A stretch of 64,000 nt of DNA, from positions 1 through 64,000 of the IMG/VR virus record IMGVR_UViG_3300019360_000008. One strand, 5' to 3'. This DNA is from a virus. Positions 1 through 64,000 of the stretch are shown one piece after another. The notes below the pieces were generated by a model. It searched no databases and was not told where the DNA came from. It worked only from the letters and a program-made list of their open reading frames with translations. Positions within the stretch are counted from its first letter, which is position 1; each line of letters starts with the position of its first letter. A program made the position numbers and the translations under genes.

Positions 1-2
1 GC

Positions 3-26
3 AAGAGTGTTAAGCTTACCACGTAG
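3..26 (+). CDS. 3' end of an upstream gene (partial)
   Basis: An open frame enters from the left edge and stops at a TAG two bases before the start of the spike gene. Only seven codons are visible. Tight spacing is the rule in this cluster, so this is plausibly the tail of the preceding structural gene, but a chance stop cannot be excluded. Confidence 0.3.
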   Translation, partial: KSVKLTT

Positions 27-28
27 AT

Positions 29-2056
29 ATGCCCGACCACCGACAGCCACTTGATCCGACGTACAGGCCCCAGCAGGCAGCTACCGCTGCACTGGAGAAG
101 TTCATGACGGTCAACAAGATCTACGTCGGTGTCGTACGTGAGGTCTACTATCCGAACAACACCTGCGACGTCAAGCTGGACGGGATGGACATCACGGCCT
201 CCGGGTGCGTGTGGGCTGCCGGTGTCATGTCAGGAATGTTCGGCTTCCGCACGTCCTACCTGCCACCGCCCAAGACCAAGGTCCTGGTGGTGTTCACCGG
301 ACAGTACCCTGTCTACATCATCGGTTGCTGCCCCGGCCCCGCGGTCGATCCTGAGAACTACGCGCGGCCCGCCGTAGACGGTGAGGAGTCTTACCAGAAC
401 AGCCAGACCTTCAGCCATATCCGGGCCAAGGACGCGCTTACGTATGCCAGTCAGAAACCGCCGATAGACCTGACCGAGGGTGAGTTCCAGATCGATAATC
501 TCCTGGGTGTCGGCCTAACGATGCTACGCCACATGTCCAAGATGCAGGCTGGCGACCTGGCTGCAGTCGAGTGTCACGTCCTCAATGACATGGTTCGCAT
601 CATTTCAGACACTTTTAAGCACTACACGGCATTCGGTGACTACTCGATCGTAAACGACGGCGGCAAGCTAAATGTCGAGTGGCACGGCACGGCACACGAT
701 CACGAAGCTTGGGGCGTGAAGCGCCCACAGGACCCGAAGGCACCTCTCGCGGGCGAGAACCGGATCGACCCCAACAGCACCGAGGGATTCCTCGACGACG
801 GCCGCTGGCGTTTCAGCCAGTACATCGGCTGGCTTGGTAATTTCATCCACGTCTTCGTCACCGACCCGGTAGAGCAGATCGGCCGCCTGGCTGCAGATCA
901 GATCCGGGCCGGCAAGTTTCGCGCCCATGTCGGCCAAGATGGCTCCGTGCTGGTACAGTCCGTGGCGGACATAGCCCTGGAGAAGGTGGTTAGGATTCCG
1001 GTACCGATCAGGATCAGGCCCCAAGGTGACCCCAAGGGGAACCGGGCCGACGAGACCTTGCGCACCACCAGCCCGCTCAAGACTTGGCAGCCCTCCGACA
1101 AAGACAATTTATTCGAGATGGTATTCCAGCTTCGCGAGTATGCCCGTTGGTTGAACAATCACGCGGCGTTTGCACGCTTCAGGCTGGAAGATAAGGAGTT
1201 CAAGATCCCCACCGAGTCCGATACCCCGGCGCCTCAGCGTGACGGTGGTGAAGTTGATCGCGTGGATGCCAACAAGACCGCCGTGGATAACTGGCAGATC
1301 GCCTACGCGACAATCCGGATCTACCGTGACGGTTCGATCCAGACACTCGATGCCTACGGGAACTCTTTCACCAGCACCAAGACCGGCATCATGATCAGCA
1401 GCACGACCGACATCATGCTGCAGGCGGCCGGCTCGATCAACCTGGTGGCCGGGCAGTCCGTCAACGTTCTGGCCAGAAAGGACGTCGGCATCTCGGCCAT
1501 CACGGGGGGACTCTGGCTCCGCGCGTCCGCTAAGCTGCAGCTGCTCTGCCAGGCCGGTAACGTCGTGGTCGACACCTTACAGAACGGCTGGCTCAAGATC
1601 ATGGGCGGCCTGAATGTGAACAACAAGGCCAGCATCGACAAGGCCGGCGAGCTCAACGCTACTGGCAATGTTACGGCCCTGCAGCTTGCTGCGGCCAGCA
1701 CCAACGGACCTTTCGGCGAGAATCCACATTTCTTCCACATCTTCCAAGGTATTCCGGCGGTCGAGACCGTTACGGATCAATTCGAGTATCCTGGCTCCTA
1801 CGCGGGTCAGCCGCTCTACGAGTCGATGAGTCAGCAGTCCCTCAAGACCAACGAGGCTAACTCGAACGGCACGTGGAATTTCTCCGACAACACCGTTCCC
1901 GGCAAAGGTGCGCCCTGGCCGGGTGCAGGTATAACCCAACGGGCATATCCGGCCGCCGAGGTTGAATCCTTGCAGGAACCGTCGGCCAAAGAGGTCCAGG
2001 CCACGACACCGAAGGCGGTTAAGCACGGCGAATCTATCACCCTTCGTTATGTCTGA
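29..2056 (+). CDS. Baseplate spike / gpV-gp5-like tail protein
   Basis: A 675-residue virion protein, probably the central baseplate spike that pierces the host envelope. Residues about 28-85 look like the OB-fold of phage baseplate assembly protein V and T4 gp5 (segment YVGVVREVYYPNNTCDVKLD). Residues about 447-550 are a run of short alternating hydrophobic repeats (IMISSTTDIMLQAAGSINLV and similar), the form of a trimeric beta-helix spike. No lysozyme domain is evident. A second in-frame ATG at 104 would remove 25 residues and start just before the OB-fold. The last codons overlap the next gene by 8 bases. Family resemblance was judged by eye. Confidence 0.7.
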   Translation: MPDHRQPLDPTYRPQQAATAALEKFMTVNKIYVGVVREVYYPNNTCDVKLDGMDITASGCVWAAGVMSGMFGFRTSYLPPPKTKVLVVFTGQYPVYIIGCCPGPAVDPENYARPAVDGEESYQNSQTFSHIRAKDALTYASQKPPIDLTEGEFQIDNLLGVGLTMLRHMSKMQAGDLAAVECHVLNDMVRIISDTFKHYTAFGDYSIVNDGGKLNVEWHGTAHDHEAWGVKRPQDPKAPLAGENRIDPNSTEGFLDDGRWRFSQYIGWLGNFIHVFVTDPVEQIGRLAADQIRAGKFRAHVGQDGSVLVQSVADIALEKVVRIPVPIRIRPQGDPKGNRADETLRTTSPLKTWQPSDKDNLFEMVFQLREYARWLNNHAAFARFRLEDKEFKIPTESDTPAPQRDGGEVDRVDANKTAVDNWQIAYATIRIYRDGSIQTLDAYGNSFTSTKTGIMISSTTDIMLQAAGSINLVAGQSVNVLARKDVGISAITGGLWLRASAKLQLLCQAGNVVVDTLQNGWLKIMGGLNVNNKASIDKAGELNATGNVTALQLAAASTNGPFGENPHFFHIFQGIPAVETVTDQFEYPGSYAGQPLYESMSQQSLKTNEANSNGTWNFSDNTVPGKGAPWPGAGITQRAYPAAEVESLQEPSAKEVQATTPKAVKHGESITLRYV

Positions 2057-2240
2057 ACCTGGTCAGAAAGTCCTTATTAGGTTGACGGCTACCATTTACC
2101 GAGGCAAGAAAAAGGTCAAGACGGAGACGGCTATGCTGCATCTGACCCAAGATGCTTCGGTCTGCGTTAAGGGCGCGCTGCACGTGTTAGCGGCGGCGCT
2201 TAAGGCCGAGAATAACAAAACAAATCCCCACCACGACTAA
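2049..2240 (+). CDS. Small uncharacterised protein in tail operon
   Basis: A 63-residue protein starting at the ATG inside the last codons of the spike gene; the longer frame upstream of this ATG reads as an out-of-frame shadow rich in Arg. The N-terminal half alternates hydrophobic and charged residues (KVLIRLTATIYRGKKKVKTE), suggesting beta strands, followed by a short helix-like segment. Its stop overlaps the next start as TAATG, so the two are probably translationally coupled. I do not recognise the family; the position suggests a small tail or baseplate accessory protein. Confidence 0.6.
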   Translation: MSEPGQKVLIRLTATIYRGKKKVKTETAMLHLTQDASVCVKGALHVLAAALKAENNKTNPHHD

Positions 2241-3022
2241 TGAGCACGCCAGCAGTTTTTGATGTAGTCAAAGACGGTATTCCGTTTCAGAATCCCGCCG
2301 AGTCGTCCATTGTCGCAACGTCGGCGGGCGCGACAGCGGCCAATAGTAAGGTCGGTACAGATCTGGCCGCCGTAGAAGCCGCCCTGATTCTCGATCCTAC
2401 AAATCCGCTACTCCTGCAGGAGAAAGCTGACCTGGAAGCCCTGCAGGCGCGGTTTACCGTTTTGCAAGGAGGCCCAGTAAACCTGGCTTTGCCGCCATTC
2501 TATAAACTGACTCCTGCGGTCGGGCTGTCGTTCGCTGCAATCTTGACCCATACGAACTACTTCAGCGGCGTGGACGCTACGCCACCGATCGGCTTCGAGA
2601 CCCAAGGGCTCTCATTCCTGAACGTACTCGGGGCGGCCAGTTCGATGAAGACTGTGGCCAAGGAGCTCGGCCAAACCCCGGAGGACGATCCTTGTAAATC
2701 GGTCAATGACCTATTGGGTTCCGTGCTGGGCAAGATGGCTGAGATCCTCAGCCCGTTACTGAATCTGTTAAACACGTTCGTGAATGCGCTGCTGACCGCG
2801 GCCAACCTTCTCGCCCTGATCGACAACTTCGTCAACAATATCTGGCAGATCCTCAACGACGAGGTCAACAGGCTGAAGCAATATCTCTCCGATTTGGCCG
2901 ATTACGCGTTGTCGAAATTCTTGAATAACATCGTCAAAGATCCATGCTTGGCCGCAGTGCTTAGCGCGATCGGAACCCCGGCATTGCAGAGTGCAATAGC
3001 CCAAGCCCCCATTATACCGTAA
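2240..3022 (+). CDS. Uncharacterised virion protein, helical C-terminal half
   Basis: A 260-residue protein of unknown family. Residues 1-90 are Ala-rich and low in complexity; residues about 160-235 are strongly hydrophobic and helical (repeated Leu-Leu-Asn segments such as LLNLLNTFVNALLTAANLLA), which may be amphipathic coiled helices rather than a true membrane span. It is joined by TAATG overlaps to the genes on both sides, between the spike and the tail-chaperone pair, so a baseplate or tail assembly role is likely. There is no catalytic motif. Confidence 0.6.
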   Translation: MSTPAVFDVVKDGIPFQNPAESSIVATSAGATAANSKVGTDLAAVEAALILDPTNPLLLQEKADLEALQARFTVLQGGPVNLALPPFYKLTPAVGLSFAAILTHTNYFSGVDATPPIGFETQGLSFLNVLGAASSMKTVAKELGQTPEDDPCKSVNDLLGSVLGKMAEILSPLLNLLNTFVNALLTAANLLALIDNFVNNIWQILNDEVNRLKQYLSDLADYALSKFLNNIVKDPCLAAVLSAIGTPALQSAIAQAPIIP

Positions 3023-3693
3023 TGAATGATCAAACCAATATTCCTGTCAAAACTGCACCTGGCGTCGAAGACAAGGTTCGTGCATTTCTCCAAGAGAAAG
3101 GCGCGGCCGTTGCTGCCGAAACCCCCGCGCCCACTATCGAACGTGTCAAAGCTCCAGAGGATAAAACGTTCTCTACGCCGGCGCCAGAAGAACAAGCGGT
3201 CCAGACGGCCTTAATTGACATCCGCGCCGTCACGATCACCGAAGAGGAGAAGGACTTGTTCCTCAAAGCCCTCCTATGCGACAAGCCGGTCGAGCTAGAA
3301 ATCACCTTGTTCGGCGGCAAGTTGAAATTCCTGTTCCGCTCGCGTTCAATGCACGAGCAGCGCCGAGTACTGGATGTGCTGCACCTGGATCAAGAGCAGC
3401 AGGTGCTACCCTCCAACGAACCTGCCCTTCTGTTCACTCGACTTCAACAATATCTGGCATCCGTGATGCTACGCAGAATAAACGGCGACGTATTCTCCGA
3501 GCTGGAGATTGTGCCGGGTAATAACATTGCGGCCGATGCCGAGCTGCTACGTAAAGTCTTCGCTGATAAGGTAGAGAACATGTCTCATATTCGCTGGACT
3601 GCCGTACTGAACGGGCTACGGATCTTCGAGGAGAAATGCCGACAGCTCAGCGAGCACTGCGTCAACGAGGATTTTTGGTTGCCCCGAGGCTGA
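3022..3693 (+). CDS. Tail assembly chaperone, upstream frame (G-like)
   Basis: A 223-residue protein with a disordered Ala/Pro-rich N terminus (residues 1-70) and a folded core. It sits immediately before an overlapping frame in the -1 register and then the tape-measure gene. This is the arrangement of lambda G/GT and equivalent tail chaperones of long-tailed phages, which bind the tape-measure protein before tail tube assembly. Codon 218 (TTT, 3673-3675) lies in a run of five T residues, and the zero-frame TGA follows at 3691. The chaperone role rests on gene order and overlap, not on sequence match. Confidence 0.5.
   Translation: MNDQTNIPVKTAPGVEDKVRAFLQEKGAAVAAETPAPTIERVKAPEDKTFSTPAPEEQAVQTALIDIRAVTITEEEKDLFLKALLCDKPVELEITLFGGKLKFLFRSRSMHEQRRVLDVLHLDQEQQVLPSNEPALLFTRLQQYLASVMLRRINGDVFSELEIVPGNNIAADAELLRKVFADKVENMSHIRWTAVLNGLRIFEEKCRQLSEHCVNEDFWLPRG
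3672..3678 (+). promoter_or_regulatory. Candidate -1 frameshift site
   Basis: The run TTTTTGG is read as GAT TTT TGG in the upstream frame. A P-site Phe tRNA can slip from TTT to TTT by one base, after which translation continues LVAPRL in the -1 frame and misses the TGA at 3691. It is not a canonical X XXY YYZ heptamer because the A-site codon TGG does not re-pair well. Confidence 0.4.
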
Positions 3694-3698
3694 GGTTA

Positions 3699-4073
3699 AT
3701 GGTGCTGGCGCACCTTCGGGGCTTGCTCACGCCAGATTACCCACAAGGCTTCAGGTCACGCGTCCGCGAGAACCTGGTGTTGTCGGCCTTGGCGCGAGAG
3801 GTTGATGCCGAGGCTTTTGGAAAGCGAGCCATCGTCGAAGCGGTCTGTATGTCGGCCGTCGCTCCCCAACACCGTCCCAAGCTCCATCGAGACGCCCTTA
3901 CGTTCCTGCAGGACTCGGCCCAGCTGGCCAAGCTTCTGGACTTTGATTCCATCGAGGCCCGCCGTCCGAAGCTGGAGAACGAACGTGATGTTCGGGATCT
4001 CATTAAGGCTTTTAGCATTCTCAAGGACACAAATGTTTTCGAGATTATGGACAAGCTTTGCACTGTGTTGTAA
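3699..4073 (+). CDS. Tail assembly chaperone, downstream frame (T-like)
   Basis: This frame is open from upstream of 3636 to 4073. Translated alone from ATG 3699 it gives 124 residues, and a GAGG at 3692-3695 sits only three bases before that ATG. Translated by -1 frameshift from the preceding gene it would add 132 residues and give a fusion of about 350 residues. The product is helical and charged, with no catalytic motif. Placement directly before the tape-measure gene favours the T domain of a G/GT-type chaperone. Independent initiation is the alternative. Confidence 0.5.
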   Translation: MVLAHLRGLLTPDYPQGFRSRVRENLVLSALAREVDAEAFGKRAIVEAVCMSAVAPQHRPKLHRDALTFLQDSAQLAKLLDFDSIEARRPKLENERDVRDLIKAFSILKDTNVFEIMDKLCTVL

Positions 4074-4217
4074 CGATGCTCCCCTATGTCCTTAACGGTC
4101 CTCTGACTTCTCTTGAAGCCCGTACTGCCCGCCAAACTAGCAGTAGGCTTGCTTTCATTGGTTGAATCTGCAACCATTACGTGGACCAGATAACCTTAGA
4201 AAAGGCTGTAAACTGTT

Positions 4218-6887
4218 GTGATTGATGCCCCTAACCCATACGGAAGTTACTTCCAGTTTGGCGCACATCCCGGCATTGGAGGCGGGCCGATGGGATTCGA
4301 CGACCACATGACCCGGTATCTGGGCGGTGGCGGCGGATACGCCCCTACCCAGTCCGAAGCTATCCTGCGAAAGGGGATGGATCGTCTGCATCAGCAGGCC
4401 ATGTCAGACGCGCTTAAATCGGATACTCGTGCCGGCAACATGACCAACTTCGTCCTCGATCAGATCTACGGATCTGACAAGCAACGACGAGACGCCGCAA
4501 TCAGCATGGCCGGTGGGCATGCCAATATGCGTGAGTGGGTAGCGGCCATGATCAACAACCCCGGCGTGGCCGGGTTCATGGGCGGCGATATTAGATCCGT
4601 TCGCCTCGGCGCTAGTGCTATCGCGGGCGGCGGTGGCTTCGTCAATGTGGCCGGTGCCGGGCAGTCTCAGATGCTAGGTTCTGGCATGGTTCAAAACGCC
4701 GCGGCCCAGCAAGTCTTTGAAGCCGTGAACCGCCGGTTCTTTACTCAATCGGGCGCATCAAACCTCGCGCTTACGAATGGAATGAATCGTGACCAGATCG
4801 GCGGCATCATGATGATGGGCGCGCAGTCAGGTGCCTTTTCTGGTCTCGACATGGGTAAGATCTCCCGCCAAGGCGAGAAGATGAAGTTCGACCTCAATCC
4901 CGGCGCGATCGACAAAATCGAAAGTTTCGTCAAGGAATCCACCAAGTCGCTATCGGCGCTGGTCGATGTCTTCGGCGACCGCTCCGTCGGTGAGCTGGCC
5001 AGCATTGCACAGCGTATTACCGGGCTAGACATGTCCCGCTTGTCCAACGTCCAGACGATGGGCAAACGTATCGCCGAACTCAAGGCTACGGCCCAGACAT
5101 ACGGAATGGATACCCGGACCGTCCTGGAGACCACTAGCAATATCACCGGCATGGGAGTCCAGATGGGGCTCGCCGCCCATACGGCCGGCACGGTCAGTCA
5201 GACAGCCATGACCAGGGCCATAGGCCAGAACGTCGCCCTCCGCGGTGACCCAGGCTTCTTCCGCGTCACCGGCTCCGTCCAAGAGCTGGCGGCTCAGCAC
5301 ATGCGCGACCAGGTTGCCATGATGCACGACCCACTAGGCTCACGTATCATGGCTGCCGAGATGGCCATCGAGACGGGCTCCGTGACTGGTGAGAAAGCTA
5401 CCCAGCTGCGTACTGCGGCTAAGGGGCTCAACCGCCAGAACGTCGGCAACTTCGACGAACTGTTCAAGCAGACTACTGGCGGGCAGTCAGTCAGCGCCTT
5501 GATCCGAACCTTCGGCGATGGTGCCCGCATTGCCTCCCAGCTTAGCCCGGAAGGTCAGGCCCATGCCACCGCGTCGATCAACGCTAACATGAAGGAGCGA
5601 CAGCTCCAACGTATTGAGTTCCGAGCGGCCGAGATGTTCGGCGCCGGGGCCGCCAAGGACATCACGAGCCTGATGAGTACCTTTGGCGCCAAGGACCTCC
5701 AGCAGATGAGCAAGATGCTTGGCAGTGGCGACCGCGAAGGTGCGATCAAGTTGGCTATGTCTGACTCGGCCGTAGTGAAGAACCGCGACCAGGCTGAACG
5801 CCTGATCGGCCAGATGGATCGTCTCCAGAGGGTGGGCGGCGGCGCTGGCTCCACCTTGCAGCTCATGGATCGTTGGGCCAGGTCCGACAGTATTGCAGCT
5901 GGCCTAACGTCCAAGAAGGAAGACATGGCGAACCTGCGTATGCAGGATCAGGTCATGACGCTTTCGTCCGATCAGACTCGTCAGCTAACAGGTGTGTTCA
6001 ATCGCGGCGTCCAGGGCTTCCTGGAGATGACTGGCGGTGAGACCACGATGCACAAGTTGGCTTTGACGGCTGCACTTGACCGTAAAGCCGTACGCGGAAT
6101 GGACATGACCAGCCAGGTGTTTCTCGATAGTAAATCATTTGAGAAAAATGCCAGTGGTGGTCTGACTCCGGCCGGTGCCGGGAAATTTGCAGCGTCGCTA
6201 CAGAATCTTGTGAACCAAGACCCCGAGCTGGCCATGCGCCTCGGAGTGAAATTCAAGGACCTGCGTGACGACCCAACCAAATTTGCCAAGGAGAACTTCG
6301 GCCGAATCATGGGACTCGTGGAAGATCCGTTGGAACGTCAGCGTATATTTCAAGGCAAGACGGCCGCACAGGGACCGCAGGGCCAGTTGTTCTGGGCCGA
6401 CGCCAATAGGGTGGTCGACCAGCAGATTGGATCGGCTGCGGCCACGATGGGCATCTTCCGACGAGCACTTGGCGATCGTGACGAAGACGATACCATAAGA
6501 GGATTTTTCGACCGTGCCAGCGCGCGGCTCATGCAAGGTAAGCTAAATGATCCGGCGTCTCTTGGCGCGGTCTATGATAGTGTCCAGAAGAACGCCTCAC
6601 TGCTCGACCGTGAATCGCTGATTAAGCTCGCCCGCGTTGATGCTCGCGGTGCTCAACACGCATTGCAGGGCCTTAGCGATGAATTGGCCAAAATGGAGCG
6701 TGAAGACGCGGTTTCTGGGAAGCGTGATCCGGAACGCGAACGAAAGATCAGGGATTTACGTGAGCGAAAAATGTCGCTAGAGAATGAAGGCGTCAGCGCC
6801 CCGGGCGGAGCGGCCAATAAATTCGTTGGCGTCCTGCAGCTCATGGACGGAAATGGACTAACGATAAAGGTGACGGAGAAGAAGTAA
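4218..6887 (+). CDS. Tail tape-measure protein
   Basis: An 889-residue protein beginning at a GTG. It is Gly, Ala, Met and Gln rich, largely helical, with long stretches of short-period small residues (residues 1-200) and amphipathic helices after that. It follows the chaperone pair and precedes baseplate genes, the usual place of the tape-measure gene that sets tail length. By the usual rule of about 0.15 nm per residue it would correspond to a tail near 130 nm. Residues about 820-860 are highly charged and may form a coiled coil. The 144 bases upstream hold no clear gene, and no promoter with both boxes was found there. Confidence 0.6.
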   Translation: MIDAPNPYGSYFQFGAHPGIGGGPMGFDDHMTRYLGGGGGYAPTQSEAILRKGMDRLHQQAMSDALKSDTRAGNMTNFVLDQIYGSDKQRRDAAISMAGGHANMREWVAAMINNPGVAGFMGGDIRSVRLGASAIAGGGGFVNVAGAGQSQMLGSGMVQNAAAQQVFEAVNRRFFTQSGASNLALTNGMNRDQIGGIMMMGAQSGAFSGLDMGKISRQGEKMKFDLNPGAIDKIESFVKESTKSLSALVDVFGDRSVGELASIAQRITGLDMSRLSNVQTMGKRIAELKATAQTYGMDTRTVLETTSNITGMGVQMGLAAHTAGTVSQTAMTRAIGQNVALRGDPGFFRVTGSVQELAAQHMRDQVAMMHDPLGSRIMAAEMAIETGSVTGEKATQLRTAAKGLNRQNVGNFDELFKQTTGGQSVSALIRTFGDGARIASQLSPEGQAHATASINANMKERQLQRIEFRAAEMFGAGAAKDITSLMSTFGAKDLQQMSKMLGSGDREGAIKLAMSDSAVVKNRDQAERLIGQMDRLQRVGGGAGSTLQLMDRWARSDSIAAGLTSKKEDMANLRMQDQVMTLSSDQTRQLTGVFNRGVQGFLEMTGGETTMHKLALTAALDRKAVRGMDMTSQVFLDSKSFEKNASGGLTPAGAGKFAASLQNLVNQDPELAMRLGVKFKDLRDDPTKFAKENFGRIMGLVEDPLERQRIFQGKTAAQGPQGQLFWADANRVVDQQIGSAAATMGIFRRALGDRDEDDTIRGFFDRASARLMQGKLNDPASLGAVYDSVQKNASLLDRESLIKLARVDARGAQHALQGLSDELAKMEREDAVSGKRDPERERKIRDLRERKMSLENEGVSAPGGAANKFVGVLQLMDGNGLTIKVTEKK

Positions 6888-6888
6888 T

Positions 6889-8589
6889 ATGGCAAAGGTT
6901 ACGACAACGGCTACGTCAGGACATACTCCCCAGTACGCCAGCCTGGATGAAGCGCGGGCGGCTTTTCGCGCGGCTCGGCCTTTTAGCGCCCAAGAGCAAC
7001 AGGCTCTTCGTGATCTTCAATATTTCGACAACAAACCCAAGCCCGTAGCGGTCCCCGCGCCTCCTGATGCGTCGGCCCCAGCAACCCCGGCGCAGCAGGC
7101 GGCGGGTGATTACACGCCAAACCAGATTGCCGCCATCGGCTCCGAACCATCCTCGGACTTCAGCACGACCGATCAAGTTAACGGTGGCGAACCGCCGGCC
7201 GGCGAATCGACTCCTAGCGACTTCATTGACGCCGGGGAAGGAACTGAGGAACGCGCGGCCCGACTCCAGGCGGAATCTGACGCGATCCAAACGGACCTGT
7301 CCGACTCTTTCTTGGCAGCTCGCGGTACGTTCTATCGGGTGCCCCTCCGCACCGGCACCGGTCCTGGCCTGTATGCCGTCGAAGGTCTGAGTCAGTTCAT
7401 AGACAACGCCCGAAAGGAAAAGAACGAGCAGCTTCGTCGGCGCAAGTTCGATAGTCGCTTCGCGTCACCAACACCAGTCAGTACGGTCATGCAGGAGGAG
7501 GACCCTGAGTCTTACTACGCGGCCGTAAACTACAACGAGCAGATCGAGTCTGAGAATGCACGACGCCAGGACGAGGATCGCTTGCTCGCCAACGACAAGA
7601 ACACGCTGGCCTCAACCCCTGTGCTCATCATGGGGATAGAGATCACCCAAACCGACATTATCTCGGCAGTCTCATGCCTGAACAATATAAAAGTTTTCTA
7701 CACGTTCGGTCAGGCGTTCGGCAACGTAGTGATCCGCGGCGAGATGTTGCTTGGTCCTCTGGGCAGCATTCAGTCCGACGGCGTCCGGGTCCTGAGCGAC
7801 TACTTTAACCAGCAACGCGTATCGAACTTGAAAAAGCCGACGACATTTTCAGTAGCTCAGACTGCCTACAAAATGTACATGTCTGGACTGATGATCGGTA
7901 ACGTCGACGTGGAGTTCCACGTACTGCCATTCGTGATAACTGGCATCCTGATAGATCCGTCAAACCAGGCCAGCAGCCTACTGAACCCGGCCAACCAAAT
8001 CATTGCCACTGATCAGGTTACGGAGGTTACGACCACGACGATCCGAAGCGGAGCGGCTGAAGCTGCACAGAACGTCCAAGTAACCGCATCTACCCAAGAT
8101 GCCACGCAATCCATTGCCGATTACCGCCTGGCCAACCCGGCTCCCCAGTACGACAGCGCCGCGCTGTCTCCTGACGAGAAGGCTAAGGTGTTGGCTGCCT
8201 TCGATGATGAACAAGCCGCGGAAGCAACGGGTGATTTTGCCGCCACAAAAGCTGCTATTGATAACCGCAACCAAACGATTCAATCGGCCGTCGAACATAG
8301 TCGTGTCGGTGAGCAAACCACCGCTGCAGCAAAAGTCCAAGATGCCATCAAGGCCGCCCAGAATGACAGTCAAAAGAACATCACGGCGGCTCAATTGCAA
8401 AGTTTGAGCACGTCAGTCAATAACGCCGCAGCAGATCGGACGATCGGCGCAACGATCCCGGGTGCTCAGACCAGCATACAGGCCCCAGTCATTGTTGACT
8501 GGACGGCCAGCACGGTTGACTTTAACAAGCTGGTGGCCCAGCAGAAGAAGGCGTACACTGGTCCATCGTATAACGCGCCGCGCCTATGA
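6889..8589 (+). CDS. Uncharacterised virion protein with disordered ends
   Basis: A 566-residue protein. Residues 40-150 are Ala/Pro/Thr-rich and look disordered; residues about 235-370 form a folded core with strong beta and helical segments (VFYTFGQAFGNVVIRGEMLL); the C-terminal third is again low-complexity, with Ala, Gln and Asn. It starts one base after the tape-measure stop and overlaps the next gene by ATGA. The core may be a tail terminator or baseplate adaptor domain, but I do not recognise it. The position between tape measure and hub is typical for baseplate hub accessory proteins. Confidence 0.6.
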   Translation: MAKVTTTATSGHTPQYASLDEARAAFRAARPFSAQEQQALRDLQYFDNKPKPVAVPAPPDASAPATPAQQAAGDYTPNQIAAIGSEPSSDFSTTDQVNGGEPPAGESTPSDFIDAGEGTEERAARLQAESDAIQTDLSDSFLAARGTFYRVPLRTGTGPGLYAVEGLSQFIDNARKEKNEQLRRRKFDSRFASPTPVSTVMQEEDPESYYAAVNYNEQIESENARRQDEDRLLANDKNTLASTPVLIMGIEITQTDIISAVSCLNNIKVFYTFGQAFGNVVIRGEMLLGPLGSIQSDGVRVLSDYFNQQRVSNLKKPTTFSVAQTAYKMYMSGLMIGNVDVEFHVLPFVITGILIDPSNQASSLLNPANQIIATDQVTEVTTTTIRSGAAEAAQNVQVTASTQDATQSIADYRLANPAPQYDSAALSPDEKAKVLAAFDDEQAAEATGDFAATKAAIDNRNQTIQSAVEHSRVGEQTTAAAKVQDAIKAAQNDSQKNITAAQLQSLSTSVNNAAADRTIGATIPGAQTSIQAPVIVDWTASTVDFNKLVAQQKKAYTGPSYNAPRL

Positions 8590-9416
8590 TTAACCGCGCC
8601 ATCCATATCTTGTCGAACCGTCCAGGTCCTTTTGATCTGTTCGGTTTACCGGTGAACCCTGATTTCGAGCCGCGATTACTTCGGCGTGAGCAGGTGGCTA
8701 TTCGACGACTCCTGTTGCTAGATCGAGACGATTACTACATCAACGCCCTGCTGGCTGCCATGACGGCCTATCCTGACGTCGCACAGTTTGTCGAGGATGT
8801 GACTACGTTCGATCCGCAATATCAGCGGCCGTTCTCGGTCCAGATGGAAGGTGCTGAGTTCTTGGTCGATACCAACCTGCAAGGGCGCTGGCTCGACACG
8901 GACAAGGACCTGCCGTTCAACCTGACCTACACGATCTCCTACGCGACGTCCTCTCTGGTGACCATCACGGGAGTCGATCGCGGTAACGTCTACACGGCCA
9001 AGTACACGGTCTCCGGTACGGATCCCAATAAGGTACTCCATATCGTATGGCCGGATCAGCTGCCGTTCAACGGCCCACTAAGGCTTAAGCAAACCTGGAC
9101 CACCGGGGCGCTCGTGAGCATCAAGGTCCGCCCGCAGAACTTCCCCTACGCGGCCCTGGCGAACCGGGTACTGGGCAATGCCTACCTGACGGAGCGTTTG
9201 CATCAGCTGCTCCTCCAGGAAGAGTTCAGGGCGTCGGAAGACCCTGTCGAGAAAGCGGCAATGATTGCTGTCGCCCTGATCACCGACGACGTTGAGCCTG
9301 GTCATGTTCAGCTGCCCGACGAGAAGCATGACCTTGAGAGCCCGTTCCTTAGCATCACTTGCGATCAAACGGGAATATCGTGTGACAGCACCTTCGTCAC
9401 CTGTGACCAAACCTGA
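8586..9416 (+). CDS. Uncharacterised virion protein with Cys-repeat tail
   Basis: A 276-residue protein joined by ATGA to the gene before and overlapping the next start by one base. The middle (residues about 95-190) is beta-rich, the flanks helical. The last 20 residues carry three copies of a seven-residue unit with Cys at a fixed place (ITCDQTG, ISCDSTF, VTCDQT), unusual for a phage cytoplasmic protein and possibly a metal or disulfide-linked tip. The position in the baseplate cluster supports a structural role; the family is not recognised. Confidence 0.6.
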   Translation: MINRAIHILSNRPGPFDLFGLPVNPDFEPRLLRREQVAIRRLLLLDRDDYYINALLAAMTAYPDVAQFVEDVTTFDPQYQRPFSVQMEGAEFLVDTNLQGRWLDTDKDLPFNLTYTISYATSSLVTITGVDRGNVYTAKYTVSGTDPNKVLHIVWPDQLPFNGPLRLKQTWTTGALVSIKVRPQNFPYAALANRVLGNAYLTERLHQLLLQEEFRASEDPVEKAAMIAVALITDDVEPGHVQLPDEKHDLESPFLSITCDQTGISCDSTFVTCDQT

Positions 9417-11047
9417 TGTCAACGAACGCCAAAACGGTTCGCGCAGAGGTACTGATCAACTCAGCCGTCGTACCGGTGTCGCAAGTCGTCTTGCGACACC
9501 GGGTAAATGAATTACCCCAGGTTACTTTCAACCTTCAGATCGACAACCGTAGCGAAGGCTCAACCGAGATCAATCTGCCCCTCTTCACCAAGTTCGTGGG
9601 GGACCAGCAGGAATATCTAATCAACCGTTTTCGTACCTTTAACTTTAATGATCTGTCCAATCAGGGTACGATCGACAAGGCCCTGCGGGCCGACCTGGCC
9701 GTGCGGGTCGTGGACGGGGACGACAAGGTCCTGAACTTCTCGGGCTTCCTGTCGCAGCCCAGCTTTTCAGTCTTGCAAGGGGAGCTTGGGCTTACGTTCA
9801 ACGGTATTCATAGCATGGCCGCCATGCAGAACCTCAACCTGCAGCTCTACACGCTGATCCAGCTTTACGCGGTCCGTAACCTCACGATCCCGACCGGCAC
9901 CAACGAATCCTTCAACTCGATCGGCACCCACGTGGATGCCATTCTGCAGAACATCTTCACTCAATTCGAGACGGCACTCAATGTCAGCTCACGCAACTTT
10001 ACCGAGCTTGCCGCCACCCACCAGATCAATAAGGCAGTATACACGAAGTTCGTGAAGAACTTCTTGGACGTCAGTAAGGGACGCACCATAATGCCCCTGG
10101 TGAGCGATCTACTCCCGGCTCAACTCCGCGGTTCCGTGCAGGCTCGGGTTGATGGAGAGATCGAGAGGCAACTGCTCGGCGGACAGAACTTCTTAGATAT
10201 TGTACTGCAAGGCTTTATACCGTCGTTCAAGCTCCAGATGAACTCCAACTGGAACGGACAGACATGGATGGAAGTCATTCGTACTCATGAGGATGTGGGT
10301 CAACGTGTCGTCGTGGCACCTATCGAGAACATCAAGTTCGACGTGGCCGCGTCTATCGAAGCTCCGCTACAGCGCGTCTATGTCCGCTGCGGCCGGCTAG
10401 AACTCTATGGCTTGCTCGACCAACTTTCTAACGGCAATGACTTGCGACAGATGGCCGCGTTCCCGCCCATCACGGATGCGGAGATCAAAGGACAAGCTCC
10501 TGAGTTGGCACCGGGCGTTGCGTACATGGTTGACGCTCCGGAGTGGCTGCAGGACAGCGTGACCACGGCGGACACGCTCAGTCCGACGGACAACTCAGAT
10601 CACACGCTATCCGCCACACTGTCCAAATTCCGTGCCCAAGAGCAGTCCTTCCGGAACGTACAGGAGCAACGGCAACCCATCCTGCAATGGTTGGCTGAAT
10701 TCACCTACAAGGATCACTACCTGCGGTACACCAGCGCATTCGTGACAACTCCGTTAATGCTAGGAGTCGAAGTCGGCAAGACCTACTTGGTGAAAGCGCT
10801 GGACGGTACCGAGCTGTTCACTGGCTATCTGGTGGAAGTGTCTCATGCGATCACGATGGGACAGAAGGACGGTGTCGCTCGAACCAATCTTACGTTCTCC
10901 CACGTCAAAATCAGCGGTGTCAGTCACAACGACTTGTCGTTAGCGCAATACGTCGCGCAGTCTCCGCAACTCGCGACCGTCGAGACCTTCACCCCATCTG
11001 CATCTTCCAAGATCCTGCCCGACACTGAGGAATTGGGTCAAGCCTGA
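9416..11047 (+). CDS. Baseplate hub protein (gpD / gp27-like)
   Basis: A 543-residue protein resembling the hub family (P2 late control gpD, T4 gp27) that forms the trimeric ring onto which the spike docks. The N terminus has the family's opening pattern of a beta strand, polar turn and a 'PQVTFNLQID' strand; the C terminus (residues about 440-505) has strands ending in EVSHAITMGQKDGVARTNLT, like the hub strand preceding the last barrel. The neighbours are tail genes on both sides. The next transcription unit starts just after its stop, with a promoter at 11052. Confidence 0.6.
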   Translation: MSTNAKTVRAEVLINSAVVPVSQVVLRHRVNELPQVTFNLQIDNRSEGSTEINLPLFTKFVGDQQEYLINRFRTFNFNDLSNQGTIDKALRADLAVRVVDGDDKVLNFSGFLSQPSFSVLQGELGLTFNGIHSMAAMQNLNLQLYTLIQLYAVRNLTIPTGTNESFNSIGTHVDAILQNIFTQFETALNVSSRNFTELAATHQINKAVYTKFVKNFLDVSKGRTIMPLVSDLLPAQLRGSVQARVDGEIERQLLGGQNFLDIVLQGFIPSFKLQMNSNWNGQTWMEVIRTHEDVGQRVVVAPIENIKFDVAASIEAPLQRVYVRCGRLELYGLLDQLSNGNDLRQMAAFPPITDAEIKGQAPELAPGVAYMVDAPEWLQDSVTTADTLSPTDNSDHTLSATLSKFRAQEQSFRNVQEQRQPILQWLAEFTYKDHYLRYTSAFVTTPLMLGVEVGKTYLVKALDGTELFTGYLVEVSHAITMGQKDGVARTNLTFSHVKISGVSHNDLSLAQYVAQSPQLATVETFTPSASSKILPDTEELGQA

Positions 11048-11051
11048 TAGG

Positions 11052-11080
11052 TTGACGGTGGACCTGAAATGAGGCATTAT
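11052..11080 (+). promoter_or_regulatory. Promoter, leaderless type
   Basis: TTGACG at 11052-11057, a 17-nt spacer and CATTAT at 11075-11080. The ATG at 11087 lies six bases after the -10 box, so transcription would begin at or next to the start codon of the sigma-like gene. The ATG at 11069 lies inside the promoter and is an unlikely start. Confidence 0.5.
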
Positions 11081-11086
11081 GCTGGC

Positions 11087-11860
11087 ATGCAGCAGGATGA
11101 CAGCAATACCAGGGACCGACAGGGACAAACCCGGCCAAATCCGGCCAGTATGCCCCAAGCGACTGACCTAAATACCAGGTACTTGCAGTGGCGAACCCGG
11201 CCAAATCCGGACAACATGTCACAGGTAATCAAGGCCCTGCAACCGCATATCGGTTACTCGGTTCAGGCCATCGGCGCTCACGGAGACCCGTACGTGAACA
11301 CAATGGCAAACGTCATCGCTGCCCAGGCCGTCAAAACTTACAACCCGGACATGCCCGGTGCGGCCGGTCTACATACTCACGTTAAGAACCAGCTGCAGCA
11401 GTTGACGCGCATCGCCCGCCGCTCACGGTCTGTCCTGCAGGTACCAGAACGAACACAGCTCGATGCACTCGCGATCCACAGGGCCAAGACCTCCTTCGAG
11501 GAGAAGCATGGCCGGGAAGCCGACGTTGCGGAGCTGGCGGACCACAGCGGATTCTCGGTCAAGCGCATCGAAAAGGTGCTGAAGCAGACCCGCGCCGTAC
11601 CGTCCGAATCCGCCGTCCCAGGCGACGATGAGCAAGACGCGGTCGATTTCACCCCGGAAGCTATGGACTATGTCTATCATGATGCCGACCATGTGGATCG
11701 CAAGATCTTGGAACATAAGACTGGTTACGGCGGGACAGATATTTTACCTCCTGCGCTGGTGGCCCAAAAGCTTGGGCTTACGCCGAGCCAGTTGAGCCGG
11801 CGGTCAGCCAGGTTGGCGCTCAAGATCAACGAACTAGAGCAGAGTTTACGAAGGTTGTAA
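11087..11860 (+). CDS. Sigma-70-like RNA polymerase factor
   Basis: A 257-residue protein resembling a divergent sigma factor that would redirect host RNA polymerase to phage promoters. After a repeated N terminus, residues about 30-110 resemble the helical N-terminal part of sigma-like factors. Residues 136-170 match sigma region 3 (FEEKHGREADVAELADHSGF then SVKRIEKVL), and residues 221-252 form a helix-turn-helix like region 4 (LVAQKLGLTPSQLSRRSARL). A classic region 2 is hard to see. I chose ATG 11087 over 11069 because the promoter ends at 11080. It sits between hub and wedge genes, so it may control late transcription in the manner of T4 gp55. Confidence 0.65.
   Translation: MQQDDSNTRDRQGQTRPNPASMPQATDLNTRYLQWRTRPNPDNMSQVIKALQPHIGYSVQAIGAHGDPYVNTMANVIAAQAVKTYNPDMPGAAGLHTHVKNQLQQLTRIARRSRSVLQVPERTQLDALAIHRAKTSFEEKHGREADVAELADHSGFSVKRIEKVLKQTRAVPSESAVPGDDEQDAVDFTPEAMDYVYHDADHVDRKILEHKTGYGGTDILPPALVAQKLGLTPSQLSRRSARLALKINELEQSLRRL
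11105..11236 (+). repeat. 66-bp tandem repeat in the sigma-like gene
   Basis: Two imperfect 66-base units encode 22 residues each (NTRDRQGQTRPNPASMPQAT... and NTRYLQWRTRPNPDNMSQVI...). A 17-base identity, AACCCGGCCAAATCCGG, occurs at 11128-11144 and 11194-11210, and AATACCAGG at 11105 and 11171, both exactly 66 bases apart. Confidence 0.85.
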
Positions 11861-11869
11861 ATTTGTGCT

Positions 11870-12292
11870 ATGGCTGCAGCGAAGACAACGATCACACGAG
11901 CCCTGAAGGCATTGAAAGACCTTCAGCTGTATCTGACTGCCAAAGTCAGGAAGCCGTTGACGTCGGAGGCGACCTCAGATGGAAAGGGTGGTGAGCTGCT
12001 CGCGCAGTACACCGATTACGACCTGCAGGTCAGCCGCGGTGAGATCCGAACATCTGCCGGGCGCTTCGAGACCTTGGCCGAATTCTGCCTGGCGCGGGAC
12101 TTCCGTAACACGCGGCGCAGTCGTCGCTATATTTACGTTCGTGGTCATCAGGAACGGCTGCGGGCCGCGTTGGCTATCGTGATTGAGTTTGCCGCACAGA
12201 ACCCAGACATGGATCTGGAAAAGCTGGTCGCCCAGAATCCAGACACCTTGCTTGCGGTGGATTACAAAACGCTCAAACAGGTTTTCTCATGA
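11870..12292 (+). CDS. Uncharacterised protein in baseplate cluster
   Basis: A 140-residue basic protein, helical, starting nine bases after the sigma-like gene and overlapping the gp25-like wedge gene by ATGA. Residues about 85-105 are Arg-rich (ARDFRNTRRSRRYIYVRG). No family is recognised. The spacing suggests co-transcription with the sigma-like gene and the wedge genes, so it could be either a baseplate component or a regulator. Confidence 0.6.
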   Translation: MAAAKTTITRALKALKDLQLYLTAKVRKPLTSEATSDGKGGELLAQYTDYDLQVSRGEIRTSAGRFETLAEFCLARDFRNTRRSRRYIYVRGHQERLRAALAIVIEFAAQNPDMDLEKLVAQNPDTLLAVDYKTLKQVFS

Positions 12293-12672
12293 GAGGCGTA
12301 CGCATCGATTTTAATAACGGCAGCTTCGACTTCAACGCTCCGGCACGCGACTTCGAGACGGCCGTTCAGAATGCACTGGTCAATGTCGCGACGGACCTGG
12401 GCTCCGATCCACTTTACCCGGATCGCGGCACCAACCTCCTGCTAGATGGAGTGTCCGGTCGCCTGATCAATAATGCATGGGCTAACCACTCGGCTAACTT
12501 CGCCGCGGTGCAGACTCTCGTGTTCTGCCAAACGGTGGATGACTCTGCTGATACGCACAGGCTGCAGAATTTCCTGCTTGCTCAGGCCAATATTGTTGGG
12601 CAGAAGCTTACGTTGTCGGCCCAAGCAGTTGCCGCCGATGGTCAACGTACTGGACTCATCACCGAAGTATAA
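12289..12672 (+). CDS. Baseplate wedge protein, gp25-like
   Basis: A 127-residue protein with the hallmark of the T4 gp25 / P2 gpW wedge family: a short beta start, then ETAVQNALVNVATDLGSDPL followed by PDRGTNLL, where the family keeps a helix, an acidic residue and a 'P..GtnL' turn. The length fits the family (about 100-140). The protein nucleates baseplate wedge assembly and contacts the sheath. It overlaps the gene before and is followed directly by the gp6/J-like wedge gene, as in many myoviruses. Confidence 0.75.
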   Translation: MRGVRIDFNNGSFDFNAPARDFETAVQNALVNVATDLGSDPLYPDRGTNLLLDGVSGRLINNAWANHSANFAAVQTLVFCQTVDDSADTHRLQNFLLAQANIVGQKLTLSAQAVAADGQRTGLITEV

Positions 12673-12673
12673 T

Positions 12674-14665
12674 ATGGCTGACAAAATTTCACTCTCAGAC
12701 TTCATGCCCGCTCCAGCGGACATCGACGCTGCGCGCATTGTCCAGGCTCGCGAAGTCGGCCGCATCTTCCTGAAGTCGTTCTGGCCCGAACTCGACACCC
12801 GACCTAACTCAGTGTTCGGTGACACGATGCTCACCCCTTGGGCTACCATGATGGCCGCGCTGGAAATAGCCCACGAACGCCGCGAATCCGACCTTAACCT
12901 GACCAATCTATCAAACGGCATCGTCTACAACAATGATTTCGCGCTCAAGTTCCTGGCCTCGCTTGGCGTTACCTCGCGGGGGTCCGTGAATACCACCGGG
13001 GTTGTCCGTATGCTGTTCACGGTCAACAAGCAGTACGTGATTGACCCTGCCTCGATTCTCACGTTCAACGGGGTGAACTACAGTTTCAATCCTGAAGAGG
13101 GTGATCCCATCGTGATCCAGCCTGTCGGTACCGTTGGGGCTCGCCGCGTCCTGACCCGCATCGGTGAAGGGCAGTACGTGGTTTACTTCCCGGTGTTCGG
13201 CGCTCCCGGCGGAACTGTCGCGGATGGTGCAGCCGCCACGCACAACATCTCACACTCCGAGCTGACTAGCATTGTGGCCGTCGGTGACTTTGATTCTGGG
13301 CTTCTGGAGGAAGACGTACCTCAGCTGGCCCGCAAAGCCAATCAGATCTTTTACTCGGCTTCGCTGACGACTCGCGGCGGCGCAATAAACTTCGTCCGTC
13401 AGCAGTTCCCCGCCATCCCTGGGATCTCGGCAGTCATCACGGGTGATACCGAGATGTTGCGCGACGTGACCAACCCGATGGGCATCCGGGAAGGTAAACT
13501 GGACCTCTTCGTGAAGTCCCGGACCTCCTACGCTGCCGCCGAACAGGTCATTACTCTGACGCTAGATACTGAGCTGGACGGCTGGGTCGGTAAGCTGTCC
13601 TTCCCGCAGCCGCCTTCATTCTACGATCTCAGTCGCGGCGTCTTCAAGGTTACGAACTTCGACAACGAGGAGTCGATCAATACGGTCTACGCCAAGTCGG
13701 AAGACCCGCGCGTAGACAACGTCGGCATCTCGTTCTCACGGCTGGAAACACTGGGCATCCTGGTGCATGACACCGATCCACAGAACTTTCAGAATCACGT
13801 GATAAGTACGATCACCAATGCATCTAACAACAGCGCAACCATGTCGGCTGAGGGCGTGTACGCCAGCAACATATTCTCGAACGTATTTGAACGATCCGTA
13901 TCCGTTACGTTCCAGAAGGTTGAGGTCGTTGAAGACGACGTCCTGGGTTCTGTTCTCGCGGCCGTAGCTCTTGCGGTTGACCTCAATACCCTTGAGACCA
14001 CCACGGTCTACTTCCTGCCGGACAACACCGGTACGCCGACGATCGGTCAGTCCCGTAAGGACTTCAACTTCGACAAGTTATTCCGTGGCCTGACCCTCAA
14101 GGTCAACAGCGCCCCCGGGGACTTCGTGGCAGCCGACCTGGTCGGTACCAAATTCACCTTCTCGTTCCGCGGGCAGACCGCTGAGTTTTCCGTCAACTTC
14201 TTGATTGACCCCGTGTTGACCAGCGTGGACGCCAAGCTCTCGGACCCAGAGAACAAGCCGGCCGCCGTGGATGTCCTGACGCGCTCGTTCATCCCCTGCC
14301 ACATCAATCAGTTCATCATCAATTACAGGGTGCCTGCAGGTACCACGGTGGATCTCGACACTGCGAAAGGTCAAATATTTCAGTACGTGAACGGTATCGC
14401 TTACCCTAATGCTTTCGAGGAGTCGGTGATCGGCAACATCATGATGGCCGCAGGTGCCAGCGGTATCACGTCACTGGTCAAGAGCGGCACCATATACCCC
14501 AGTCTGGCCAGCATCTTCGTCGACAAGGACGGAGTCGAAACTACTATTCCGCGCGAGATTAGTAGTTCGTTAGTCCCGAGCGTGAATGACTTCGGGGTGG
14601 GTGTCAAAAACCTAACCTATATCCTCGATTTCAACACCATCACCTTCAACGCCACCACGTTCTAA
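12674..14665 (+). CDS. Baseplate wedge protein, gp6 / gpJ-like
   Basis: A 663-residue wedge protein. The frame is open upstream to 12473, but that part is a shadow of the gp25-like gene; ATG 12674 (MADKISLSDF) begins right after that gene's stop. The order gp25-like then long J-like protein is conserved in contractile tails. The C-terminal part carries the pattern 'INQFIINYRVPAGTTVDLDT' followed by a loop and helix, similar to the J-domain that multimerises the baseplate ring. No Shine-Dalgarno is seen; translation may be coupled. Confidence 0.65.
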   Translation: MADKISLSDFMPAPADIDAARIVQAREVGRIFLKSFWPELDTRPNSVFGDTMLTPWATMMAALEIAHERRESDLNLTNLSNGIVYNNDFALKFLASLGVTSRGSVNTTGVVRMLFTVNKQYVIDPASILTFNGVNYSFNPEEGDPIVIQPVGTVGARRVLTRIGEGQYVVYFPVFGAPGGTVADGAAATHNISHSELTSIVAVGDFDSGLLEEDVPQLARKANQIFYSASLTTRGGAINFVRQQFPAIPGISAVITGDTEMLRDVTNPMGIREGKLDLFVKSRTSYAAAEQVITLTLDTELDGWVGKLSFPQPPSFYDLSRGVFKVTNFDNEESINTVYAKSEDPRVDNVGISFSRLETLGILVHDTDPQNFQNHVISTITNASNNSATMSAEGVYASNIFSNVFERSVSVTFQKVEVVEDDVLGSVLAAVALAVDLNTLETTTVYFLPDNTGTPTIGQSRKDFNFDKLFRGLTLKVNSAPGDFVAADLVGTKFTFSFRGQTAEFSVNFLIDPVLTSVDAKLSDPENKPAAVDVLTRSFIPCHINQFIINYRVPAGTTVDLDTAKGQIFQYVNGIAYPNAFEESVIGNIMMAAGASGITSLVKSGTIYPSLASIFVDKDGVETTIPREISSSLVPSVNDFGVGVKNLTYILDFNTITFNATTF

Positions 14666-14666
14666 C

Positions 14667-16430
14667 ATGGCAGTCCCTAAGAATGTTCGTTCGACCCGCG
14701 TGGGCTTGACGTTCGCACGGCTGGGCACGTTCTGGACCCATACGTTCAAGGACAAGGCCCAGGTGCGTCGGCTGGTCAACCTGGTTCACCAGACTACGGC
14801 TCTGCAACAGTTCGAGTCGACTGCCAACAACCTGGCTGGTATTTCCGGGGAGAAGGACAGGGTTGCCAACGTGGTAGTCTCGTACGACAAACGTGACATC
14901 ATCCAAGCCGGCGACAAGTTCTACAACGACGTGGGGCTCACGTACGGCGATCTCCAGAACTACCAGTTGGTCTATGGTGGCGGCGACACGCAGTTCTGGG
15001 CGCTGCCGATCAAGACCTTCATACCTTTCATCATCCAGTCCCGGACCCGTCGGTTGATCATCGGTATTGACTTCTTTGTCCTGAAGGACGAGTGGATTCT
15101 GTTCCGCTCCAATCCGGTCGACTTGTTCGGCAACGAATGGTTCCTGATTCAGAACGGCAAGCGGAAGAACCAAGGCTGGCTCCTGGAGCGTGCCGTAGGT
15201 GCTGCTCCGGCTGACACCATCGACCATGTGGTCAACTACGCTCGCAATGACCAATCTCCCCGCGCATTGGAGCTGGCGCTGGCGTCCGTGGCTGGCCTAA
15301 AGATACTGAAGACCGACGAACGACTTCTCATCGCCCGTCCGGATGGCCCGGTCACCACGTATACGTTTGAGAATGAGACGATCCGGGTCGGCTATCCGCA
15401 CGAACGGCTAGAGGTCGGCAAGCTGTACCGCAAGGACCACATCATCGGGACTGGCGTTAAGGTTTACCCTGGCGGTCCAACCAACCCGGCATGGTGGCGA
15501 GCGATCGACTGGCGCGGCGGACTCTCACTCGATCCCATTATCGATTTCAAGGGTCTCTTTCTGAAGGATGAGGACGTGACCGCCTATGCCTCCGGTACGG
15601 ACGCTGACAGCGTCGCTGGCAGCAAGGTACATGCACGGCTTGACCTCACTGGCAATTGGGACCTGGAGCATGTTTACTGGGACCGCGTTGCCGCACGGGA
15701 GACCAATCAAGGCTTTTTCCTGAACACGGTCCTCAGTCTGCTGACCGACCAGCAGGTCGCTTCGGCCCGGGTCGACGAGATTGGCACCGGGTATGCGGTT
15801 GATGACACGATCGTTCTGGCCGGCGGGACTTATACGGTGCAGGCGATTCTGCAGGTCACGGCGGTCGATATGTCCGGTGGTGTAACTGGTGTAAGTGTCC
15901 AGGAGGTTGGGGCTTACACGGTAACGCCTGAAAATTCTGTTCAGCAGGGTAGTACCAGCGGATCCGGTGTCGGTGCTGCCTTCACGCTCCTGTGGGCATA
16001 TAGTCCGAGCGCCTATGACGCCTTGGTGGAGCAAACGGCTCTGGCGAATCGGTTGAACCAGATCCTTGGCTATCCCAGGGAGCAGCTCAATCCCAAGGTA
16101 CTGCCACACAACAAGCTGGCTAATCCGATTGACATTTTCTTCCTCGCGGCCCTGAACCCGCGGTGTCTGGTAATCACACTAGATCAGCAAGTAATCCCTT
16201 ACGCGAACCAAGCTGCCCTGTTCCGGTACATAGCGCGAGAACTGCCGCTAGGCGTCTTGTCCATCGTGTTCTGTTACGGTCCCGGACTGCCAGAGGATAC
16301 GTTCGGTCTGGACGACTCAACCGAGGAAGTTTCGGTTATTGACTTCGATGCGGATGATCTACATCAACCCGAAGAGAACTTCGATCTGGTAAACAGCTTG
16401 GATGTCGTTTCGATCACGCAGGAGACATGA
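14667..16430 (+). CDS. Baseplate wedge-type virion protein with beta-repeat insert
   Basis: A 587-residue structural protein one base downstream of the gp6/J-like gene, a place usually held by the gp7-type wedge component. Residues about 370-445 (nt 15766-15998) contain a Gly-rich module (GTGYAVDDTIVLAGGTYTVQ ... GSGVGAAFTLLW) that recurs twice in the 1634-residue fibre protein further down. The rest is mixed alpha/beta without enzymatic motifs. An acidic C terminus follows residue 540. The gene ends the operon; the next gene has its own promoter. Confidence 0.55.
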   Translation: MAVPKNVRSTRVGLTFARLGTFWTHTFKDKAQVRRLVNLVHQTTALQQFESTANNLAGISGEKDRVANVVVSYDKRDIIQAGDKFYNDVGLTYGDLQNYQLVYGGGDTQFWALPIKTFIPFIIQSRTRRLIIGIDFFVLKDEWILFRSNPVDLFGNEWFLIQNGKRKNQGWLLERAVGAAPADTIDHVVNYARNDQSPRALELALASVAGLKILKTDERLLIARPDGPVTTYTFENETIRVGYPHERLEVGKLYRKDHIIGTGVKVYPGGPTNPAWWRAIDWRGGLSLDPIIDFKGLFLKDEDVTAYASGTDADSVAGSKVHARLDLTGNWDLEHVYWDRVAARETNQGFFLNTVLSLLTDQQVASARVDEIGTGYAVDDTIVLAGGTYTVQAILQVTAVDMSGGVTGVSVQEVGAYTVTPENSVQQGSTSGSGVGAAFTLLWAYSPSAYDALVEQTALANRLNQILGYPREQLNPKVLPHNKLANPIDIFFLAALNPRCLVITLDQQVIPYANQAALFRYIARELPLGVLSIVFCYGPGLPEDTFGLDDSTEEVSVIDFDADDLHQPEENFDLVNSLDVVSITQET

Positions 16431-16460
16431 CGCACAGCGCGTATTGTCGGAACTGGCGAC

Positions 16461-16489
16461 TTGATAGTCAGGTCGTGGCAGCGTAAACT
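16461..16489 (+). promoter_or_regulatory. Promoter, leaderless type
   Basis: TTGATA at 16461-16466, 17-nt spacer, TAAACT at 16484-16489; the ATG at 16498 lies eight bases after the -10 box. It is in the only sizeable gap (67 bases) of the wedge/fibre cluster. Confidence 0.5.
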
Positions 16490-16497
16490 TCCGTACT

Positions 16498-17109
16498 ATG
16501 GACACGATGAAACTGAGCCTGCGGCTCTCGACACACATTCGCATCCGAAACTTCGATGCAACGGGTAACCTCGTGCGTGAGATTCAAACTCATAATGATT
16601 TCACAAATGCCGCGGCTGATATTATCGCCACCGCACTACTTCGGTCCGGTCCCTCCGCTGTTACGTTCCTGTATGCTCGCTACGGTGGCGCCTTGAATTC
16701 AGGAAACGAAGGTATCATCGTTCCGGCCGACAACGACATCAAGAAGACCGTGCGGGGTGACTTTGTCGCCGCAGGTGGTCCTCGTGGCGGTCTGTGGGTT
16801 CCGCTCCTCGCGACCCCTATTCAATCATCTTCTGACACAACGATATACGTCGGCAATAGGGTCACCTACATGTTCCGTATTCCGTCGAATATCTCGGTAA
16901 GTCAAACCGAAGGCGCGACCTTCGACGCCTCCACCAGCTACATCGCCGCGTTGGGCCTGGCCGTCAGTCCGAACTTCAATAACAACCGTGCTGAGGACCT
17001 GATCATGACGGTCTTGCAATACCCGGATTTCACTCCCACGCCCGAGCCCTTCCTGGTGCCGATGAGCGGACAATCGGCCATCGACTACACGGTGAATTTT
17101 ATCTCATAA
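16498..17109 (+). CDS. Uncharacterised tail protein
   Basis: A 203-residue beta-rich protein with its own promoter. It looks like a small jelly-roll or fibre-attachment protein: alternating strands, few charges, many Ser/Thr/Asn, no catalytic motif. A second ATG three codons in (16507) is possible. It lies between wedge genes and the large fibre protein, now separated from the latter by an HNH endonuclease gene, so it and the fibre gene were probably adjacent before that insertion. Confidence 0.6.
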   Translation: MDTMKLSLRLSTHIRIRNFDATGNLVREIQTHNDFTNAAADIIATALLRSGPSAVTFLYARYGGALNSGNEGIIVPADNDIKKTVRGDFVAAGGPRGGLWVPLLATPIQSSSDTTIYVGNRVTYMFRIPSNISVSQTEGATFDASTSYIAALGLAVSPNFNNNRAEDLIMTVLQYPDFTPTPEPFLVPMSGQSAIDYTVNFIS

Positions 17110-17115
17110 AATCTT

Positions 17116-17679
17116 ATGCCATTTAAGGACCCAGCCAAGAGAGCCGAGGCTCGCCGCAAGTGGAAGCAGCAAAATCCACTGAAGGAGCTGGCGTACAATC
17201 GAAAAAGCGACAGAAAACGTCGCGAAAGAAAGTTGGTAAAGCTAAAACTTTGGCGCGAAGTAAACAAGGAAGTACTGGCAGCCAAGAGAAAAACCAAAAG
17301 ACAACTAGATCCTTCTGTACGTGCGAAGCAACGTGCGTATGAGACACGGCGAAGACAGGAAGATCCACAGTACAGGATTAGAAAAAATTTGCGTGATCGC
17401 ACCAGGACTGCGCTGATGAAAGGGCTTGGTAGAAAATCTGCGTCCACTTTGGCACTCATTGGGTGTTCGTGGGAATATCTGATGCTGCACATCGCCAGGC
17501 AGTTTCAGGCAGGCATGTCTTGGGAAAACTACGGACTGTGGGAGTTGGACCATAAGCAACCTTGCGCTAGTTTTAACCTGACAATTCCGGAGCAGCAACG
17601 CATTTGCTTCAACTGGTGCAACATCCAGCCGTTGTGGAAAACTGATAATAGAAGAAAGAGCGACAAGCTCGTAGCTTGA
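17116..17679 (+). CDS. HNH homing endonuclease
   Basis: A 187-residue Lys/Arg-rich protein. Residues about 142-187 carry the HNH-type phage endonuclease signature: WELDHKQPCASFNL, then CFNWCNIQPLWKTDN and a terminal RKSDKL, giving the first-His site (DH), the Asn and the final N/K pair. The N-terminal 95 residues are a basic DNA-binding helix-rich region. Such genes are free-standing homing endonucleases that spread by cutting homologous intergenic sites. It fits tightly (6 bases after one gene, 1 base before the next) and is visibly more AT- and Lys-rich than its neighbours, a sign of recent transfer. Confidence 0.8.
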   Translation: MPFKDPAKRAEARRKWKQQNPLKELAYNRKSDRKRRERKLVKLKLWREVNKEVLAAKRKTKRQLDPSVRAKQRAYETRRRQEDPQYRIRKNLRDRTRTALMKGLGRKSASTLALIGCSWEYLMLHIARQFQAGMSWENYGLWELDHKQPCASFNLTIPEQQRICFNWCNIQPLWKTDNRRKSDKLVA

Positions 17680-17680
17680 T

Positions 17681-20600
17681 ATGGAAGACTTATCCAAAAT
17701 TAAACATGTTGCGCCCGGTGACCCGGTAGCCGCAGAAGTAACGTCGCAGCCAACGCGGGCGATCGAGCTTCGGCTCAAGCAGCTGCAGGAGATCAGCTCC
17801 TCGGCCTCGGGCAACAGTAACCGCCTAGTCATCCCGAACGTCCGCATCGCGTCTTCGGTGGCGCTTTACAATACAGTCTATTTCGATCCCAACACGGACC
17901 AGTTCGAGCAAGGTCTGGCTGGCGTGACGGTCAAATCCGACACGTTCACTCTCAACCCCTCGGCGGTTGCCGTGGGTATCGTGGTGGCCCGCAAGTCCTC
18001 CACGGTTGCGGACGTCATGGTCGGCGGCTTCGACACGCTCGACACCACGAAGCTCACCGCCCTCTTGGAAACCGGCGAAATCTTCCAGCCCGGAGTGCCT
18101 CTGTATCTTTCGGCGCGTGAGCCGGGAAAGCTGACGCGCTTCGCTCCCAACTTCAAGGTACAGGTCGCACTCACCAGTGACAGTCACTTCATAGTGAATC
18201 CGGTGTACTCCGACCCCGACGCAGTCGAGGTCGTGTACCGCAACCAGCTTGGTATGCGGCCGGTCGGTTCGATCCGCTTGATTCCTGCCGAGAACGTCCG
18301 GTACCAGATCGTCGGCTTCGACGCCTTGGAGAACTACGACATCGGCGACGCCACGGCCTGGCGTACCACCTTTGACCCTGCGTCGACGGTCGACAACCAC
18401 AAGTCCTTCGGGTACTGCGTGGCCGACTCCGTAGTGACCAAGCAACCCAAGAGCCCGGTATTCATCAAGATCGAGGTCGCGCGGACAACCGGCGCGATCA
18501 CCTGCTCGACAGCGGACGCATTCGCCGATCTGGAAAGTGATACGTTTAACGTTCAGACCCTATCTGCTCCGAATAACCTGAACGGTGTTACGTTCAACAA
18601 CGTCCGTACCTACGTGGTGACGGATCGTGCTGGTGCCACGCTCGGTACCCTTTCGTTCAAGTTCACCGACGGGGACATATCCTTCAAACGTCGCGTCTAC
18701 TTCGAGTACCCGGACTCCTTCCAGGGCTGGAAAATGGTCAGCGACCCGTCCGAAGCTACCGCGGTGGCGACCATCGGTATCGGCAACCTGACCGGCATCG
18801 ACCTGACCGACGGCGGCACTGGCTGGTCCAGTGCCCCGACCGTGCAGATTATCGGTGGCGGCGGAACTGGCGCCCAGGCCGTGGCCACTACGGACGGTAA
18901 TGTCATAACGAGTGTCACCATTATCGACTCGGGCTCTGGCTACACCAGTACCCCTGCGATCGCATTCGTTGGCGTCGGTACTGGCGGTACCGCCACGGCC
19001 TACATAGACGGCGTGGTCAGCGTAGAAGTCACACATGGTAGTTTCGGTTACTCAACGGCACCCTCGGTAGTATTTACGGGCGGTGGCGGCTCCGGGGCGA
19101 CTGCTGAGGCCGTCATCAATGACGCCGGTATCATCACGGCCATAAACGTCACGTTCTCGGGCGGCGGTTACACCAGTGCTCCGACCGTTACCTTCACCGG
19201 CATGGTGGTTGACCTAGACGTCACCAATGGTGGAACCGGCTATATCTCGGCCCCCACGGTCACGATCGCGCCTCCTCCGTCCGGTACGACCGCTACGGCC
19301 ATCGTCAATTTCTCCGGCGTCCTGCTGCGGGACGTCGACCGAGCGGCTGGCGGCGTCGACTACACGTCTGATCCGTCCGCTCGCGTAGCAACGGATGACG
19401 GCGGCTACCACTCTCTACTCAAAGCCGAGATCTCCACGAACAGTGTCGTCGGAATACCGGTGACCTCCGCCGGCTCCGGCTACAATACACCCCCTCAAAT
19501 CAGCTTCAGCGGTGGTGGCGGATGCGCAGCCGCTACCGCTTCCGTCTCTGGCGGCGGTGTCGTGTCAGCTTCGGTGTCCTTGCCCGGTAAGGGCTACACC
19601 AGCCTGCCGCTGGTCCTCTTCCATAACGCCACCGGCACTGGGGCTGAGGCTGTAGCTACCCTCAAGGCGATCCAGGCCAAGGTTATGCTCGGTGGTGAAG
19701 GCTACCTGGTCGGTGACTCCATCACGCTTGCGGGCGGAACCTTTGGTACCGGTGCGGTGGTCCAAGTGGCCAGTGTTACGAGCGCCAACGGTATCGTTGG
19801 CGAAATCACGGCCGTTACGGTCCTAACTCCGGGGTCTTACTCCGAACTACCCGGCAATCTCGTCGAGCAGGACATCACGAGCGGTGTCGGCGTCGGTGCC
19901 AACTTCCGAGTGTTCTGGGGCGTAAACGATCTCACCATCACGGACCCGGGCTCCGGCTATGTTGGTGCCACGACGGTCTCGTTCGCCAACGGCGGTCAGG
20001 TCCGCGCGACGCCCATCATGGACTCGGGCGACGGGATCGACCACATCGTTATATCTCACGCGGGCGCCCACTTTACGTCGGCTCCCACGGTAGTCCTGTC
20101 TGGCGCTGTCGCCGCCGTGGATCCTGTTCTCGGGGCCGCGGTGATCGACGGGGACGGTATCCTGTCTCTCATCACCATCACGGACCCCGGCATCGGGTTC
20201 GGTCAGTTCGGCCCCGGCGGGGTGGAACGAATCGTCATCCGCTCCGGTGGTACTGGTTACACTGCGACTCCGGCGGTTGTACTTGTGGGCGATGACGGTT
20301 CCGGTGCGACCGCTACGGCGTTCGTCAGCGGCGGCAAGGTTACTAGCGTGCTCGTTACGGCACCTGGCAATAATTACAGAAATCCTCCCGTGGTTACTTT
20401 CGTTGGCGGTAATGGATCTGGCGCGGAAGCGGCAGCTTATCTACAACGTGCGGTCGGGTTCAGTGGTGGGGGTCGCGCCGTCTCCGGCGTCCCAACGGTC
20501 ACGAACGGATCGGTCACCGATGTACAAGTTACCGCGGGCGGAACTGGCTACTCGGCCAGCTTCCCGGTGAGCTTCATTGGCGGTGGCGGTTCCGGTGCGA

Positions 20601-22585
20601 CCGCTACGGCGTTCGCCACGGCAGGCGTCGTCACCAGCGTCCTGATCCTTACTCCTGGCTCTGGCTACACTACGGCTCCGGCGGCTGACTTCTCGGCCGG
20701 CCTCGGAACTGGGGCTACGGCCACGGTTACGATCTCTCTCAATGAACTTGAACTCGACGAGGTCGTCGCAACCACGCCGGGCTCGGGGTATTCCTACCAG
20801 CCTCGTCCGGTGTTCACCGCGGCGCCTGGCGGTGGGGCTGAGGCAACCGCCTCCGTCCTGGCCGGCGCAGTCACCAGCATCTCGGTTGACAACGGTGGCT
20901 CCCGCTTTACGGTGGCACCGATCGTCATCTTATCAGGTGGTGGCGGCTCCGGGGCCAAAGCTTCCGCCTCGATCACGAACGGAGTGGTCACCAGCATATC
21001 GGTCGACGCCGGCGGTACAGGCTATTCCAGTGCCCCTACGGTCAGCTTCTCGATGGGTGCCGGCGCCGAGGGTGAAACCCGACTCAAGGCGGTATCCGCC
21101 ACGGTCCTCGCGGCCGGTGCTGGTTACGCGGTAAGTGACACCATTACGGTGAATGGCGGCGATCCAGACAGTCCGCTGATCCTGGACGTCGTTTCAATCG
21201 GTTTTGCCGGTGACATCACGGCAGTCGCCATAAATGATGCAGGCTCTTACAAAGTGGTCGCCCCGAACGGGAGCGGACAGCTTAGTACGTCTGGCACTGG
21301 TGTCGGTGCCACATTCGCAATCGATTGGGGCGTCGAGAAGACCATCATCACGGCCGGCGGTCAGAACTACCCAACGCCTCCAATCATCGGATTTTGTGGC
21401 GGCGGGCAGGCCGAAGCCTACTTCGTCCCTGGCGGTGAGGTCCTGAGCCTCACGATCGACATTCCCGGCGACGGTTATACATCTCCTCCGACAGTCTCCT
21501 TCACGGGCGGCGGCGGAACTGGTGCAGCCGCGGTGGCGACCATCAGTGGCGACGGCGGCTCCCGTAGCGCAACGAAGCTGCAGATCCGAACTTATCACGA
21601 CGATTACGACGACAACGCCACGGTTGAATTTCCGGCGCCAAACCAAGCTGATTTCTTTTACAATCTGTTCGCGGACCCCGTGGCTAAGAGCCGTTGGCCG
21701 TCCGTACCGACGGAGAAGACCACATTCCTGATGAACGGCCTCGAAACCCTCACGGGCGTACTCAATGAGGGCACCAAGGACTTCGACACCGTCGACTGCG
21801 ACGTCGGCCTCTCCCGGAAGGCCATATATTGGACAACGAACCACATCGACGCTTGTCCGTGGGATCGGTTCTACGAGACCTTCCGGCGCGAGCCTGGAAC
21901 TGGCGGAACCGACAACATCCTGCCAGGCACCGGCGATGATGCCCAGGATACAAACTTTCGTTGGTGGGAGCACACCTACAAATACGAACCCAATCGCAAT
22001 AAGGGCTGGCTGTATATCAACCGACTCAGCCGGTTCCATCAGTCTGGCCGGGTGGTTAGTCTCGCGGTCGAAAGTCCGTTGCAGTTGATCAACCTGGAGA
22101 ATGGGCAAGACAGTGGTGGTCGTCCTCTCCCTGGACAGCTATTGCTACGTCTGAACAACCAGACCAATATCTTGTCGGCGGTAAGCCCACAAATAGACAT
22201 GTCGACCACTGGCACCGTGGTGGCTATCTACCAGAACCTTACGGGTCGCAACGTGATGCTCTCGTCCGTTATCCTTACGACAATCTTCCAGCTCACCGGA
22301 GCTGGGTCAGTCGTTACAGCAAACAACGCACGGATTACGATCGGTACCCAGGCCGGAAACTTTCGGAACATTATCGGCAATCTGAATCCGAACACGGTCA
22401 CCCAGGCCGGCCGCGATTGTAACCTCATCGACCAGAACCAGGTCAAGGAGCTATTCCCCGACGAGGACTTTGCATACTCACTCATCGCCCCCAATGAGAT
22501 CGTCTACCTGAAGGTGGATGAAGCCGCTGGCGGTCCAATCCAGTCGCAGATTGCTGTGGCCCGCCTCAAAGGTCACGTGCTCTAA
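17681..22585 (+). CDS. Large repeat-rich tail fibre / spike protein
   Basis: A 1634-residue protein. Residues 1-340 are a non-repetitive head region likely to attach to the baseplate. Residues about 375-1293 hold some twenty degenerate units with the core GGTGYSSAPTVSFSGGGGSG followed by an Ala-rich strand and a 'VTSISV' strand, a pattern typical of extended beta-solenoid or beta-sandwich fibres. Two longer modules (nt about 19671-19922 and 21082-21330) match one in the wedge-type protein at 14667. The C-terminal part (residues about 1300-1634) is a distinct globular domain, perhaps the receptor-binding tip. Host binding is inferred from architecture. Confidence 0.65.
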   Translation: MEDLSKIKHVAPGDPVAAEVTSQPTRAIELRLKQLQEISSSASGNSNRLVIPNVRIASSVALYNTVYFDPNTDQFEQGLAGVTVKSDTFTLNPSAVAVGIVVARKSSTVADVMVGGFDTLDTTKLTALLETGEIFQPGVPLYLSAREPGKLTRFAPNFKVQVALTSDSHFIVNPVYSDPDAVEVVYRNQLGMRPVGSIRLIPAENVRYQIVGFDALENYDIGDATAWRTTFDPASTVDNHKSFGYCVADSVVTKQPKSPVFIKIEVARTTGAITCSTADAFADLESDTFNVQTLSAPNNLNGVTFNNVRTYVVTDRAGATLGTLSFKFTDGDISFKRRVYFEYPDSFQGWKMVSDPSEATAVATIGIGNLTGIDLTDGGTGWSSAPTVQIIGGGGTGAQAVATTDGNVITSVTIIDSGSGYTSTPAIAFVGVGTGGTATAYIDGVVSVEVTHGSFGYSTAPSVVFTGGGGSGATAEAVINDAGIITAINVTFSGGGYTSAPTVTFTGMVVDLDVTNGGTGYISAPTVTIAPPPSGTTATAIVNFSGVLLRDVDRAAGGVDYTSDPSARVATDDGGYHSLLKAEISTNSVVGIPVTSAGSGYNTPPQISFSGGGGCAAATASVSGGGVVSASVSLPGKGYTSLPLVLFHNATGTGAEAVATLKAIQAKVMLGGEGYLVGDSITLAGGTFGTGAVVQVASVTSANGIVGEITAVTVLTPGSYSELPGNLVEQDITSGVGVGANFRVFWGVNDLTITDPGSGYVGATTVSFANGGQVRATPIMDSGDGIDHIVISHAGAHFTSAPTVVLSGAVAAVDPVLGAAVIDGDGILSLITITDPGIGFGQFGPGGVERIVIRSGGTGYTATPAVVLVGDDGSGATATAFVSGGKVTSVLVTAPGNNYRNPPVVTFVGGNGSGAEAAAYLQRAVGFSGGGRAVSGVPTVTNGSVTDVQVTAGGTGYSASFPVSFIGGGGSGATATAFATAGVVTSVLILTPGSGYTTAPAADFSAGLGTGATATVTISLNELELDEVVATTPGSGYSYQPRPVFTAAPGGGAEATASVLAGAVTSISVDNGGSRFTVAPIVILSGGGGSGAKASASITNGVVTSISVDAGGTGYSSAPTVSFSMGAGAEGETRLKAVSATVLAAGAGYAVSDTITVNGGDPDSPLILDVVSIGFAGDITAVAINDAGSYKVVAPNGSGQLSTSGTGVGATFAIDWGVEKTIITAGGQNYPTPPIIGFCGGGQAEAYFVPGGEVLSLTIDIPGDGYTSPPTVSFTGGGGTGAAAVATISGDGGSRSATKLQIRTYHDDYDDNATVEFPAPNQADFFYNLFADPVAKSRWPSVPTEKTTFLMNGLETLTGVLNEGTKDFDTVDCDVGLSRKAIYWTTNHIDACPWDRFYETFRREPGTGGTDNILPGTGDDAQDTNFRWWEHTYKYEPNRNKGWLYINRLSRFHQSGRVVSLAVESPLQLINLENGQDSGGRPLPGQLLLRLNNQTNILSAVSPQIDMSTTGTVVAIYQNLTGRNVMLSSVILTTIFQLTGAGSVVTANNARITIGTQAGNFRNIIGNLNPNTVTQAGRDCNLIDQNQVKELFPDEDFAYSLIAPNEIVYLKVDEAAGGPIQSQIAVARLKGHVL
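18811..21560 (+). repeat. Gly-rich beta-repeat array inside the fibre gene
   Basis: About twenty degenerate units of roughly 120 bases. Each encodes Gly-Gly/Ser-x-Gly-Tyr, then Ala/Pro-Pro-x-Val, a Gly stretch and an Ala-Thr-Ala strand. DNA identity is high between some units, for example GGCGGTGGCGGTTCCGG-like segments, making slippage or recombination between units likely. Confidence 0.8.
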
Positions 22586-22591
22586 TTCGTT

Positions 22592-23470
22592 ATGGCCTCG
22601 ATCAAACTGATCAAATATATGTCCGAAGCCCTCACGGGGCAGCCGGCCAATCAGCAGGTGTGGCCCATCAGCATCACGGCTGAAGGTATCGACATGCCCA
22701 GCGAGATCTTCGTCTATCACATCGCCGTAGCCGGAAGCGCCTTCGATGGCGACATATTTGAGTGTGTTGCCAGTCCGCCCCAGCTGCATGAACTTCCTGC
22801 TAACCAAGCGGCTCCGATCAGCGAGGATTACCAGGTTCCGTTCTACCGTCGGAATATTTGTGAATTCTTTGCGAGATCGGCCTCTGAAGCTCAGCGCATC
22901 TGGGAAGTCATCCAAGAAGACGTCGCCATCCTGGTCCGGGATGTCAATGCCAGCAATACCCTCACGGCGGTTGAAGTAGCAGCCGTGACCGAGGAAGCAA
23001 TCGTTCAGGAAAGCCAAAGCATGCACCCTCCAATTCGTCACCTTCTGTCTTATCATCCATGCGGCGTGGCCGGCCTCGTCGTCGACGTGCAGACCATCTC
23101 GGCCCCATTCACGCCCGACAAGGACGGCTGGCTACCAACCAGCCAGGCAGGTTCATTCCTACCTCCTCCCGGCGGCGTCTTGTTCTACAACATCGAGCAG
23201 GATCCCGAGCTTAAGGCGTTGTTCCCGCTCAAGGAGCCCTGGAGTGGACATCAACTTACGCGCAACGGCATCTTGCTGCAGTTTGGCGTACACTACACGA
23301 TCACGAAGGACACGATCTGGTGGCTGGAGTTCAACCCTGCGACACTCGCTGCGTACACGCGCTTGACCGGACAGGTCCAAGATGCCAACTTTCCGTGGCC
23401 TGTTGATTACGTTAACCGGAACAATCCTGGCGACACGACCCCTAATTTCACCTTACAGATCTTCCAATGA
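22592..23470 (+). CDS. Uncharacterised tail protein
   Basis: A 292-residue protein six bases after the fibre gene and overlapping the next by ATGA. Residues 1-75 and 190-292 are beta-rich with many aromatic residues (IWWLEFNPATLAAYTRL), the middle is helical. It could be a fibre chaperone or a distal fibre part, as such genes often follow the main fibre gene, but no family is recognised. Confidence 0.55.
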   Translation: MASIKLIKYMSEALTGQPANQQVWPISITAEGIDMPSEIFVYHIAVAGSAFDGDIFECVASPPQLHELPANQAAPISEDYQVPFYRRNICEFFARSASEAQRIWEVIQEDVAILVRDVNASNTLTAVEVAAVTEEAIVQESQSMHPPIRHLLSYHPCGVAGLVVDVQTISAPFTPDKDGWLPTSQAGSFLPPPGGVLFYNIEQDPELKALFPLKEPWSGHQLTRNGILLQFGVHYTITKDTIWWLEFNPATLAAYTRLTGQVQDANFPWPVDYVNRNNPGDTTPNFTLQIFQ

Positions 23471-23907
23471 GTAACTTTGCCATTCCGGGGTTTATGGTGC
23501 CGGAGACCCCGAAGAACGATGAGCGTATTTTCGCAACGCCTGACGGTACAATCATTTGGGACGTTATGCCCGCTCCCGACGATCGGCAGCTGCCTGTCTT
23601 CGATTTTGAGCTGTCGCTCTTCCATCGTGGTAAGGACATGCGCCGATTGGTGATCGACCAAAACCAGATCACGTTAATGAATATCGCGAACGAACTGGGA
23701 AGTCGGATCATTCGGGCCGTCATACCGGCAAGCTGCGTAGCCATCGAGCCCGGAACCTTCCGTCTTGAGGCGTTTATGGGGGCAGGGCGTCAGCGCGTAG
23801 CTGAGAAGTGGGTCACGGTTGAACCGTCAGTGGTCAATGAAGCTGTCCTGCAACTCAACCAACTTCACGATTGCCCGACTTGGCTCAAGCCCGACACATC
23901 GTCCTGA
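23467..23907 (+). CDS. Uncharacterised tail protein, end of plus-strand structural cluster
   Basis: A 146-residue beta-rich protein, coupled to the preceding gene by ATGA. It is the last gene of the rightward structural run; its final 43 bases overlap the 3' end of the convergent gene on the minus strand. No family is recognised and no terminator is visible between the two convergent genes. Confidence 0.55.
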   Translation: MSNFAIPGFMVPETPKNDERIFATPDGTIIWDVMPAPDDRQLPVFDFELSLFHRGKDMRRLVIDQNQITLMNIANELGSRIIRAVIPASCVAIEPGTFRLEAFMGAGRQRVAEKWVTVEPSVVNEAVLQLNQLHDCPTWLKPDTSS

Positions 23908-26312
23908 CCGGGCTCCTCCGGGTCTTCTGCAGAGTCATCAATCCGCAACTTAATCGGCCGTCCATAAAAGTCAGACAAGAGGGCGGTCAACCTCTCTGCA
24001 TCTACCAGGAGGTTTTTTGCTCCGTACGGCCGAGGATTTAACCCGGCTGCCTGCAGCTCCCCCATAAGGGTGCTGCGACTCTTATTCATACGACGCACGA
24101 GTGCGATGGCGGCCTGATCCACCAGGCTGAACTTAAACAACCGACTAGGGTCAACAGGGGCGCACCGGAGCAAAATCTCAAACAACAGCGGTGTCTCATT
24201 AGAGAGTAGGTAGTTGCCTCGGTGATCGGTATACCGCTCGATAGCTGCCTGACCTTCGCGCAACAGCACGGGATAATTAGGCAGCTCGCGAGAGACCAGT
24301 TGATGGCTGACTCCCCGGGTACGCAGGAAGCCCTGGATGACGCTGTGAAAGATGTTGCGGGCCAGCCATATAACCTGGCACTTCTGCTCTGGCGTCATTG
24401 GTGCGCCAATGACGGCTCCAGTAGGTGAGACAATGAAACATGGGTAGCTCAGTGTACGGAGCAGTTCAGGTGCCGCGCATTTGACCATACACGGAAACCC
24501 GTTCATAGCTTCAAAGGCCCATTTGACTCCTACGTCCGTGATATAAAGCGGACCCTTCTGCTCCAAGCCGAGCAGTACGGCCGTTAAAATCTCGGTAGTA
24601 TCTTTCCCGGCGTGAACCTCGATAGGTCCTAGCGGGGCTTTTAGGTACGCGCGAAGTATCATGGCCACTACGAGCGCAATAGCGGTACGAGCAGCCGGAG
24701 GAACTTCCTGCTTCAAATCGCACGTCGGTACCTCCGTGAAGCAACAAAACTGGTCAAAATGTTTACGGCCTGGATGTGGAATACGAGAGCTGGTCTGTAC
24801 CCCCGTGGTGCGAATAACCCAGCTGGGAGTCTCGTACACATCCAGTCCAGTCCACCCAAGAGCGCCCACACCGCGACGGCTCATGACTTCAGAGACTTGC
24901 TGCACCATAATGGCCCGAATCAACTTTGAATGGGTTGAGTCCAGGATACAGGGAAGCTTGGATGCAGAGTCCGGCAAGGTCTCACTGACAGCAGCTTGCG
25001 CCAGGAACTCCAGAACGTCGGGCTTGGTCAGGTCCTTTTTCCTGATCGAAACCGGGTAAGTTCGGTTGTCGAAAATAAGTCGGCCGGCGTAGAAGACCTC
25101 AGACATTTTCCCTGCATCCATGAAGGTCAGGGCATAGTCGATGTGGATCAGGAAGTTCGTCAAGGCAATGTGTTCGGTCCCCTTGATCGCAATTAGCCCG
25201 GTAGTCGTTTCTCGGATCTCGTACGGCCCTGAGCGATACACCCGAAGCTGGTCCAGAAGAACTTGCAGTTTAGTTGCCTGACTGAAAAGCTTTGCATCTT
25301 TCAAATCTTGTTGTAATCCGACCACAAGATCTTGCTCGTGCCGTATGAATGTCAGGACTTCGCGAATCGTGGGGTCAATCTTTTCGCTTGTCAAGAGGCG
25401 GGCCAACTCTCCAGTCACGAACTGCTGAGACATCACGCGGGTATTGTCGGGCAGTTGAACCTGCAGTGAATGGAAATTACGACGGTGCAGAATAATGTCC
25501 TTCAAGGAATGCGTCGAGTAGGCGATCCCAACGTTGAGTCGATAGTCGTTGTACTGGTTGGCTGGTGTCTGACGAACGCAGACGACGCCACGCATTTTGT
25601 CGGCACTGGCGAACTCGGCCGAGTACACGCGACAGACCTCCATGTCCTTACGAAGGATTCGGGACTCTATCCAGTGAGTACCGAGTATACCAAAAAAGGT
25701 TGTGCGACAGCGCTCGACCTCGACCCACTGATCAACGCCAGTCCTGACATCCACCACACGCCAAGCGGCAATGGTCCAGGGGTTGCGCATATACGGGAAA
25801 CACGCGTATGTTCCTTTGGTGTCAAACTTTGCATCTATGAGACCGTGGATAGCCTGTCCGGTAATGCCGAGTACGAAGGGGGCTACCGCAAGAGGGTTGA
25901 GCCCTTGCTTGGTCATCCACATGTTCACGATCGCCAGCTGTGGATCGTTTACGATATTACCTCTCATCCTAATGAACGTCATGAACTTAGCTCGACGTTC
26001 AGCAGCTTCACCGATTGTAACATCGCGGTACAGCTCCGGAGAGTAGCTGCCTCCGGTCAGCAGGCTGCCGTAGGTGCAGATCAGGTAGTCAATCGCTGAC
26101 TCATAAGACCCTGACCTGAATGCCAGGAAGTCCAGTATGCTGCCGGCGATAAACTTGCCGGATTCCGTTAGTTCCACGATGCCACCTTGGTCAACGCGGA
26201 AGCGTAATCCTGCGTCCTCAAACACATAATTTCGCGGGCTTACTTCCTTAACCTCGATCCCCAGCGCGTGGAGGACCTGCCAAGCATCCATCTGCTCAAT
26301 CTTCAGTTGCAT
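23865..26312 (-). CDS. 815-residue protein of unknown function, possibly degenerate primase-helicase
   Basis: One of two long minus-strand genes. Residues 30-90 (YVFEDAGLRFRVDQGG ... SILDFLAFRSGSYESAIDYL) resemble the region after the zinc finger in DnaG-type primases. Residues about 570-620 hold a P-loop-like stretch (GPIEVHAGKDTTEILTAVLL) where the expected GxxxxGK(S/T) is altered to AGKDTT. The C-terminal 60 residues look like a winged helix. No intact Walker A, TOPRIM or zinc-binding set is visible, so the protein may be an inactivated or novel relative. It starts at ATG 26312, facing the gene at 26344; its -35/-10 signals are not clear. The prediction is inference. Confidence 0.6.
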   Translation of the reverse strand: MQLKIEQMDAWQVLHALGIEVKEVSPRNYVFEDAGLRFRVDQGGIVELTESGKFIAGSILDFLAFRSGSYESAIDYLICTYGSLLTGGSYSPELYRDVTIGEAAERRAKFMTFIRMRGNIVNDPQLAIVNMWMTKQGLNPLAVAPFVLGITGQAIHGLIDAKFDTKGTYACFPYMRNPWTIAAWRVVDVRTGVDQWVEVERCRTTFFGILGTHWIESRILRKDMEVCRVYSAEFASADKMRGVVCVRQTPANQYNDYRLNVGIAYSTHSLKDIILHRRNFHSLQVQLPDNTRVMSQQFVTGELARLLTSEKIDPTIREVLTFIRHEQDLVVGLQQDLKDAKLFSQATKLQVLLDQLRVYRSGPYEIRETTTGLIAIKGTEHIALTNFLIHIDYALTFMDAGKMSEVFYAGRLIFDNRTYPVSIRKKDLTKPDVLEFLAQAAVSETLPDSASKLPCILDSTHSKLIRAIMVQQVSEVMSRRGVGALGWTGLDVYETPSWVIRTTGVQTSSRIPHPGRKHFDQFCCFTEVPTCDLKQEVPPAARTAIALVVAMILRAYLKAPLGPIEVHAGKDTTEILTAVLLGLEQKGPLYITDVGVKWAFEAMNGFPCMVKCAAPELLRTLSYPCFIVSPTGAVIGAPMTPEQKCQVIWLARNIFHSVIQGFLRTRGVSHQLVSRELPNYPVLLREGQAAIERYTDHRGNYLLSNETPLLFEILLRCAPVDPSRLFKFSLVDQAAIALVRRMNKSRSTLMGELQAAGLNPRPYGAKNLLVDAERLTALLSDFYGRPIKLRIDDSAEDPEEPGQDDVSGLSQVGQS

Positions 26313-26335
26313 ATTGTTTAGCCCCAGAGTATCCT
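26307..26335 (+). promoter_or_regulatory. Promoter, leaderless type
   Basis: TTGCAT at 26307-26312, 17-nt spacer, TATCCT at 26330-26335; ATG 26344 lies eight bases after the -10 box. The -35 box overlaps the start codon of the divergent minus-strand gene. Confidence 0.4.
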
Positions 26336-26343
26336 ACCGACGT

Positions 26344-27387
26344 ATGGATTTCATCACTGATCAGTCCGGTCGGTACCTGGTTCAGCTCTCCAGGCTACTC
26401 GACGTCCCTGACTTCGTCAAGAGCGCCGCAGTCGATCTTGATGAGGTCGCCGGACTTCAGCCGCATGAATTTGCCGACTCTGTTAACCGCGAGTTTCCTA
26501 TTGTGGATCCGGGTCAAGTGTACCTTGGGCTGGCGTACGTGAAACTCGCCGGTATCGAGAACCCCCAGCTGGTTACCCGGCTCAAGCGCGCCGCCGCCCT
26601 CCACAAGATTGAGGGAGAAATTGCCAAACTGGACGAAGTCCTCGGTGCGCAGACCAAGCAGGCCAATACCCATGATTTTGCAGTCACGATCGATTTTGAG
26701 GGCGCCCCGGATCACATGAAGGTCGCCGGCATCAAGAATTTCTATCCGATCCATACGCCGGAGGCCATCGAGAATTCAGCCCGCCAGATCTGTGCTGATC
26801 AGAGTCGAATACCAATGGGCCTTTTCATCGCGGGCTGTCAGGCCCTCGTAAAGGCTGCGCGTACTCATGCGGTACCACCGCGGCTGATCCCGTCCACGGT
26901 TTGGGAGTTCGGCGATGATTACTTCGTGGATTACGACCACGTGTCGTTCCAGGCTGCGAAGCGGGCTAGCGTCACGGGTGATGAAATTTACCGCGAGATC
27001 GCCAAGTCTGCATCTGAGGATCTCAACACTCCCATCGGGGATTGGATTGACGCTTGGCGTGAAGCTGATCACCAGCACGGCATTGAAGGCAAGCCGGGAG
27101 TGAAGGATGCATATCTGGTCTTTTACTCAGGAGTTGACAAGCAAGCGTTCGATCAGCGTATGGCTGACTGGCTTGTGGTGGGTGGTGCGGCCGTTCCCAA
27201 GAGTGCATTGGCCGCTGTGCCGCTCGACGCGCTCCGGAAGAATTTCCCTTCGGCGGTGGCAGGTGATTTGACGACTCTTGTCAAGCATGCTACCAATGAT
27301 ACGGGAATGAAATTGCAGGAAGTCTGTCAATCCTTGTCAGAGCCGGTTCAGAAGGTTCTTCTGAGTCTGGTTCTGCGTCATGCCTGA
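26344..27387 (+). CDS. Uncharacterised phage protein
   Basis: A 347-residue protein. A TTG ten codons upstream (26314) keeps the frame open, but the promoter occupies that stretch, so ATG 26344 is preferred. Residues about 10-70 have the pattern of an unknown family seen in large phages: a short helix, 'AVDLDEVAGLQPHEFADSVN', then REFPIVDPGQVYLGLAY. The C-terminal half is helical. No catalytic motif. The stop overlaps the next ATG (TGATG). Confidence 0.6.
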   Translation: MDFITDQSGRYLVQLSRLLDVPDFVKSAAVDLDEVAGLQPHEFADSVNREFPIVDPGQVYLGLAYVKLAGIENPQLVTRLKRAAALHKIEGEIAKLDEVLGAQTKQANTHDFAVTIDFEGAPDHMKVAGIKNFYPIHTPEAIENSARQICADQSRIPMGLFIAGCQALVKAARTHAVPPRLIPSTVWEFGDDYFVDYDHVSFQAAKRASVTGDEIYREIAKSASEDLNTPIGDWIDAWREADHQHGIEGKPGVKDAYLVFYSGVDKQAFDQRMADWLVVGGAAVPKSALAAVPLDALRKNFPSAVAGDLTTLVKHATNDTGMKLQEVCQSLSEPVQKVLLSLVLRHA

Positions 27388-27956
27388 TGAATCTCTCGGA
27401 CTTGAGTCAAGCACGACCGACTCTTAACCAGAAGCAGGTTGTCGCTGCCCTTATGGACGCCGCGACTTATGCGACCGTCCTTCACGTCATCCTTCTCGTC
27501 AAGTATGGCGAGGACATCTACGAGGTTGACCCTTTGGAGTTATACGCACGTATCAAAGACGACTTCGGCGTCACGCTACCGGAGGCCAACGAGCAGCGCA
27601 TCCAGGCAATTCTTTTATCGACCAGCACTGATGCATTCTACGAAGACATCCGTGTGTTCACCGCTACTTGTAATACCCTTTTGGCCGGCGATCCGGGCTT
27701 CGAGAGTATGGACGATCTTTCGGTCGCCGAGATATTTTGGGCGCTATTCGAGGTTGAGTTGAACCACGGCGAAGAAGAACCTTGTCCGGAGATTCAAGCA
27801 ATGATCGCCCATGAAGTACGTGAAGAGGCCGAAGATAGCTCCGGCCTAGAACGTCCGAATTATGTATTGGGCGAGCTGGCCGAGCATAGGAAGAATTTGA
27901 GAAACCAGCTTATTAAGATCGGCATTAAGGATTTCGAGCTGCCCAAGATCTCCTAG
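27387..27956 (+). CDS. Uncharacterised acidic protein
   Basis: A 189-residue acidic, helical protein translationally coupled to the gene before it by TGATG. Residues 130-160 are very rich in Glu. No family is recognised. It ends the two-gene unit driven by the promoter at 26307; the following 168 bases are non-coding and hold repeats and dyads. Confidence 0.6.
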   Translation: MNLSDLSQARPTLNQKQVVAALMDAATYATVLHVILLVKYGEDIYEVDPLELYARIKDDFGVTLPEANEQRIQAILLSTSTDAFYEDIRVFTATCNTLLAGDPGFESMDDLSVAEIFWALFEVELNHGEEEPCPEIQAMIAHEVREEAEDSSGLERPNYVLGELAEHRKNLRNQLIKIGIKDFELPKIS

Positions 27957-28124
27957 CTGGTTTCGCCCGCCACCTCCCCCCCCCCACCGCCAAGGGTCTT
28001 TTCGTGCAATAGACCCTCTGTACGTGCTATAAGGTTTTGGAGAGACCCTAAAGGTCAATCCTATGTTATGTAGTATTACATAATGAACACCACTAACCAT
28101 AATCACAACTAAACAACAACGCTT
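27957..28124 (+). promoter_or_regulatory. Non-coding control region with C10 tract and two dyads
   Basis: Holds ten consecutive C residues (27976-27985), a 7-bp inverted repeat AGGGTCT/AGACCCT (27993-27999 and 28011-28017) and a palindrome-like dyad TTATGTA-GTAT-TACATAA (28066-28083), the form of an operator. TGCTATAAG at 28026 resembles an extended -10 but has no good -35. The region precedes the small membrane-peptide genes. Confidence 0.5.
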
Positions 28125-28346
28125 ATGAAAAACTTGAAATCACTCTTCGTCGTTAACCTCGTCGCTTCGGCCATGATCAGCTTCTTGCTGGTCGGCTTCC
28201 TGCTTTACAGATCTCAGCCCAAGACCAGTGAGGTCATTATCGACGTCAAGGCCGAAACCGCCTTCGCCGTCTCGGCCATGATCAGCTTCTTGCTGGTCAG
28301 CTTCCTGCTTCATAAATCTCAGCCCAAGGCCAAACTCAAATCATGA
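28125..28346 (+). CDS. Small two-span membrane protein with internal duplication
   Basis: A 73-residue protein with two hydrophobic spans of near-identical sequence (SAMISFLLVGFLLYRSQPK at residues 15-33 and SAMISFLLVSFLLHKSQPK at 50-68). The second half is a DNA-level duplicate of the first. Predicted to sit in the host membrane; holin, anti-holin or exclusion functions are possible but nothing in the sequence decides. Its stop codon overlaps a third, truncated copy of the repeat. Confidence 0.6.
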   Translation: MKNLKSLFVVNLVASAMISFLLVGFLLYRSQPKTSEVIIDVKAETAFAVSAMISFLLVSFLLHKSQPKAKLKS

Positions 28347-28551
28347 TCAGCTTCTTGCTGTCAATGCGCCAACCAATAAAGTTATGGAAACCAAAGCCGC
28401 GCCTCGGAGATACGATATGGAATCACTCTTTGTCGTCATCTTCGCCGTCTCGATCATGATCAGCTTCTTGCTGGTCAGCTTCCTGCTTCATAGACCTCAA
28501 CCCAAGGCCAGCGATGTCATCATCGACGGCAAGGCCGAAACCGTCCGATAA
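28167..28551 (+). repeat. Tandem copies of a membrane-span coding unit
   Basis: The 18-base core ATGATCAGCTTCTTGCTG occurs at 28173, 28278, 28343 and 28456. Three copies extend over about 70-100 bases (through CAGCCCAAG and, in copies one and four, GACGGCAAGGCCGAAACC-like sequence); the copy at 28343 breaks off after the core. Confidence 0.85.
28384..28551 (+). CDS. Small single-span membrane peptide
   Basis: A 55-residue frame (44 residues from the internal ATG at 28417). Residues about 14-36 form a hydrophobic span nearly identical to those of the protein at 28125, followed by the same basic-proline turn and a short polar tail (VIIDGKAETVR). It appears to be a diverged paralogue produced by the local duplication. 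Expression is not proven. Confidence 0.5.
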   Translation: METKAAPRRYDMESLFVVIFAVSIMISFLLVSFLLHRPQPKASDVIIDGKAETVR

Positions 28552-28565
28552 TCGTCCGATAACCT

Positions 28566-28814
28566 ATGTCGACCATCCGATCCCTCCAACGCTCCATCCT
28601 GAAGCACAAAGGCAAGCAGGCCGGTATGCCGGCCCGACTTGCCGTCGCCCCGTCCAGCAGGCGGCGTATGTACAAGCTGCGTAAGCTTCAGGCCGATCAG
28701 GCGACGATCCAGGCCGCCAATGCGGCGGCTGTGGCGGCCGATCCTCAACTGGCCACCCTAAGTGATGAGGAGCTCGCCGCGCGTAACTTGGCAGAGGTCG
28801 ATCGCAAAGGTTGA
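28566..28814 (+). CDS. Small basic uncharacterised protein
   Basis: An 82-residue protein, Arg/Lys-rich in the first 45 residues and Ala/Glu-rich helix after that (ADQATIQAANAAAVAADPQL). It might bind nucleic acid. It lies between the membrane peptides and the protease. No family is recognised and no Shine-Dalgarno is seen. Confidence 0.5.
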   Translation: MSTIRSLQRSILKHKGKQAGMPARLAVAPSSRRRMYKLRKLQADQATIQAANAAAVAADPQLATLSDEELAARNLAEVDRKG

Positions 28815-28827
28815 TTGACGAGACAGA

Positions 28828-28876
28828 GCCGACGGGGCTACCATATCTTATGGCTATACTAAAATGCCCCGTCGGC
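28828..28876 (+). promoter_or_regulatory. Inverted repeat enclosing the protease start codon
   Basis: GCCGACGGGGC (28828-28838) and GCCCCGTCGGC (28866-28876) are perfect 11-bp arms separated by 27 bases that include the ATG at 28850. In mRNA this would form a strong GC hairpin with the start codon in its loop. No T-tract follows, so it is not a standard terminator. Confidence 0.7.
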
Positions 28877-29701
28877 CTTCGTGGGTTATTCTCCCTGAAG
28901 ACATTGGTCTTCCTCCTGTCTTGTTTCGTCTGCGTCGAGTTCACCCTGCTATCGACGCAGATTTCTACGCCGAAAATACAAACCTCCAGTAAGGTCCTGC
29001 TTGCCGAAAAGCTCTCCCGGGTAAGCGTAACGGTCATTGCCGGAAACCACACAGGTACCGGAATCATTCTGACTCGCCATACCAAGGATGGTAAAAAGTT
29101 GCACTTGGTCCTGACGGCTGCCCACGTGGTCGAGGAATGTCGCATCACCGTCACCCGTGCGAAGATCCCCCAGATCGAGTTCAAGACCGCGATGGTGCGC
29201 GTGGAGGACCGATATGACGGTCGCGTAGTGCGGTGCGCCGATTATCCAGCTGAGATCATTCAGTACAGCAATGCTGAAACCGGTAGAGATCTAGCAGTTT
29301 TGAAGATTCTGGACCCGAACTTCCCGGACGCCAATACAGAGTTTTACGCAGACGGTATCCCTGCTCCCGGTACCGACATATATCACTACGGCAGCATGTT
29401 TGGCCTATCAGGGTCGTTCACGTCTGGTGTGGTGAGTCAAGTCGGCCGTAACCTGGAAGGGCAGCTGTTTGACCAGGTCAACATTGCGGCATATCCAGGA
29501 TCCAGCGGTGGGGGTATTTTCGTCGAAGATGGCAGATGCGTTGGCCTCGTGCTCCTGCTAAGAGCTCCTGCTGTCGTATTTATCGTACCGGCCCGTGAAA
29601 TAGAAATCTGGTCGCTTAAGGCTGGATGCCGATGGCTGACAAACCCGTCAGTCAAAGTTGATACTGACAAACTCTCCAAGTGGCCTGTCGAAAATGACTG
29701 A
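28850..29701 (+). CDS. Membrane-anchored trypsin-like serine protease
   Basis: A 283-residue protein of the trypsin/HtrA (S1) fold. Residues about 15-37 form a membrane anchor or uncleaved signal (SLKTLVFLLSCFVCVEFTLL). The catalytic triad is visible: His92 in TAAHVVEE, Asp147 in GRDLAVLKI and Ser219 in PGSSGGG. No PDZ domain follows. ATG 28850 is preferred over an upstream TTG at 28811. It would act at the inner membrane with the catalytic domain outside the cytoplasm if the anchor is type II. The start codon lies in a hairpin loop. The role in the phage (superinfection exclusion, lysis control, virion processing) is unknown. Confidence 0.8.
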   Translation: MAILKCPVGLRGLFSLKTLVFLLSCFVCVEFTLLSTQISTPKIQTSSKVLLAEKLSRVSVTVIAGNHTGTGIILTRHTKDGKKLHLVLTAAHVVEECRITVTRAKIPQIEFKTAMVRVEDRYDGRVVRCADYPAEIIQYSNAETGRDLAVLKILDPNFPDANTEFYADGIPAPGTDIYHYGSMFGLSGSFTSGVVSQVGRNLEGQLFDQVNIAAYPGSSGGGIFVEDGRCVGLVLLLRAPAVVFIVPAREIEIWSLKAGCRWLTNPSVKVDTDKLSKWPVEND

Positions 29702-29707
29702 TCTGCT

Positions 29708-29727
29708 TTGCAGCTTTAGGGCTGCAA
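29708..29727 (+). other. Small hairpin after the protease gene
   Basis: TTGCAGC / GCTGCAA, a perfect 7-bp stem with a six-base loop, starting seven bases after the protease stop and 26 bases before the terminator. Confidence 0.6.
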
Positions 29728-29752
29728 GGAAAACGCAGAGACACCGTCGCAT

Positions 29753-29787
29753 CCGCGCCTCTTCGCTGGGGCGCGGGTTTTGATTTT
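29753..29787 (+). terminator. Rho-independent terminator
   Basis: CCGCGCC (29753-29759) pairs with GGCGCGG (29770-29776) around a ten-base loop, followed by GTTTTGATTTT. It ends the protease transcript. Confidence 0.75.
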
Positions 29788-29813
29788 AGCACTTCCATCT
29801 TTTTATCTATCAC

Positions 29814-30095
29814 ATGGAAAAGGTCAATGTTTACAGACTTTCGTCCTGCCCGATGATCCACACACCCGGAATATTCAAGTACTGGATTAACGGTTATCGC
29901 ACGACTCCCGAGTTTTCGTTCTGGCATGCAGCTATGGGCTTTCCCATGCTACCCGCCGCGCTGATTGCAGACGTACTGTCAGAACGCTGCCCGTACAAGG
30001 TCGAAGGTGACGTCGTAGTCATCGAATGGTCTAAGCCGATGGGCGAGTTCACAGAATATCACAAGCAGGAGGAGATGGTTGAAAGCGGTGATTAA
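29814..30095 (+). CDS. Uncharacterised small protein
   Basis: A 93-residue protein of mixed composition with several aromatic residues and no recognised domain. It begins 27 bases after the terminator T-tract, so it probably starts a new transcript, though no convincing -35 box was found. Its 3' end overlaps the next gene by 17 bases. Confidence 0.55.
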   Translation: MEKVNVYRLSSCPMIHTPGIFKYWINGYRTTPEFSFWHAAMGFPMLPAALIADVLSERCPYKVEGDVVVIEWSKPMGEFTEYHKQEEMVESGD

Positions 30096-30468
30096 CGTCA
30101 ACAGGCACGTGATTGCAAAGAACCGGATACTCGCCCAACGGGCAGAGGCCGGGGAGATTGGTCGCGAGCTTGCCGAGGCCGACATGGCCCCTACCCTGTC
30201 AGTCAAAACCTGCAAGTCCAACCGGTACACCAAGCACGTCCTGATCAAGGATCGCACCGGTCGTGTTATCGCCCAGGTGGTCTATCGTCCGTTCAAGCCG
30301 TTGTCCTGCGGGGCCACGGCATGGATCGAAGTGATGGATGCCAGCAACGTGGAGGTCATCAATGTCCGCAAAAGTAACCAATCTAAAAGCCCGCCGCCGA
30401 GCACTCGCCGAGGAACTCGCCGAGGAGCTCGACCTGCACGTGTCAGACGTCAAGTCTGCTCCCTATGA
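30079..30468 (+). CDS. Uncharacterised basic protein
   Basis: A 129-residue protein starting at TTG 30079, chosen because AGGAGGAG at 30067-30074, one of the few strong Shine-Dalgarno sequences here, stands five bases before it; GTG 30088 is the alternative. Residues 1-100 look well folded. The last 30 residues are Arg/Pro-rich (PSTRRGTRRGARPARVRR) and are read across the next gene in another frame, so the C terminus may be an out-of-frame extension. Family not recognised. Confidence 0.5.
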   Translation: MKAVINVNRHVIAKNRILAQRAEAGEIGRELAEADMAPTLSVKTCKSNRYTKHVLIKDRTGRVIAQVVYRPFKPLSCGATAWIEVMDASNVEVINVRKSNQSKSPPPSTRRGTRRGARPARVRRQVCSL

Positions 30469-30823
30469 CCAGGCACTACTGATTGTCCGGCCGCACAGCG
30501 CGCCCGAAAGGGAGTATCTGGTCTTGACCGAACCGGAGGCTCGTCGTCGCACGACTGAGTACATCAAAGAATCCCTGTGGGCATTCAGGGCTGAGTTTGT
30601 GATCAAGTACACCTGTCTGCCGGCAGACTCCGTTCCGATGGTGCGAGGCTGGCAGGAGACTCAGTGTGAAGGCGCCAACGAAACGCTCCTCAAGCTTGTT
30701 GGACGTAAACTGCACAAACTCATCGATGACGCGGTGGCGGCAGACGGTCGAGGATGTTTCCTTGCCGGCTACGATCACGAAGAGTTGCGCCGGGGTCCCT
30801 GGTACATCTATCGCACACACTGA
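30362..30823 (+). CDS. Uncharacterised protein
   Basis: A 153-residue helical protein starting at ATG 30362 with GGAGG a few bases upstream. It overlaps the previous gene by 107 bases, the longest same-strand overlap in this region. After its TGA the same frame continues for 23 more codons to 30895 with codon usage that looks coding. No recognised domain. Confidence 0.55.
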   Translation: MSAKVTNLKARRRALAEELAEELDLHVSDVKSAPYDQALLIVRPHSAPEREYLVLTEPEARRRTTEYIKESLWAFRAEFVIKYTCLPADSVPMVRGWQETQCEGANETLLKLVGRKLHKLIDDAVAADGRGCFLAGYDHEELRRGPWYIYRTH

Positions 30824-30897
30824 GTTTATGGCCGGCATTGCAAGTCTGCCTACGTGGCCCGCAAGGCTGAGGAACTCAAATCAAAAAGCGCATAATC

Positions 30898-31584
30898 ATG
30901 CCGATAATCAAAACCGATTCGTGCTACTACGACGGTCCGTTCAAGCGGACGGTGAGGTTCGCCAAGAAGGACGGCTTCACATGTGAACTTCCGCCCGCGG
31001 CCTGGGCGGTCGTCGGTACACAGAAAGCCGTCAGTAACACGCTCGACGGCTGTCTCAGGGAGTTTGAGCGCCTGGTCAAAGCCTGGCGGTCGGCATCCTC
31101 CACAACTCGCGAGGTCCTGGTGTACCAGGTTCATCGAAAGGCCCATATCTGCGAGTCGGGTAAGAACACGGACGATGCCTTGCGCAAGTACATCTTCCGG
31201 GCGGACGACCTGGGCTTTGAAGAAGGTATGGGGCTGACCGTCTGTGCCGGGGTGTTCGTGGAAACGAAGATCCAGCTAGGCGGTGACGTGCGTTACGAGT
31301 ACAAGCTCATCAACGGTCGCCTACCTCTAAGCATTGAGCATGGGGCCGGCGGACATCACGGGCTGATCTCGGGGTGCGGGAAGTATCAGCAGGGAGCGAT
31401 GCTAACAACCCCGGAGCTGGAGGCGTTCTTCACCGGTATCGCCCTCGGGCTGGAGAAGCTGATCCTGATGTTCGACCAACTCAGGGATGAGAAGAAGCTT
31501 CTGACGTTCGCGGCCGAAGGTCTCAAACTTTTGGCGCCACCGTCAGAACCCGTTATCGAGAAAACGCTCCCGGAAGGTTCATGA
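30898..31584 (+). CDS. Uncharacterised protein convergent with terminase
   Basis: A 228-residue protein with a beta-rich first half and a helical C-terminal third. There are seven Cys residues, not in a clear metal-binding pattern. Its last 32 bases overlap the 3' end of the terminase gene on the other strand. No family is recognised. Confidence 0.55.
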   Translation: MPIIKTDSCYYDGPFKRTVRFAKKDGFTCELPPAAWAVVGTQKAVSNTLDGCLREFERLVKAWRSASSTTREVLVYQVHRKAHICESGKNTDDALRKYIFRADDLGFEEGMGLTVCAGVFVETKIQLGGDVRYEYKLINGRLPLSIEHGAGGHHGLISGCGKYQQGAMLTTPELEAFFTGIALGLEKLILMFDQLRDEKKLLTFAAEGLKLLAPPSEPVIEKTLPEGS

Positions 31585-34500
31585 TGAGATCAATCGCTGT
31601 GCCCTTGAGGGTCTGCTCAAGGCGCAGCCGAATAGAATCGTCAGCAATCAGCGGTTCACCAAGCAAGAGTCGACCCAACACGTAGGCATAATTTGCCGCC
31701 TGAATGGTGTCACTCGGCTTGGTGGCCGAGGGGAGGTAGCGCATGGTGGTAACGCCACCGGGAGATTCGCACGGAGCGCGGAACACGTTCAGGAAGTCCA
31801 ACAGGAGTGGCTGGGCCTGATCCCACTTGTAACAGCGGATACGCTTACGCTTGATGGCATTGTACAAGTCTGTGATTGACTCCGTCTTGTTGAGCTGCCA
31901 CTCGTTGATCGTGTGGGGACTGTCCGACTCGCCGAAGTACACGGCGGTCGGTCCCATGTACCGGATCATCAGGTGGCGCTCTGCGGGCAGGAGTTTGCGG
32001 ATGGCCGAGTTGTAGGCCATGCCGACACCGACGTCAGTGGCGATGGCGAACCCGCCAAGCGCCAAGTGGTTCATGCAGATGTCGGCCGAGATCGAATCAT
32101 AGTCCATACCGTCATAGCGACGCATGTGGATGATGTCAAACTCGTGTGTGCCGGCCCGAATACCCATTGCGACGTGGACCGTCGTGGAAATGCGTAACTT
32201 GTGCTCGATTGAAGGATCGGTACCGCCCCAGTCACAACCGCTGACCACATACTCATAGCCTCGGTCCCGGGCACGCTTCTGCAGCGCCTCTTGCTCGCCC
32301 AGTATACACATATCCTCCAGGTGCTTGCGCGTGATTTCTCTCGCGCCCTCATCGGTCGGAAGACCGAGCAGCTCTTGGTAGAACTTCCGGATGTTTTGCG
32401 TCGTTTTGAGCAGCCGGACGATGGATTCCCATCGAGCTTTGTTGTTCACGACGGCCGGAACGATGATCTGGGGGATGTGGAAGCCGATTTGCTTTTGCTC
32501 CAGAAGCTCGGGCTTGGCGTGGATGAACTGACCCGTGTAGACGTTGAGCAGCTTGCCGCACTTGTAGCATGACGGCCCCTGGGGCTTGATCATGTCGAGC
32601 ACGTTGTACTCCGGCAACGGGATGTTCCACGTGCCGCAGCCGCAGCGGATCGACCAGTACCCCTGACTCGATTGAGCAAACTTATTCTCCAGCGCGGTCT
32701 CAGTCGTCAGGCTGGTGCCCGAGTATATCGTGACCGGGTTCTGCGAAGCCGATTGACACTGCTGAACTTCAGTCTCCAGGTCGATGTCGAAGTCCTGAAA
32801 CTCGTCGTAGAGCAGCTCGTCGGTGGACTTGCCACGCGCCGGACCCGCCTCGGACAAGATGTGCAGGAGTTCGATCTGCGACCGGTTTGGGAATTCCTTG
32901 TACCGCAGGTTGAGGCGGAACCTGTGGTCGGGACGATACAGCGTGCAGGCCCGTTCGGTCTCGCGCAGCTTGTTAGCGTACGTGGCGAGCTGCTGTCCGC
33001 GCGGCGTAATGTAGAGACTCTTGAGCCCCGGTATGAAGTGGGCGTTAAGAACCTGCCGCACTGATATTGCGGTAGAGTTGTGGGCTACTACACCGTTCAG
33101 CACATAGTTGTGATGCTGCTCGATCTCGATGTCCCACGTATCTTCTTCCCCTAATGGCTCAATGTGTTTAATGCTGGCCCACGTGACGTCTGCGACGTTT
33201 AACCAGTGATGAAGATCGGCAACGGCTGGACAATCGGGGACATACTTCCGGCCGTGCTCCAGATACCGTTCCAGCTTTTCACGATTCGGACAATAGTTAC
33301 GTTGCAGTGTAAGTCCGTTAGGTTTGAACGCGCCCCCCTTGATCTTCTGACACGCGCTGCGCAGTTGATTTAGAACTCTAAAGATGCCGCTAGGTAGTAC
33401 ATCGTCATTATTGTTTGACGTGGTGTCGGCAATCCTAAGCGAGCCGGTTGGTTTACCGGGGATGTCGTTGAAAAGCGCGATGAACTTGCCCCATGCCGGG
33501 CGGCCTTTGATCCTTACGCGGTAGTACTTGCGGCATTTAACACGACGTCCGTCTTTCTTACGGTACCCCCCAACGCCGACCGTAATCGTGGCTTCTATGC
33601 CAAACTTCAGCAAGAGAGCGTTTATTCCATCGGCCAGTTTACGTGATGTCGTCGAGTAGGAAATATCAAAATGACCCCCATGTTGCTTTACCGTTCCGTC
33701 CGTAGCCCACAGGCGAGAAAGGAACAATCGCGCGGATTCCGCTGGAAGTTCGAAAACCCAGGAGGGAATAAACTTTTCCCAAGCACGATGCTTCCAGAGT
33801 GCATCAGCCTTTAGCCAGTTCACCATCTCGTTACGTCTACTGAAATTGACGTCTATCGCGATGCTCTTCGGACAGTCAGATAATCTAATAGGTGTAGTCT
33901 TAAGGCACTGCAGCAACCCTGCGAACTCCGCAATGGCTTGAGGATCTGCCGACGTAAAAGAGTTGTTACCTGAACAGCCGCAGCAACCGTCACCTAGCAT
34001 GTAGGCGGTAAGTATGATACGGGCCTCTTGCTCGGCTCGATCGCCAAAATTCCCGCCCCGTCGCAGCACCGCCACCCGGTCGCCTTTTTTAAGGGATTGC
34101 GCTTGCACCCAGCCGTCGAATCCCCTGAGTGGATGTTCGGAACCGAGCAAGAGACTAAGTCCTGATCGCAAGGTAATTCGATAGACCTGCTTGCGGCCCG
34201 TGCGATACTTACCTATGACTTTTGCCGAGGCAGTTCGGCACTGTTCATCCACGCACAGAACCTCTGTTCCAACTTTAATGTCTTTTGGATACAAGGGTTG
34301 ACCGTTTTTGGCGTATATCGGATTCAGATCATTTACACTTACGCATTTCGCGATCTGACGTGACCCGCGCAATACCGTGAACCCGCCGATTTGAAAGTTC
34401 AGCATCGACCACACGAACGGGTAGTCGAGGAAGCTTAACTGCTTGCCTTGTGGAAACTTGGGGAAGTAGTGACCAACCATGAAGAATAGGTTGTGACCAC

Positions 34501-34660
34501 AGTGCTTCCAAATCTCGAAAAGAAGCTGGTTGGCCTCCTCTTTGGATTTAGAGCTGGTACTCGACTTAGACTGCGCTGCTGAGAATGCATTGACAAGCGT
34601 TTCCAAGCGGGACTTGAATTCACCATCGGTGCGTGCTCTAGTGTATAGGTCGAAGTACAT
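31553..34660 (-). CDS. terL: Terminase large subunit (TerL) with intein
   Basis: The packaging motor that translocates DNA into the prohead and cuts concatemers. The 1035-residue precursor contains a 423-residue intein; spliced TerL would be 612 residues. Walker A is split by it (GSRQIAK before, STAIS after). Walker B is LLYDEFQDF (Asp619, Glu620). A Cys4 zinc-like site lies at Cys673, 675, 698 and 701. RNase H-fold nuclease aspartates are Asp810 (SGCDWGGTD) and Asp876 (IATDVGVG). The Ala in the P-loop (QIAKST, where QxGKST is usual) is odd. It is transcribed leftward, away from the small-gene cluster at 34694. Confidence 0.9.
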   Translation of the reverse strand: MYFDLYTRARTDGEFKSRLETLVNAFSAAQSKSSTSSKSKEEANQLLFEIWKHCGHNLFFMVGHYFPKFPQGKQLSFLDYPFVWSMLNFQIGGFTVLRGSRQIAKCVSVNDLNPIYAKNGQPLYPKDIKVGTEVLCVDEQCRTASAKVIGKYRTGRKQVYRITLRSGLSLLLGSEHPLRGFDGWVQAQSLKKGDRVAVLRRGGNFGDRAEQEARIILTAYMLGDGCCGCSGNNSFTSADPQAIAEFAGLLQCLKTTPIRLSDCPKSIAIDVNFSRRNEMVNWLKADALWKHRAWEKFIPSWVFELPAESARLFLSRLWATDGTVKQHGGHFDISYSTTSRKLADGINALLLKFGIEATITVGVGGYRKKDGRRVKCRKYYRVRIKGRPAWGKFIALFNDIPGKPTGSLRIADTTSNNNDDVLPSGIFRVLNQLRSACQKIKGGAFKPNGLTLQRNYCPNREKLERYLEHGRKYVPDCPAVADLHHWLNVADVTWASIKHIEPLGEEDTWDIEIEQHHNYVLNGVVAHNSTAISVRQVLNAHFIPGLKSLYITPRGQQLATYANKLRETERACTLYRPDHRFRLNLRYKEFPNRSQIELLHILSEAGPARGKSTDELLYDEFQDFDIDLETEVQQCQSASQNPVTIYSGTSLTTETALENKFAQSSQGYWSIRCGCGTWNIPLPEYNVLDMIKPQGPSCYKCGKLLNVYTGQFIHAKPELLEQKQIGFHIPQIIVPAVVNNKARWESIVRLLKTTQNIRKFYQELLGLPTDEGAREITRKHLEDMCILGEQEALQKRARDRGYEYVVSGCDWGGTDPSIEHKLRISTTVHVAMGIRAGTHEFDIIHMRRYDGMDYDSISADICMNHLALGGFAIATDVGVGMAYNSAIRKLLPAERHLMIRYMGPTAVYFGESDSPHTINEWQLNKTESITDLYNAIKRKRIRCYKWDQAQPLLLDFLNVFRAPCESPGGVTTMRYLPSATKPSDTIQAANYAYVLGRLLLGEPLIADDSIRLRLEQTLKGTAIDLIMNLPGAFSR
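33077..34345 (-). mobile_element. Intein with LAGLIDADG endonuclease in TerL
   Basis: Precursor residues 106-528. The first residue is Cys106 (CVSVNDLNPI), the last are His-Asn (VVAHN) and the +1 extein residue is Ser529, the standard splice-junction set. LAGLIDADG-type motifs are LTAYMLGDGC (residues 217-226) and FLSRLWATDGTV (about 313-324), so the homing endonuclease looks complete. It interrupts the ATP-binding loop exactly between Lys and Ser. Confidence 0.9.
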
Positions 34661-34688
34661 TGCTTCGTTGAAAACAATACCGTAAACT
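34660..34688 (+). promoter_or_regulatory. Weak promoter candidate, leaderless type
   Basis: TTGCTT at 34660-34665, 17-nt spacer and TAAACT at 34683-34688; ATG 34694 is five bases further. It overlaps the leftward terminase promoter candidate. Confidence 0.3.
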
Positions 34689-34701
34689 GGGATATGGTCA
34701 A
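34674..34701 (-). promoter_or_regulatory. Promoter candidate for the terminase gene
   Basis: On the minus strand TTGACC (34701-34696), 16-nt spacer and TATTGT (34679-34674), 13 bases before the terminase ATG. Confidence 0.35.
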
Positions 34702-34825
34702 CAAGTCTCCAAAAAATGTCCTAAAGGGAAAGCCTGCAACGGCTTTCCCGAAGGCCCGCGCCAGCGCCGTCAAAATGGTGCCCGTAAAGAAGTCTGTGAC
34801 GACCAATGGAACCAAACCCGAATAA
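34694..34825 (+). CDS. Small basic peptide
   Basis: A 43-residue frame (MVNKSPKNVLKGKPATAFPK...) with 11 Lys/Arg and no acidic residue until the last. It begins just after a weak promoter and overlaps the next gene by 20 bases. Its coding sequence contains a perfect 9-bp inverted repeat. It may be a real small nucleic-acid-binding peptide or only a leader; expression is unproven. Confidence 0.4.
   Translation: MVNKSPKNVLKGKPATAFPKARASAVKMVPVKKSVTTNGTKPE
34726..34749. other. Perfect 9-bp inverted repeat
   Basis: GGGAAAGCC (34726-34734) and GGCTTTCCC (34741-34749) with a six-base loop, in the divergent region between terminase and the rightward genes. On the minus strand it is followed by TTTAGGACATTTTTT, so it could also stop leftward transcripts entering the terminase gene. 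Confidence 0.6.
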
Positions 34826-35315
34826 AATCGAAGATGCCCTGGAGGCGACACAGCCTGAGCAGTTTGAGACTCAGCACCCTGAACGCGAAGACGGCTCTCC
34901 AGACGTCAATAAGGTTGACTACAATCAGTCTCAGACTTGGGTCCGCGTACCGGGTCCCAAGCATGTTACTGATCTTCCCAAGCCTGGCGACATCCGCATC
35001 GAATGGAACGTGATGATAACCAGCAGTGAAGGCGTAATCCACGTCTCGGAGGACGCGGTCAACAAGCGTGCTATCGACGGACCCAATCACGCCAAGACCG
35101 TCGCCCTATCGATCCAGAAGGTCCTGGAAGGAAGCTTCTACGAACCCATGCTGGCCGACGTACAGGCTTACGGTGCTCGCCGGCTGGACGCCATCGCCAC
35201 ACGGACCCAAACGCTTCGTGAGGCGGCTCCCGTTGCCCAATTGCCTGATTTCGGACCTGCGTCGTATGAGCAGCCGCTTATGCCCGCTCCGCCGAACCCT
35301 TCGGCTAAAATTTAA
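34806..35315 (+). CDS. Uncharacterised protein
   Basis: A 169-residue protein with a disordered acidic N terminus (residues 1-40) and a Pro-rich C terminus. The middle is mixed alpha/beta. The last 30 bases of the gene are part of a tandem duplication: a diverged copy occurs at 35683-35712. No family is recognised. Confidence 0.55.
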   Translation: MEPNPNKIEDALEATQPEQFETQHPEREDGSPDVNKVDYNQSQTWVRVPGPKHVTDLPKPGDIRIEWNVMITSSEGVIHVSEDAVNKRAIDGPNHAKTVALSIQKVLEGSFYEPMLADVQAYGARRLDAIATRTQTLREAAPVAQLPDFGPASYEQPLMPAPPNPSAKI

Positions 35316-35327
35316 CTAACAGCCTAA

Positions 35328-35633
35328 ATGCCAAATCGTAAAGGCCCGCTTACCGGCCATATCTACCGCTTTGTCTTCGGTTCCGAATCATCCGCAGTCA
35401 ATGTCATGTGTGAAGTCCACGTTCCCGGACCTATCGACATGCAAAAGGCTGTTGTTGTCGCCAAAAAGACTTTGAAAGCTAACATCGGAAAGAATGGTAT
35501 CGACTTTGATTGCCTGAACCGCGTACACGCCGGTACGGGTCTGACTATCGTGGGCAGTGGACGCATTTACGCCTATGAATGGCTGGTTGACATAGACGAC
35601 ATCGTCGAAGTGCGTCCCGCCAAAGTCACATAA
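35328..35633 (+). CDS. Small protein, duplicated paralogue 1
   Basis: A 101-residue protein clearly homologous to the one at 35722: both begin MPxRK, share YRFxFGSxxSAVxVMCxVxV and PGPxxxxKAV, and end in an acidic beta segment. It has a ferredoxin-like beta-alpha-beta feel but no catalytic residues. The pair arose by the local tandem duplication. Confidence 0.65.
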   Translation: MPNRKGPLTGHIYRFVFGSESSAVNVMCEVHVPGPIDMQKAVVVAKKTLKANIGKNGIDFDCLNRVHAGTGLTIVGSGRIYAYEWLVDIDDIVEVRPAKVT

Positions 35634-35654
35634 TGGTCGAAATTACGCTTCTCG

Positions 35655-35735
35655 ATGACCGAATTTACTCTCTTCACTGATGGCTCCGCAGAACCCCTCG
35701 GCCAAGCTCTAATCATTCCCCATGCCAAAACGTAA
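35655..35735 (+). pseudogene. 5' remnant of the RNase H gene
   Basis: A 26-codon frame whose first 11 codons (MTEFTLFTDGS) and the preceding bases are identical or nearly so to the start of the RNase H gene at 36004. It then runs into the duplicated tail of the 34806 gene and stops. It is a by-product of the duplication and unlikely to be functional, though its start codon context is intact. Confidence 0.8.
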
Positions 35736-35985
35736 AAGCCAGACCGCTGGCTATAGCTACCGCTTTGACTTCGGTTCCGTAACGTCTGCAGTTGACGTCA
35801 TGTGCAGTGTCACCGTTCCCGGGCCTGTCAACAAGGCCAAGGCGGTTGACAAGGCCAGGAAGGTTCTGAAAGAAAAGCTCGGCGAAGACGGTTGCGACTT
35901 TGATCGCCTCGAAGAAGGTCGCGTCTACATCCACCCGACACGGGTTACTGAAGACAACATCGTCGACGTGTACCCCGCCTACTGA
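35722..35985 (+). CDS. Small protein, duplicated paralogue 2
   Basis: An 87-residue paralogue of the protein at 35328, shorter by an internal deletion of about 14 residues near residue 65. The two proteins share roughly half of their residues by eye, so the duplication is not recent. Its start overlaps the end of the RNase H remnant. Function unknown. Confidence 0.65.
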   Translation: MPKRKSQTAGYSYRFDFGSVTSAVDVMCSVTVPGPVNKAKAVDKARKVLKEKLGEDGCDFDRLEEGRVYIHPTRVTEDNIVDVYPAY

Positions 35986-36003
35986 CCGAAATTCCACCAC
36001 TCG

Positions 36004-38434
<2,431 letters not shown>

Positions 38435-38435
<1 letters not shown>

Positions 38436-38773
38436 TGGATGCTAGAAAGAAAGCCATCCTGGCGGAAAAGTTCATTGCGTACGCACCTGTGTGCCCTGTG
38501 GTATGTGGGTACGTACAATTCTCCAAACTGCGGAAGGGATTTGCTCCGGGCACCCTGAAGGAGATCTTCAGATGTGCCCAGTCGGCATCGTATCTATCCA
38601 CCATCACGGAAGCCTACTGCACACTTGAGGACTTCATTGAGGAGGTCGCCAGGTGGAAGGATGTTACGATGTTCGGTGAGACCGCAACGGTCTTGGTGGA
38701 AACCCTGATCGAACTGCTCAAGAAATGTAAATATGAGGTCATCATCTTCGACGACTCAACGAAAACCTCGTAA
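38435..38773 (+). CDS. Uncharacterised small protein
   Basis: A 112-residue, mainly helical protein whose start overlaps the ligase stop by one base. It contains five Cys, four of them in the first 60 residues (PVCPVVCGY among them), without a standard zinc pattern. It belongs to the ligase operon; no family is recognised. Confidence 0.55.
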
Positions 38774-39179
38774 TCGAAGGGCGCTTAAACACGTAGTGCT
38801 GTCGGGCGAATGCGTTATCACCCAAAGCTCTAATGACGTTGTCTGTATTAGGCTTCGCGACAACAGATCTCGCTGCCAGGCCGTGGAGGTACGCTTATCG
38901 TATTCTAACTTTGCCAGTGCGCTTATGCGCATACCGGCACCGTGTAGGTTTGAGTGGCACCCCGAGAACATAGGCAAGAAGCGTGAAATCAAAACCGAAA
39001 TTGTCCCGTTCACCCTAACTTACGATTCGGAAAATCAAAACCGAGAGAGGGCCAAGGCCGCCCTAAAACCTTTCGAGAAGGACTGGTGGGTGGGACACCC
39101 TGAAGATCTCTTAAGTCATCGCAATCGCGTAAAGGGTGAAGTGGAAGCCTATCAGGTCAGCTTCATCCGCTACGTTTAA
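38733..39179 (+). CDS. Uncharacterised protein
   Basis: A 148-residue protein overlapping the previous gene by 41 bases from ATG 38733. The first 20 residues are Ser/Arg-rich and may belong to the overlap only; a GTG start near 38796 would avoid the overlap. The remainder is beta-rich with a conserved-looking FEWHPENIGKKREIK segment. No family recognised. Confidence 0.5.
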   Translation: MRSSSSTTQRKPRNRRALKHVVLSGECVITQSSNDVVCIRLRDNRSRCQAVEVRLSYSNFASALMRIPAPCRFEWHPENIGKKREIKTEIVPFTLTYDSENQNRERAKAALKPFEKDWWVGHPEDLLSHRNRVKGEVEAYQVSFIRYV

Positions 39180-39193
39180 CACTCAGTACCAAA

Positions 39194-39865
39194 ATGAAAC
39201 AGTATATCAAACTGTTGGGAGATGTCATGACCAAGGGTTATGACGATGTTCTCACCAATCCACTCATCGGAGAAGTTCGCCAGGTTATTGCGCCGCAGCT
39301 AAGGTTTGATCTGGCCAAAGGCTTCCCGCTGCTAACCACGCGCCCCCAGGACTTTGAGAAGCTCCGGGACGAGGCGCTCAACATTATGCATGCGTCAAAT
39401 GCCCAGGACGTCGTCCGCGGCATTACGACAACCCAGGAAGACCGGACGTTCAACGTGCCGGTCACGGACGGAATGCCCGTCCGATGCGAAATCATCAACG
39501 AGGGACACGAAATACACTGCATCTTGTCTTTAGACTCTGTCGATGTTGTGTCCGGATTGCCTCGCGTCATCGCCCTTTATGCCATCGTGGTTCGTCTGCT
39601 CAGTCGCGAATCTGTGGGACGCTATGACGGCACATTGGTACTGAATATCGGCCGCGCGTTCGTGCGCCACAAGGACTTCAAGCTGGTAAACACGCAGATA
39701 AACCGCAAGCCCCTGAAAATGTGCAAGCTGCAGTTCAATCCGGAGCGCTCTAGCTACAAGGACTCAGTGCCGGACGACCTTACGATTGTCGATTACATCT
39801 ATCACGACGAAATCGATGAATTGACGGGTCTAGCGCTAAACAAAACAGATGGAGTTAAATCCTGA
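39194..39865 (+). CDS. Thymidylate-synthase-fold protein without catalytic cysteine
   Basis: A 223-residue protein with the thymidylate synthase fold. It keeps MKQYIKLLGDVM, LRFDLAKGFPLLTTR, the strand-helix SVDVVSGLP...IALYAIVVRLL, NTQINRKP and the C-terminal DDLTIVDYIYHD. Aligned without gaps to E. coli ThyA from the conserved SxDVxxGLP stretch, the catalytic Cys146 falls on Met94, Arg166 on Asp114 and Asn177 on Val125; Asp169 is kept as Asp117. The RTGTGT phosphate loop is also missing. It is shorter than true ThyA (about 264). Methyl transfer is therefore unlikely; a binding or regulatory role is inferred. Confidence 0.75.
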   Translation: MKQYIKLLGDVMTKGYDDVLTNPLIGEVRQVIAPQLRFDLAKGFPLLTTRPQDFEKLRDEALNIMHASNAQDVVRGITTTQEDRTFNVPVTDGMPVRCEIINEGHEIHCILSLDSVDVVSGLPRVIALYAIVVRLLSRESVGRYDGTLVLNIGRAFVRHKDFKLVNTQINRKPLKMCKLQFNPERSSYKDSVPDDLTIVDYIYHDEIDELTGLALNKTDGVKS

Positions 39866-40193
39866 CGTGGTGCCCGCAACGGTAGAGGAGGCGATCACTA
39901 TGCTGACCGCCGCCTTATCGCCCGAGGAGTGGGCTACATTGCGACAATCATCACCCGCTGAGTTCCACTTCTCCGCTGGAACACAACTGCGCGACTTCTG
40001 GAGTTTCTGGGAGGAAATGACTCCACTCAGAAACTCCTTCAGGAAGCTGGGACTGTCCCATCCGGACGATCTTAGCGGCTACCTGTTGGAGTACCTTTGC
40101 AAAACTGCAAGGGATGAACCGTTCGATTCGGATGCCTACATCAAGAAGGTACAAAATCACTGGATCAACACGATCGGAAGAGCAATACCATGA
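39849..40193 (+). CDS. DUF6794-like protein
   Basis: A 114-residue helical protein with the layout of the DUF6794 family: P-x-TVEEAITML near the start, a 'FHFSAGTQLRDFW' segment, then LGLSHPDDLSGYLLEYL. Function of the family is unknown. It overlaps the thymidylate-synthase-like gene by 17 bases and the SbcD gene by ATGA, so it sits in a repair/nucleotide operon. Confidence 0.6.
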   Translation: MELNPDVVPATVEEAITMLTAALSPEEWATLRQSSPAEFHFSAGTQLRDFWSFWEEMTPLRNSFRKLGLSHPDDLSGYLLEYLCKTARDEPFDSDAYIKKVQNHWINTIGRAIP

Positions 40194-41296
40194 GTCAGTT
40201 CAAATTTGCATGGATGAGTGACACACATGTCGGTTATCGTCAGTACGGCTTGGAGCGGCGCGAGTGTGACTTCCGGCTATCCTTCATCGCTGCCGTGCAG
40301 ACGGCCATTAACGTGGGCTGCAAATTCGTCATTCATTCTGGTGACATCATCCACAACAACCGGCCGACTGCCCAGACGATACTGTGCCTAAAGGAAGCAC
40401 ACGACCGGCTAAGGCAGGCCAAAATTCCGCTGTGGGTCGTCAGCGGCAACCATGACTTCAGCGAGCCTCACTGGATCCAGACCATCAACCCGGACAACGA
40501 CAAGGACGGGATCTTCCTAATCGATGGTAAGATCGTGAAATATGGCGGATTCACCGTCTACGGCTGTCCCTGGCTGCCACGCGAAGGCTTCCTTGCCTCG
40601 ATACCTCAGATCCCCGACGCCGACGTAATCGTGTGGCACGGGGCGATCTCGGAGTTCGTCGGGTTCCCTAGAGCGTCCGCATTAAGGCTGGAAGAGCTTC
40701 CGCTAAGCAAGTGTCAGTTATGGGCGGCCGGCGACATCCACGTCAACCGAATGCTTACCGTCGAAAACAAGGTCCGCGGCGGGGTGACCCATGTCGGCTA
40801 TCCCGGATCGACCGAGATGAACTCTTCTTCTGAGCCGGACGAGAAGGTCGTAAAGATTGTTTCGGTCGAGGACAACAAGATTCTTAGGCTGGATGACCTG
40901 CCGGTGACCACCCGAAGGGTAGTGCGTTTCACGATTAGCTGCGAGGATGATGTCTCGCATCGAATCGATGAGTTGAAGGCTATGGCTAACGGTGATCGGT
41001 TCTCGCCGTTAGTCTATATCAAGTTCCCTAGCAATCTGGGATTCGACCTGCCGGGGCGATTCAATACCGCCCTCAACCCAAACGAATTCGTATTGCGCTT
41101 CGAGCAGGACACGGTGGCCCGCGAGGAGTCCGGAGATTACGTTCCGATCGTCAACATGACATCATCCCCCGAGGACATCCTGCACACAATGCTGCCGCCC
41201 AATAGTGACATCCTGCCAGTCGCCCGCAAGCTAATCGACCCGGCCCAGGACGCCAGCCGCATTTTGGACGAGTACATCGACGCTGTCTGCCAATGA
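40190..41296 (+). CDS. sbcD: SbcD / Mre11-like nuclease (T4 gp47 type)
   Basis: A 368-residue metallophosphoesterase that with SbcC forms an end-processing nuclease complex. Metal-binding motifs are complete: SDTHVG (Asp11, His13), HSGDIIHN (Asp52), SGNHDF (Asn87, His88), VIVWHGAIS and AAGDIHVN. The C-terminal 130 residues form the capping and SbcC-contact region. One small gene lies between it and sbcC, with four-base overlaps on both sides. Confidence 0.9.
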   Translation: MSQFKFAWMSDTHVGYRQYGLERRECDFRLSFIAAVQTAINVGCKFVIHSGDIIHNNRPTAQTILCLKEAHDRLRQAKIPLWVVSGNHDFSEPHWIQTINPDNDKDGIFLIDGKIVKYGGFTVYGCPWLPREGFLASIPQIPDADVIVWHGAISEFVGFPRASALRLEELPLSKCQLWAAGDIHVNRMLTVENKVRGGVTHVGYPGSTEMNSSSEPDEKVVKIVSVEDNKILRLDDLPVTTRRVVRFTISCEDDVSHRIDELKAMANGDRFSPLVYIKFPSNLGFDLPGRFNTALNPNEFVLRFEQDTVAREESGDYVPIVNMTSSPEDILHTMLPPNSDILPVARKLIDPAQDASRILDEYIDAVCQ

Positions 41297-41577
41297 GACA
41301 GTTTATCTACGAACACGCATTAACTCCAGGCGGGCTCGTAGAAGACCCTGTTTGGATAATGACTATCTTCTGCGAAGGTCAGTTCCTTGGACGCTACGGC
41401 TACTGGGAGCTGACCGACGCGGAGATCGAGGACGCCGCAACGTTTCGGGCGTCTGCACTGTTGGGGGTATCCTTTCTGGACCTCAAGCTGCACAACTGTG
41501 TGATCGCGTTGACCAAGTGCAATGACATGATCACGATGCGGTATAGTGACACTACCATGTGTTTCCATAAAATATGA
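41293..41577 (+). CDS. Small protein between sbcD and sbcC
   Basis: A 94-residue protein that overlaps sbcD and sbcC by ATGA, so all three are coupled. It has a beta-rich first half, an acidic turn and a Cys/Met-rich end. No family recognised. T4 also has a small gene (46.1/46.2 region) near gp46-gp47, but no similarity is claimed. Confidence 0.6.
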   Translation: MRQFIYEHALTPGGLVEDPVWIMTIFCEGQFLGRYGYWELTDAEIEDAATFRASALLGVSFLDLKLHNCVIALTKCNDMITMRYSDTTMCFHKI

Positions 41578-44060
41578 TCATCACACGGCTCATACTAAAA
41601 AATTTCGGTCGTCACCGTAACCTAGACATCCGCCCACACGCCCACGTGGTAGGCATGCTCGGTGAAAACGACGCCGGTAAATCCACCGTCTTGGAGGCTG
41701 TGCAGTTTGCAATAACTGGAGAAACACCGTACGATCAGGATTCCTACGTCACGTACGGCGAGGACAATGGATCCGTCGAACTCACCTTCATACGCCACGG
41801 CCAAACCGGTACCATCTTCCGTCAGGTAGGCAAGACACCAAAGCGCACGCTGGTGTGGGAGGATAAGACCATCAAGGCAGCCAAGGAAGTTGACGAGATC
41901 ATGGCCTCGATTCTTGGCGCCGACAAGAAGGCTGTGAGCGCCGCAGTGTTTATTCCACAAGGCGACCTGCAGAACCTCCTGTTTGGAAAGCAGTCTGACC
42001 GCGAGGTCTTGTTCATCCGGTTGGTCAACCTTGCGTTTTGCGAACAGACCGCCAAGATACTTGACGGTAAGATCAAGAAGGTTTCCAGCACGGTGCTGGA
42101 TCTGACGACCGTCATCGACGAAGCCCGTGTGGTCCTACAGCAGACAGACTCCGCACTCGCCGCGGCCCGCACTGGACTGGCTGATCTGCACGACCTGCAG
42201 AACGTCCTCAACAGGGGCCAGCAGCGTGCCAACGTGAAAGCCCAGAAGGAAACGGCCCAGCACCAACACCGAGACGCCTGCCAACGCAAGAACGAGAAAG
42301 CTTCGGCACTGACAGCCTTGTTGACTACCCGGGGCTTCGTCGAACCCGGAGCGGTGCGGGCGCAGATTGGTATACTGAACAACCTTCGGTTGCCTATCGT
42401 CAAGGACATTGACCGGATCACTAACGACATTGCCAAGCTGGAAAGACTGAACACGCTGGCCCAGCAGTTCAATGAGGCGTCCGAAGCAGTTTCCCAACTT
42501 ACGGCCAAACATGGCGCCGCCGTGACCCTCCTACCGCCGGACCCCAACTCGGCCGTTGCTGAGCTGCAAAAGCTTAGTCGCGAAGGTGCGGAGTATCAGC
42601 AATTCGCCAACAGTGTCGATTCGTTCGTTCAAGAAATCGCCCGACAGACACACGAACTATCGCTGGTGGTTGTGCCTGATCACTCTGCAAGGCTGGAAGT
42701 GCTTGGACGTGAAGTGATGACGCAGCGGACGCTGCTCGATCAGAATCGTCGATGGCTTGCCAGTCAGGAGCAGATCCAGAAGTGCAGCAGCAAGGCTGAC
42801 GCTGAAGGTAAATGCAAGGACTGCGGCCTGCGGCTGGCCCCCCAGCAAGACTTTGATCCCGCTCTGATGGATACGTTGCGTGCCGGCATCAAGACCACCG
42901 AGGCTGACATCTCGGCTAAAGCGCTGGAGAGTAGCCGACTACTGGGCGAGCAAAATGGTGCCCTGACCCGGCAGACCGATCTGAAGCGGAGCGTAGAATT
43001 CTTGAGCCAACAGCTCGCTCAACAGCGTGAAAACCTGAACAAAGTACCGCACGCCAAATATGTCGATGTGGAATCGGTGAACCGGCAGATCCGGGAACTC
43101 ACCGACCGCATACGAGATCTGGCCAACATGGCGGACGAGCTGGAGAAAGGTAAGCAGAGACGGGACAAGATCGGCAAGGACATAGCTGACGTCGGCATGG
43201 TCGATAGCTCCCAGGTCAGCCAAGAGTTGCTGACCCGGGCGAGATCACAGCGCGACACGATTGACGCCCAGATCCGAGACCTGACCGCATTCGACCAGGA
43301 CGTTACCAAGCTGGCTACCGACCTACGGATCGTCGAGACACAACTGCAGACAATCGACGAACAAATCGAGACCTGTGACAACACGCTGGCGGGCCTCCCG
43401 TTGGACGTTGAAGAGGCCAACTTGCTAACGCGGTTCGACGGTAAGCTGGATCTCGTACAGGCCGAACTGCAGGCCCGGCACGACCGATGGTTGCAGCAGA
43501 ACGGCATGGTGATCGAAGCTCAACGTGCGAACATGGCTGCCCAAGTTAGAATCAAGGAACTGGAGGAACGTGCCAATCAGGACTCTAAGCGGCGGTCGTG
43601 CCTGAACCGACTGCAGGAACTCAAGGCCCTCATGTCCAGGCAAGGATTGCCGGGCAAGTACGTCGCGCACAGGTTCACCCAGCTGGCCATGCTGACCCAG
43701 GCCCATCTGACCAAGATGGTGTCCCGGTTCGATGTCTACATTGACCCAGAGATCCCGCTGTCCTTCCGCTTCAAGCGTCGAGATGATGGAGCTGACCTGC
43801 CAATGACCAAGCTGTCTGGCGGGCAGCGGGTGCGCTTATCGCTGGCGTTCCTGATGGCTGTCCAGGAAGCTTTGGTGCCCGACGTAGGGCTCTTGGTGCT
43901 GGACGAGCCCTCGATGCACCTGGACCTCGCCGGCAAGGCCAGCTTGGCCGAGCTGTTGACGGAAGCCGGGCAACGACTCAGTGTCGGCGAGTCCCAGATT
44001 TGGGTCTCCGATCACGCAATCGAACTGGAGCCCTCCTTTGGGGTCACGGTTCGTCTTTAA
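41574..44060 (+). CDS. sbcC: SbcC / Rad50-like ATPase (T4 gp46 type)
   Basis: An 828-residue SMC-like ATPase that partners SbcD in double-strand-end resection and recombination-dependent replication. Walker A GENDAGKST (Lys36), long coiled coils at about residues 170-400 and 430-690 flanking a zinc hook CKDC near 416-419, ABC signature KLSGGQRVRLSLAF, Walker B VGLLVLDEPSMHLD, and a final His switch (SDHAIEL). Shorter than bacterial SbcC, as in phages. The stop codon lies inside the first copy of a 15-base direct repeat. Confidence 0.93.
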   Translation: MIITRLILKNFGRHRNLDIRPHAHVVGMLGENDAGKSTVLEAVQFAITGETPYDQDSYVTYGEDNGSVELTFIRHGQTGTIFRQVGKTPKRTLVWEDKTIKAAKEVDEIMASILGADKKAVSAAVFIPQGDLQNLLFGKQSDREVLFIRLVNLAFCEQTAKILDGKIKKVSSTVLDLTTVIDEARVVLQQTDSALAAARTGLADLHDLQNVLNRGQQRANVKAQKETAQHQHRDACQRKNEKASALTALLTTRGFVEPGAVRAQIGILNNLRLPIVKDIDRITNDIAKLERLNTLAQQFNEASEAVSQLTAKHGAAVTLLPPDPNSAVAELQKLSREGAEYQQFANSVDSFVQEIARQTHELSLVVVPDHSARLEVLGREVMTQRTLLDQNRRWLASQEQIQKCSSKADAEGKCKDCGLRLAPQQDFDPALMDTLRAGIKTTEADISAKALESSRLLGEQNGALTRQTDLKRSVEFLSQQLAQQRENLNKVPHAKYVDVESVNRQIRELTDRIRDLANMADELEKGKQRRDKIGKDIADVGMVDSSQVSQELLTRARSQRDTIDAQIRDLTAFDQDVTKLATDLRIVETQLQTIDEQIETCDNTLAGLPLDVEEANLLTRFDGKLDLVQAELQARHDRWLQQNGMVIEAQRANMAAQVRIKELEERANQDSKRRSCLNRLQELKALMSRQGLPGKYVAHRFTQLAMLTQAHLTKMVSRFDVYIDPEIPLSFRFKRRDDGADLPMTKLSGGQRVRLSLAFLMAVQEALVPDVGLLVLDEPSMHLDLAGKASLAELLTEAGQRLSVGESQIWVSDHAIELEPSFGVTVRL

Positions 44061-44124
44061 CGATAACGTAAACCGGCGGTCGAGATACCCACGCTCGACC
44101 GCCGGTCATTCTTTAACGATAACG
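44054..44124 (+). repeat. 15-bp direct repeats flanking a hairpin
   Basis: TCTTTAACGATAACG occurs at 44054-44068 (including the sbcC stop) and at 44110-44124, exactly 56 bases apart. The hairpin 44072-44106 lies between. Confidence 0.9.
44072..44113 (+). terminator. Strong hairpin terminator after sbcC
   Basis: ACCGGCGGTCGAG (44072-44084) and CTCGACCGCCGGT (44094-44106) are perfect 13-bp arms with a nine-base loop, followed by CATTCTTT. The T-run is short, but the stem is the strongest in the window. Confidence 0.7.
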
Positions 44125-44126
44125 AT

Positions 44127-44480
44127 ATGAAGATTCCACCCATCGAGGTAGTGAAGAAACTCACAGAATTGTACGAAGAGATCGACGCACTGCGCAAACA
44201 ACACGGCATCTCGAACCGCGGAGATGTTATCTGGAAAGCTGACTTAAACAGTGTCGACGATCGATACATCATTGTCGTTGCCGAAGGTGACGGTAGTGCT
44301 ACTTGCTCGCAGGTCAGCGGCAACTTTCCCGTGGACTACATGACAGAAAGCAGCAAAGACTTCAGCTTGGAAAGCGATGCCCGTAAGTTCGCGAAATCCG
44401 TAATCGAGTCCGAATTCGGCGACGGTGACTTTGATCTCGCCTGCGAGCTGTGGGACCAAGAACCCTCTCAAGGGAATTGA
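44127..44480 (+). CDS. Uncharacterised small acidic protein
   Basis: A 117-residue protein beginning two bases after the second copy of the direct repeat. It has a helical N terminus (KLTELYEEIDALRKQHGI), a beta middle and an acidic C terminus. The promoter of the next gene starts inside its last codons. No family recognised. Confidence 0.55.
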   Translation: MKIPPIEVVKKLTELYEEIDALRKQHGISNRGDVIWKADLNSVDDRYIIVVAEGDGSATCSQVSGNFPVDYMTESSKDFSLESDARKFAKSVIESEFGDGDFDLACELWDQEPSQGN

Positions 44481-44505
44481 CATAGTGCTGGGTCGACCAC
44501 ATATT
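44477..44505 (+). promoter_or_regulatory. Promoter, leaderless type
   Basis: Perfect TTGACA at 44477-44482 (overlapping the preceding stop codon), 17-nt spacer, CATATT at 44500-44505; ATG 44514 follows eight bases after the -10. Confidence 0.6.
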
Positions 44506-44513
44506 GAAACTCG

Positions 44514-45107
44514 ATGATCATCCTCATCAAGATCCGACTGACCTCCCCCATACTAGGCGAGAATCGTCTGGACAGCCGTGGTGTGCGCAAATTCAAGAAG
44601 CGTTCGGGTGGAGATATATTGATCGACAAACGTCACTGGAATGAGCAGTTGGACACGGCCAAAGGAATCCTGAAGCTGCCCGTCAACAACAGCTGCGTTA
44701 TCATCCCGGACAAGTATGTCTCGCCCACGCTTCATCTTTACAGACGGCGCTTCAGCGGCACAAAGATTGAATTGTTTGAGTCTATCAGGACCGGGACTGT
44801 CCTTACCTTTGAGCTGGCCACGCGCGAGGATCAGCCGAACTGCCCGACGCTCGATCAGATCGAAAAGATGCTTGTCGTGATCGGTGAGCATCTGGGTCTA
44901 AGTCAATGGGGTTCCAAGTTCGGTTTCGGCCGCTTCAAAGTGCAAACCTGCCTACAAAAGAATGTCAACCTCCCTAGTGAGTCAACAGATAGTATGGTCG
45001 TCGAACAATATGACGATCATCAACCCGCACCCGGCGCAAGAGAAGTATCTGCACTACCAACACAAGAGTCTGGAGCTAGTGGGGTGGAAACGGGAAAGTC
45101 GAACTGA
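44514..45107 (+). CDS. Uncharacterised protein with RAMP-like glycine loop
   Basis: A 197-residue protein with its own promoter. Residues 1-155 look like a compact alpha/beta domain: a first strand IKIRLTSPILGENRL, a central 'ELFESIRTGTVLTFELAT' strand pair and an ending LGLSQWGSKFGFGRFKV that recalls the Gly-rich loop of RAMP-fold proteins. Residues 155-197 are disordered and overlap the next gene. No catalytic His or CRISPR context is present, so a CRISPR role is not claimed. Confidence 0.5.
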   Translation: MIILIKIRLTSPILGENRLDSRGVRKFKKRSGGDILIDKRHWNEQLDTAKGILKLPVNNSCVIIPDKYVSPTLHLYRRRFSGTKIELFESIRTGTVLTFELATREDQPNCPTLDQIEKMLVVIGEHLGLSQWGSKFGFGRFKVQTCLQKNVNLPSESTDSMVVEQYDDHQPAPGAREVSALPTQESGASGVETGKSN

Positions 45108-46413
45108 GACCGTACGGCTCTTCCAGGTCATTCACGCCGAGAATCCTCGGATCATACAAACCTTTCAAGGGTTTGTAGATGAGATAGTCAACCTAGCAGT
45201 ACGCAACAAAGTTACGTATGAGCTGTTGGACCGTCGTACATGGTTACCGCAGCCCGACTTGACCAAGGCCGGAGGCTTCCGTTTCAATCAGGCGCAGCTG
45301 TTTGAAGAGTTCATAACCAAGCAACGTTCCGGTCTCCTGCAGGCTTGCACCAGATATGGCAAAAGTTCCTTAATTGCAAACACGATGCGCGTCTACCCGG
45401 GCGTCAAGACCGTACTGGCCGCCCCTGGCGTTGACTTGCTGGGGCAGCTCGTGGACGACATGCGCAAGAAGCTTCCGGGTCGTGAGGTCTTGGGTATCTT
45501 TACTGGCTCACGTAACAAGAAGCAGTCTGACGACATTACCGTCACCAGCCTGGACTCCTTGGAGAAGGTGGACTTTGAGGGCACCAAGCTTTTGCTGATC
45601 GACGAACCCCACGCTGCAGTCAGCGAATCCCGGGCGCCCCTGCTGGCCAAGTTCACGAACGCGCGTGTGCTCGGTTATGGTGCGACCTTGTCCGGCCGTT
45701 TCGACGGCGCAGACAAGCTCATCAGAGGGCTGATGGGGCCGGTACTGGCGCGACGTACCTATGCGGAAGCGGTGGCCGAAGGTGCCATCTGCCCCATCCA
45801 TGTCTGGATGGTCAAACTGTCGTTTCCGAAGTTCAGCGCCTACAATCGAGACCGCGCCTATCGCGACCTCTTGTACGCCAACAAGGACTTCAACCATCTG
45901 GTCAAGGCGCTGTCCGACACCATCATCCCCAGGGAGTTCCAAACCATCATCTTTGCCGACGAGAAGAAACAGATCGAGCTGATGGCTGAATTCGTCCCTT
46001 CCAGCGAGCAGGCGATCGCCTGCAAGATGAAGCCGGCCGAACGCAAAGAACTGTTTGGGCGCATGGTACGTGGGGAAATCAAGCGGTGCATAGCCACCGA
46101 CATATTCTCGACCGGTGTTACGTTCCCGGACGTGAGGGTTGTCATAAACGCTTGCGGAGGAGGAGGGGGCATTACCTCCACTCAGAAGCCTGGTCGTCTG
46201 GCCGAGATCCGTCCCGGAAAGTCCAGGGGGCATGTGATCGATTTCTTGTTTACCTGCCAGGATTTCCCTGATGAGGCAATCAGGGAAGTCGACATCAGAC
46301 AGAATCCCTGGAAGTATGTTGTCCTTGACAGCGCCGCTCGCCTCAAGGTCTATCAAGAGAACGGATATGATGTTCGGATCGTGGACTCCATTGACGAGAT
46401 CAAAATTGAATGA
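45010..46413 (+). CDS. SF2 helicase, UvsW-like
   Basis: A 467-residue superfamily 2 helicase expected to remodel forks and R-loops. Motif I TRYGKSS (Lys118), Ia VLAAPGVDLLGQ, II IDEPHA (Asp198-His201), III GYGATLS, V CIATDIFSTGVTFPDV and VI QKPGRLAEIRPGK are present, the last with QxxGR spacing. The N-terminal 90 residues may be a DNA-binding domain as in T4 UvsW. An upstream ATG at 44962 keeps the frame; 45010 shortens the overlap with the previous gene to 98 bases. The 3' end is coupled to a 44-residue gene by ATGA. Confidence 0.85.
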   Translation: MTIINPHPAQEKYLHYQHKSLELVGWKRESRTETVRLFQVIHAENPRIIQTFQGFVDEIVNLAVRNKVTYELLDRRTWLPQPDLTKAGGFRFNQAQLFEEFITKQRSGLLQACTRYGKSSLIANTMRVYPGVKTVLAAPGVDLLGQLVDDMRKKLPGREVLGIFTGSRNKKQSDDITVTSLDSLEKVDFEGTKLLLIDEPHAAVSESRAPLLAKFTNARVLGYGATLSGRFDGADKLIRGLMGPVLARRTYAEAVAEGAICPIHVWMVKLSFPKFSAYNRDRAYRDLLYANKDFNHLVKALSDTIIPREFQTIIFADEKKQIELMAEFVPSSEQAIACKMKPAERKELFGRMVRGEIKRCIATDIFSTGVTFPDVRVVINACGGGGGITSTQKPGRLAEIRPGKSRGHVIDFLFTCQDFPDEAIREVDIRQNPWKYVVLDSAARLKVYQENGYDVRIVDSIDEIKIE

Positions 46414-46544
46414 ACAAGAAAACGCCGACTGCCGATATGGTCGGTAAGACATCCAGAAGGATGCAGGTGGTAGAAAAGCTGACCGAGGTTCGACTCGACA
46501 GGACCTTTGTGTTAATCTGTGGCCCGCTCGACGGCCATATATGA
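46410..46544 (+). CDS. Small uncharacterised protein
   Basis: A 44-residue frame (MNKKTPTADMVGKTSRRMQV...) whose ATG overlaps the helicase stop, the common coupling signal in this genome. It is basic at the N terminus and ends with a hydrophobic strand (FVLICGPL). It stops seven bases before the tRNA-like element. Supported by arrangement only. Confidence 0.45.
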   Translation: MNKKTPTADMVGKTSRRMQVVEKLTEVRLDRTFVLICGPLDGHI

Positions 46545-46550
46545 AAACTT

Positions 46551-46643
46551 CGTGCGTCGCTGCGGAAGGTACGCAGAGCCAGACAATGGAACGTCCGTAA
46601 TATCCAATAGGGACAGACCCGGTTTCGAGTCCGGGACGCACGT
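46551..46643 (+). tRNA. tRNA-like element, possibly decayed tRNA-Ser(GGA)
   Basis: Acceptor arms CGTGCGT (46551-46557) and ACGCACG (46636-46642) pair fully. A D-type arm CTGCG-GAAGGTA-CGCAG (46560-46576) and a T-type arm CCCGG/CCGGG enclosing TTTCGAGT (46618-46635) follow the tRNA plan, with conserved TTCGA. The length (about 92) and long variable region fit a class II tRNA. The best anticodon arm has a mismatch and an eight-base loop AATGGAAC, giving GGA (Ser). The T loop also has one base too many, U8 is missing and CCA is not encoded. It may be a decayed tRNA or another structured RNA. Confidence 0.35.
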
Positions 46644-46649
46644 CATACT

Positions 46650-46961
46650 ATGAAGTTGACTGACAAGCAGATAAACTGGCTGATCAAGCAGACGGATGTA
46701 ATTGAGATAAATGGCTCAGACTACGACGAACTGCACACGCTAGGACATGACGTGACCGGCAAACCGGACAACACGGTGGTCTGGGAAGCCTCATTCGAGG
46801 ACGAAGATCTAATATACGAAGAAACCATCACGCTTGGAGATCTACGCCACGGTGAAGTATGCGATGATGACGACCTAATCACTGCAGACGGCAGGGTCTT
46901 GGTCTTCAAGTGCGGACAAGTTATCGAATTGAAAGAACTTAACAATGAAGATCCAAATTGA
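46650..46961 (+). CDS. Uncharacterised acidic protein
   Basis: A 103-residue very acidic protein (about one quarter Asp/Glu) starting seven bases after the tRNA-like element. A DNA-mimic role is conceivable from composition alone but there is no sequence match. Overlaps the next gene by 17 bases. Confidence 0.55.
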   Translation: MKLTDKQINWLIKQTDVIEINGSDYDELHTLGHDVTGKPDNTVVWEASFEDEDLIYEETITLGDLRHGEVCDDDDLITADGRVLVFKCGQVIELKELNNEDPN

Positions 46962-47202
46962 CAGAACCCTCTATTTCGAGATCGTCGGTCGACCCGGCAA
47001 GCCCTCGACGATCTCATCCAATCTGAAGTTGGAAGACGTAGACGATCAAGAAGATCAGGCATGGAACAACCACATAGACATGCTAGAAAGTATGATCCTT
47101 GCTCATCACGTAGCCGGGATAGATGTCACGTCTGAAGCCTATCTGGCCGGCATACGCACTGCGGTGGAAGTCGCGAGTAACGTCATATCGGAGATGGTGT
47201 AG
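46945..47202 (+). CDS. Uncharacterised small protein
   Basis: An 85-residue protein: a short beta-hairpin (IQIDRTLYFEIVGRPG), an acidic linker and two helices. It overlaps the preceding acidic gene. No family recognised. Confidence 0.55.
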   Translation: MKIQIDRTLYFEIVGRPGKPSTISSNLKLEDVDDQEDQAWNNHIDMLESMILAHHVAGIDVTSEAYLAGIRTAVEVASNVISEMV

Positions 47203-47236
47203 GTCACTGCCCGATCCTGGGTGAACCTCTGAATCT

Positions 47237-47413
47237 ATGGCATTACTGACCGAAGATGTCGTCCTCGATACGATTGCTGCGTACTCGGAGAAACACCCGA
47301 TGACACGCCAGCAGGTTGAAGACCTGGTGGAGCTGCTTGCAATTGAAATGTCGCCAACCGGATGGAAGGGGCTGAAGGCTTCAATCCTGACCCGCTTGAC
47401 CGTGCCCGCATAG
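47237..47413 (+). CDS. Small uncharacterised protein
   Basis: A 58-residue helical protein (MALLTEDVVLDTIAAYSEKH...). Amphipathic helices and a plausible start codon in a short intergenic space support it. No Shine-Dalgarno and no known family. Confidence 0.5.
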   Translation: MALLTEDVVLDTIAAYSEKHPMTRQQVEDLVELLAIEMSPTGWKGLKASILTRLTVPA

Positions 47414-47437
47414 GGCTGACCCTCGTAGAATCACAAT

Positions 47438-48577
47438 ATGAACTTGATGACCGCAAATCAACAGTGGATGAGCCGCCCAGCCGACCAGCGTTTTGAAACG
47501 CTCGAAGCCTTGGCCGCCTCTGTCAATGCCCGTCGCAAACTGTCCACGGCCGTTGACATCGACTTCCGCAAACTTCATGTCGAGTCTCAAACGATCGACA
47601 TCTCGCAGGTCGATGCGCCGCCCATCCAGGGCAGCCGTCTCGTCTTCAACAGCGAGATCCAGCCGGCCATACCGACACACTGGTCATTCGGCCAGATATG
47701 CCGGGAAACCAGGATGTCATCTGACACCATGCGCCGTCTCCCGACCAACATCGTGGCCGACGCACTTAACTACCGCCTGCAGAGGGTCGAGAAGCCCGAT
47801 CTGAAGCTCATGGCCATTCAAGACCCGGAAGGTGAAGTCAACACCCTGCAGGCCGTCACGAGCCGCACGTACGGTCGTATCTGGGATGCCGACGTCGTAC
47901 AGGCCACCCAGAACCTCGTCGCGACTGCCGAGGAGAAGCACGGCAAGAAGTTCTTCAACCCCAAGGACTGGTCTGGCAAGCCGTCCGGCCTGTATGCGTC
48001 TGACCACGACGTCTTCCTGTTCATGATCGACGGCGGTTCCGTCGTCGACGTGGGCTGGGACCAGAAGGGTCAGCGAGACCTCATGCACCGAGGATTTATC
48101 ATTCGAAACTCCGAAGTCGGTGCCGCAAGCTTTGGGATCATGATGTTCATGTTCCGGGTCGTATGCGGGAACCATTGTATATGGGACACATCTGACCTAC
48201 GGGAGCTTATGATACGACACACCGCCAACGGTCCGACGCGCTTCGTCGCCGAGGCTATGCCGCACCTGGAAGCATATTGCAACCAGGCCGCCAAGCCACA
48301 GGAGGACGCGATCAAAAAGGTGCGCGGGTTCCTGCTGCCGCAGAAGGACGACGATATTATTGTCCTCGGCAAGAAGTATGGCTTCACTCGCGGAGAAACC
48401 GTGGCTGCTATCGCGTCAGCCAAACGAGAAGAAGGTCAGTGCGCCACCGGATGGGACTTAATAAACGGGTACACTGCTCATGCCCGTACGTTTGAGCATA
48501 TCGACACTCGCCTTGATCTCGAAAGTCGGGCCGGTAAGCTGATCAACGTGTTCAGTGCCACGGCCGTTACGGCCTAA
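47438..48577 (+). CDS. DUF932-type phage protein
   Basis: A 379-residue protein of the DUF932 family, common in large phages and conjugative plasmids and usually found near single-strand annealing or replication genes. Recognisable parts are the LPTNIVADALNYRL helix, LQAVTSRTYGRIWDADVV, a GGSVVDVGWD strand, RGFIIRNSEVGAASFGIMMF and the C-terminal helices. The exact biochemical role is unknown. TAGAAT at 47426-47431 sits six bases before the ATG and could be a -10 box, but no -35 at proper distance was seen. A hairpin follows the gene. Confidence 0.8.
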   Translation: MNLMTANQQWMSRPADQRFETLEALAASVNARRKLSTAVDIDFRKLHVESQTIDISQVDAPPIQGSRLVFNSEIQPAIPTHWSFGQICRETRMSSDTMRRLPTNIVADALNYRLQRVEKPDLKLMAIQDPEGEVNTLQAVTSRTYGRIWDADVVQATQNLVATAEEKHGKKFFNPKDWSGKPSGLYASDHDVFLFMIDGGSVVDVGWDQKGQRDLMHRGFIIRNSEVGAASFGIMMFMFRVVCGNHCIWDTSDLRELMIRHTANGPTRFVAEAMPHLEAYCNQAAKPQEDAIKKVRGFLLPQKDDDIIVLGKKYGFTRGETVAAIASAKREEGQCATGWDLINGYTAHARTFEHIDTRLDLESRAGKLINVFSATAVTA

Positions 48578-48637
48578 ACACTAGCAAAGGCGACTCACCG
48601 TGTACTTCTTTTGTTTCGGGTGCCGATGATGAAAGTC

Positions 48638-48670
48638 AAGTGCGGCTGCGCTAACTGCGTAGCCGCACTT
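48638..48670 (+). terminator. Hairpin after the DUF932 gene
   Basis: AAGTGCGGCT (48638-48647) and AGCCGCACTT (48661-48670), perfect 10-bp arms with a 13-base loop, then CTTACAC. Terminator-like, though the T-run is poor. Confidence 0.55.
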
Positions 48671-48671
48671 C

Positions 48672-48701
48672 TTACACGAACCACCACCAATTAGGTAAAA
48701 T
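48672..48701 (+). promoter_or_regulatory. Promoter candidate
   Basis: TTACAC at 48672-48677, 18-nt spacer, TAAAAT at 48696-48701, directly after the hairpin and ten bases before ATG 48712. Confidence 0.4.
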
Positions 48702-48711
48702 TTCAAAGTAA

Positions 48712-49176
48712 ATGAGTGAAAGATATGATGTGCGCATTCGCTTCGGCGGACGACTTAAGAAAATATGTATTGGTCCCCTGCTGGAGGAGATCGCTAACGA
48801 AGGGCTTGATACTGAGTGGGGCATAATCAACGATTTGTCGGGTCTTCGGAAACATTTGTTGGCGGCAGCCGAAGAAAATCGTCCAGTCGAATACATGACC
48901 CATGAGTCAAACGGTATGCTTGATAAGATGAAGGATCTCCTGCAGAACATCGGGTTATCATACCAAGTGGAGCTTAGCGGTAATGATCAATATGCGCCGA
49001 CCACAACTGTCTGGCGCCCCGGAACCATTGAGGGTTACTTCTTGACCAGCGACAACAAGCCCGTAATCCTACTGGAGCTCATCCAGGCGGCCAACACAGA
49101 GGCCGAACTGAAAAAGCTGATCGGTGAAATCACGGAATTGGCCGAACCGCTTCCCAGCTTACAGTTGGTCGACTGA
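48712..49176 (+). CDS. Uncharacterised protein
   Basis: A 154-residue protein, first gene of the replisome run and with its own promoter candidate. Mixed alpha/beta; the C-terminal 40 residues form an acidic helix (NTEAELKKLIGEITELAEPL). No family recognised. Confidence 0.55.
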   Translation: MSERYDVRIRFGGRLKKICIGPLLEEIANEGLDTEWGIINDLSGLRKHLLAAAEENRPVEYMTHESNGMLDKMKDLLQNIGLSYQVELSGNDQYAPTTTVWRPGTIEGYFLTSDNKPVILLELIQAANTEAELKKLIGEITELAEPLPSLQLVD

Positions 49177-49191
49177 CAGGTAAATTGAAAC

Positions 49192-49770
49192 ATGAGCGAT
49201 ATATCCCCCGAGACTGAAAACGTTGCGATCGAGATCCGCAAGCAGTTCCGCGCAGCCAAGGCACAACAGGCAGGTCGACCCTACCGTCCTGGCGCTCGGT
49301 GGGACACGGAGGAGTTATGGCATCGCGCCGCGGAAGCCTGTATCGCCGCCAAAGCAGACCCGGCATCCTGGGTGCAATCAGCCTTCCTTTACAACAAAGT
49401 TCCGGGAGGTCCGTTTCCGAACCAGCTGTCCGGCAGGGCAGCCGCTAATTGGTATCAACAGGCCAAAACGGTCATATTGGGTGACGGTATGTCCGATCAA
49501 GTCGATCTGATGGAGGGGGCCGTAACTGATGCCATCAATGGGGCAATCATGCGCCACATAGCCGTCGGAGATCCACTCAAGCGAGTCCTGATGGCGAACT
49601 ACTACCACGAGATAGAAGCCTGGACCCGCGTGGTCCTGGCGCCGGGGGACGAGGATATTCTTCGTGCATGGGGTCGTGCGGCCTATGCCGAGATCTCCAG
49701 GAACCCTCGACTCTGCGAGTGCCTGCGGCGACGAGGGTACGATTTAACCTGGGTAAAGAGGTACCAATAA
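49192..49770 (+). CDS. Uncharacterised protein upstream of helicase
   Basis: A 192-residue helical protein ending one base before the DnaB-like helicase start. Trp-rich segments (WDTEELWHRAAEACIAAKAD, ANWYQQAK) and no nucleotide-binding motif. The position invites a helicase loader role but nothing in the sequence proves it; typical DnaC Walker motifs are absent. Confidence 0.55.
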   Translation: MSDISPETENVAIEIRKQFRAAKAQQAGRPYRPGARWDTEELWHRAAEACIAAKADPASWVQSAFLYNKVPGGPFPNQLSGRAAANWYQQAKTVILGDGMSDQVDLMEGAVTDAINGAIMRHIAVGDPLKRVLMANYYHEIEAWTRVVLAPGDEDILRAWGRAAYAEISRNPRLCECLRRRGYDLTWVKRYQ

Positions 49771-49771
49771 G

Positions 49772-51229
49772 ATGGATGCAGCACTCAAAACGCTGATTGA
49801 CTCCAATCCCGGTTTCTTTGAGCGGCAGCTCATTGTCGGGATGGTTCAGAACCAGGGGTTCTTCCGCAAGACAAGTCCGTCCGTCTGCCCACTTGATCCG
49901 AAAACGCTGACCACTCGCCATGACTTCATAACGCGACGCTACAACTTCCTCATGCCGGTCTTGCACCTGGCTTGGGGCATGTTTGGAAGTGCCAGTGTGG
50001 CATTTGCACTTCCAAAAGAGCTTCTCTCGCAGTACATTATAGCTTCCGCAGAACGCGGTGTGCTTGCATCACAGCATGACGTTGCCCGCGAGCTGCTTGC
50101 CGACCTGGATTCTCTCTACCCGGCAGAGCCGCCCTTGCAGGCGTATCTCGATGGACTCGTAGGCGAGCCATTCGGGTACTGGCTCGACTGCCGGCTGGCC
50201 CGCACCACTACGGACCTGCTATTCAACCAGAGTCGCGCGCAGGTCGTCACGATGGCGGACCTACAGAAGGTGTTTGATACCGCGAGACGTAACCTGCCAG
50301 CCTCGAAAGATCGATGCATCTCTGCGGCTGATCTAATGCGCTCAACGATCAAGATGCGGCCTTGTGTGGCCGCGCATTCGCTGCCGATGCTCATGAAGGC
50401 CATTGGCGGGGGTTTCCGCGTCACTGAGACCACGATGGTCGCGGGGACGAACGGCGGCGGCAAGACCGTACTGGCTACCCAGTTTGCTCGCGACTTCGCC
50501 CTACAGGGTATCAAGACCGCATACGTGACCACAGAGCAGAAGCCGCAGGACATGCTGGCCCGGCTCATCTCCAGCCATCTGACTGTCTCGTTCGAGAACT
50601 TCACGGCCAGGCCGGAGTTGATCAACCAGGCTCCCGACCAGGACATCGAGATCTCGGTGGTGCCTCCGTGGCTACTCACCGACCATCGGTACGCTGACGG
50701 AATTGCCAAGTTGGGCGAGTCCTTGCAGAACCTTCAATTCATAGACTGGTCGGCCGGCTCAAGCCTGACCGTGACCGGGGATCTCGTGCCCGAGATAGAA
50801 GGACTGCAGCGCAAAGGCTTTGATCCTCAAGTCATTATATTCGACTGGATCGGAGCGGCGCTTGATCACGGAATGCAACGCTTCGCGGAATTGCGACACC
50901 TGTACCAAATGGCGGCCGACGGTTTGATCAACTTCGGCAAGTCTCATCGCAAAATCGTGATCGTTATGGCCCAGTTCGACAAGGTTGCTGCCACCAACAA
51001 GGACAAGCCCGGTATGCGAGCGCTATCTGAGTGCAAGACAATGACTAACAACATAACGAACTTCGTCGGCATAACCTCCATGCTGGAAAACGGAGCCGGC
51101 GCCCGAGAGGTTTACCGCCGCAAGCAGTTCCTCTATGTGGAAAAGGCTCGCCTGGGGACAGGTGGTTCAATACCCGTGGAGCGCGATTTCAGTGTTCAGC
51201 GTTTCAAAGAGCTGACGCTTACGAACTGA
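49772..51229 (+). CDS. dnaB: Replicative DNA helicase, DnaB-like
   Basis: A 485-residue RecA-fold helicase of the DnaB/gp41 type that would unwind the fork as a hexamer. The N-terminal domain (about residues 1-170) is helical; the motor has Walker A AGTNGGGKT (Lys231), the catalytic Glu motif YVTTEQKPQDML, Walker B VIIFDWIGA and the sensor IVMAQFDK. It ends with an Arg-containing segment (YRRKQFLYVEKARLGTGG). It stands next to the primase gene set, as expected for a helicase-primase pair. Confidence 0.85.
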   Translation: MDAALKTLIDSNPGFFERQLIVGMVQNQGFFRKTSPSVCPLDPKTLTTRHDFITRRYNFLMPVLHLAWGMFGSASVAFALPKELLSQYIIASAERGVLASQHDVARELLADLDSLYPAEPPLQAYLDGLVGEPFGYWLDCRLARTTTDLLFNQSRAQVVTMADLQKVFDTARRNLPASKDRCISAADLMRSTIKMRPCVAAHSLPMLMKAIGGGFRVTETTMVAGTNGGGKTVLATQFARDFALQGIKTAYVTTEQKPQDMLARLISSHLTVSFENFTARPELINQAPDQDIEISVVPPWLLTDHRYADGIAKLGESLQNLQFIDWSAGSSLTVTGDLVPEIEGLQRKGFDPQVIIFDWIGAALDHGMQRFAELRHLYQMAADGLINFGKSHRKIVIVMAQFDKVAATNKDKPGMRALSECKTMTNNITNFVGITSMLENGAGAREVYRRKQFLYVEKARLGTGGSIPVERDFSVQRFKELTLTN

Positions 51230-51232
51230 AAT

Positions 51233-51261
51233 TTGACATACCGTCAACGTTGGGCTACCTG
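51233..51261 (+). promoter_or_regulatory. Promoter candidate, leaderless type
   Basis: Perfect TTGACA at 51233-51238 with a weak -10 TACCTG at 51256-51261 (17-nt spacer). The -35 is 37 bases before ATG 51270, the same distance as at 16461, 26307 and 44477. Confidence 0.4.
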
Positions 51262-51269
51262 TTAGATAT

Positions 51270-52949
51270 ATGAGCACGAGTGCTTTGAATCTACAGGGTA
51301 GCCTGACGTCGACGCGGCAAAACTTCGCGCTCACTCGTGCAACCGCACCCACTAATTCGACGCAGGATACCCATTCTTTACCAGAAGAGGTCTGTGATGT
51401 CCTGCCTAGACCCGAATACCGGAATGCAGTGTTCCAGATCTTCGAGAATAGCTTCGTCAAGAAGTTCGAACTCTACGTTGAGGCGCACCTGCATGACCGC
51501 GGCTCCAGGCCGTACTGGCACTGCTTGACGGTCATGAAGGCGATCCGGTTGGTAATGCGACTCAACCTAGATCCCTTCGACGGTAGTCTCAGATGGTCCG
51601 CGGCGGCTAAACGTTTCACCCAGGACGATACCGCGATGATCCGCCACCACGAGCTACTGGCTGTCTGCCACAAATTCAAGCCAGCGTTTACGATCAACCA
51701 GATGCGGCGTGCCCTTACGGTCCTGAAAGATTACGGGCTAATCTGGTCGTGCCCGGGGCGCCCAAAAGCGACTAGCCGGTTCGCCGACCAGCCCGGTACC
51801 GTCATGTACCTACGGGTCAACACGGGACGTCTGTCACGCGCCCTCCGGGGAGAGCTGACGCTGAGCCCGGTTCGCCTTTCTCTGAGGCCAGGCTTAAATG
51901 CGCCAATTGGCGCAACTGTTTTAACACTGGAGAGGATGACCAGTGAGATGGTGGCTGATGGGTCAAAAACATCAAAGACCGTTCCGGAAACTCAAGAGCC
52001 GGGGTCTGAGATGTCTGAAGACTTCCTTCCCTCATGGGCTAAAAGGAGAGGAGCACCCGCGTCTTCGCCGCGTCTTTCAACTACCAAGATAGAACTCACG
52101 GAAGATGAAAAGCATTTGATCGAATTTATGACCACCACGGCTGGCCTATTTCGAGGCACCGACGGTTGGTCTCATGACTGCGGTGACATCAACGAGCTTA
52201 CGGTTGCCCAGTTGGCCCGTGTGCGTCTCCACATGAAAGCCGGCCTTACCCTGGCCTTCATGAGGGACTATGCCGACTTTGTCATTAACATTAACGCTTC
52301 CAACAGCCCAGACGGGAAAGTTCCGTGGTGGGCTAACTGCACGATCGACTTCTTTTTGGCCGCGTTCCGCCGCATTCGTGCCGAAGCTCAACGACGTCGG
52401 CGCGAGATGATCTGCTTCCAGCAGGAGTTTCAGTCTATTGACATCGACAAAGAGTTCCTCCGGGACGTCCAGATCTACTGCGGCTTTACCCCGGGCGGCT
52501 CCGACGTGGATCTCGCGTCGCTCTCGCGCGGACTCGGCCATAACCTCTCATGCCCGGCGGCCTGCATTCCCGAGCAACGTCGCCTCTGGGACGAGCAAGA
52601 CGCCTACAAGGGCATGGTGGCGGTCATTATGGCCTCCAGGATCCCGGGCGACACTTTGAGGTATATCGCCAACCAGACACGTCCCCAGGTGGTTGCATGG
52701 CTCAGGCGTAATCCGCATCAAGCCGAGCGGCTATGTAAGATTCCAAACTTTCGTTTCTGGTTTAACCTTCCGGATAAGATCATGCTGCCTATTTTTCTCG
52801 AAGCCGCCCATAACGAATCAGCTCTCCGGGCCGGACGCGAGTTGTCGCGATGGGCCGTACGGCATGGGGAGCTGTCGACAACCGATAAAGGTTTTAGTCC
52901 ACAAGCTTACGTGCATCCTTACCCGACAGCAAAACTGAATGCGCCCTGA
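51270..52949 (+). CDS. Uncharacterised protein between helicase and primase, with winged-helix-like region
   Basis: A 559-residue protein. Residues about 75-180 resemble a helix-turn-helix or winged-helix unit (FTINQMRRALTVLKDYGLIW). Residues 225-275 are a disordered linker. The C-terminal half is helical with scattered Cys (YCGFTPGG ... LSCPAACIPEQ). No polymerase or ATPase motif. Its place between replicative helicase and primase and its own promoter suggest an origin-binding or helicase-loading role, by inference only. Confidence 0.5.
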   Translation: MSTSALNLQGSLTSTRQNFALTRATAPTNSTQDTHSLPEEVCDVLPRPEYRNAVFQIFENSFVKKFELYVEAHLHDRGSRPYWHCLTVMKAIRLVMRLNLDPFDGSLRWSAAAKRFTQDDTAMIRHHELLAVCHKFKPAFTINQMRRALTVLKDYGLIWSCPGRPKATSRFADQPGTVMYLRVNTGRLSRALRGELTLSPVRLSLRPGLNAPIGATVLTLERMTSEMVADGSKTSKTVPETQEPGSEMSEDFLPSWAKRRGAPASSPRLSTTKIELTEDEKHLIEFMTTTAGLFRGTDGWSHDCGDINELTVAQLARVRLHMKAGLTLAFMRDYADFVININASNSPDGKVPWWANCTIDFFLAAFRRIRAEAQRRRREMICFQQEFQSIDIDKEFLRDVQIYCGFTPGGSDVDLASLSRGLGHNLSCPAACIPEQRRLWDEQDAYKGMVAVIMASRIPGDTLRYIANQTRPQVVAWLRRNPHQAERLCKIPNFRFWFNLPDKIMLPIFLEAAHNESALRAGRELSRWAVRHGELSTTDKGFSPQAYVHPYPTAKLNAP

Positions 52950-53562
52950 AACACACCAACTCATCCTAGACCTCATCAGGCCCGGCATCAGTTCTAATGA
53001 GGCGCAGGTGGCCTACATGGCTTACACGGATTGGCTCTCACGGCACCCTGAAGAGGTCCTGGAGGTCTTGAAGCTCACCGGCTTGCCGGATTACACCGTG
53101 CTGGTCCTGGACGATGACGAGCAGGTCCGGCAGGCCGATCAGATTTTACGGGAGCAAGAGCAGCTTGATCGGGAGATCGACGAGTCCGGCGTATACGATT
53201 CGCCCAGACCCTACGTCGGAATAGATTTCAAGAAGGCTGCGCAGGAATGCCACGCAAAAGAGATTGCGCCGGCCCATGACGGCGCCCTTACGCCCGAGCA
53301 GGCCGATTTGGTCCAGAAGGGTAAGGCGATGTACTTGCCGTTCGGCAAGTTTGGTCCTCGGGGCGTCAAGGGTTACAAGACCATCTATGAAATTTGGCTC
53401 GAAGAGCCTACTTACCTGGCTTGGGTCCATGATAATGTTGACCGCCTGACTCCTCTGCAGGATATGGTCATCGGCTTCTACCGCCAATACAAAAGCAATG
53501 CCACACAATCAAGAAACTACGTCGGCAGCGTCCCATTTCCAGGAACAGCGGGCCGGTGTTGA
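52939..53562 (+). CDS. DUF3820-like protein
   Basis: A 207-residue protein. Residues about 130-180 carry the DUF3820 / exonuclease X C-terminal signature (YLPFGKFGPRGVKGYKTIYE then EEPTYLAWV), a small domain often found with phage and bacterial nucleases. The first 110 residues are acidic and helical. No nuclease motif is visible. Overlaps the genes on both sides. Confidence 0.6.
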   Translation: MRPETHQLILDLIRPGISSNEAQVAYMAYTDWLSRHPEEVLEVLKLTGLPDYTVLVLDDDEQVRQADQILREQEQLDREIDESGVYDSPRPYVGIDFKKAAQECHAKEIAPAHDGALTPEQADLVQKGKAMYLPFGKFGPRGVKGYKTIYEIWLEEPTYLAWVHDNVDRLTPLQDMVIGFYRQYKSNATQSRNYVGSVPFPGTAGRC

Positions 53563-53785
53563 AGCAACGCTGCACTTTAATCTCTCAGATCCCGAGGCGG
53601 AACGCCAGCTACGGTTGATGTTGCAGGCTCGGGATTTATTGTTTACGCTGATTGATCTCGATGAGTGGCTGCGTAGCAAAATCAAACACGGTACCGACAT
53701 AGCTTCTTCCGAAGGTGCGCTTGAGGGCTGCCGGGCGCATCTGCACGAGCTGCTCGCGGTACGCGATATTTCCCTTCACGGATAA
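53498..53785 (+). CDS. Uncharacterised small phage protein
   Basis: A 95-residue protein. The segment ARDLLFTLIDLDEWLRSKIK is a pattern seen in many phage proteins of unknown function. It overlaps the preceding gene by 65 bases and ends two bases before the primase gene. Confidence 0.55.
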   Translation: MPHNQETTSAASHFQEQRAGVEATLHFNLSDPEAERQLRLMLQARDLLFTLIDLDEWLRSKIKHGTDIASSEGALEGCRAHLHELLAVRDISLHG

Positions 53786-53787
53786 CC

Positions 53788-54960
53788 ATGCCTTCTGTAA
53801 CCACAACTGACTCTATAGAGGTATCTTACGTTACTGATCGCCATCGAGAGATTGCAGCCAAGTTGTCGGTGATACACGGTAAAGTCAGGCTGGCGACAGA
53901 GTCCAATGGCGTTCATGCCTACATGGCCTCGCCGGCCTGCTTGGAGAAGTACGGCCGAACCGAGCTGGTCAAGATGCATTTGGCCGTGAATCTCGACAAA
54001 TGGTTGCAAGGAGTTGATCTGTGCGCGATGTGCATGAAGAGCAATAAGGCGTACAAGGTCACCACCTTGCTGCGTTTACCTCCGCTCGAACAGCGCGGTA
54101 TCCCCAACGTGTCTCCGGGCGTGTTTGAGGCCGAAACCAACCCTGAGTATCTGGAGCTGGACGCGAAGGGTAACCGGGTGCCGAAGAGTCCCGGTGAATG
54201 CCAACTACTCACCGATCTGGCTTCAGACCACCCTGCCGTAGAGTACTGCAAGTACCGCGGTTATGACCCATCTGAACTGGTTGCTCAGTTCCGCGCGTCA
54301 TTTTGCTCAAAGGAGCGAGATGATCTGCACTGGCGCCCTTTGCCTGGTGGATTCGCTGCGACCCCTCAAGGCCGCATCGTCTTCTTCATGGATCAGTACG
54401 GTGTCCAGGTTGGCTGGCAGGCTCGCATACTGGAGATGGATCGCAAGTATGCGAAGTACTACCTTCATCCGTACGAAGGTCGGTGGGTGCCCGTACAACA
54501 ACGCCTGACGCCCGAGCAGCCCTGGACCCTTATGGAAGGGTTCGACGGTTGGGACCCGGCGAAGTATCTGCTGGCATACGGGACCAAGCGCAACGCCGCC
54601 GTTATGGGGCTAGACGCCGCCATTGCGTTCAATAAGCGGCACGGGTCCTCTTGGTGTGTACTCTGCGAGGGTCCGCTCGACGCCGCAAGGTTCGGAGCAC
54701 CAGCCATCGCCGTCATGGGTAAGCACCTAAGCGAAATGCAGGCCAAGCTGATCTCTGACAACTTCAGCCAGGTGATCTTCGTCGGAGATAATGACGAGGC
54801 AGGTAAGTCATTACGCCAAAAGGTATTTGATCGTTTGGGTTCACATCCCGGGGTCAAACTCCTGTTAGCCGATCTGCCGGTCCGACTAAAGGATGCCGGC
54901 GATATGAAGCCGTTAGAAGCCAAATACTTTCTATGTCAGTCCCTAAGCAATATCAGGTAA
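53788..54960 (+). CDS. TOPRIM primase
   Basis: A 390-residue primase of the DnaG-type TOPRIM class. TOPRIM residues are Glu294 (LCEGPLDAARFG) and the Asp pair at 334-336 (VGDNDEAG). The N-terminal 110 residues include CAMC, perhaps part of a degenerate zinc site. The region FAATPQGRIVFFMDQYG with VGWQARIL is the primase core preceding TOPRIM. It would lay down lagging-strand primers with the DnaB-like helicase. Overlaps the next gene by 28 bases. Confidence 0.75.
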   Translation: MPSVTTTDSIEVSYVTDRHREIAAKLSVIHGKVRLATESNGVHAYMASPACLEKYGRTELVKMHLAVNLDKWLQGVDLCAMCMKSNKAYKVTTLLRLPPLEQRGIPNVSPGVFEAETNPEYLELDAKGNRVPKSPGECQLLTDLASDHPAVEYCKYRGYDPSELVAQFRASFCSKERDDLHWRPLPGGFAATPQGRIVFFMDQYGVQVGWQARILEMDRKYAKYYLHPYEGRWVPVQQRLTPEQPWTLMEGFDGWDPAKYLLAYGTKRNAAVMGLDAAIAFNKRHGSSWCVLCEGPLDAARFGAPAIAVMGKHLSEMQAKLISDNFSQVIFVGDNDEAGKSLRQKVFDRLGSHPGVKLLLADLPVRLKDAGDMKPLEAKYFLCQSLSNIR

Positions 54961-55406
54961 CGCTTTATGCGCAGGTTGCAGTTCGCACACAACCAGTTGA
55001 GGCTAAAACTCCTGAAGAGGCTTACACGATCGCCCTTGAAGTTGAGCCCTTCATCGATAACTTGTTCCGAAAAAACTTAGGCAACGGGCCTTTCGTTCTT
55101 TGGACAGAGTATGCTGGCGAGATCAACGGCGGGCTGGTTGACGTCGTCGGCGACGAACAGTACGCACAAACCGTTTTTCTGAATACCTTTGGCAATCAGG
55201 AGGTTATCGAGAATGCGTGTCACTGCTCCTGTCCTGAGTTGACAGTGGCGGCTTCTAACCTCAGCATTGTCATGAGGTCTTTGGGCGATGACTGGTTGAC
55301 GCGTAAACTTCAGTTCGCCCTCGACGAAATTCGAGATGTTGCTGCAGTCATAAGGAATCGAGACAATGAAGACGATAGAAGCAAACGGCAAGGTACTGCC
55401 AAGTGA
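54933..55406 (+). CDS. Uncharacterised protein
   Basis: A 157-residue protein, beta-rich at the start (YQVTLYAQVAVRTQPVEAKT, a pattern typical of small phage domains), with CHCSCPE in the middle and a helical C terminus. It overlaps the primase and the metalloprotease-like gene. No family recognised. Confidence 0.55.
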   Translation: MSVPKQYQVTLYAQVAVRTQPVEAKTPEEAYTIALEVEPFIDNLFRKNLGNGPFVLWTEYAGEINGGLVDVVGDEQYAQTVFLNTFGNQEVIENACHCSCPELTVAASNLSIVMRSLGDDWLTRKLQFALDEIRDVAAVIRNRDNEDDRSKRQGTAK

Positions 55407-55719
55407 ACTCACCCTACTGTCCCGGCGTTGGAGTATTGCTTGGCAGAAGGGGCCTGTCGTTAGTCCTGACCTGGACGTCGTAAGTGGTATCTGCGATCCC
55501 AAAGCACACATACTCACGATTGACCTAGACCTGCCGGATGATGCATTGGCAGAAGTCTTGTTGCATGAATTGGGCCATGCGATTCACTACATGCTTGAGC
55601 ATGCTTCTATTGATCGTGAGGAAGAGGACATCGTTAACCTGAACGCGATGGTTCTCATTACCGTTTGCAAACAAAATCCGGGCTTCTTTGCCTGGATTGA
55701 GCGCATGGCAAACCCTTGA
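55366..55719 (+). CDS. Small zinc-metalloprotease-like protein
   Basis: A 117-residue protein with an HExxH zinc site, HELGH at residues 67-71, in a helix (EVLLHELGHAIHYML); Glu84-86 are candidates for the third ligand. It resembles the catalytic core of small zincins such as ImmA/IrrE-type domains, without a DNA-binding part. The substrate is unknown. Overlaps the preceding gene by 41 bases. Confidence 0.6.
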   Translation: MKTIEANGKVLPSELTLLSRRWSIAWQKGPVVSPDLDVVSGICDPKAHILTIDLDLPDDALAEVLLHELGHAIHYMLEHASIDREEEDIVNLNAMVLITVCKQNPGFFAWIERMANP

Positions 55720-55752
55720 CGAAGGGTTCGCCGTACGCGACTTTGAGGTCGT

Positions 55753-58700
55753 ATGGCGAGTACCTTCAACTTCCAGAGCAACTCCACGGCGTCCACTATG
55801 GCGCCAGAAGAGCAGGCTCGTTTTGATGCTGAACAAGCAAAGCTGAGTATCGGTCAGGAGATCGAATTTCTCAGCCGTCACGGTGAGCCTCTCAAGGAAG
55901 AGGACTACTGGTCTCAGTTCCCCGAACACCTTCGCGGCATTGCGCCGCCCACGTCGCTGGAGTTTGCTCACACCGGCATTGGCAGCTTGGACTGGGGAGA
56001 TCGCTTCGGGAACAAGTTCCACGGACTCACGCTGCTGCCCACCTATCGGTTCAAGTCCGGCACTCCACATCGTCGCGTCGACATTCTGTTCGTGATGCCG
56101 TGCGTGCTCGATGCAGACATCGACAGCCGCTACAGCCCCGCGGCGATGTTGAAAGGTAAGGCGGCCAACCTGTTTGCCCGGAACCTCGGACGAGCCGGGC
56201 TGGCTGACTGCTGCTGGGACTTCACCACTCTGGTACGCTACCCGACCAAATCCAACCGTCCCAAGTCTCACGACATCAATTGGGCCAGGCCGCTGTTCTA
56301 CGCGGAGATCAACCGGCTACGCCCCCGCATCATTGTGGCGATGGGCAAGGCCGTGTTTGAGAATCTGTACACAGCGTTCAAGATCAACCTACAGGACTTC
56401 CAGGGCGGCGTCTTCGACGTCGACGTCCCAGAGGTTTTACAGGACGACGAATGGCGCCCTAAGCTGATGATCATGGATCAGATCTCCCTCACGTTCAGTC
56501 GGCCCGAGCTGATCGAACGCTGTCTGGTGGATCTAGACAACATCCGATACGAGCTGACCAAGCTAAAGGAACCGGATGCGACGCGCGTCACGGACGTTAG
56601 GACCAACTACCAGGTCATCGAGACGGCTGAGTACCTGGGCAACTGGATCGAGGACATGCGGCAGAAGCAGGTGCTCAAGATGGCCGTTGACGCTGAGTGG
56701 GCCGGCAAACATTTCGTCGACGGTAAACTGCGCTCCTTCCAAAGCTGCTGGGAACCCGGCCAGGTCACGTACCTGAAGTTCATGGATGACCAGGGCCGAC
56801 GGGTCCTTCCTCTGCACCCAAAGCAGATCGGGGACATCATGCGCCCGGTGTTCGAGGCTCCTGGCTTCCAGTACATCGGTCACAACTTCCCCGCTGACGC
56901 AGTCTGGATCGAGACCCACCTGGGCCTCAGTACTTACAGGCGGCTGTTCATGGACACGATGTTCGTGCAACAGTTGATCAACGAATATGCCGATCTCAAG
57001 CTTGAACGTCTCGCCGTGCGCTATACGCGACTCGGTCGATACGATGTTGCTCTGCAGCTGTGGAAGAAAGAAAACGCCGACCTGTTCAAAGAGAGCGACG
57101 GTTACGGCGCGATCCCTGATAGACTACTGGTACCGTATGCCTGCAAGGACGTCGACGTCACGTTCCGGGTCCACCCGATTCTGCTCACTCAGCTGATCGC
57201 TCAGGGACCAAGGCTGCTACAGTACTGGCTCCAAATCAACCGTGGGTTCACGAGCGACTGCTACACCAGCAAGATGCTCACCGGGCTGCCGATCGACCAG
57301 GCGTACGCCGACAAGCTGCGCGAGGTCTATCACAGCAACCTGGCCTTCCTGCAGGACGACTTCAAGCGCCAGGTTGTTGCCGAGGCGGACGAAATGCTTC
57401 TCAAGTCACTCACACGCCACATACCCGGTGCCGCAGTAACCGTGCTGCAGATCCTCAACGTTCAACGCAAGTCCGGCATGCCTGCCCCTGACATGATCCG
57501 CTTTGCTCAGATGAGCGTCGGGTCCGGATGGTCGCAGGACGCCCAGCTACATGCCTGCTTGGAGCATTGGCTGGACATCGATAACTTCAACTACAGCAGC
57601 CCCGACTATCTGCGACGATGGATGTTCCAGGTCAAGGGCCTCATGCCACTCAAAACCACCAAGAAGGACGGGGTCACGATGTCGTGGGAGAAGGTGCTGA
57701 AGCTCGATTCCGACAAGCAGAAGGACTATACGCCAGCGGCGGACAAGCAGACCATCAAGATCTATGAGAACCAGGACCCAATGATCGCTTACGTGGGGCA
57801 GCTCAAGTCTGTCGCCACAATGTGCAAAACATTCTTGAGGGACAAGGACGAGGACGGCGAGGAGCGGGGCATACACAGCTGGATCTGCTCCGACGGGGCG
57901 ATTCATGCCAACTTTGCCTCAACCGAAACCGGCCGCCCCCGCACATGGAATCCCAACATCCTGAATTGGCCAAAGTCGGTGTCAAAGCCGATCGAACTGG
58001 CCTTCAAACGCGTGAATGCGGAACGGGCTAAAGCTACCCGCCAGCGTATGATCGACGACGCCGCCATGAACGGGCAGGAGCCCAACATGGCTGTGATCGA
58101 AGAGAAGGTCAAGGAGATACAATTCGCTCCGGTGTCACTCCGGTCGATGGTTAAAGCGCCTCCCGGCGAATGCTTCGTGGACGCTGACTTGGTGACGGCA
58201 GAAGTGGTGGGCCTTGGCTACCTGGCTGGGGACAGGAACCTGATCGACGCTTGTGAAGCGCCTGACCAGCAGTTTGCCATCATGCGCAAGACGGACGAGT
58301 CGGGCAACGTTAAGGAGAAGCCTGTTCGGATCTGCTACATCGAAGACATCTCACGTGTACCCAAGGACATGCAGGACGCGTCTCTCCTGGTACCAGAAGA
58401 CCATCCGGATCTTGTACGCGAGAACAACAAGATCGTGCATCCCAAGCGGGACGTTCACTGGCAAATGGCCGAGTCATTCACAAAGACTCCGCGCGAAAAG
58501 CTCAACAAGGACACGCATCGTGGTGGCGGTAAGGTAGGAATGTTCTCTATTCCGTATGGCGCCAAGGCTCCTCTGATCGAACGTAACATCGAGGTATTGA
58601 CTGGTGTCAAGCCGGCAGAAGGAACCGGCGCCGCGATCATCACGGCCTATGAGACTAACTTCCCCGTCGCCACGCAGTTCCTTAACGAAATGGCCATGCT

Positions 58701-59208
58701 GCCGTCGGGCGACAGGCCAGAACTCATTGACCCGGGAACACCGCTTGGGTGTTACGACTCAGTATCAGGTCGCCGACGGCATTTCAAGTACACTGAGATC
58801 AAGGACCTAGAAGGTCTTACCGAATGGGCCAAGAAGTCTATCTTGGATCCTATGACTCGCGAAGCCCGCAACTATCCTCTGCAGGAGATCGTTGCGGCCA
58901 CAATGGCTCGCGCCCACATCTGGCTGCTGGACTATTACATCCAGCGTGGGATGAAAGCACGGCCGATGCTGTTGTTGTACGACGCTTTGACGGTGCGCTG
59001 CCCCTTGGAGGAGCGGTTCATCGTCAGGGACTCATTGCAGCGATACATGTCGGACGAGAACGTCTGGCATGTGGCGCGATCGAACATGAGCTTGCAGTTT
59101 GATATAGAAGTCGACTTCACCATCAGGTGGGCGCTAGACCCAACTCCGGATCTGCGCAAGCTTCTGTACGACGAACAGCTGCTCAAGTTCGAATGTCCTC
59201 CCGTATGA
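55753..59208 (+). CDS. polA: Family A DNA polymerase with N-terminal UDG-like domain
   Basis: A 1151-residue replicative polymerase. Residues about 115-215 resemble a uracil-DNA-glycosylase fold (VDILFVMPC..., FARNLGRAGL, FTTLVRYPTKSNRP, LRPRIIVAMGKAVFENL), but the GExPG and HPS catalytic motifs are not conserved. The 3'-5' exonuclease has Asp313/Glu315 (AVDAEW), IGHNFPAD and YACKDVD. Polymerase motif A is Asp812/Glu817 (DLVTAE), the O-helix is RGGGKVGMFSIPYG, and motif C is LLYDAL with Asp1077, where HDE is usual. Two inserts of about 150 residues separate exo and pol. Confidence 0.85.
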   Translation: MASTFNFQSNSTASTMAPEEQARFDAEQAKLSIGQEIEFLSRHGEPLKEEDYWSQFPEHLRGIAPPTSLEFAHTGIGSLDWGDRFGNKFHGLTLLPTYRFKSGTPHRRVDILFVMPCVLDADIDSRYSPAAMLKGKAANLFARNLGRAGLADCCWDFTTLVRYPTKSNRPKSHDINWARPLFYAEINRLRPRIIVAMGKAVFENLYTAFKINLQDFQGGVFDVDVPEVLQDDEWRPKLMIMDQISLTFSRPELIERCLVDLDNIRYELTKLKEPDATRVTDVRTNYQVIETAEYLGNWIEDMRQKQVLKMAVDAEWAGKHFVDGKLRSFQSCWEPGQVTYLKFMDDQGRRVLPLHPKQIGDIMRPVFEAPGFQYIGHNFPADAVWIETHLGLSTYRRLFMDTMFVQQLINEYADLKLERLAVRYTRLGRYDVALQLWKKENADLFKESDGYGAIPDRLLVPYACKDVDVTFRVHPILLTQLIAQGPRLLQYWLQINRGFTSDCYTSKMLTGLPIDQAYADKLREVYHSNLAFLQDDFKRQVVAEADEMLLKSLTRHIPGAAVTVLQILNVQRKSGMPAPDMIRFAQMSVGSGWSQDAQLHACLEHWLDIDNFNYSSPDYLRRWMFQVKGLMPLKTTKKDGVTMSWEKVLKLDSDKQKDYTPAADKQTIKIYENQDPMIAYVGQLKSVATMCKTFLRDKDEDGEERGIHSWICSDGAIHANFASTETGRPRTWNPNILNWPKSVSKPIELAFKRVNAERAKATRQRMIDDAAMNGQEPNMAVIEEKVKEIQFAPVSLRSMVKAPPGECFVDADLVTAEVVGLGYLAGDRNLIDACEAPDQQFAIMRKTDESGNVKEKPVRICYIEDISRVPKDMQDASLLVPEDHPDLVRENNKIVHPKRDVHWQMAESFTKTPREKLNKDTHRGGGKVGMFSIPYGAKAPLIERNIEVLTGVKPAEGTGAAIITAYETNFPVATQFLNEMAMLPSGDRPELIDPGTPLGCYDSVSGRRRHFKYTEIKDLEGLTEWAKKSILDPMTREARNYPLQEIVAATMARAHIWLLDYYIQRGMKARPMLLLYDALTVRCPLEERFIVRDSLQRYMSDENVWHVARSNMSLQFDIEVDFTIRWALDPTPDLRKLLYDEQLLKFECPPV

Positions 59209-59444
59209 GCGATTCCCTGGAACCGAAAGTCGGTTGACAGTCGGTCTCGCACCTGTATAGTTGTAGCGGTCCTAGAACCTCATGGCGCCCGGCGAGTACT
59301 GGACGCAACGGAGGAAGTCAGGATCACTGTAATTGATATACGACTTGAACGACTGACACTCATCGAGCATCAAGATGAATTGACACCGCCACCCGGATCT
59401 CCATTACTCGAACAAATCAACCATTAACGTAACTGATTAGCATT
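59209..59444 (+). promoter_or_regulatory. Control region and long leader before the ssDNA-binding candidate
   Basis: No gene longer than 16 codons. TTGACA (59234-59239), 16-nt spacer and TATAGT (59256-59261) with TG before it form the best sigma-70-type promoter in the window. Transcripts would have a leader of about 175 bases. A second TTGACA at 59380 has only a weak -10. Confidence 0.6.
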
Positions 59445-60908
59445 ATGTCCACACGTCTCCATATCGTAGGTGGCTCGCAAGGCGAAGCCAAGCGCGAGTT
59501 CTCTGTAGGCTTTTTCCATGATGGTGTCCGCTCCATCGGCCTCAACAAGAAGGTCTCCCACCAGTTCCGGTTTCTGCCGGCTTTTGACAACAACCGTTAC
59601 CGCGAAACTGACGCGGAATACGCCACGTCCGTCCTGCCTTACCGGGATCGCAATCTCGCGGCGGACTCCACCGGCACGGAAGGTTTTACCTCCTGGTACT
59701 ACATCTTCCGGGTCCACAACTTCCTTGGTCACGGTAACCGCTCGTATGTGTCGCCAATCACGGGGCACCAGGGCAACCCGACCGGGGTCGATCCCATTCT
59801 TGACTGCTACATGCTGTGCAAGAAGAACGACGCGCTCAAGCACTTGATAGAGAAGCCCAAGAACAAGTCCGAAGGCTTCAACGCCGTGATCACGTCCCCT
59901 AAGAGCATGCCGTTCTTCAACGTGCTCACCTGCGTCGATAAGCAGTGGGTCAACGCGATCATGTACTGCACGATCTCTGCCCTCGACGACCTCAAGGGTA
60001 AGCTCGCGTTACGTGCTGGTCGTAACGACGCAGTCATCAGCCCGGAATGGTCGGACTACATCTACGGCGACATCACTCACCCGACCCAAGGGCTCATGGC
60101 CACCAGCCGCATTGCCAAGGTCGGAACCAACATGATCGAGACCGCCTGTGTCTTCTTCTCCGAGAAGGATGGCGTTCTGACCGGCGCGCAAGCCGCGCCG
60201 CTTGATCCGACCACGCCGTTTGGTCAACAGGCGCTCCGTGGCCGGTACAACCTCCTTGATCCTGAACGTGTCATCAAGGTGGCGACTTATGAGGAGATCC
60301 TCGATTACATCATCAACGATGGGACCATACCGTACAACGTGATCGAGGCTGCCTGCTCGCCGCACGTGGCTCGTCTTCCGGCGCCTCCTCCGGCGGCCCG
60401 TATGGCCAACGCTGGCGTTCCGCCGAGCGATGATGACGTTCCTATGGGCAACACCCCTCCTGCGTTCGGTCGTCCGGCCGCACCAGCATCCACGCAGCCG
60501 GCTTTAGCTCCTATCGGTTCAGGTATCGCCGGTTTCGCACCGACTCCGGCGGCTGCGGCCGCTCCGTTCCCCACTCAAACCGTCGTGGCTACTCCGGCTG
60601 CCACTCCGGTTTTCGCGACTCCCCCTGCGTTCGCACAGCCTGTCTCCAACACCCCGGCGTTCCCGGGTACGGTGACGGCGGGTCCTGGCCCACTTCCGAC
60701 GTTCGCTGCTCCGGCTGCCGCCGCGGTCGCCGAACAGCCGCGCGTGAGTAATGCGCTCCAGACTACCGGTGGTCCCCTCTCTACTGCCGAACAGGCTGAA
60801 TATCTAGCCTTGGCTCAGGAGATGATCGCCAGTAACGGCAAGGCTTTGCCCGACGAAAAGATGCGTCGTATGGCTGAGCTGGGAATGCGTGTTAACGCCG
60901 TCTCCTAA
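59445..60908 (+). CDS. Probable single-stranded DNA-binding / recombination mediator protein
   Basis: A 487-residue protein placed directly before recA. Residues 1-305 form a mixed beta domain rich in aromatics (FTSWYYIFRVHNFLGHGNRS), possibly OB-like. Residues about 310-440 are a long Ala/Pro linker, and a short helical C terminus follows. SSB proteins share this plan of fold, flexible linker and tail, but the usual acidic tip is missing. The position and high-quality promoter fit an abundant gp32-like protein. The identification is inferred. Confidence 0.45.
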   Translation: MSTRLHIVGGSQGEAKREFSVGFFHDGVRSIGLNKKVSHQFRFLPAFDNNRYRETDAEYATSVLPYRDRNLAADSTGTEGFTSWYYIFRVHNFLGHGNRSYVSPITGHQGNPTGVDPILDCYMLCKKNDALKHLIEKPKNKSEGFNAVITSPKSMPFFNVLTCVDKQWVNAIMYCTISALDDLKGKLALRAGRNDAVISPEWSDYIYGDITHPTQGLMATSRIAKVGTNMIETACVFFSEKDGVLTGAQAAPLDPTTPFGQQALRGRYNLLDPERVIKVATYEEILDYIINDGTIPYNVIEAACSPHVARLPAPPPAARMANAGVPPSDDDVPMGNTPPAFGRPAAPASTQPALAPIGSGIAGFAPTPAAAAAPFPTQTVVATPAATPVFATPPAFAQPVSNTPAFPGTVTAGPGPLPTFAAPAAAAVAEQPRVSNALQTTGGPLSTAEQAEYLALAQEMIASNGKALPDEKMRRMAELGMRVNAVS

Positions 60909-60916
60909 TCCTATGC

Positions 60917-60954
60917 GGGATGGCCTGGTAACTCGGGCCATCCCTCTTTCATTT
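60917..60954 (+). terminator. Rho-independent terminator between ssb-like gene and recA
   Basis: GGGATGGCC (60917-60925) and GGCCATCCC (60936-60944), perfect 9-bp arms, followed by TCTTTCATTT. Its T-rich tail reaches the recA start codon at 60955, so it may work as an attenuator. Confidence 0.75.
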
Positions 60955-62256
60955 ATGGCCGAGAAGAAAACTAAGCCCAAGAAGCCTACACCTTCCTTCA
61001 GTTTGCTAGACGACGATACATTCGCCAATCGGACCAAGGAAGCCCTGATGAAGAGCCGCAAAAAGGGCACCACGGTCGATTCATTGACCAACGTTCGTCG
61101 CGAGATCCTCAACCTCCCCCCGATTTACCTACAAGCCACGCTCAATAGCTTCGGCCTACAAACCAAGACGCTCGTCGACATCATCGGGGCTGAGGGTATC
61201 GGTAAGACGACCCTCATGTTCACGATCTTCGGGTGGTCGATGCTTCAAGGCTCTCCGTGCTTCTACGTCGAAACCGAAGGTAAGGTAATCGACGAAGAGC
61301 GGGCCATGCGTTCGCTCAACACCGACAAGGCGCTGGCGAAGAAAATGTTCGACCGAATCAGCTTCGACCAATGCTTCGAGCTGCAGCAGGCGATAGACTC
61401 GATCTATGCTTGGGTGAAGCTCGTCCGCGACCCCAAGAGCGAGGTCTACGTCCCTCATCACATACCTGTAGTGGTGGGCCTAGATACGTTCTCAAAGCTG
61501 ATGTCCGCCAGTGAGGCTGAAGGGCGACTGCTGTACAACGATCAGACCCTCAAGGGTAAGGAAGCAGACGCTAAAGATCTCGGCACAGGCTCAAACTTCG
61601 GGCATGCAAAGATCGCGCAAGCATGGTCTCGCCAGCTGCCCAACTGGCTGACGATGAACAACGTCATCCTGATACTCAACCGGCACCAAAACGACAAGGT
61701 CGATATGAACGCTGCTCCCGGTGCCTCCTTCGGTGGCGACGCTGCGGCGGGTTTCAACACCACGTCGATCGGCGGACGCGCGTTCAGTCAGAATGCCGCC
61801 CTACAGCTGATCCTGAGTCGCTACAAGTTTGCTACCAAGAAGGTGGGCGACGAGAACATCAAGATCGGCGTCGACGCCAAGATCACCGTGTCGAAGAACT
61901 CGTACGGCCCCAACGGATTGGTGTGCTTCTACCGGATCAACCAGAGGAACGATGGCGATACGGACACGACGTTCGTGCCGGCCCTCTCGTTTGCCCCCTA
62001 CACGTCCGAATGGCTGATGGGCAAGGGCATCCTGGAGATCTCGTCGAAGAACAAGAACTGTTACAGCTGTCGTGACCTCAACCTGTTCGATGTTACCTGC
62101 GACGAGTTCTATGCCGCCCTACAGGCCAACGAGGAAGTGCTCAACCTCATCGGCACTCGGCTTCGGCTGAAGGGCTATGAGGTTGACGACAATCAACCCC
62201 CGGCACTCCCGGTTCCTGCTTCCGATGAAGAGATTCAACCAGCCGGCCAAAAGTAA
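60955..62256 (+). CDS. recA: RecA / UvsX-type recombinase
   Basis: A 433-residue RecA-fold recombinase that would pair homologous strands. Walker A GAEGIGKTT (Lys84), the catalytic Glu in YVETEG, Walker B PVVVGLDTFSKL and the switch-like LILNRHQNDK are visible. It is longer than RecA and has inserts after Walker B and a C-terminal acidic/Pro tail. The frame is open upstream to 60889, but the terminator lies there, so ATG 60955 (MAEKKTKPKK) is used. Overlaps the next gene by 32 bases. Confidence 0.85.
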   Translation: MAEKKTKPKKPTPSFSLLDDDTFANRTKEALMKSRKKGTTVDSLTNVRREILNLPPIYLQATLNSFGLQTKTLVDIIGAEGIGKTTLMFTIFGWSMLQGSPCFYVETEGKVIDEERAMRSLNTDKALAKKMFDRISFDQCFELQQAIDSIYAWVKLVRDPKSEVYVPHHIPVVVGLDTFSKLMSASEAEGRLLYNDQTLKGKEADAKDLGTGSNFGHAKIAQAWSRQLPNWLTMNNVILILNRHQNDKVDMNAAPGASFGGDAAAGFNTTSIGGRAFSQNAALQLILSRYKFATKKVGDENIKIGVDAKITVSKNSYGPNGLVCFYRINQRNDGDTDTTFVPALSFAPYTSEWLMGKGILEISSKNKNCYSCRDLNLFDVTCDEFYAALQANEEVLNLIGTRLRLKGYEVDDNQPPALPVPASDEEIQPAGQK

Positions 62257-62680
62257 CGAGTATCAGATCAAACAGATGCTTTGTGCTATTGCCAGGGTCA
62301 AGCCTATCCAGGTGGGTGGGCTTGGCCTTGACATGGAGCAGCTAGTTAATAACCTGGCTACAAGCTCGAATCTGAACCTACCTTGTGATGGCTCAGCTGT
62401 CGTGGTGGTAGATCACTACGTTCGGGCGCTCGTCGATCCGAAAGACCATACATCTCCGCTCGTCAACATGATGCGCGACCAGCCGGACTCTTATTTGCTG
62501 TTTGTGGATAACTACATTGCAGGCAAGGAAAGTCTGTTTCTCGGAAAGATGCTCCGCAGCAGTGATGAGATCCACAGCTGGGTACGGCACATGGACAAGC
62601 CTGAAATCATGGTCTATAGTTTGACCACCAGGGAGGGGATCATCGTGGCCCCTGTTAGCGCCCTGCTTAAGATCAAATGA
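62225..62680 (+). CDS. Uncharacterised protein
   Basis: A 151-residue alpha/beta protein. An upstream ATG at 62177 would overlap recA by 80 bases; 62225 gives 32. Strands such as SAVVVVDHYVRALV and YLLFVDNYIAG suggest a Rossmann-like or nuclease-like fold, but no motif is certain. Overlaps the next gene by ATGA. Confidence 0.5.
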   Translation: MKRFNQPAKSNEYQIKQMLCAIARVKPIQVGGLGLDMEQLVNNLATSSNLNLPCDGSAVVVVDHYVRALVDPKDHTSPLVNMMRDQPDSYLLFVDNYIAGKESLFLGKMLRSSDEIHSWVRHMDKPEIMVYSLTTREGIIVAPVSALLKIK

Positions 62681-63264
62681 GTTTTGACCTTTATATCACC
62701 AAGGAGCCATTTGATTTGTTGGGCGTTCCGGCCGGATTCCTTTGTTGGGCTCCCCACAATGTCGAGTACGGGGAGCTCAAACGTAGGAAGTTCATCCGGA
62801 TATTCAATTATGATCAACCCTGGCGGCACACTTGGGTCCCACGTACCTTTCTGCTTCATGTTCATCGCGTTGGCGAAGGGTACCGCGGCGACGGGGGCTG
62901 GTTCGTAGCGATACAGGGCCGACTGTTACGGGGTGAGCCAAATGCGTTCTTGCAGCATCCTTGGGAAGATGGCGATGACAGGTTGGGTCCTATACCCTGG
63001 CGTTTTGGCTCCCGTGGAGAAGCAATTTACTATCTGTCTTGCCTTCCTTTTAGGGCGCATGCAAAAGTGAGTGTGTGCCAGATGGTCGACAGCGTTTATA
63101 CTATGGCTTCACGAACCCGTGCCGAACTAAGTGAACGATTCCCAGTACTTTTACCGCAGGTGCAGATCGACTTAGAAGAGGAAGCGAAAATTTCAAGTCG
63201 TGAACTACTTAGACGCGGCCGCTTACGAACAAGTCGGCTGTACTTCCCGAATAAGAAAAAATGA
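62677..63264 (+). CDS. Uncharacterised protein
   Basis: A 195-residue protein with a beta-rich, Trp-rich first half and a basic helical C terminus (SSRELLRRGRLRTSRLYFPN). Coupled by ATGA to genes on both sides, between recA-linked genes and the RecQ-like helicase. No family recognised. Confidence 0.55.
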   Translation: MSFDLYITKEPFDLLGVPAGFLCWAPHNVEYGELKRRKFIRIFNYDQPWRHTWVPRTFLLHVHRVGEGYRGDGGWFVAIQGRLLRGEPNAFLQHPWEDGDDRLGPIPWRFGSRGEAIYYLSCLPFRAHAKVSVCQMVDSVYTMASRTRAELSERFPVLLPQVQIDLEEEAKISSRELLRRGRLRTSRLYFPNKKK

Positions 63265-64000
63265 GTATTGATATTTTCAATCAAGCGATGTCTTACCTCC
63301 CGGCGGCATTGCACAAGATGGGATACCAGACCCTACGGCCTGGTCAGGATCGGGTGGTGCTCAATCTGTTTGCCGGCAAGTCGGTATTTTGCATTTTACC
63401 CACCGGTCAGGGTAAGTCTGCTTGCTACATTATACCCACTATTTGCCTCAATTACCGAACTCTCATTTTTTCGCCCTTGATCTCGTTGATGCAAGATCAG
63501 GTCGAGGCACTGTGGCGTCTTGGCCTCAAGGCCGGACAGATCAGCAGTGGCCAGAGTGATGCTGAGAATCAGGCCGTCATAACCCAATGGATGTCAGGGC
63601 AGCTGCAGTTCTTGCTGGTGGCACCTGAACGTATCGATAACGCTCAGTTCAGGCTGGCGATCGGTCACGTTCGTCCGGATATGGTGGTCATTGACGAAGC
63701 TCACTGCTGCAGCCAGTGGGCGGATTCCTTCCGGCCGCACTACGCCCGCTTGGGTGAGTTCTGCAAGCTGGCGCGGCCCAAGAGCCTTCTGCTCCTGACG
63801 GCTACGGCCACCGATGACGTCGAACAAGATGTACGACGTATCCTGTGTGCTGAAGCGGCCGAGCGGGTGATTTACTATCCCAAGAGACGCAACCTTCTGC
63901 TCACAAGTCGTCCTTACACGGGCGATCCCGAACTGCTGCAGTTTGTCAACAACATCGATGGTTCGGTAATCGTATACTGTTCGACCGTGAAGCGCACCGA
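63261..64000 (+). CDS. recQ: RecQ-like helicase (5' part, runs off window)
   Basis: 246 codons are visible; the gene continues past the right edge. It is a superfamily 2, RecQ-type 3'-5' DNA helicase: motif 0 LRPGQDRVVLNLF, motif I LPTGQGKSACY (Lys52), Ia SPLISLMQDQV, motif II DEAHCCSQW (Asp145-His148, with the RecQ-specific aromatic loop CCSQWADSFRPHY) and motif III LTATATDD. It starts by ATGA overlap with the gene before. RecQ would process ends and forks together with RecA and the SF2 helicase. Confidence 0.88.
   Translation, partial: MSIDIFNQAMSYLPAALHKMGYQTLRPGQDRVVLNLFAGKSVFCILPTGQGKSACYIIPTICLNYRTLIFSPLISLMQDQVEALWRLGLKAGQISSGQSDAENQAVITQWMSGQLQFLLVAPERIDNAQFRLAIGHVRPDMVVIDEAHCCSQWADSFRPHYARLGEFCKLARPKSLLLLTATATDDVEQDVRRILCAEAAERVIYYPKRRNLLLTSRPYTGDPELLQFVNNIDGSVIVYCSTVKRT

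Follow-up and report, generated by a model that had tools for sequence, protein, structure and literature searches.

A phage protein with the thymidylate synthase fold that is probably maintained as a pseudoenzyme

Fold and residue losses of a phage thymidylate synthase homologue

Thymidylate synthase (TS), which produces the T of DNA, is among the most conserved enzymes, and phages usually carry it for DNA precursors; what, then, does a phage gain from a TS-like gene in which most of the substrate site has gone? The question is raised by an open reading frame (ORF) of 223 amino acids, here called pseudo-TS, that is located at 39194..39865 (+ strand) of a 64,000-nt window within an 82,882-base IMG/VR virus record (an uncultured phage contig). 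The ORF matched Pfam PF00303 (Thymidylat_synt, E 2.9e-20), PHROG 160 (TS, 1.3e-22), and a PDB TS sequence (2.7e-15). An AlphaFold2 (AF2) model was obtained with a pLDDT of 85.6 and a pTM of 0.83 from a 32-sequence alignment of mostly canonical TS, which is a caveat on the fold call, and Foldseek returned TS as the best PDB matches of this model (E 1.2e-14, query-normalised TM 0.80). The TS fold that had been claimed from the sequence alone was thus borne out by family matches and predicted structure; homology is far above chance, and the assignment to this fold is not in doubt.

The protein aligned to TS as two blocks, residues 1–67 and 104–208, and the small domain between them was mostly gone. 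The N-terminal block (aa 1–67, 39194..39394, +) kept the first helix, the interface strand (Q35 and R37, corresponding to E. coli Q33 and R35), and Glu60 (E. coli E58). The small-domain remnant (aa 66–93, 39389..39472, +) contained no equivalent of E. coli W80, Y94, or the R126/R127 loop; in the AF2 model, one helix (68–79) and a short strand (84–87) replace TS residues 70–140.

The roles of the catalytic residues of TS are well established. Compared with E. coli ThyA, pseudo-TS had no equivalent of residues 20–21, most of the small domain, and the 126–127 loop, with the deletion of R21, W80, Y94, R126', and R127'. Nine further residues (C146, R166, N177, H207, Y209, K48, H51, Q165, and D205) were replaced, and E58, D169, G204, and R222, as well as Q33 and R35, were kept. 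The codon at 39533..39535 (+) encodes Asp114 in place of the phosphate-binding Arg166 in an ungapped alignment, and that at 39566..39568 (+) encodes Val125 in place of the uracil-recognising Asn177 in the alignment to TS. His207 was replaced by Phe156 (Ile in the orthologue described below) and Tyr209 by Arg158 (Met in the orthologue). Of the four-arginine phosphate site (R21, R166, R126', and R127'), only the second position was still present, as Asp114. The APVAI-type C-terminal end of TS was also absent, and the sequence contained neither the catalytic Cys nor the phosphate arginines that TS and pyrimidine hydroxymethylases require. These results confirm three losses proposed in the sequence-only reading (Arg166 to Asp, Asn177 to Val, and the missing phosphate loop of Arg21), all identical in the orthologue, and extend its list by Trp80, Tyr94, Arg126', Arg127', His207, Tyr209, Lys48, and His51.

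An orthologue with 61% protein identity and the same catalytic losses was identified in a second phage (L001:8001-8714). L001 is an independent contig, and the terminases of the two phages share 89% identity over most of the protein. The losses are therefore neither a sequencing error nor an accident of a single phage. No further orthologues were found by viral scans with the protein, the alignment, two degenerate motifs, and LigA, or by two genome scans. Eight candidates (L012, L013, and L101–L106) were false positives. Among apparent short phage TS, phrog_5682 (209 positions) covered the C-terminal two-thirds of a full-length Bacillus phage TS and represents another architecture, and the enzymes of SBSphiJ4, Goe8, Zuri, and OLIVR1 were all full-length with normal catalytic motifs. 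The best single match, a gut-phage TS, was canonical too. Phylogenetic analysis placed the pseudo-TS pair on a very long branch.

Residue at the nucleophile position

The sequence-only reading had placed Met at the position of the catalytic Cys146, and this assignment depends on the alignment. MAFFT and hhalign alignments placed Cys98 (codon 39485..39487, +; conserved in both orthologues) in the Cys146 column, which required a 4-residue gap; a second MAFFT alignment (A5) placed Val96 there. As a control for the register, a canonical phage TS (L052, E. coli numbering) was modelled with AF2 in the same way. Its model contained a hairpin (strands 147–155 and 158–169), a helix (173–191), a strand (195–209), and a second helix (210–221), and the corresponding elements in pseudo-TS were 97–103 and 106–117, 121–139, 147–158, and 159–170. 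The offset between the two proteins, as taken from secondary-structure boundaries rather than from superposed coordinates, was 52 across the hairpin and the following helix, and 51 past a one-residue insertion. An offset of 52 equates Cys146 with Met94 (codon 39473..39475, +; also Met in L001) and Cys98 with E. coli Phe150, which lies within the strand. The input alignment did not impose this register, because A5 had Val96 in that column. The models therefore favour Met94, rather than Cys98, as the occupant of the Cys146 position. The Pro-Cys-His motif of TS was absent around Cys98. Realignment, which the sequence-only reading had named as the route by which its claim could fall, did not rescue a catalytic Cys with its partners: Cys98 is alignable with the 4-residue gap, but the arginine partners were absent in every alignment.

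Selection and genomic context

Between the two orthologues, pN was 0.25 and pS was 0.75 (saturated), giving a pN/pS of 0.33 that is close to the 0.29 of the nearby LigA gene. A pN of 0.25 against saturated synonymous sites shows that the pseudo-TS gene is maintained by purifying selection, in agreement with the earlier proposal that the protein has been kept in frame despite its losses. The distribution of constraint along the protein was compared with that in 638 TS pairs of similar overall identity, which share sequences and are not independent. The active-site hairpin (146–172) showed an identity of 0.48 in the pseudo-TS pair vs. 0.78 ± 0.07 (minimum 0.56) in TS pairs, whereas segment 210–258 showed an identity of 0.78, equal to the TS-pair maximum, vs. 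0.48 ± 0.07. In real TS, the hairpin is the most conserved and segment 210–258 the least conserved of the segments; in the pseudo-TS pair this order is reversed, with no aligned TS-core segment less conserved than the hairpin. Residues 68–93, a linker at the former place of the small domain, were freer than the hairpin (23% identity). The N-terminal block retained 71–77% identity, and aa 159–207, the counterpart of segment 210–258 (39668..39814, +; 78% identity), formed the most conserved segment, which is a candidate binding surface. Constraint has moved away from the active site. With one orthologue pair this is a single observation, strong although short of a formal test, and it suggests that the N- and C-terminal parts are now under more selection than the active site. 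Eight polar pocket or hairpin positions (E60, D114, D117, R124, R154, C98, H108, and C109) were identical in both orthologues.

The gene order LigA, ORF112, pseudo-TS, DUF6794, and SbcD is common to the window and L001. In the window, ORF112 and pseudo-TS are separated by a 148-aa ORF without a family match (38733–39179, +), which is absent from this position in L001. The DUF6794 gene (39849..40193, +; Pfam 5.4e-14) starts 17 bp before the end of pseudo-TS in both phages, and this overlap suggests translational coupling of the two genes. Downstream of SbcD are genes for SbcC, helicases, DnaB, a primase, and a fusion of uracil-DNA-glycosylase (UDG)-like, exonuclease, and PolA domains. Searches of the 82.9-kb record, which may be incomplete, revealed no second TS, hydroxymethylase, ThyX, or dUTPase; a base-modification pathway is therefore unsupported, and the search for an active partner elsewhere in the phage returned no other TS. 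DUF6794 also occurs in giant Caulobacter and Brevundimonas phages, with no recognisable TS beside it, and its distribution is a weak hint at a possible alphaproteobacterial host.

Several other features of the record were observed. The DNA polymerase (55753–59208, +) carries a 3'-5' exonuclease and an N-terminal UDG-like domain (Pfam 2.5e-4, under the curated cut-off), a combination with polymerase that is known from phage PaBG (PMC7412058). The UDG-like domain reads VMPCV where the GExPG motif is expected, and may be inactive as well. The gene for the terminase large subunit (TerL; 31553–34660, -) contains an intein of ~420 aa with splicing and LAGLIDADG endonuclease domains directly after GSRQIAK, which is likely the ATP-binding loop of TerL. 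The intein is absent from the TerL of L001 and was therefore gained or lost since the two phages split. Within positions 1–30000 of the window, long ORFs were tested over the first 23 kb, and the majority had no PHROG match, indicating that databases contain very little from this phage lineage.

Possible functions and comparison with known systems

A maintained, non-catalytic TS-fold protein is a well-supported reading of these sequences, given the two orthologues, the purifying selection, and the arginine partners that no alignment rescued. We consider it somewhat probable that pseudo-TS is a pseudoenzyme that works by protein contacts, most likely as a subunit of a phage complex drawn from its own gene cluster. 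In such a scenario, a TS-fold protein from which the small domain has gone, along with the phosphate site for dUMP, the residue for base recognition, and the nucleophile, would have been retained for another job. It would act through its N-terminal helix and strand and its C-terminal surfaces, without catalysis, most likely as a small subunit, structural or regulatory, of a complex from the LigA, ORF112, pseudo-TS, DUF6794, SbcD, and SbcC cluster. The DUF6794 protein, whose gene overlaps that of pseudo-TS, would be the first candidate partner; gene overlap alone is no proof of a complex between the two. Of the roles proposed in the sequence-only reading, the binding of another protein or enzyme is the best remaining option, suggested by where constraint now falls. 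Nucleotide binding is argued against by the loss of every one of the four phosphate arginines and of the Asn that recognises the base, together with the poor conservation of the pocket hairpin.

The polar residues that are identical in both orthologues make a new ligand or activity in the pocket possible. An enzymatic activity of a remodelled pocket through E60, D114, D117, R124, and R154 would draw on five such residues, three of which (D114, R124, and R154) differ from the TS residue. However, much of the pocket is carried by the hairpin, the aligned TS-core segment with the lowest conservation, and the small domain, which closes the pocket in TS, is gone; this explanation is doubtful.

Dominant-negative poisoning of the host enzyme was also considered, in which the pseudo-subunit pairs with host ThyA, the partner site is dead without the R126/R127 loop, and host dTMP synthesis is lowered. 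Such an action would represent a new phage control of nucleotide supply, a gene-encoded dTMP switch. The strand of TS with F149, Q151, and Y153 faces the partner subunit. In pseudo-TS, the equivalents of these residues are Arg, Glu/Gln, and Ile/Val, respectively, and the dimer face is altered at the hairpin as well as at E. coli F30 (the human Phe59 hot spot), which is invariant in 26 phage TS and is Ile here. Loss of Phe59 weakens the human TS dimer over 1000-fold (PMC6523895). On the other hand, the interface residues Q33 and R35 (human Q62 and R64) were kept, and the R126'/R127' pair, which is missing here, comes from the partner subunit in TS and is essential, as human TS R175C and R175A are inactive (PMC6479699). 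A lytic phage with T-containing DNA would gain little from lowered dTMP, and no replacement-base pathway was found in the record. Taken together, poisoning of ThyA is unlikely.

A nucleic-acid- or mRNA-binding regulator derived from the RNA binding of TS is distinctly unlikely. Cellular TS binds its own mRNA (PMC6479699), and the gene sits amid replication and recombination genes; however, the earlier proposal of RNA binding, and equally one of DNA binding, is unsupported by charge, as the protein is acidic (pI 6.0, and 5.1 in L001) and its most conserved segment has an Asp/Glu-rich end. A divergent but active TS or hydroxymethylase with Cys98 as the nucleophile is very improbable, since the hhalign and MAFFT placement of Cys98 and the retention of E58 and D169 are set against the AF2 register at Met94 and the absence or replacement of R21, R126', R127', R166, N177, H207, Y209, W80, and Y94 in both orthologues. 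Decay as a functionless pseudogene, for which the lost catalytic residues could speak, is equally improbable and is contradicted by the pN/pS and by a frame that is open in two phages at 61% protein identity with saturated synonymous sites.

No phage pseudo-TS was found described in the open-access papers that were searched. A phage lineage that keeps the TS fold with nearly the whole substrate site erased would be a clean natural case of a repurposed enzyme, and it warns that a strong match to the TS family does not equal TS activity in annotation. Pseudo-TS resembles cellular and phage ThyA (PF00303) in its fold, first helix, interface strand, hairpin, long helix, and C-terminal strands, but differs in having no nucleophile, phosphate arginines, N177, H207, Y209, or most of the small domain, and in its inverted pattern of constraint. 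With the T4 gp42-type dCMP/dUMP hydroxymethylases, which need a catalytic Cys and phosphate arginines, it shares the fold superfamily and a similar short length; a gp42 homologue of 234 aa matched pseudo-TS in Foldseek at a TMq of 0.60, weaker than ThyA. The trypanosomatid deoxyhypusine synthase prozyme (PMC3663545), an example of a catalytically dead paralogue acting as a partner, differs in that its active partner is known from the same genome, whereas none was found for pseudo-TS in the record; like that prozyme, pseudo-TS appears to be a dead enzyme fold that has been kept as a gene.
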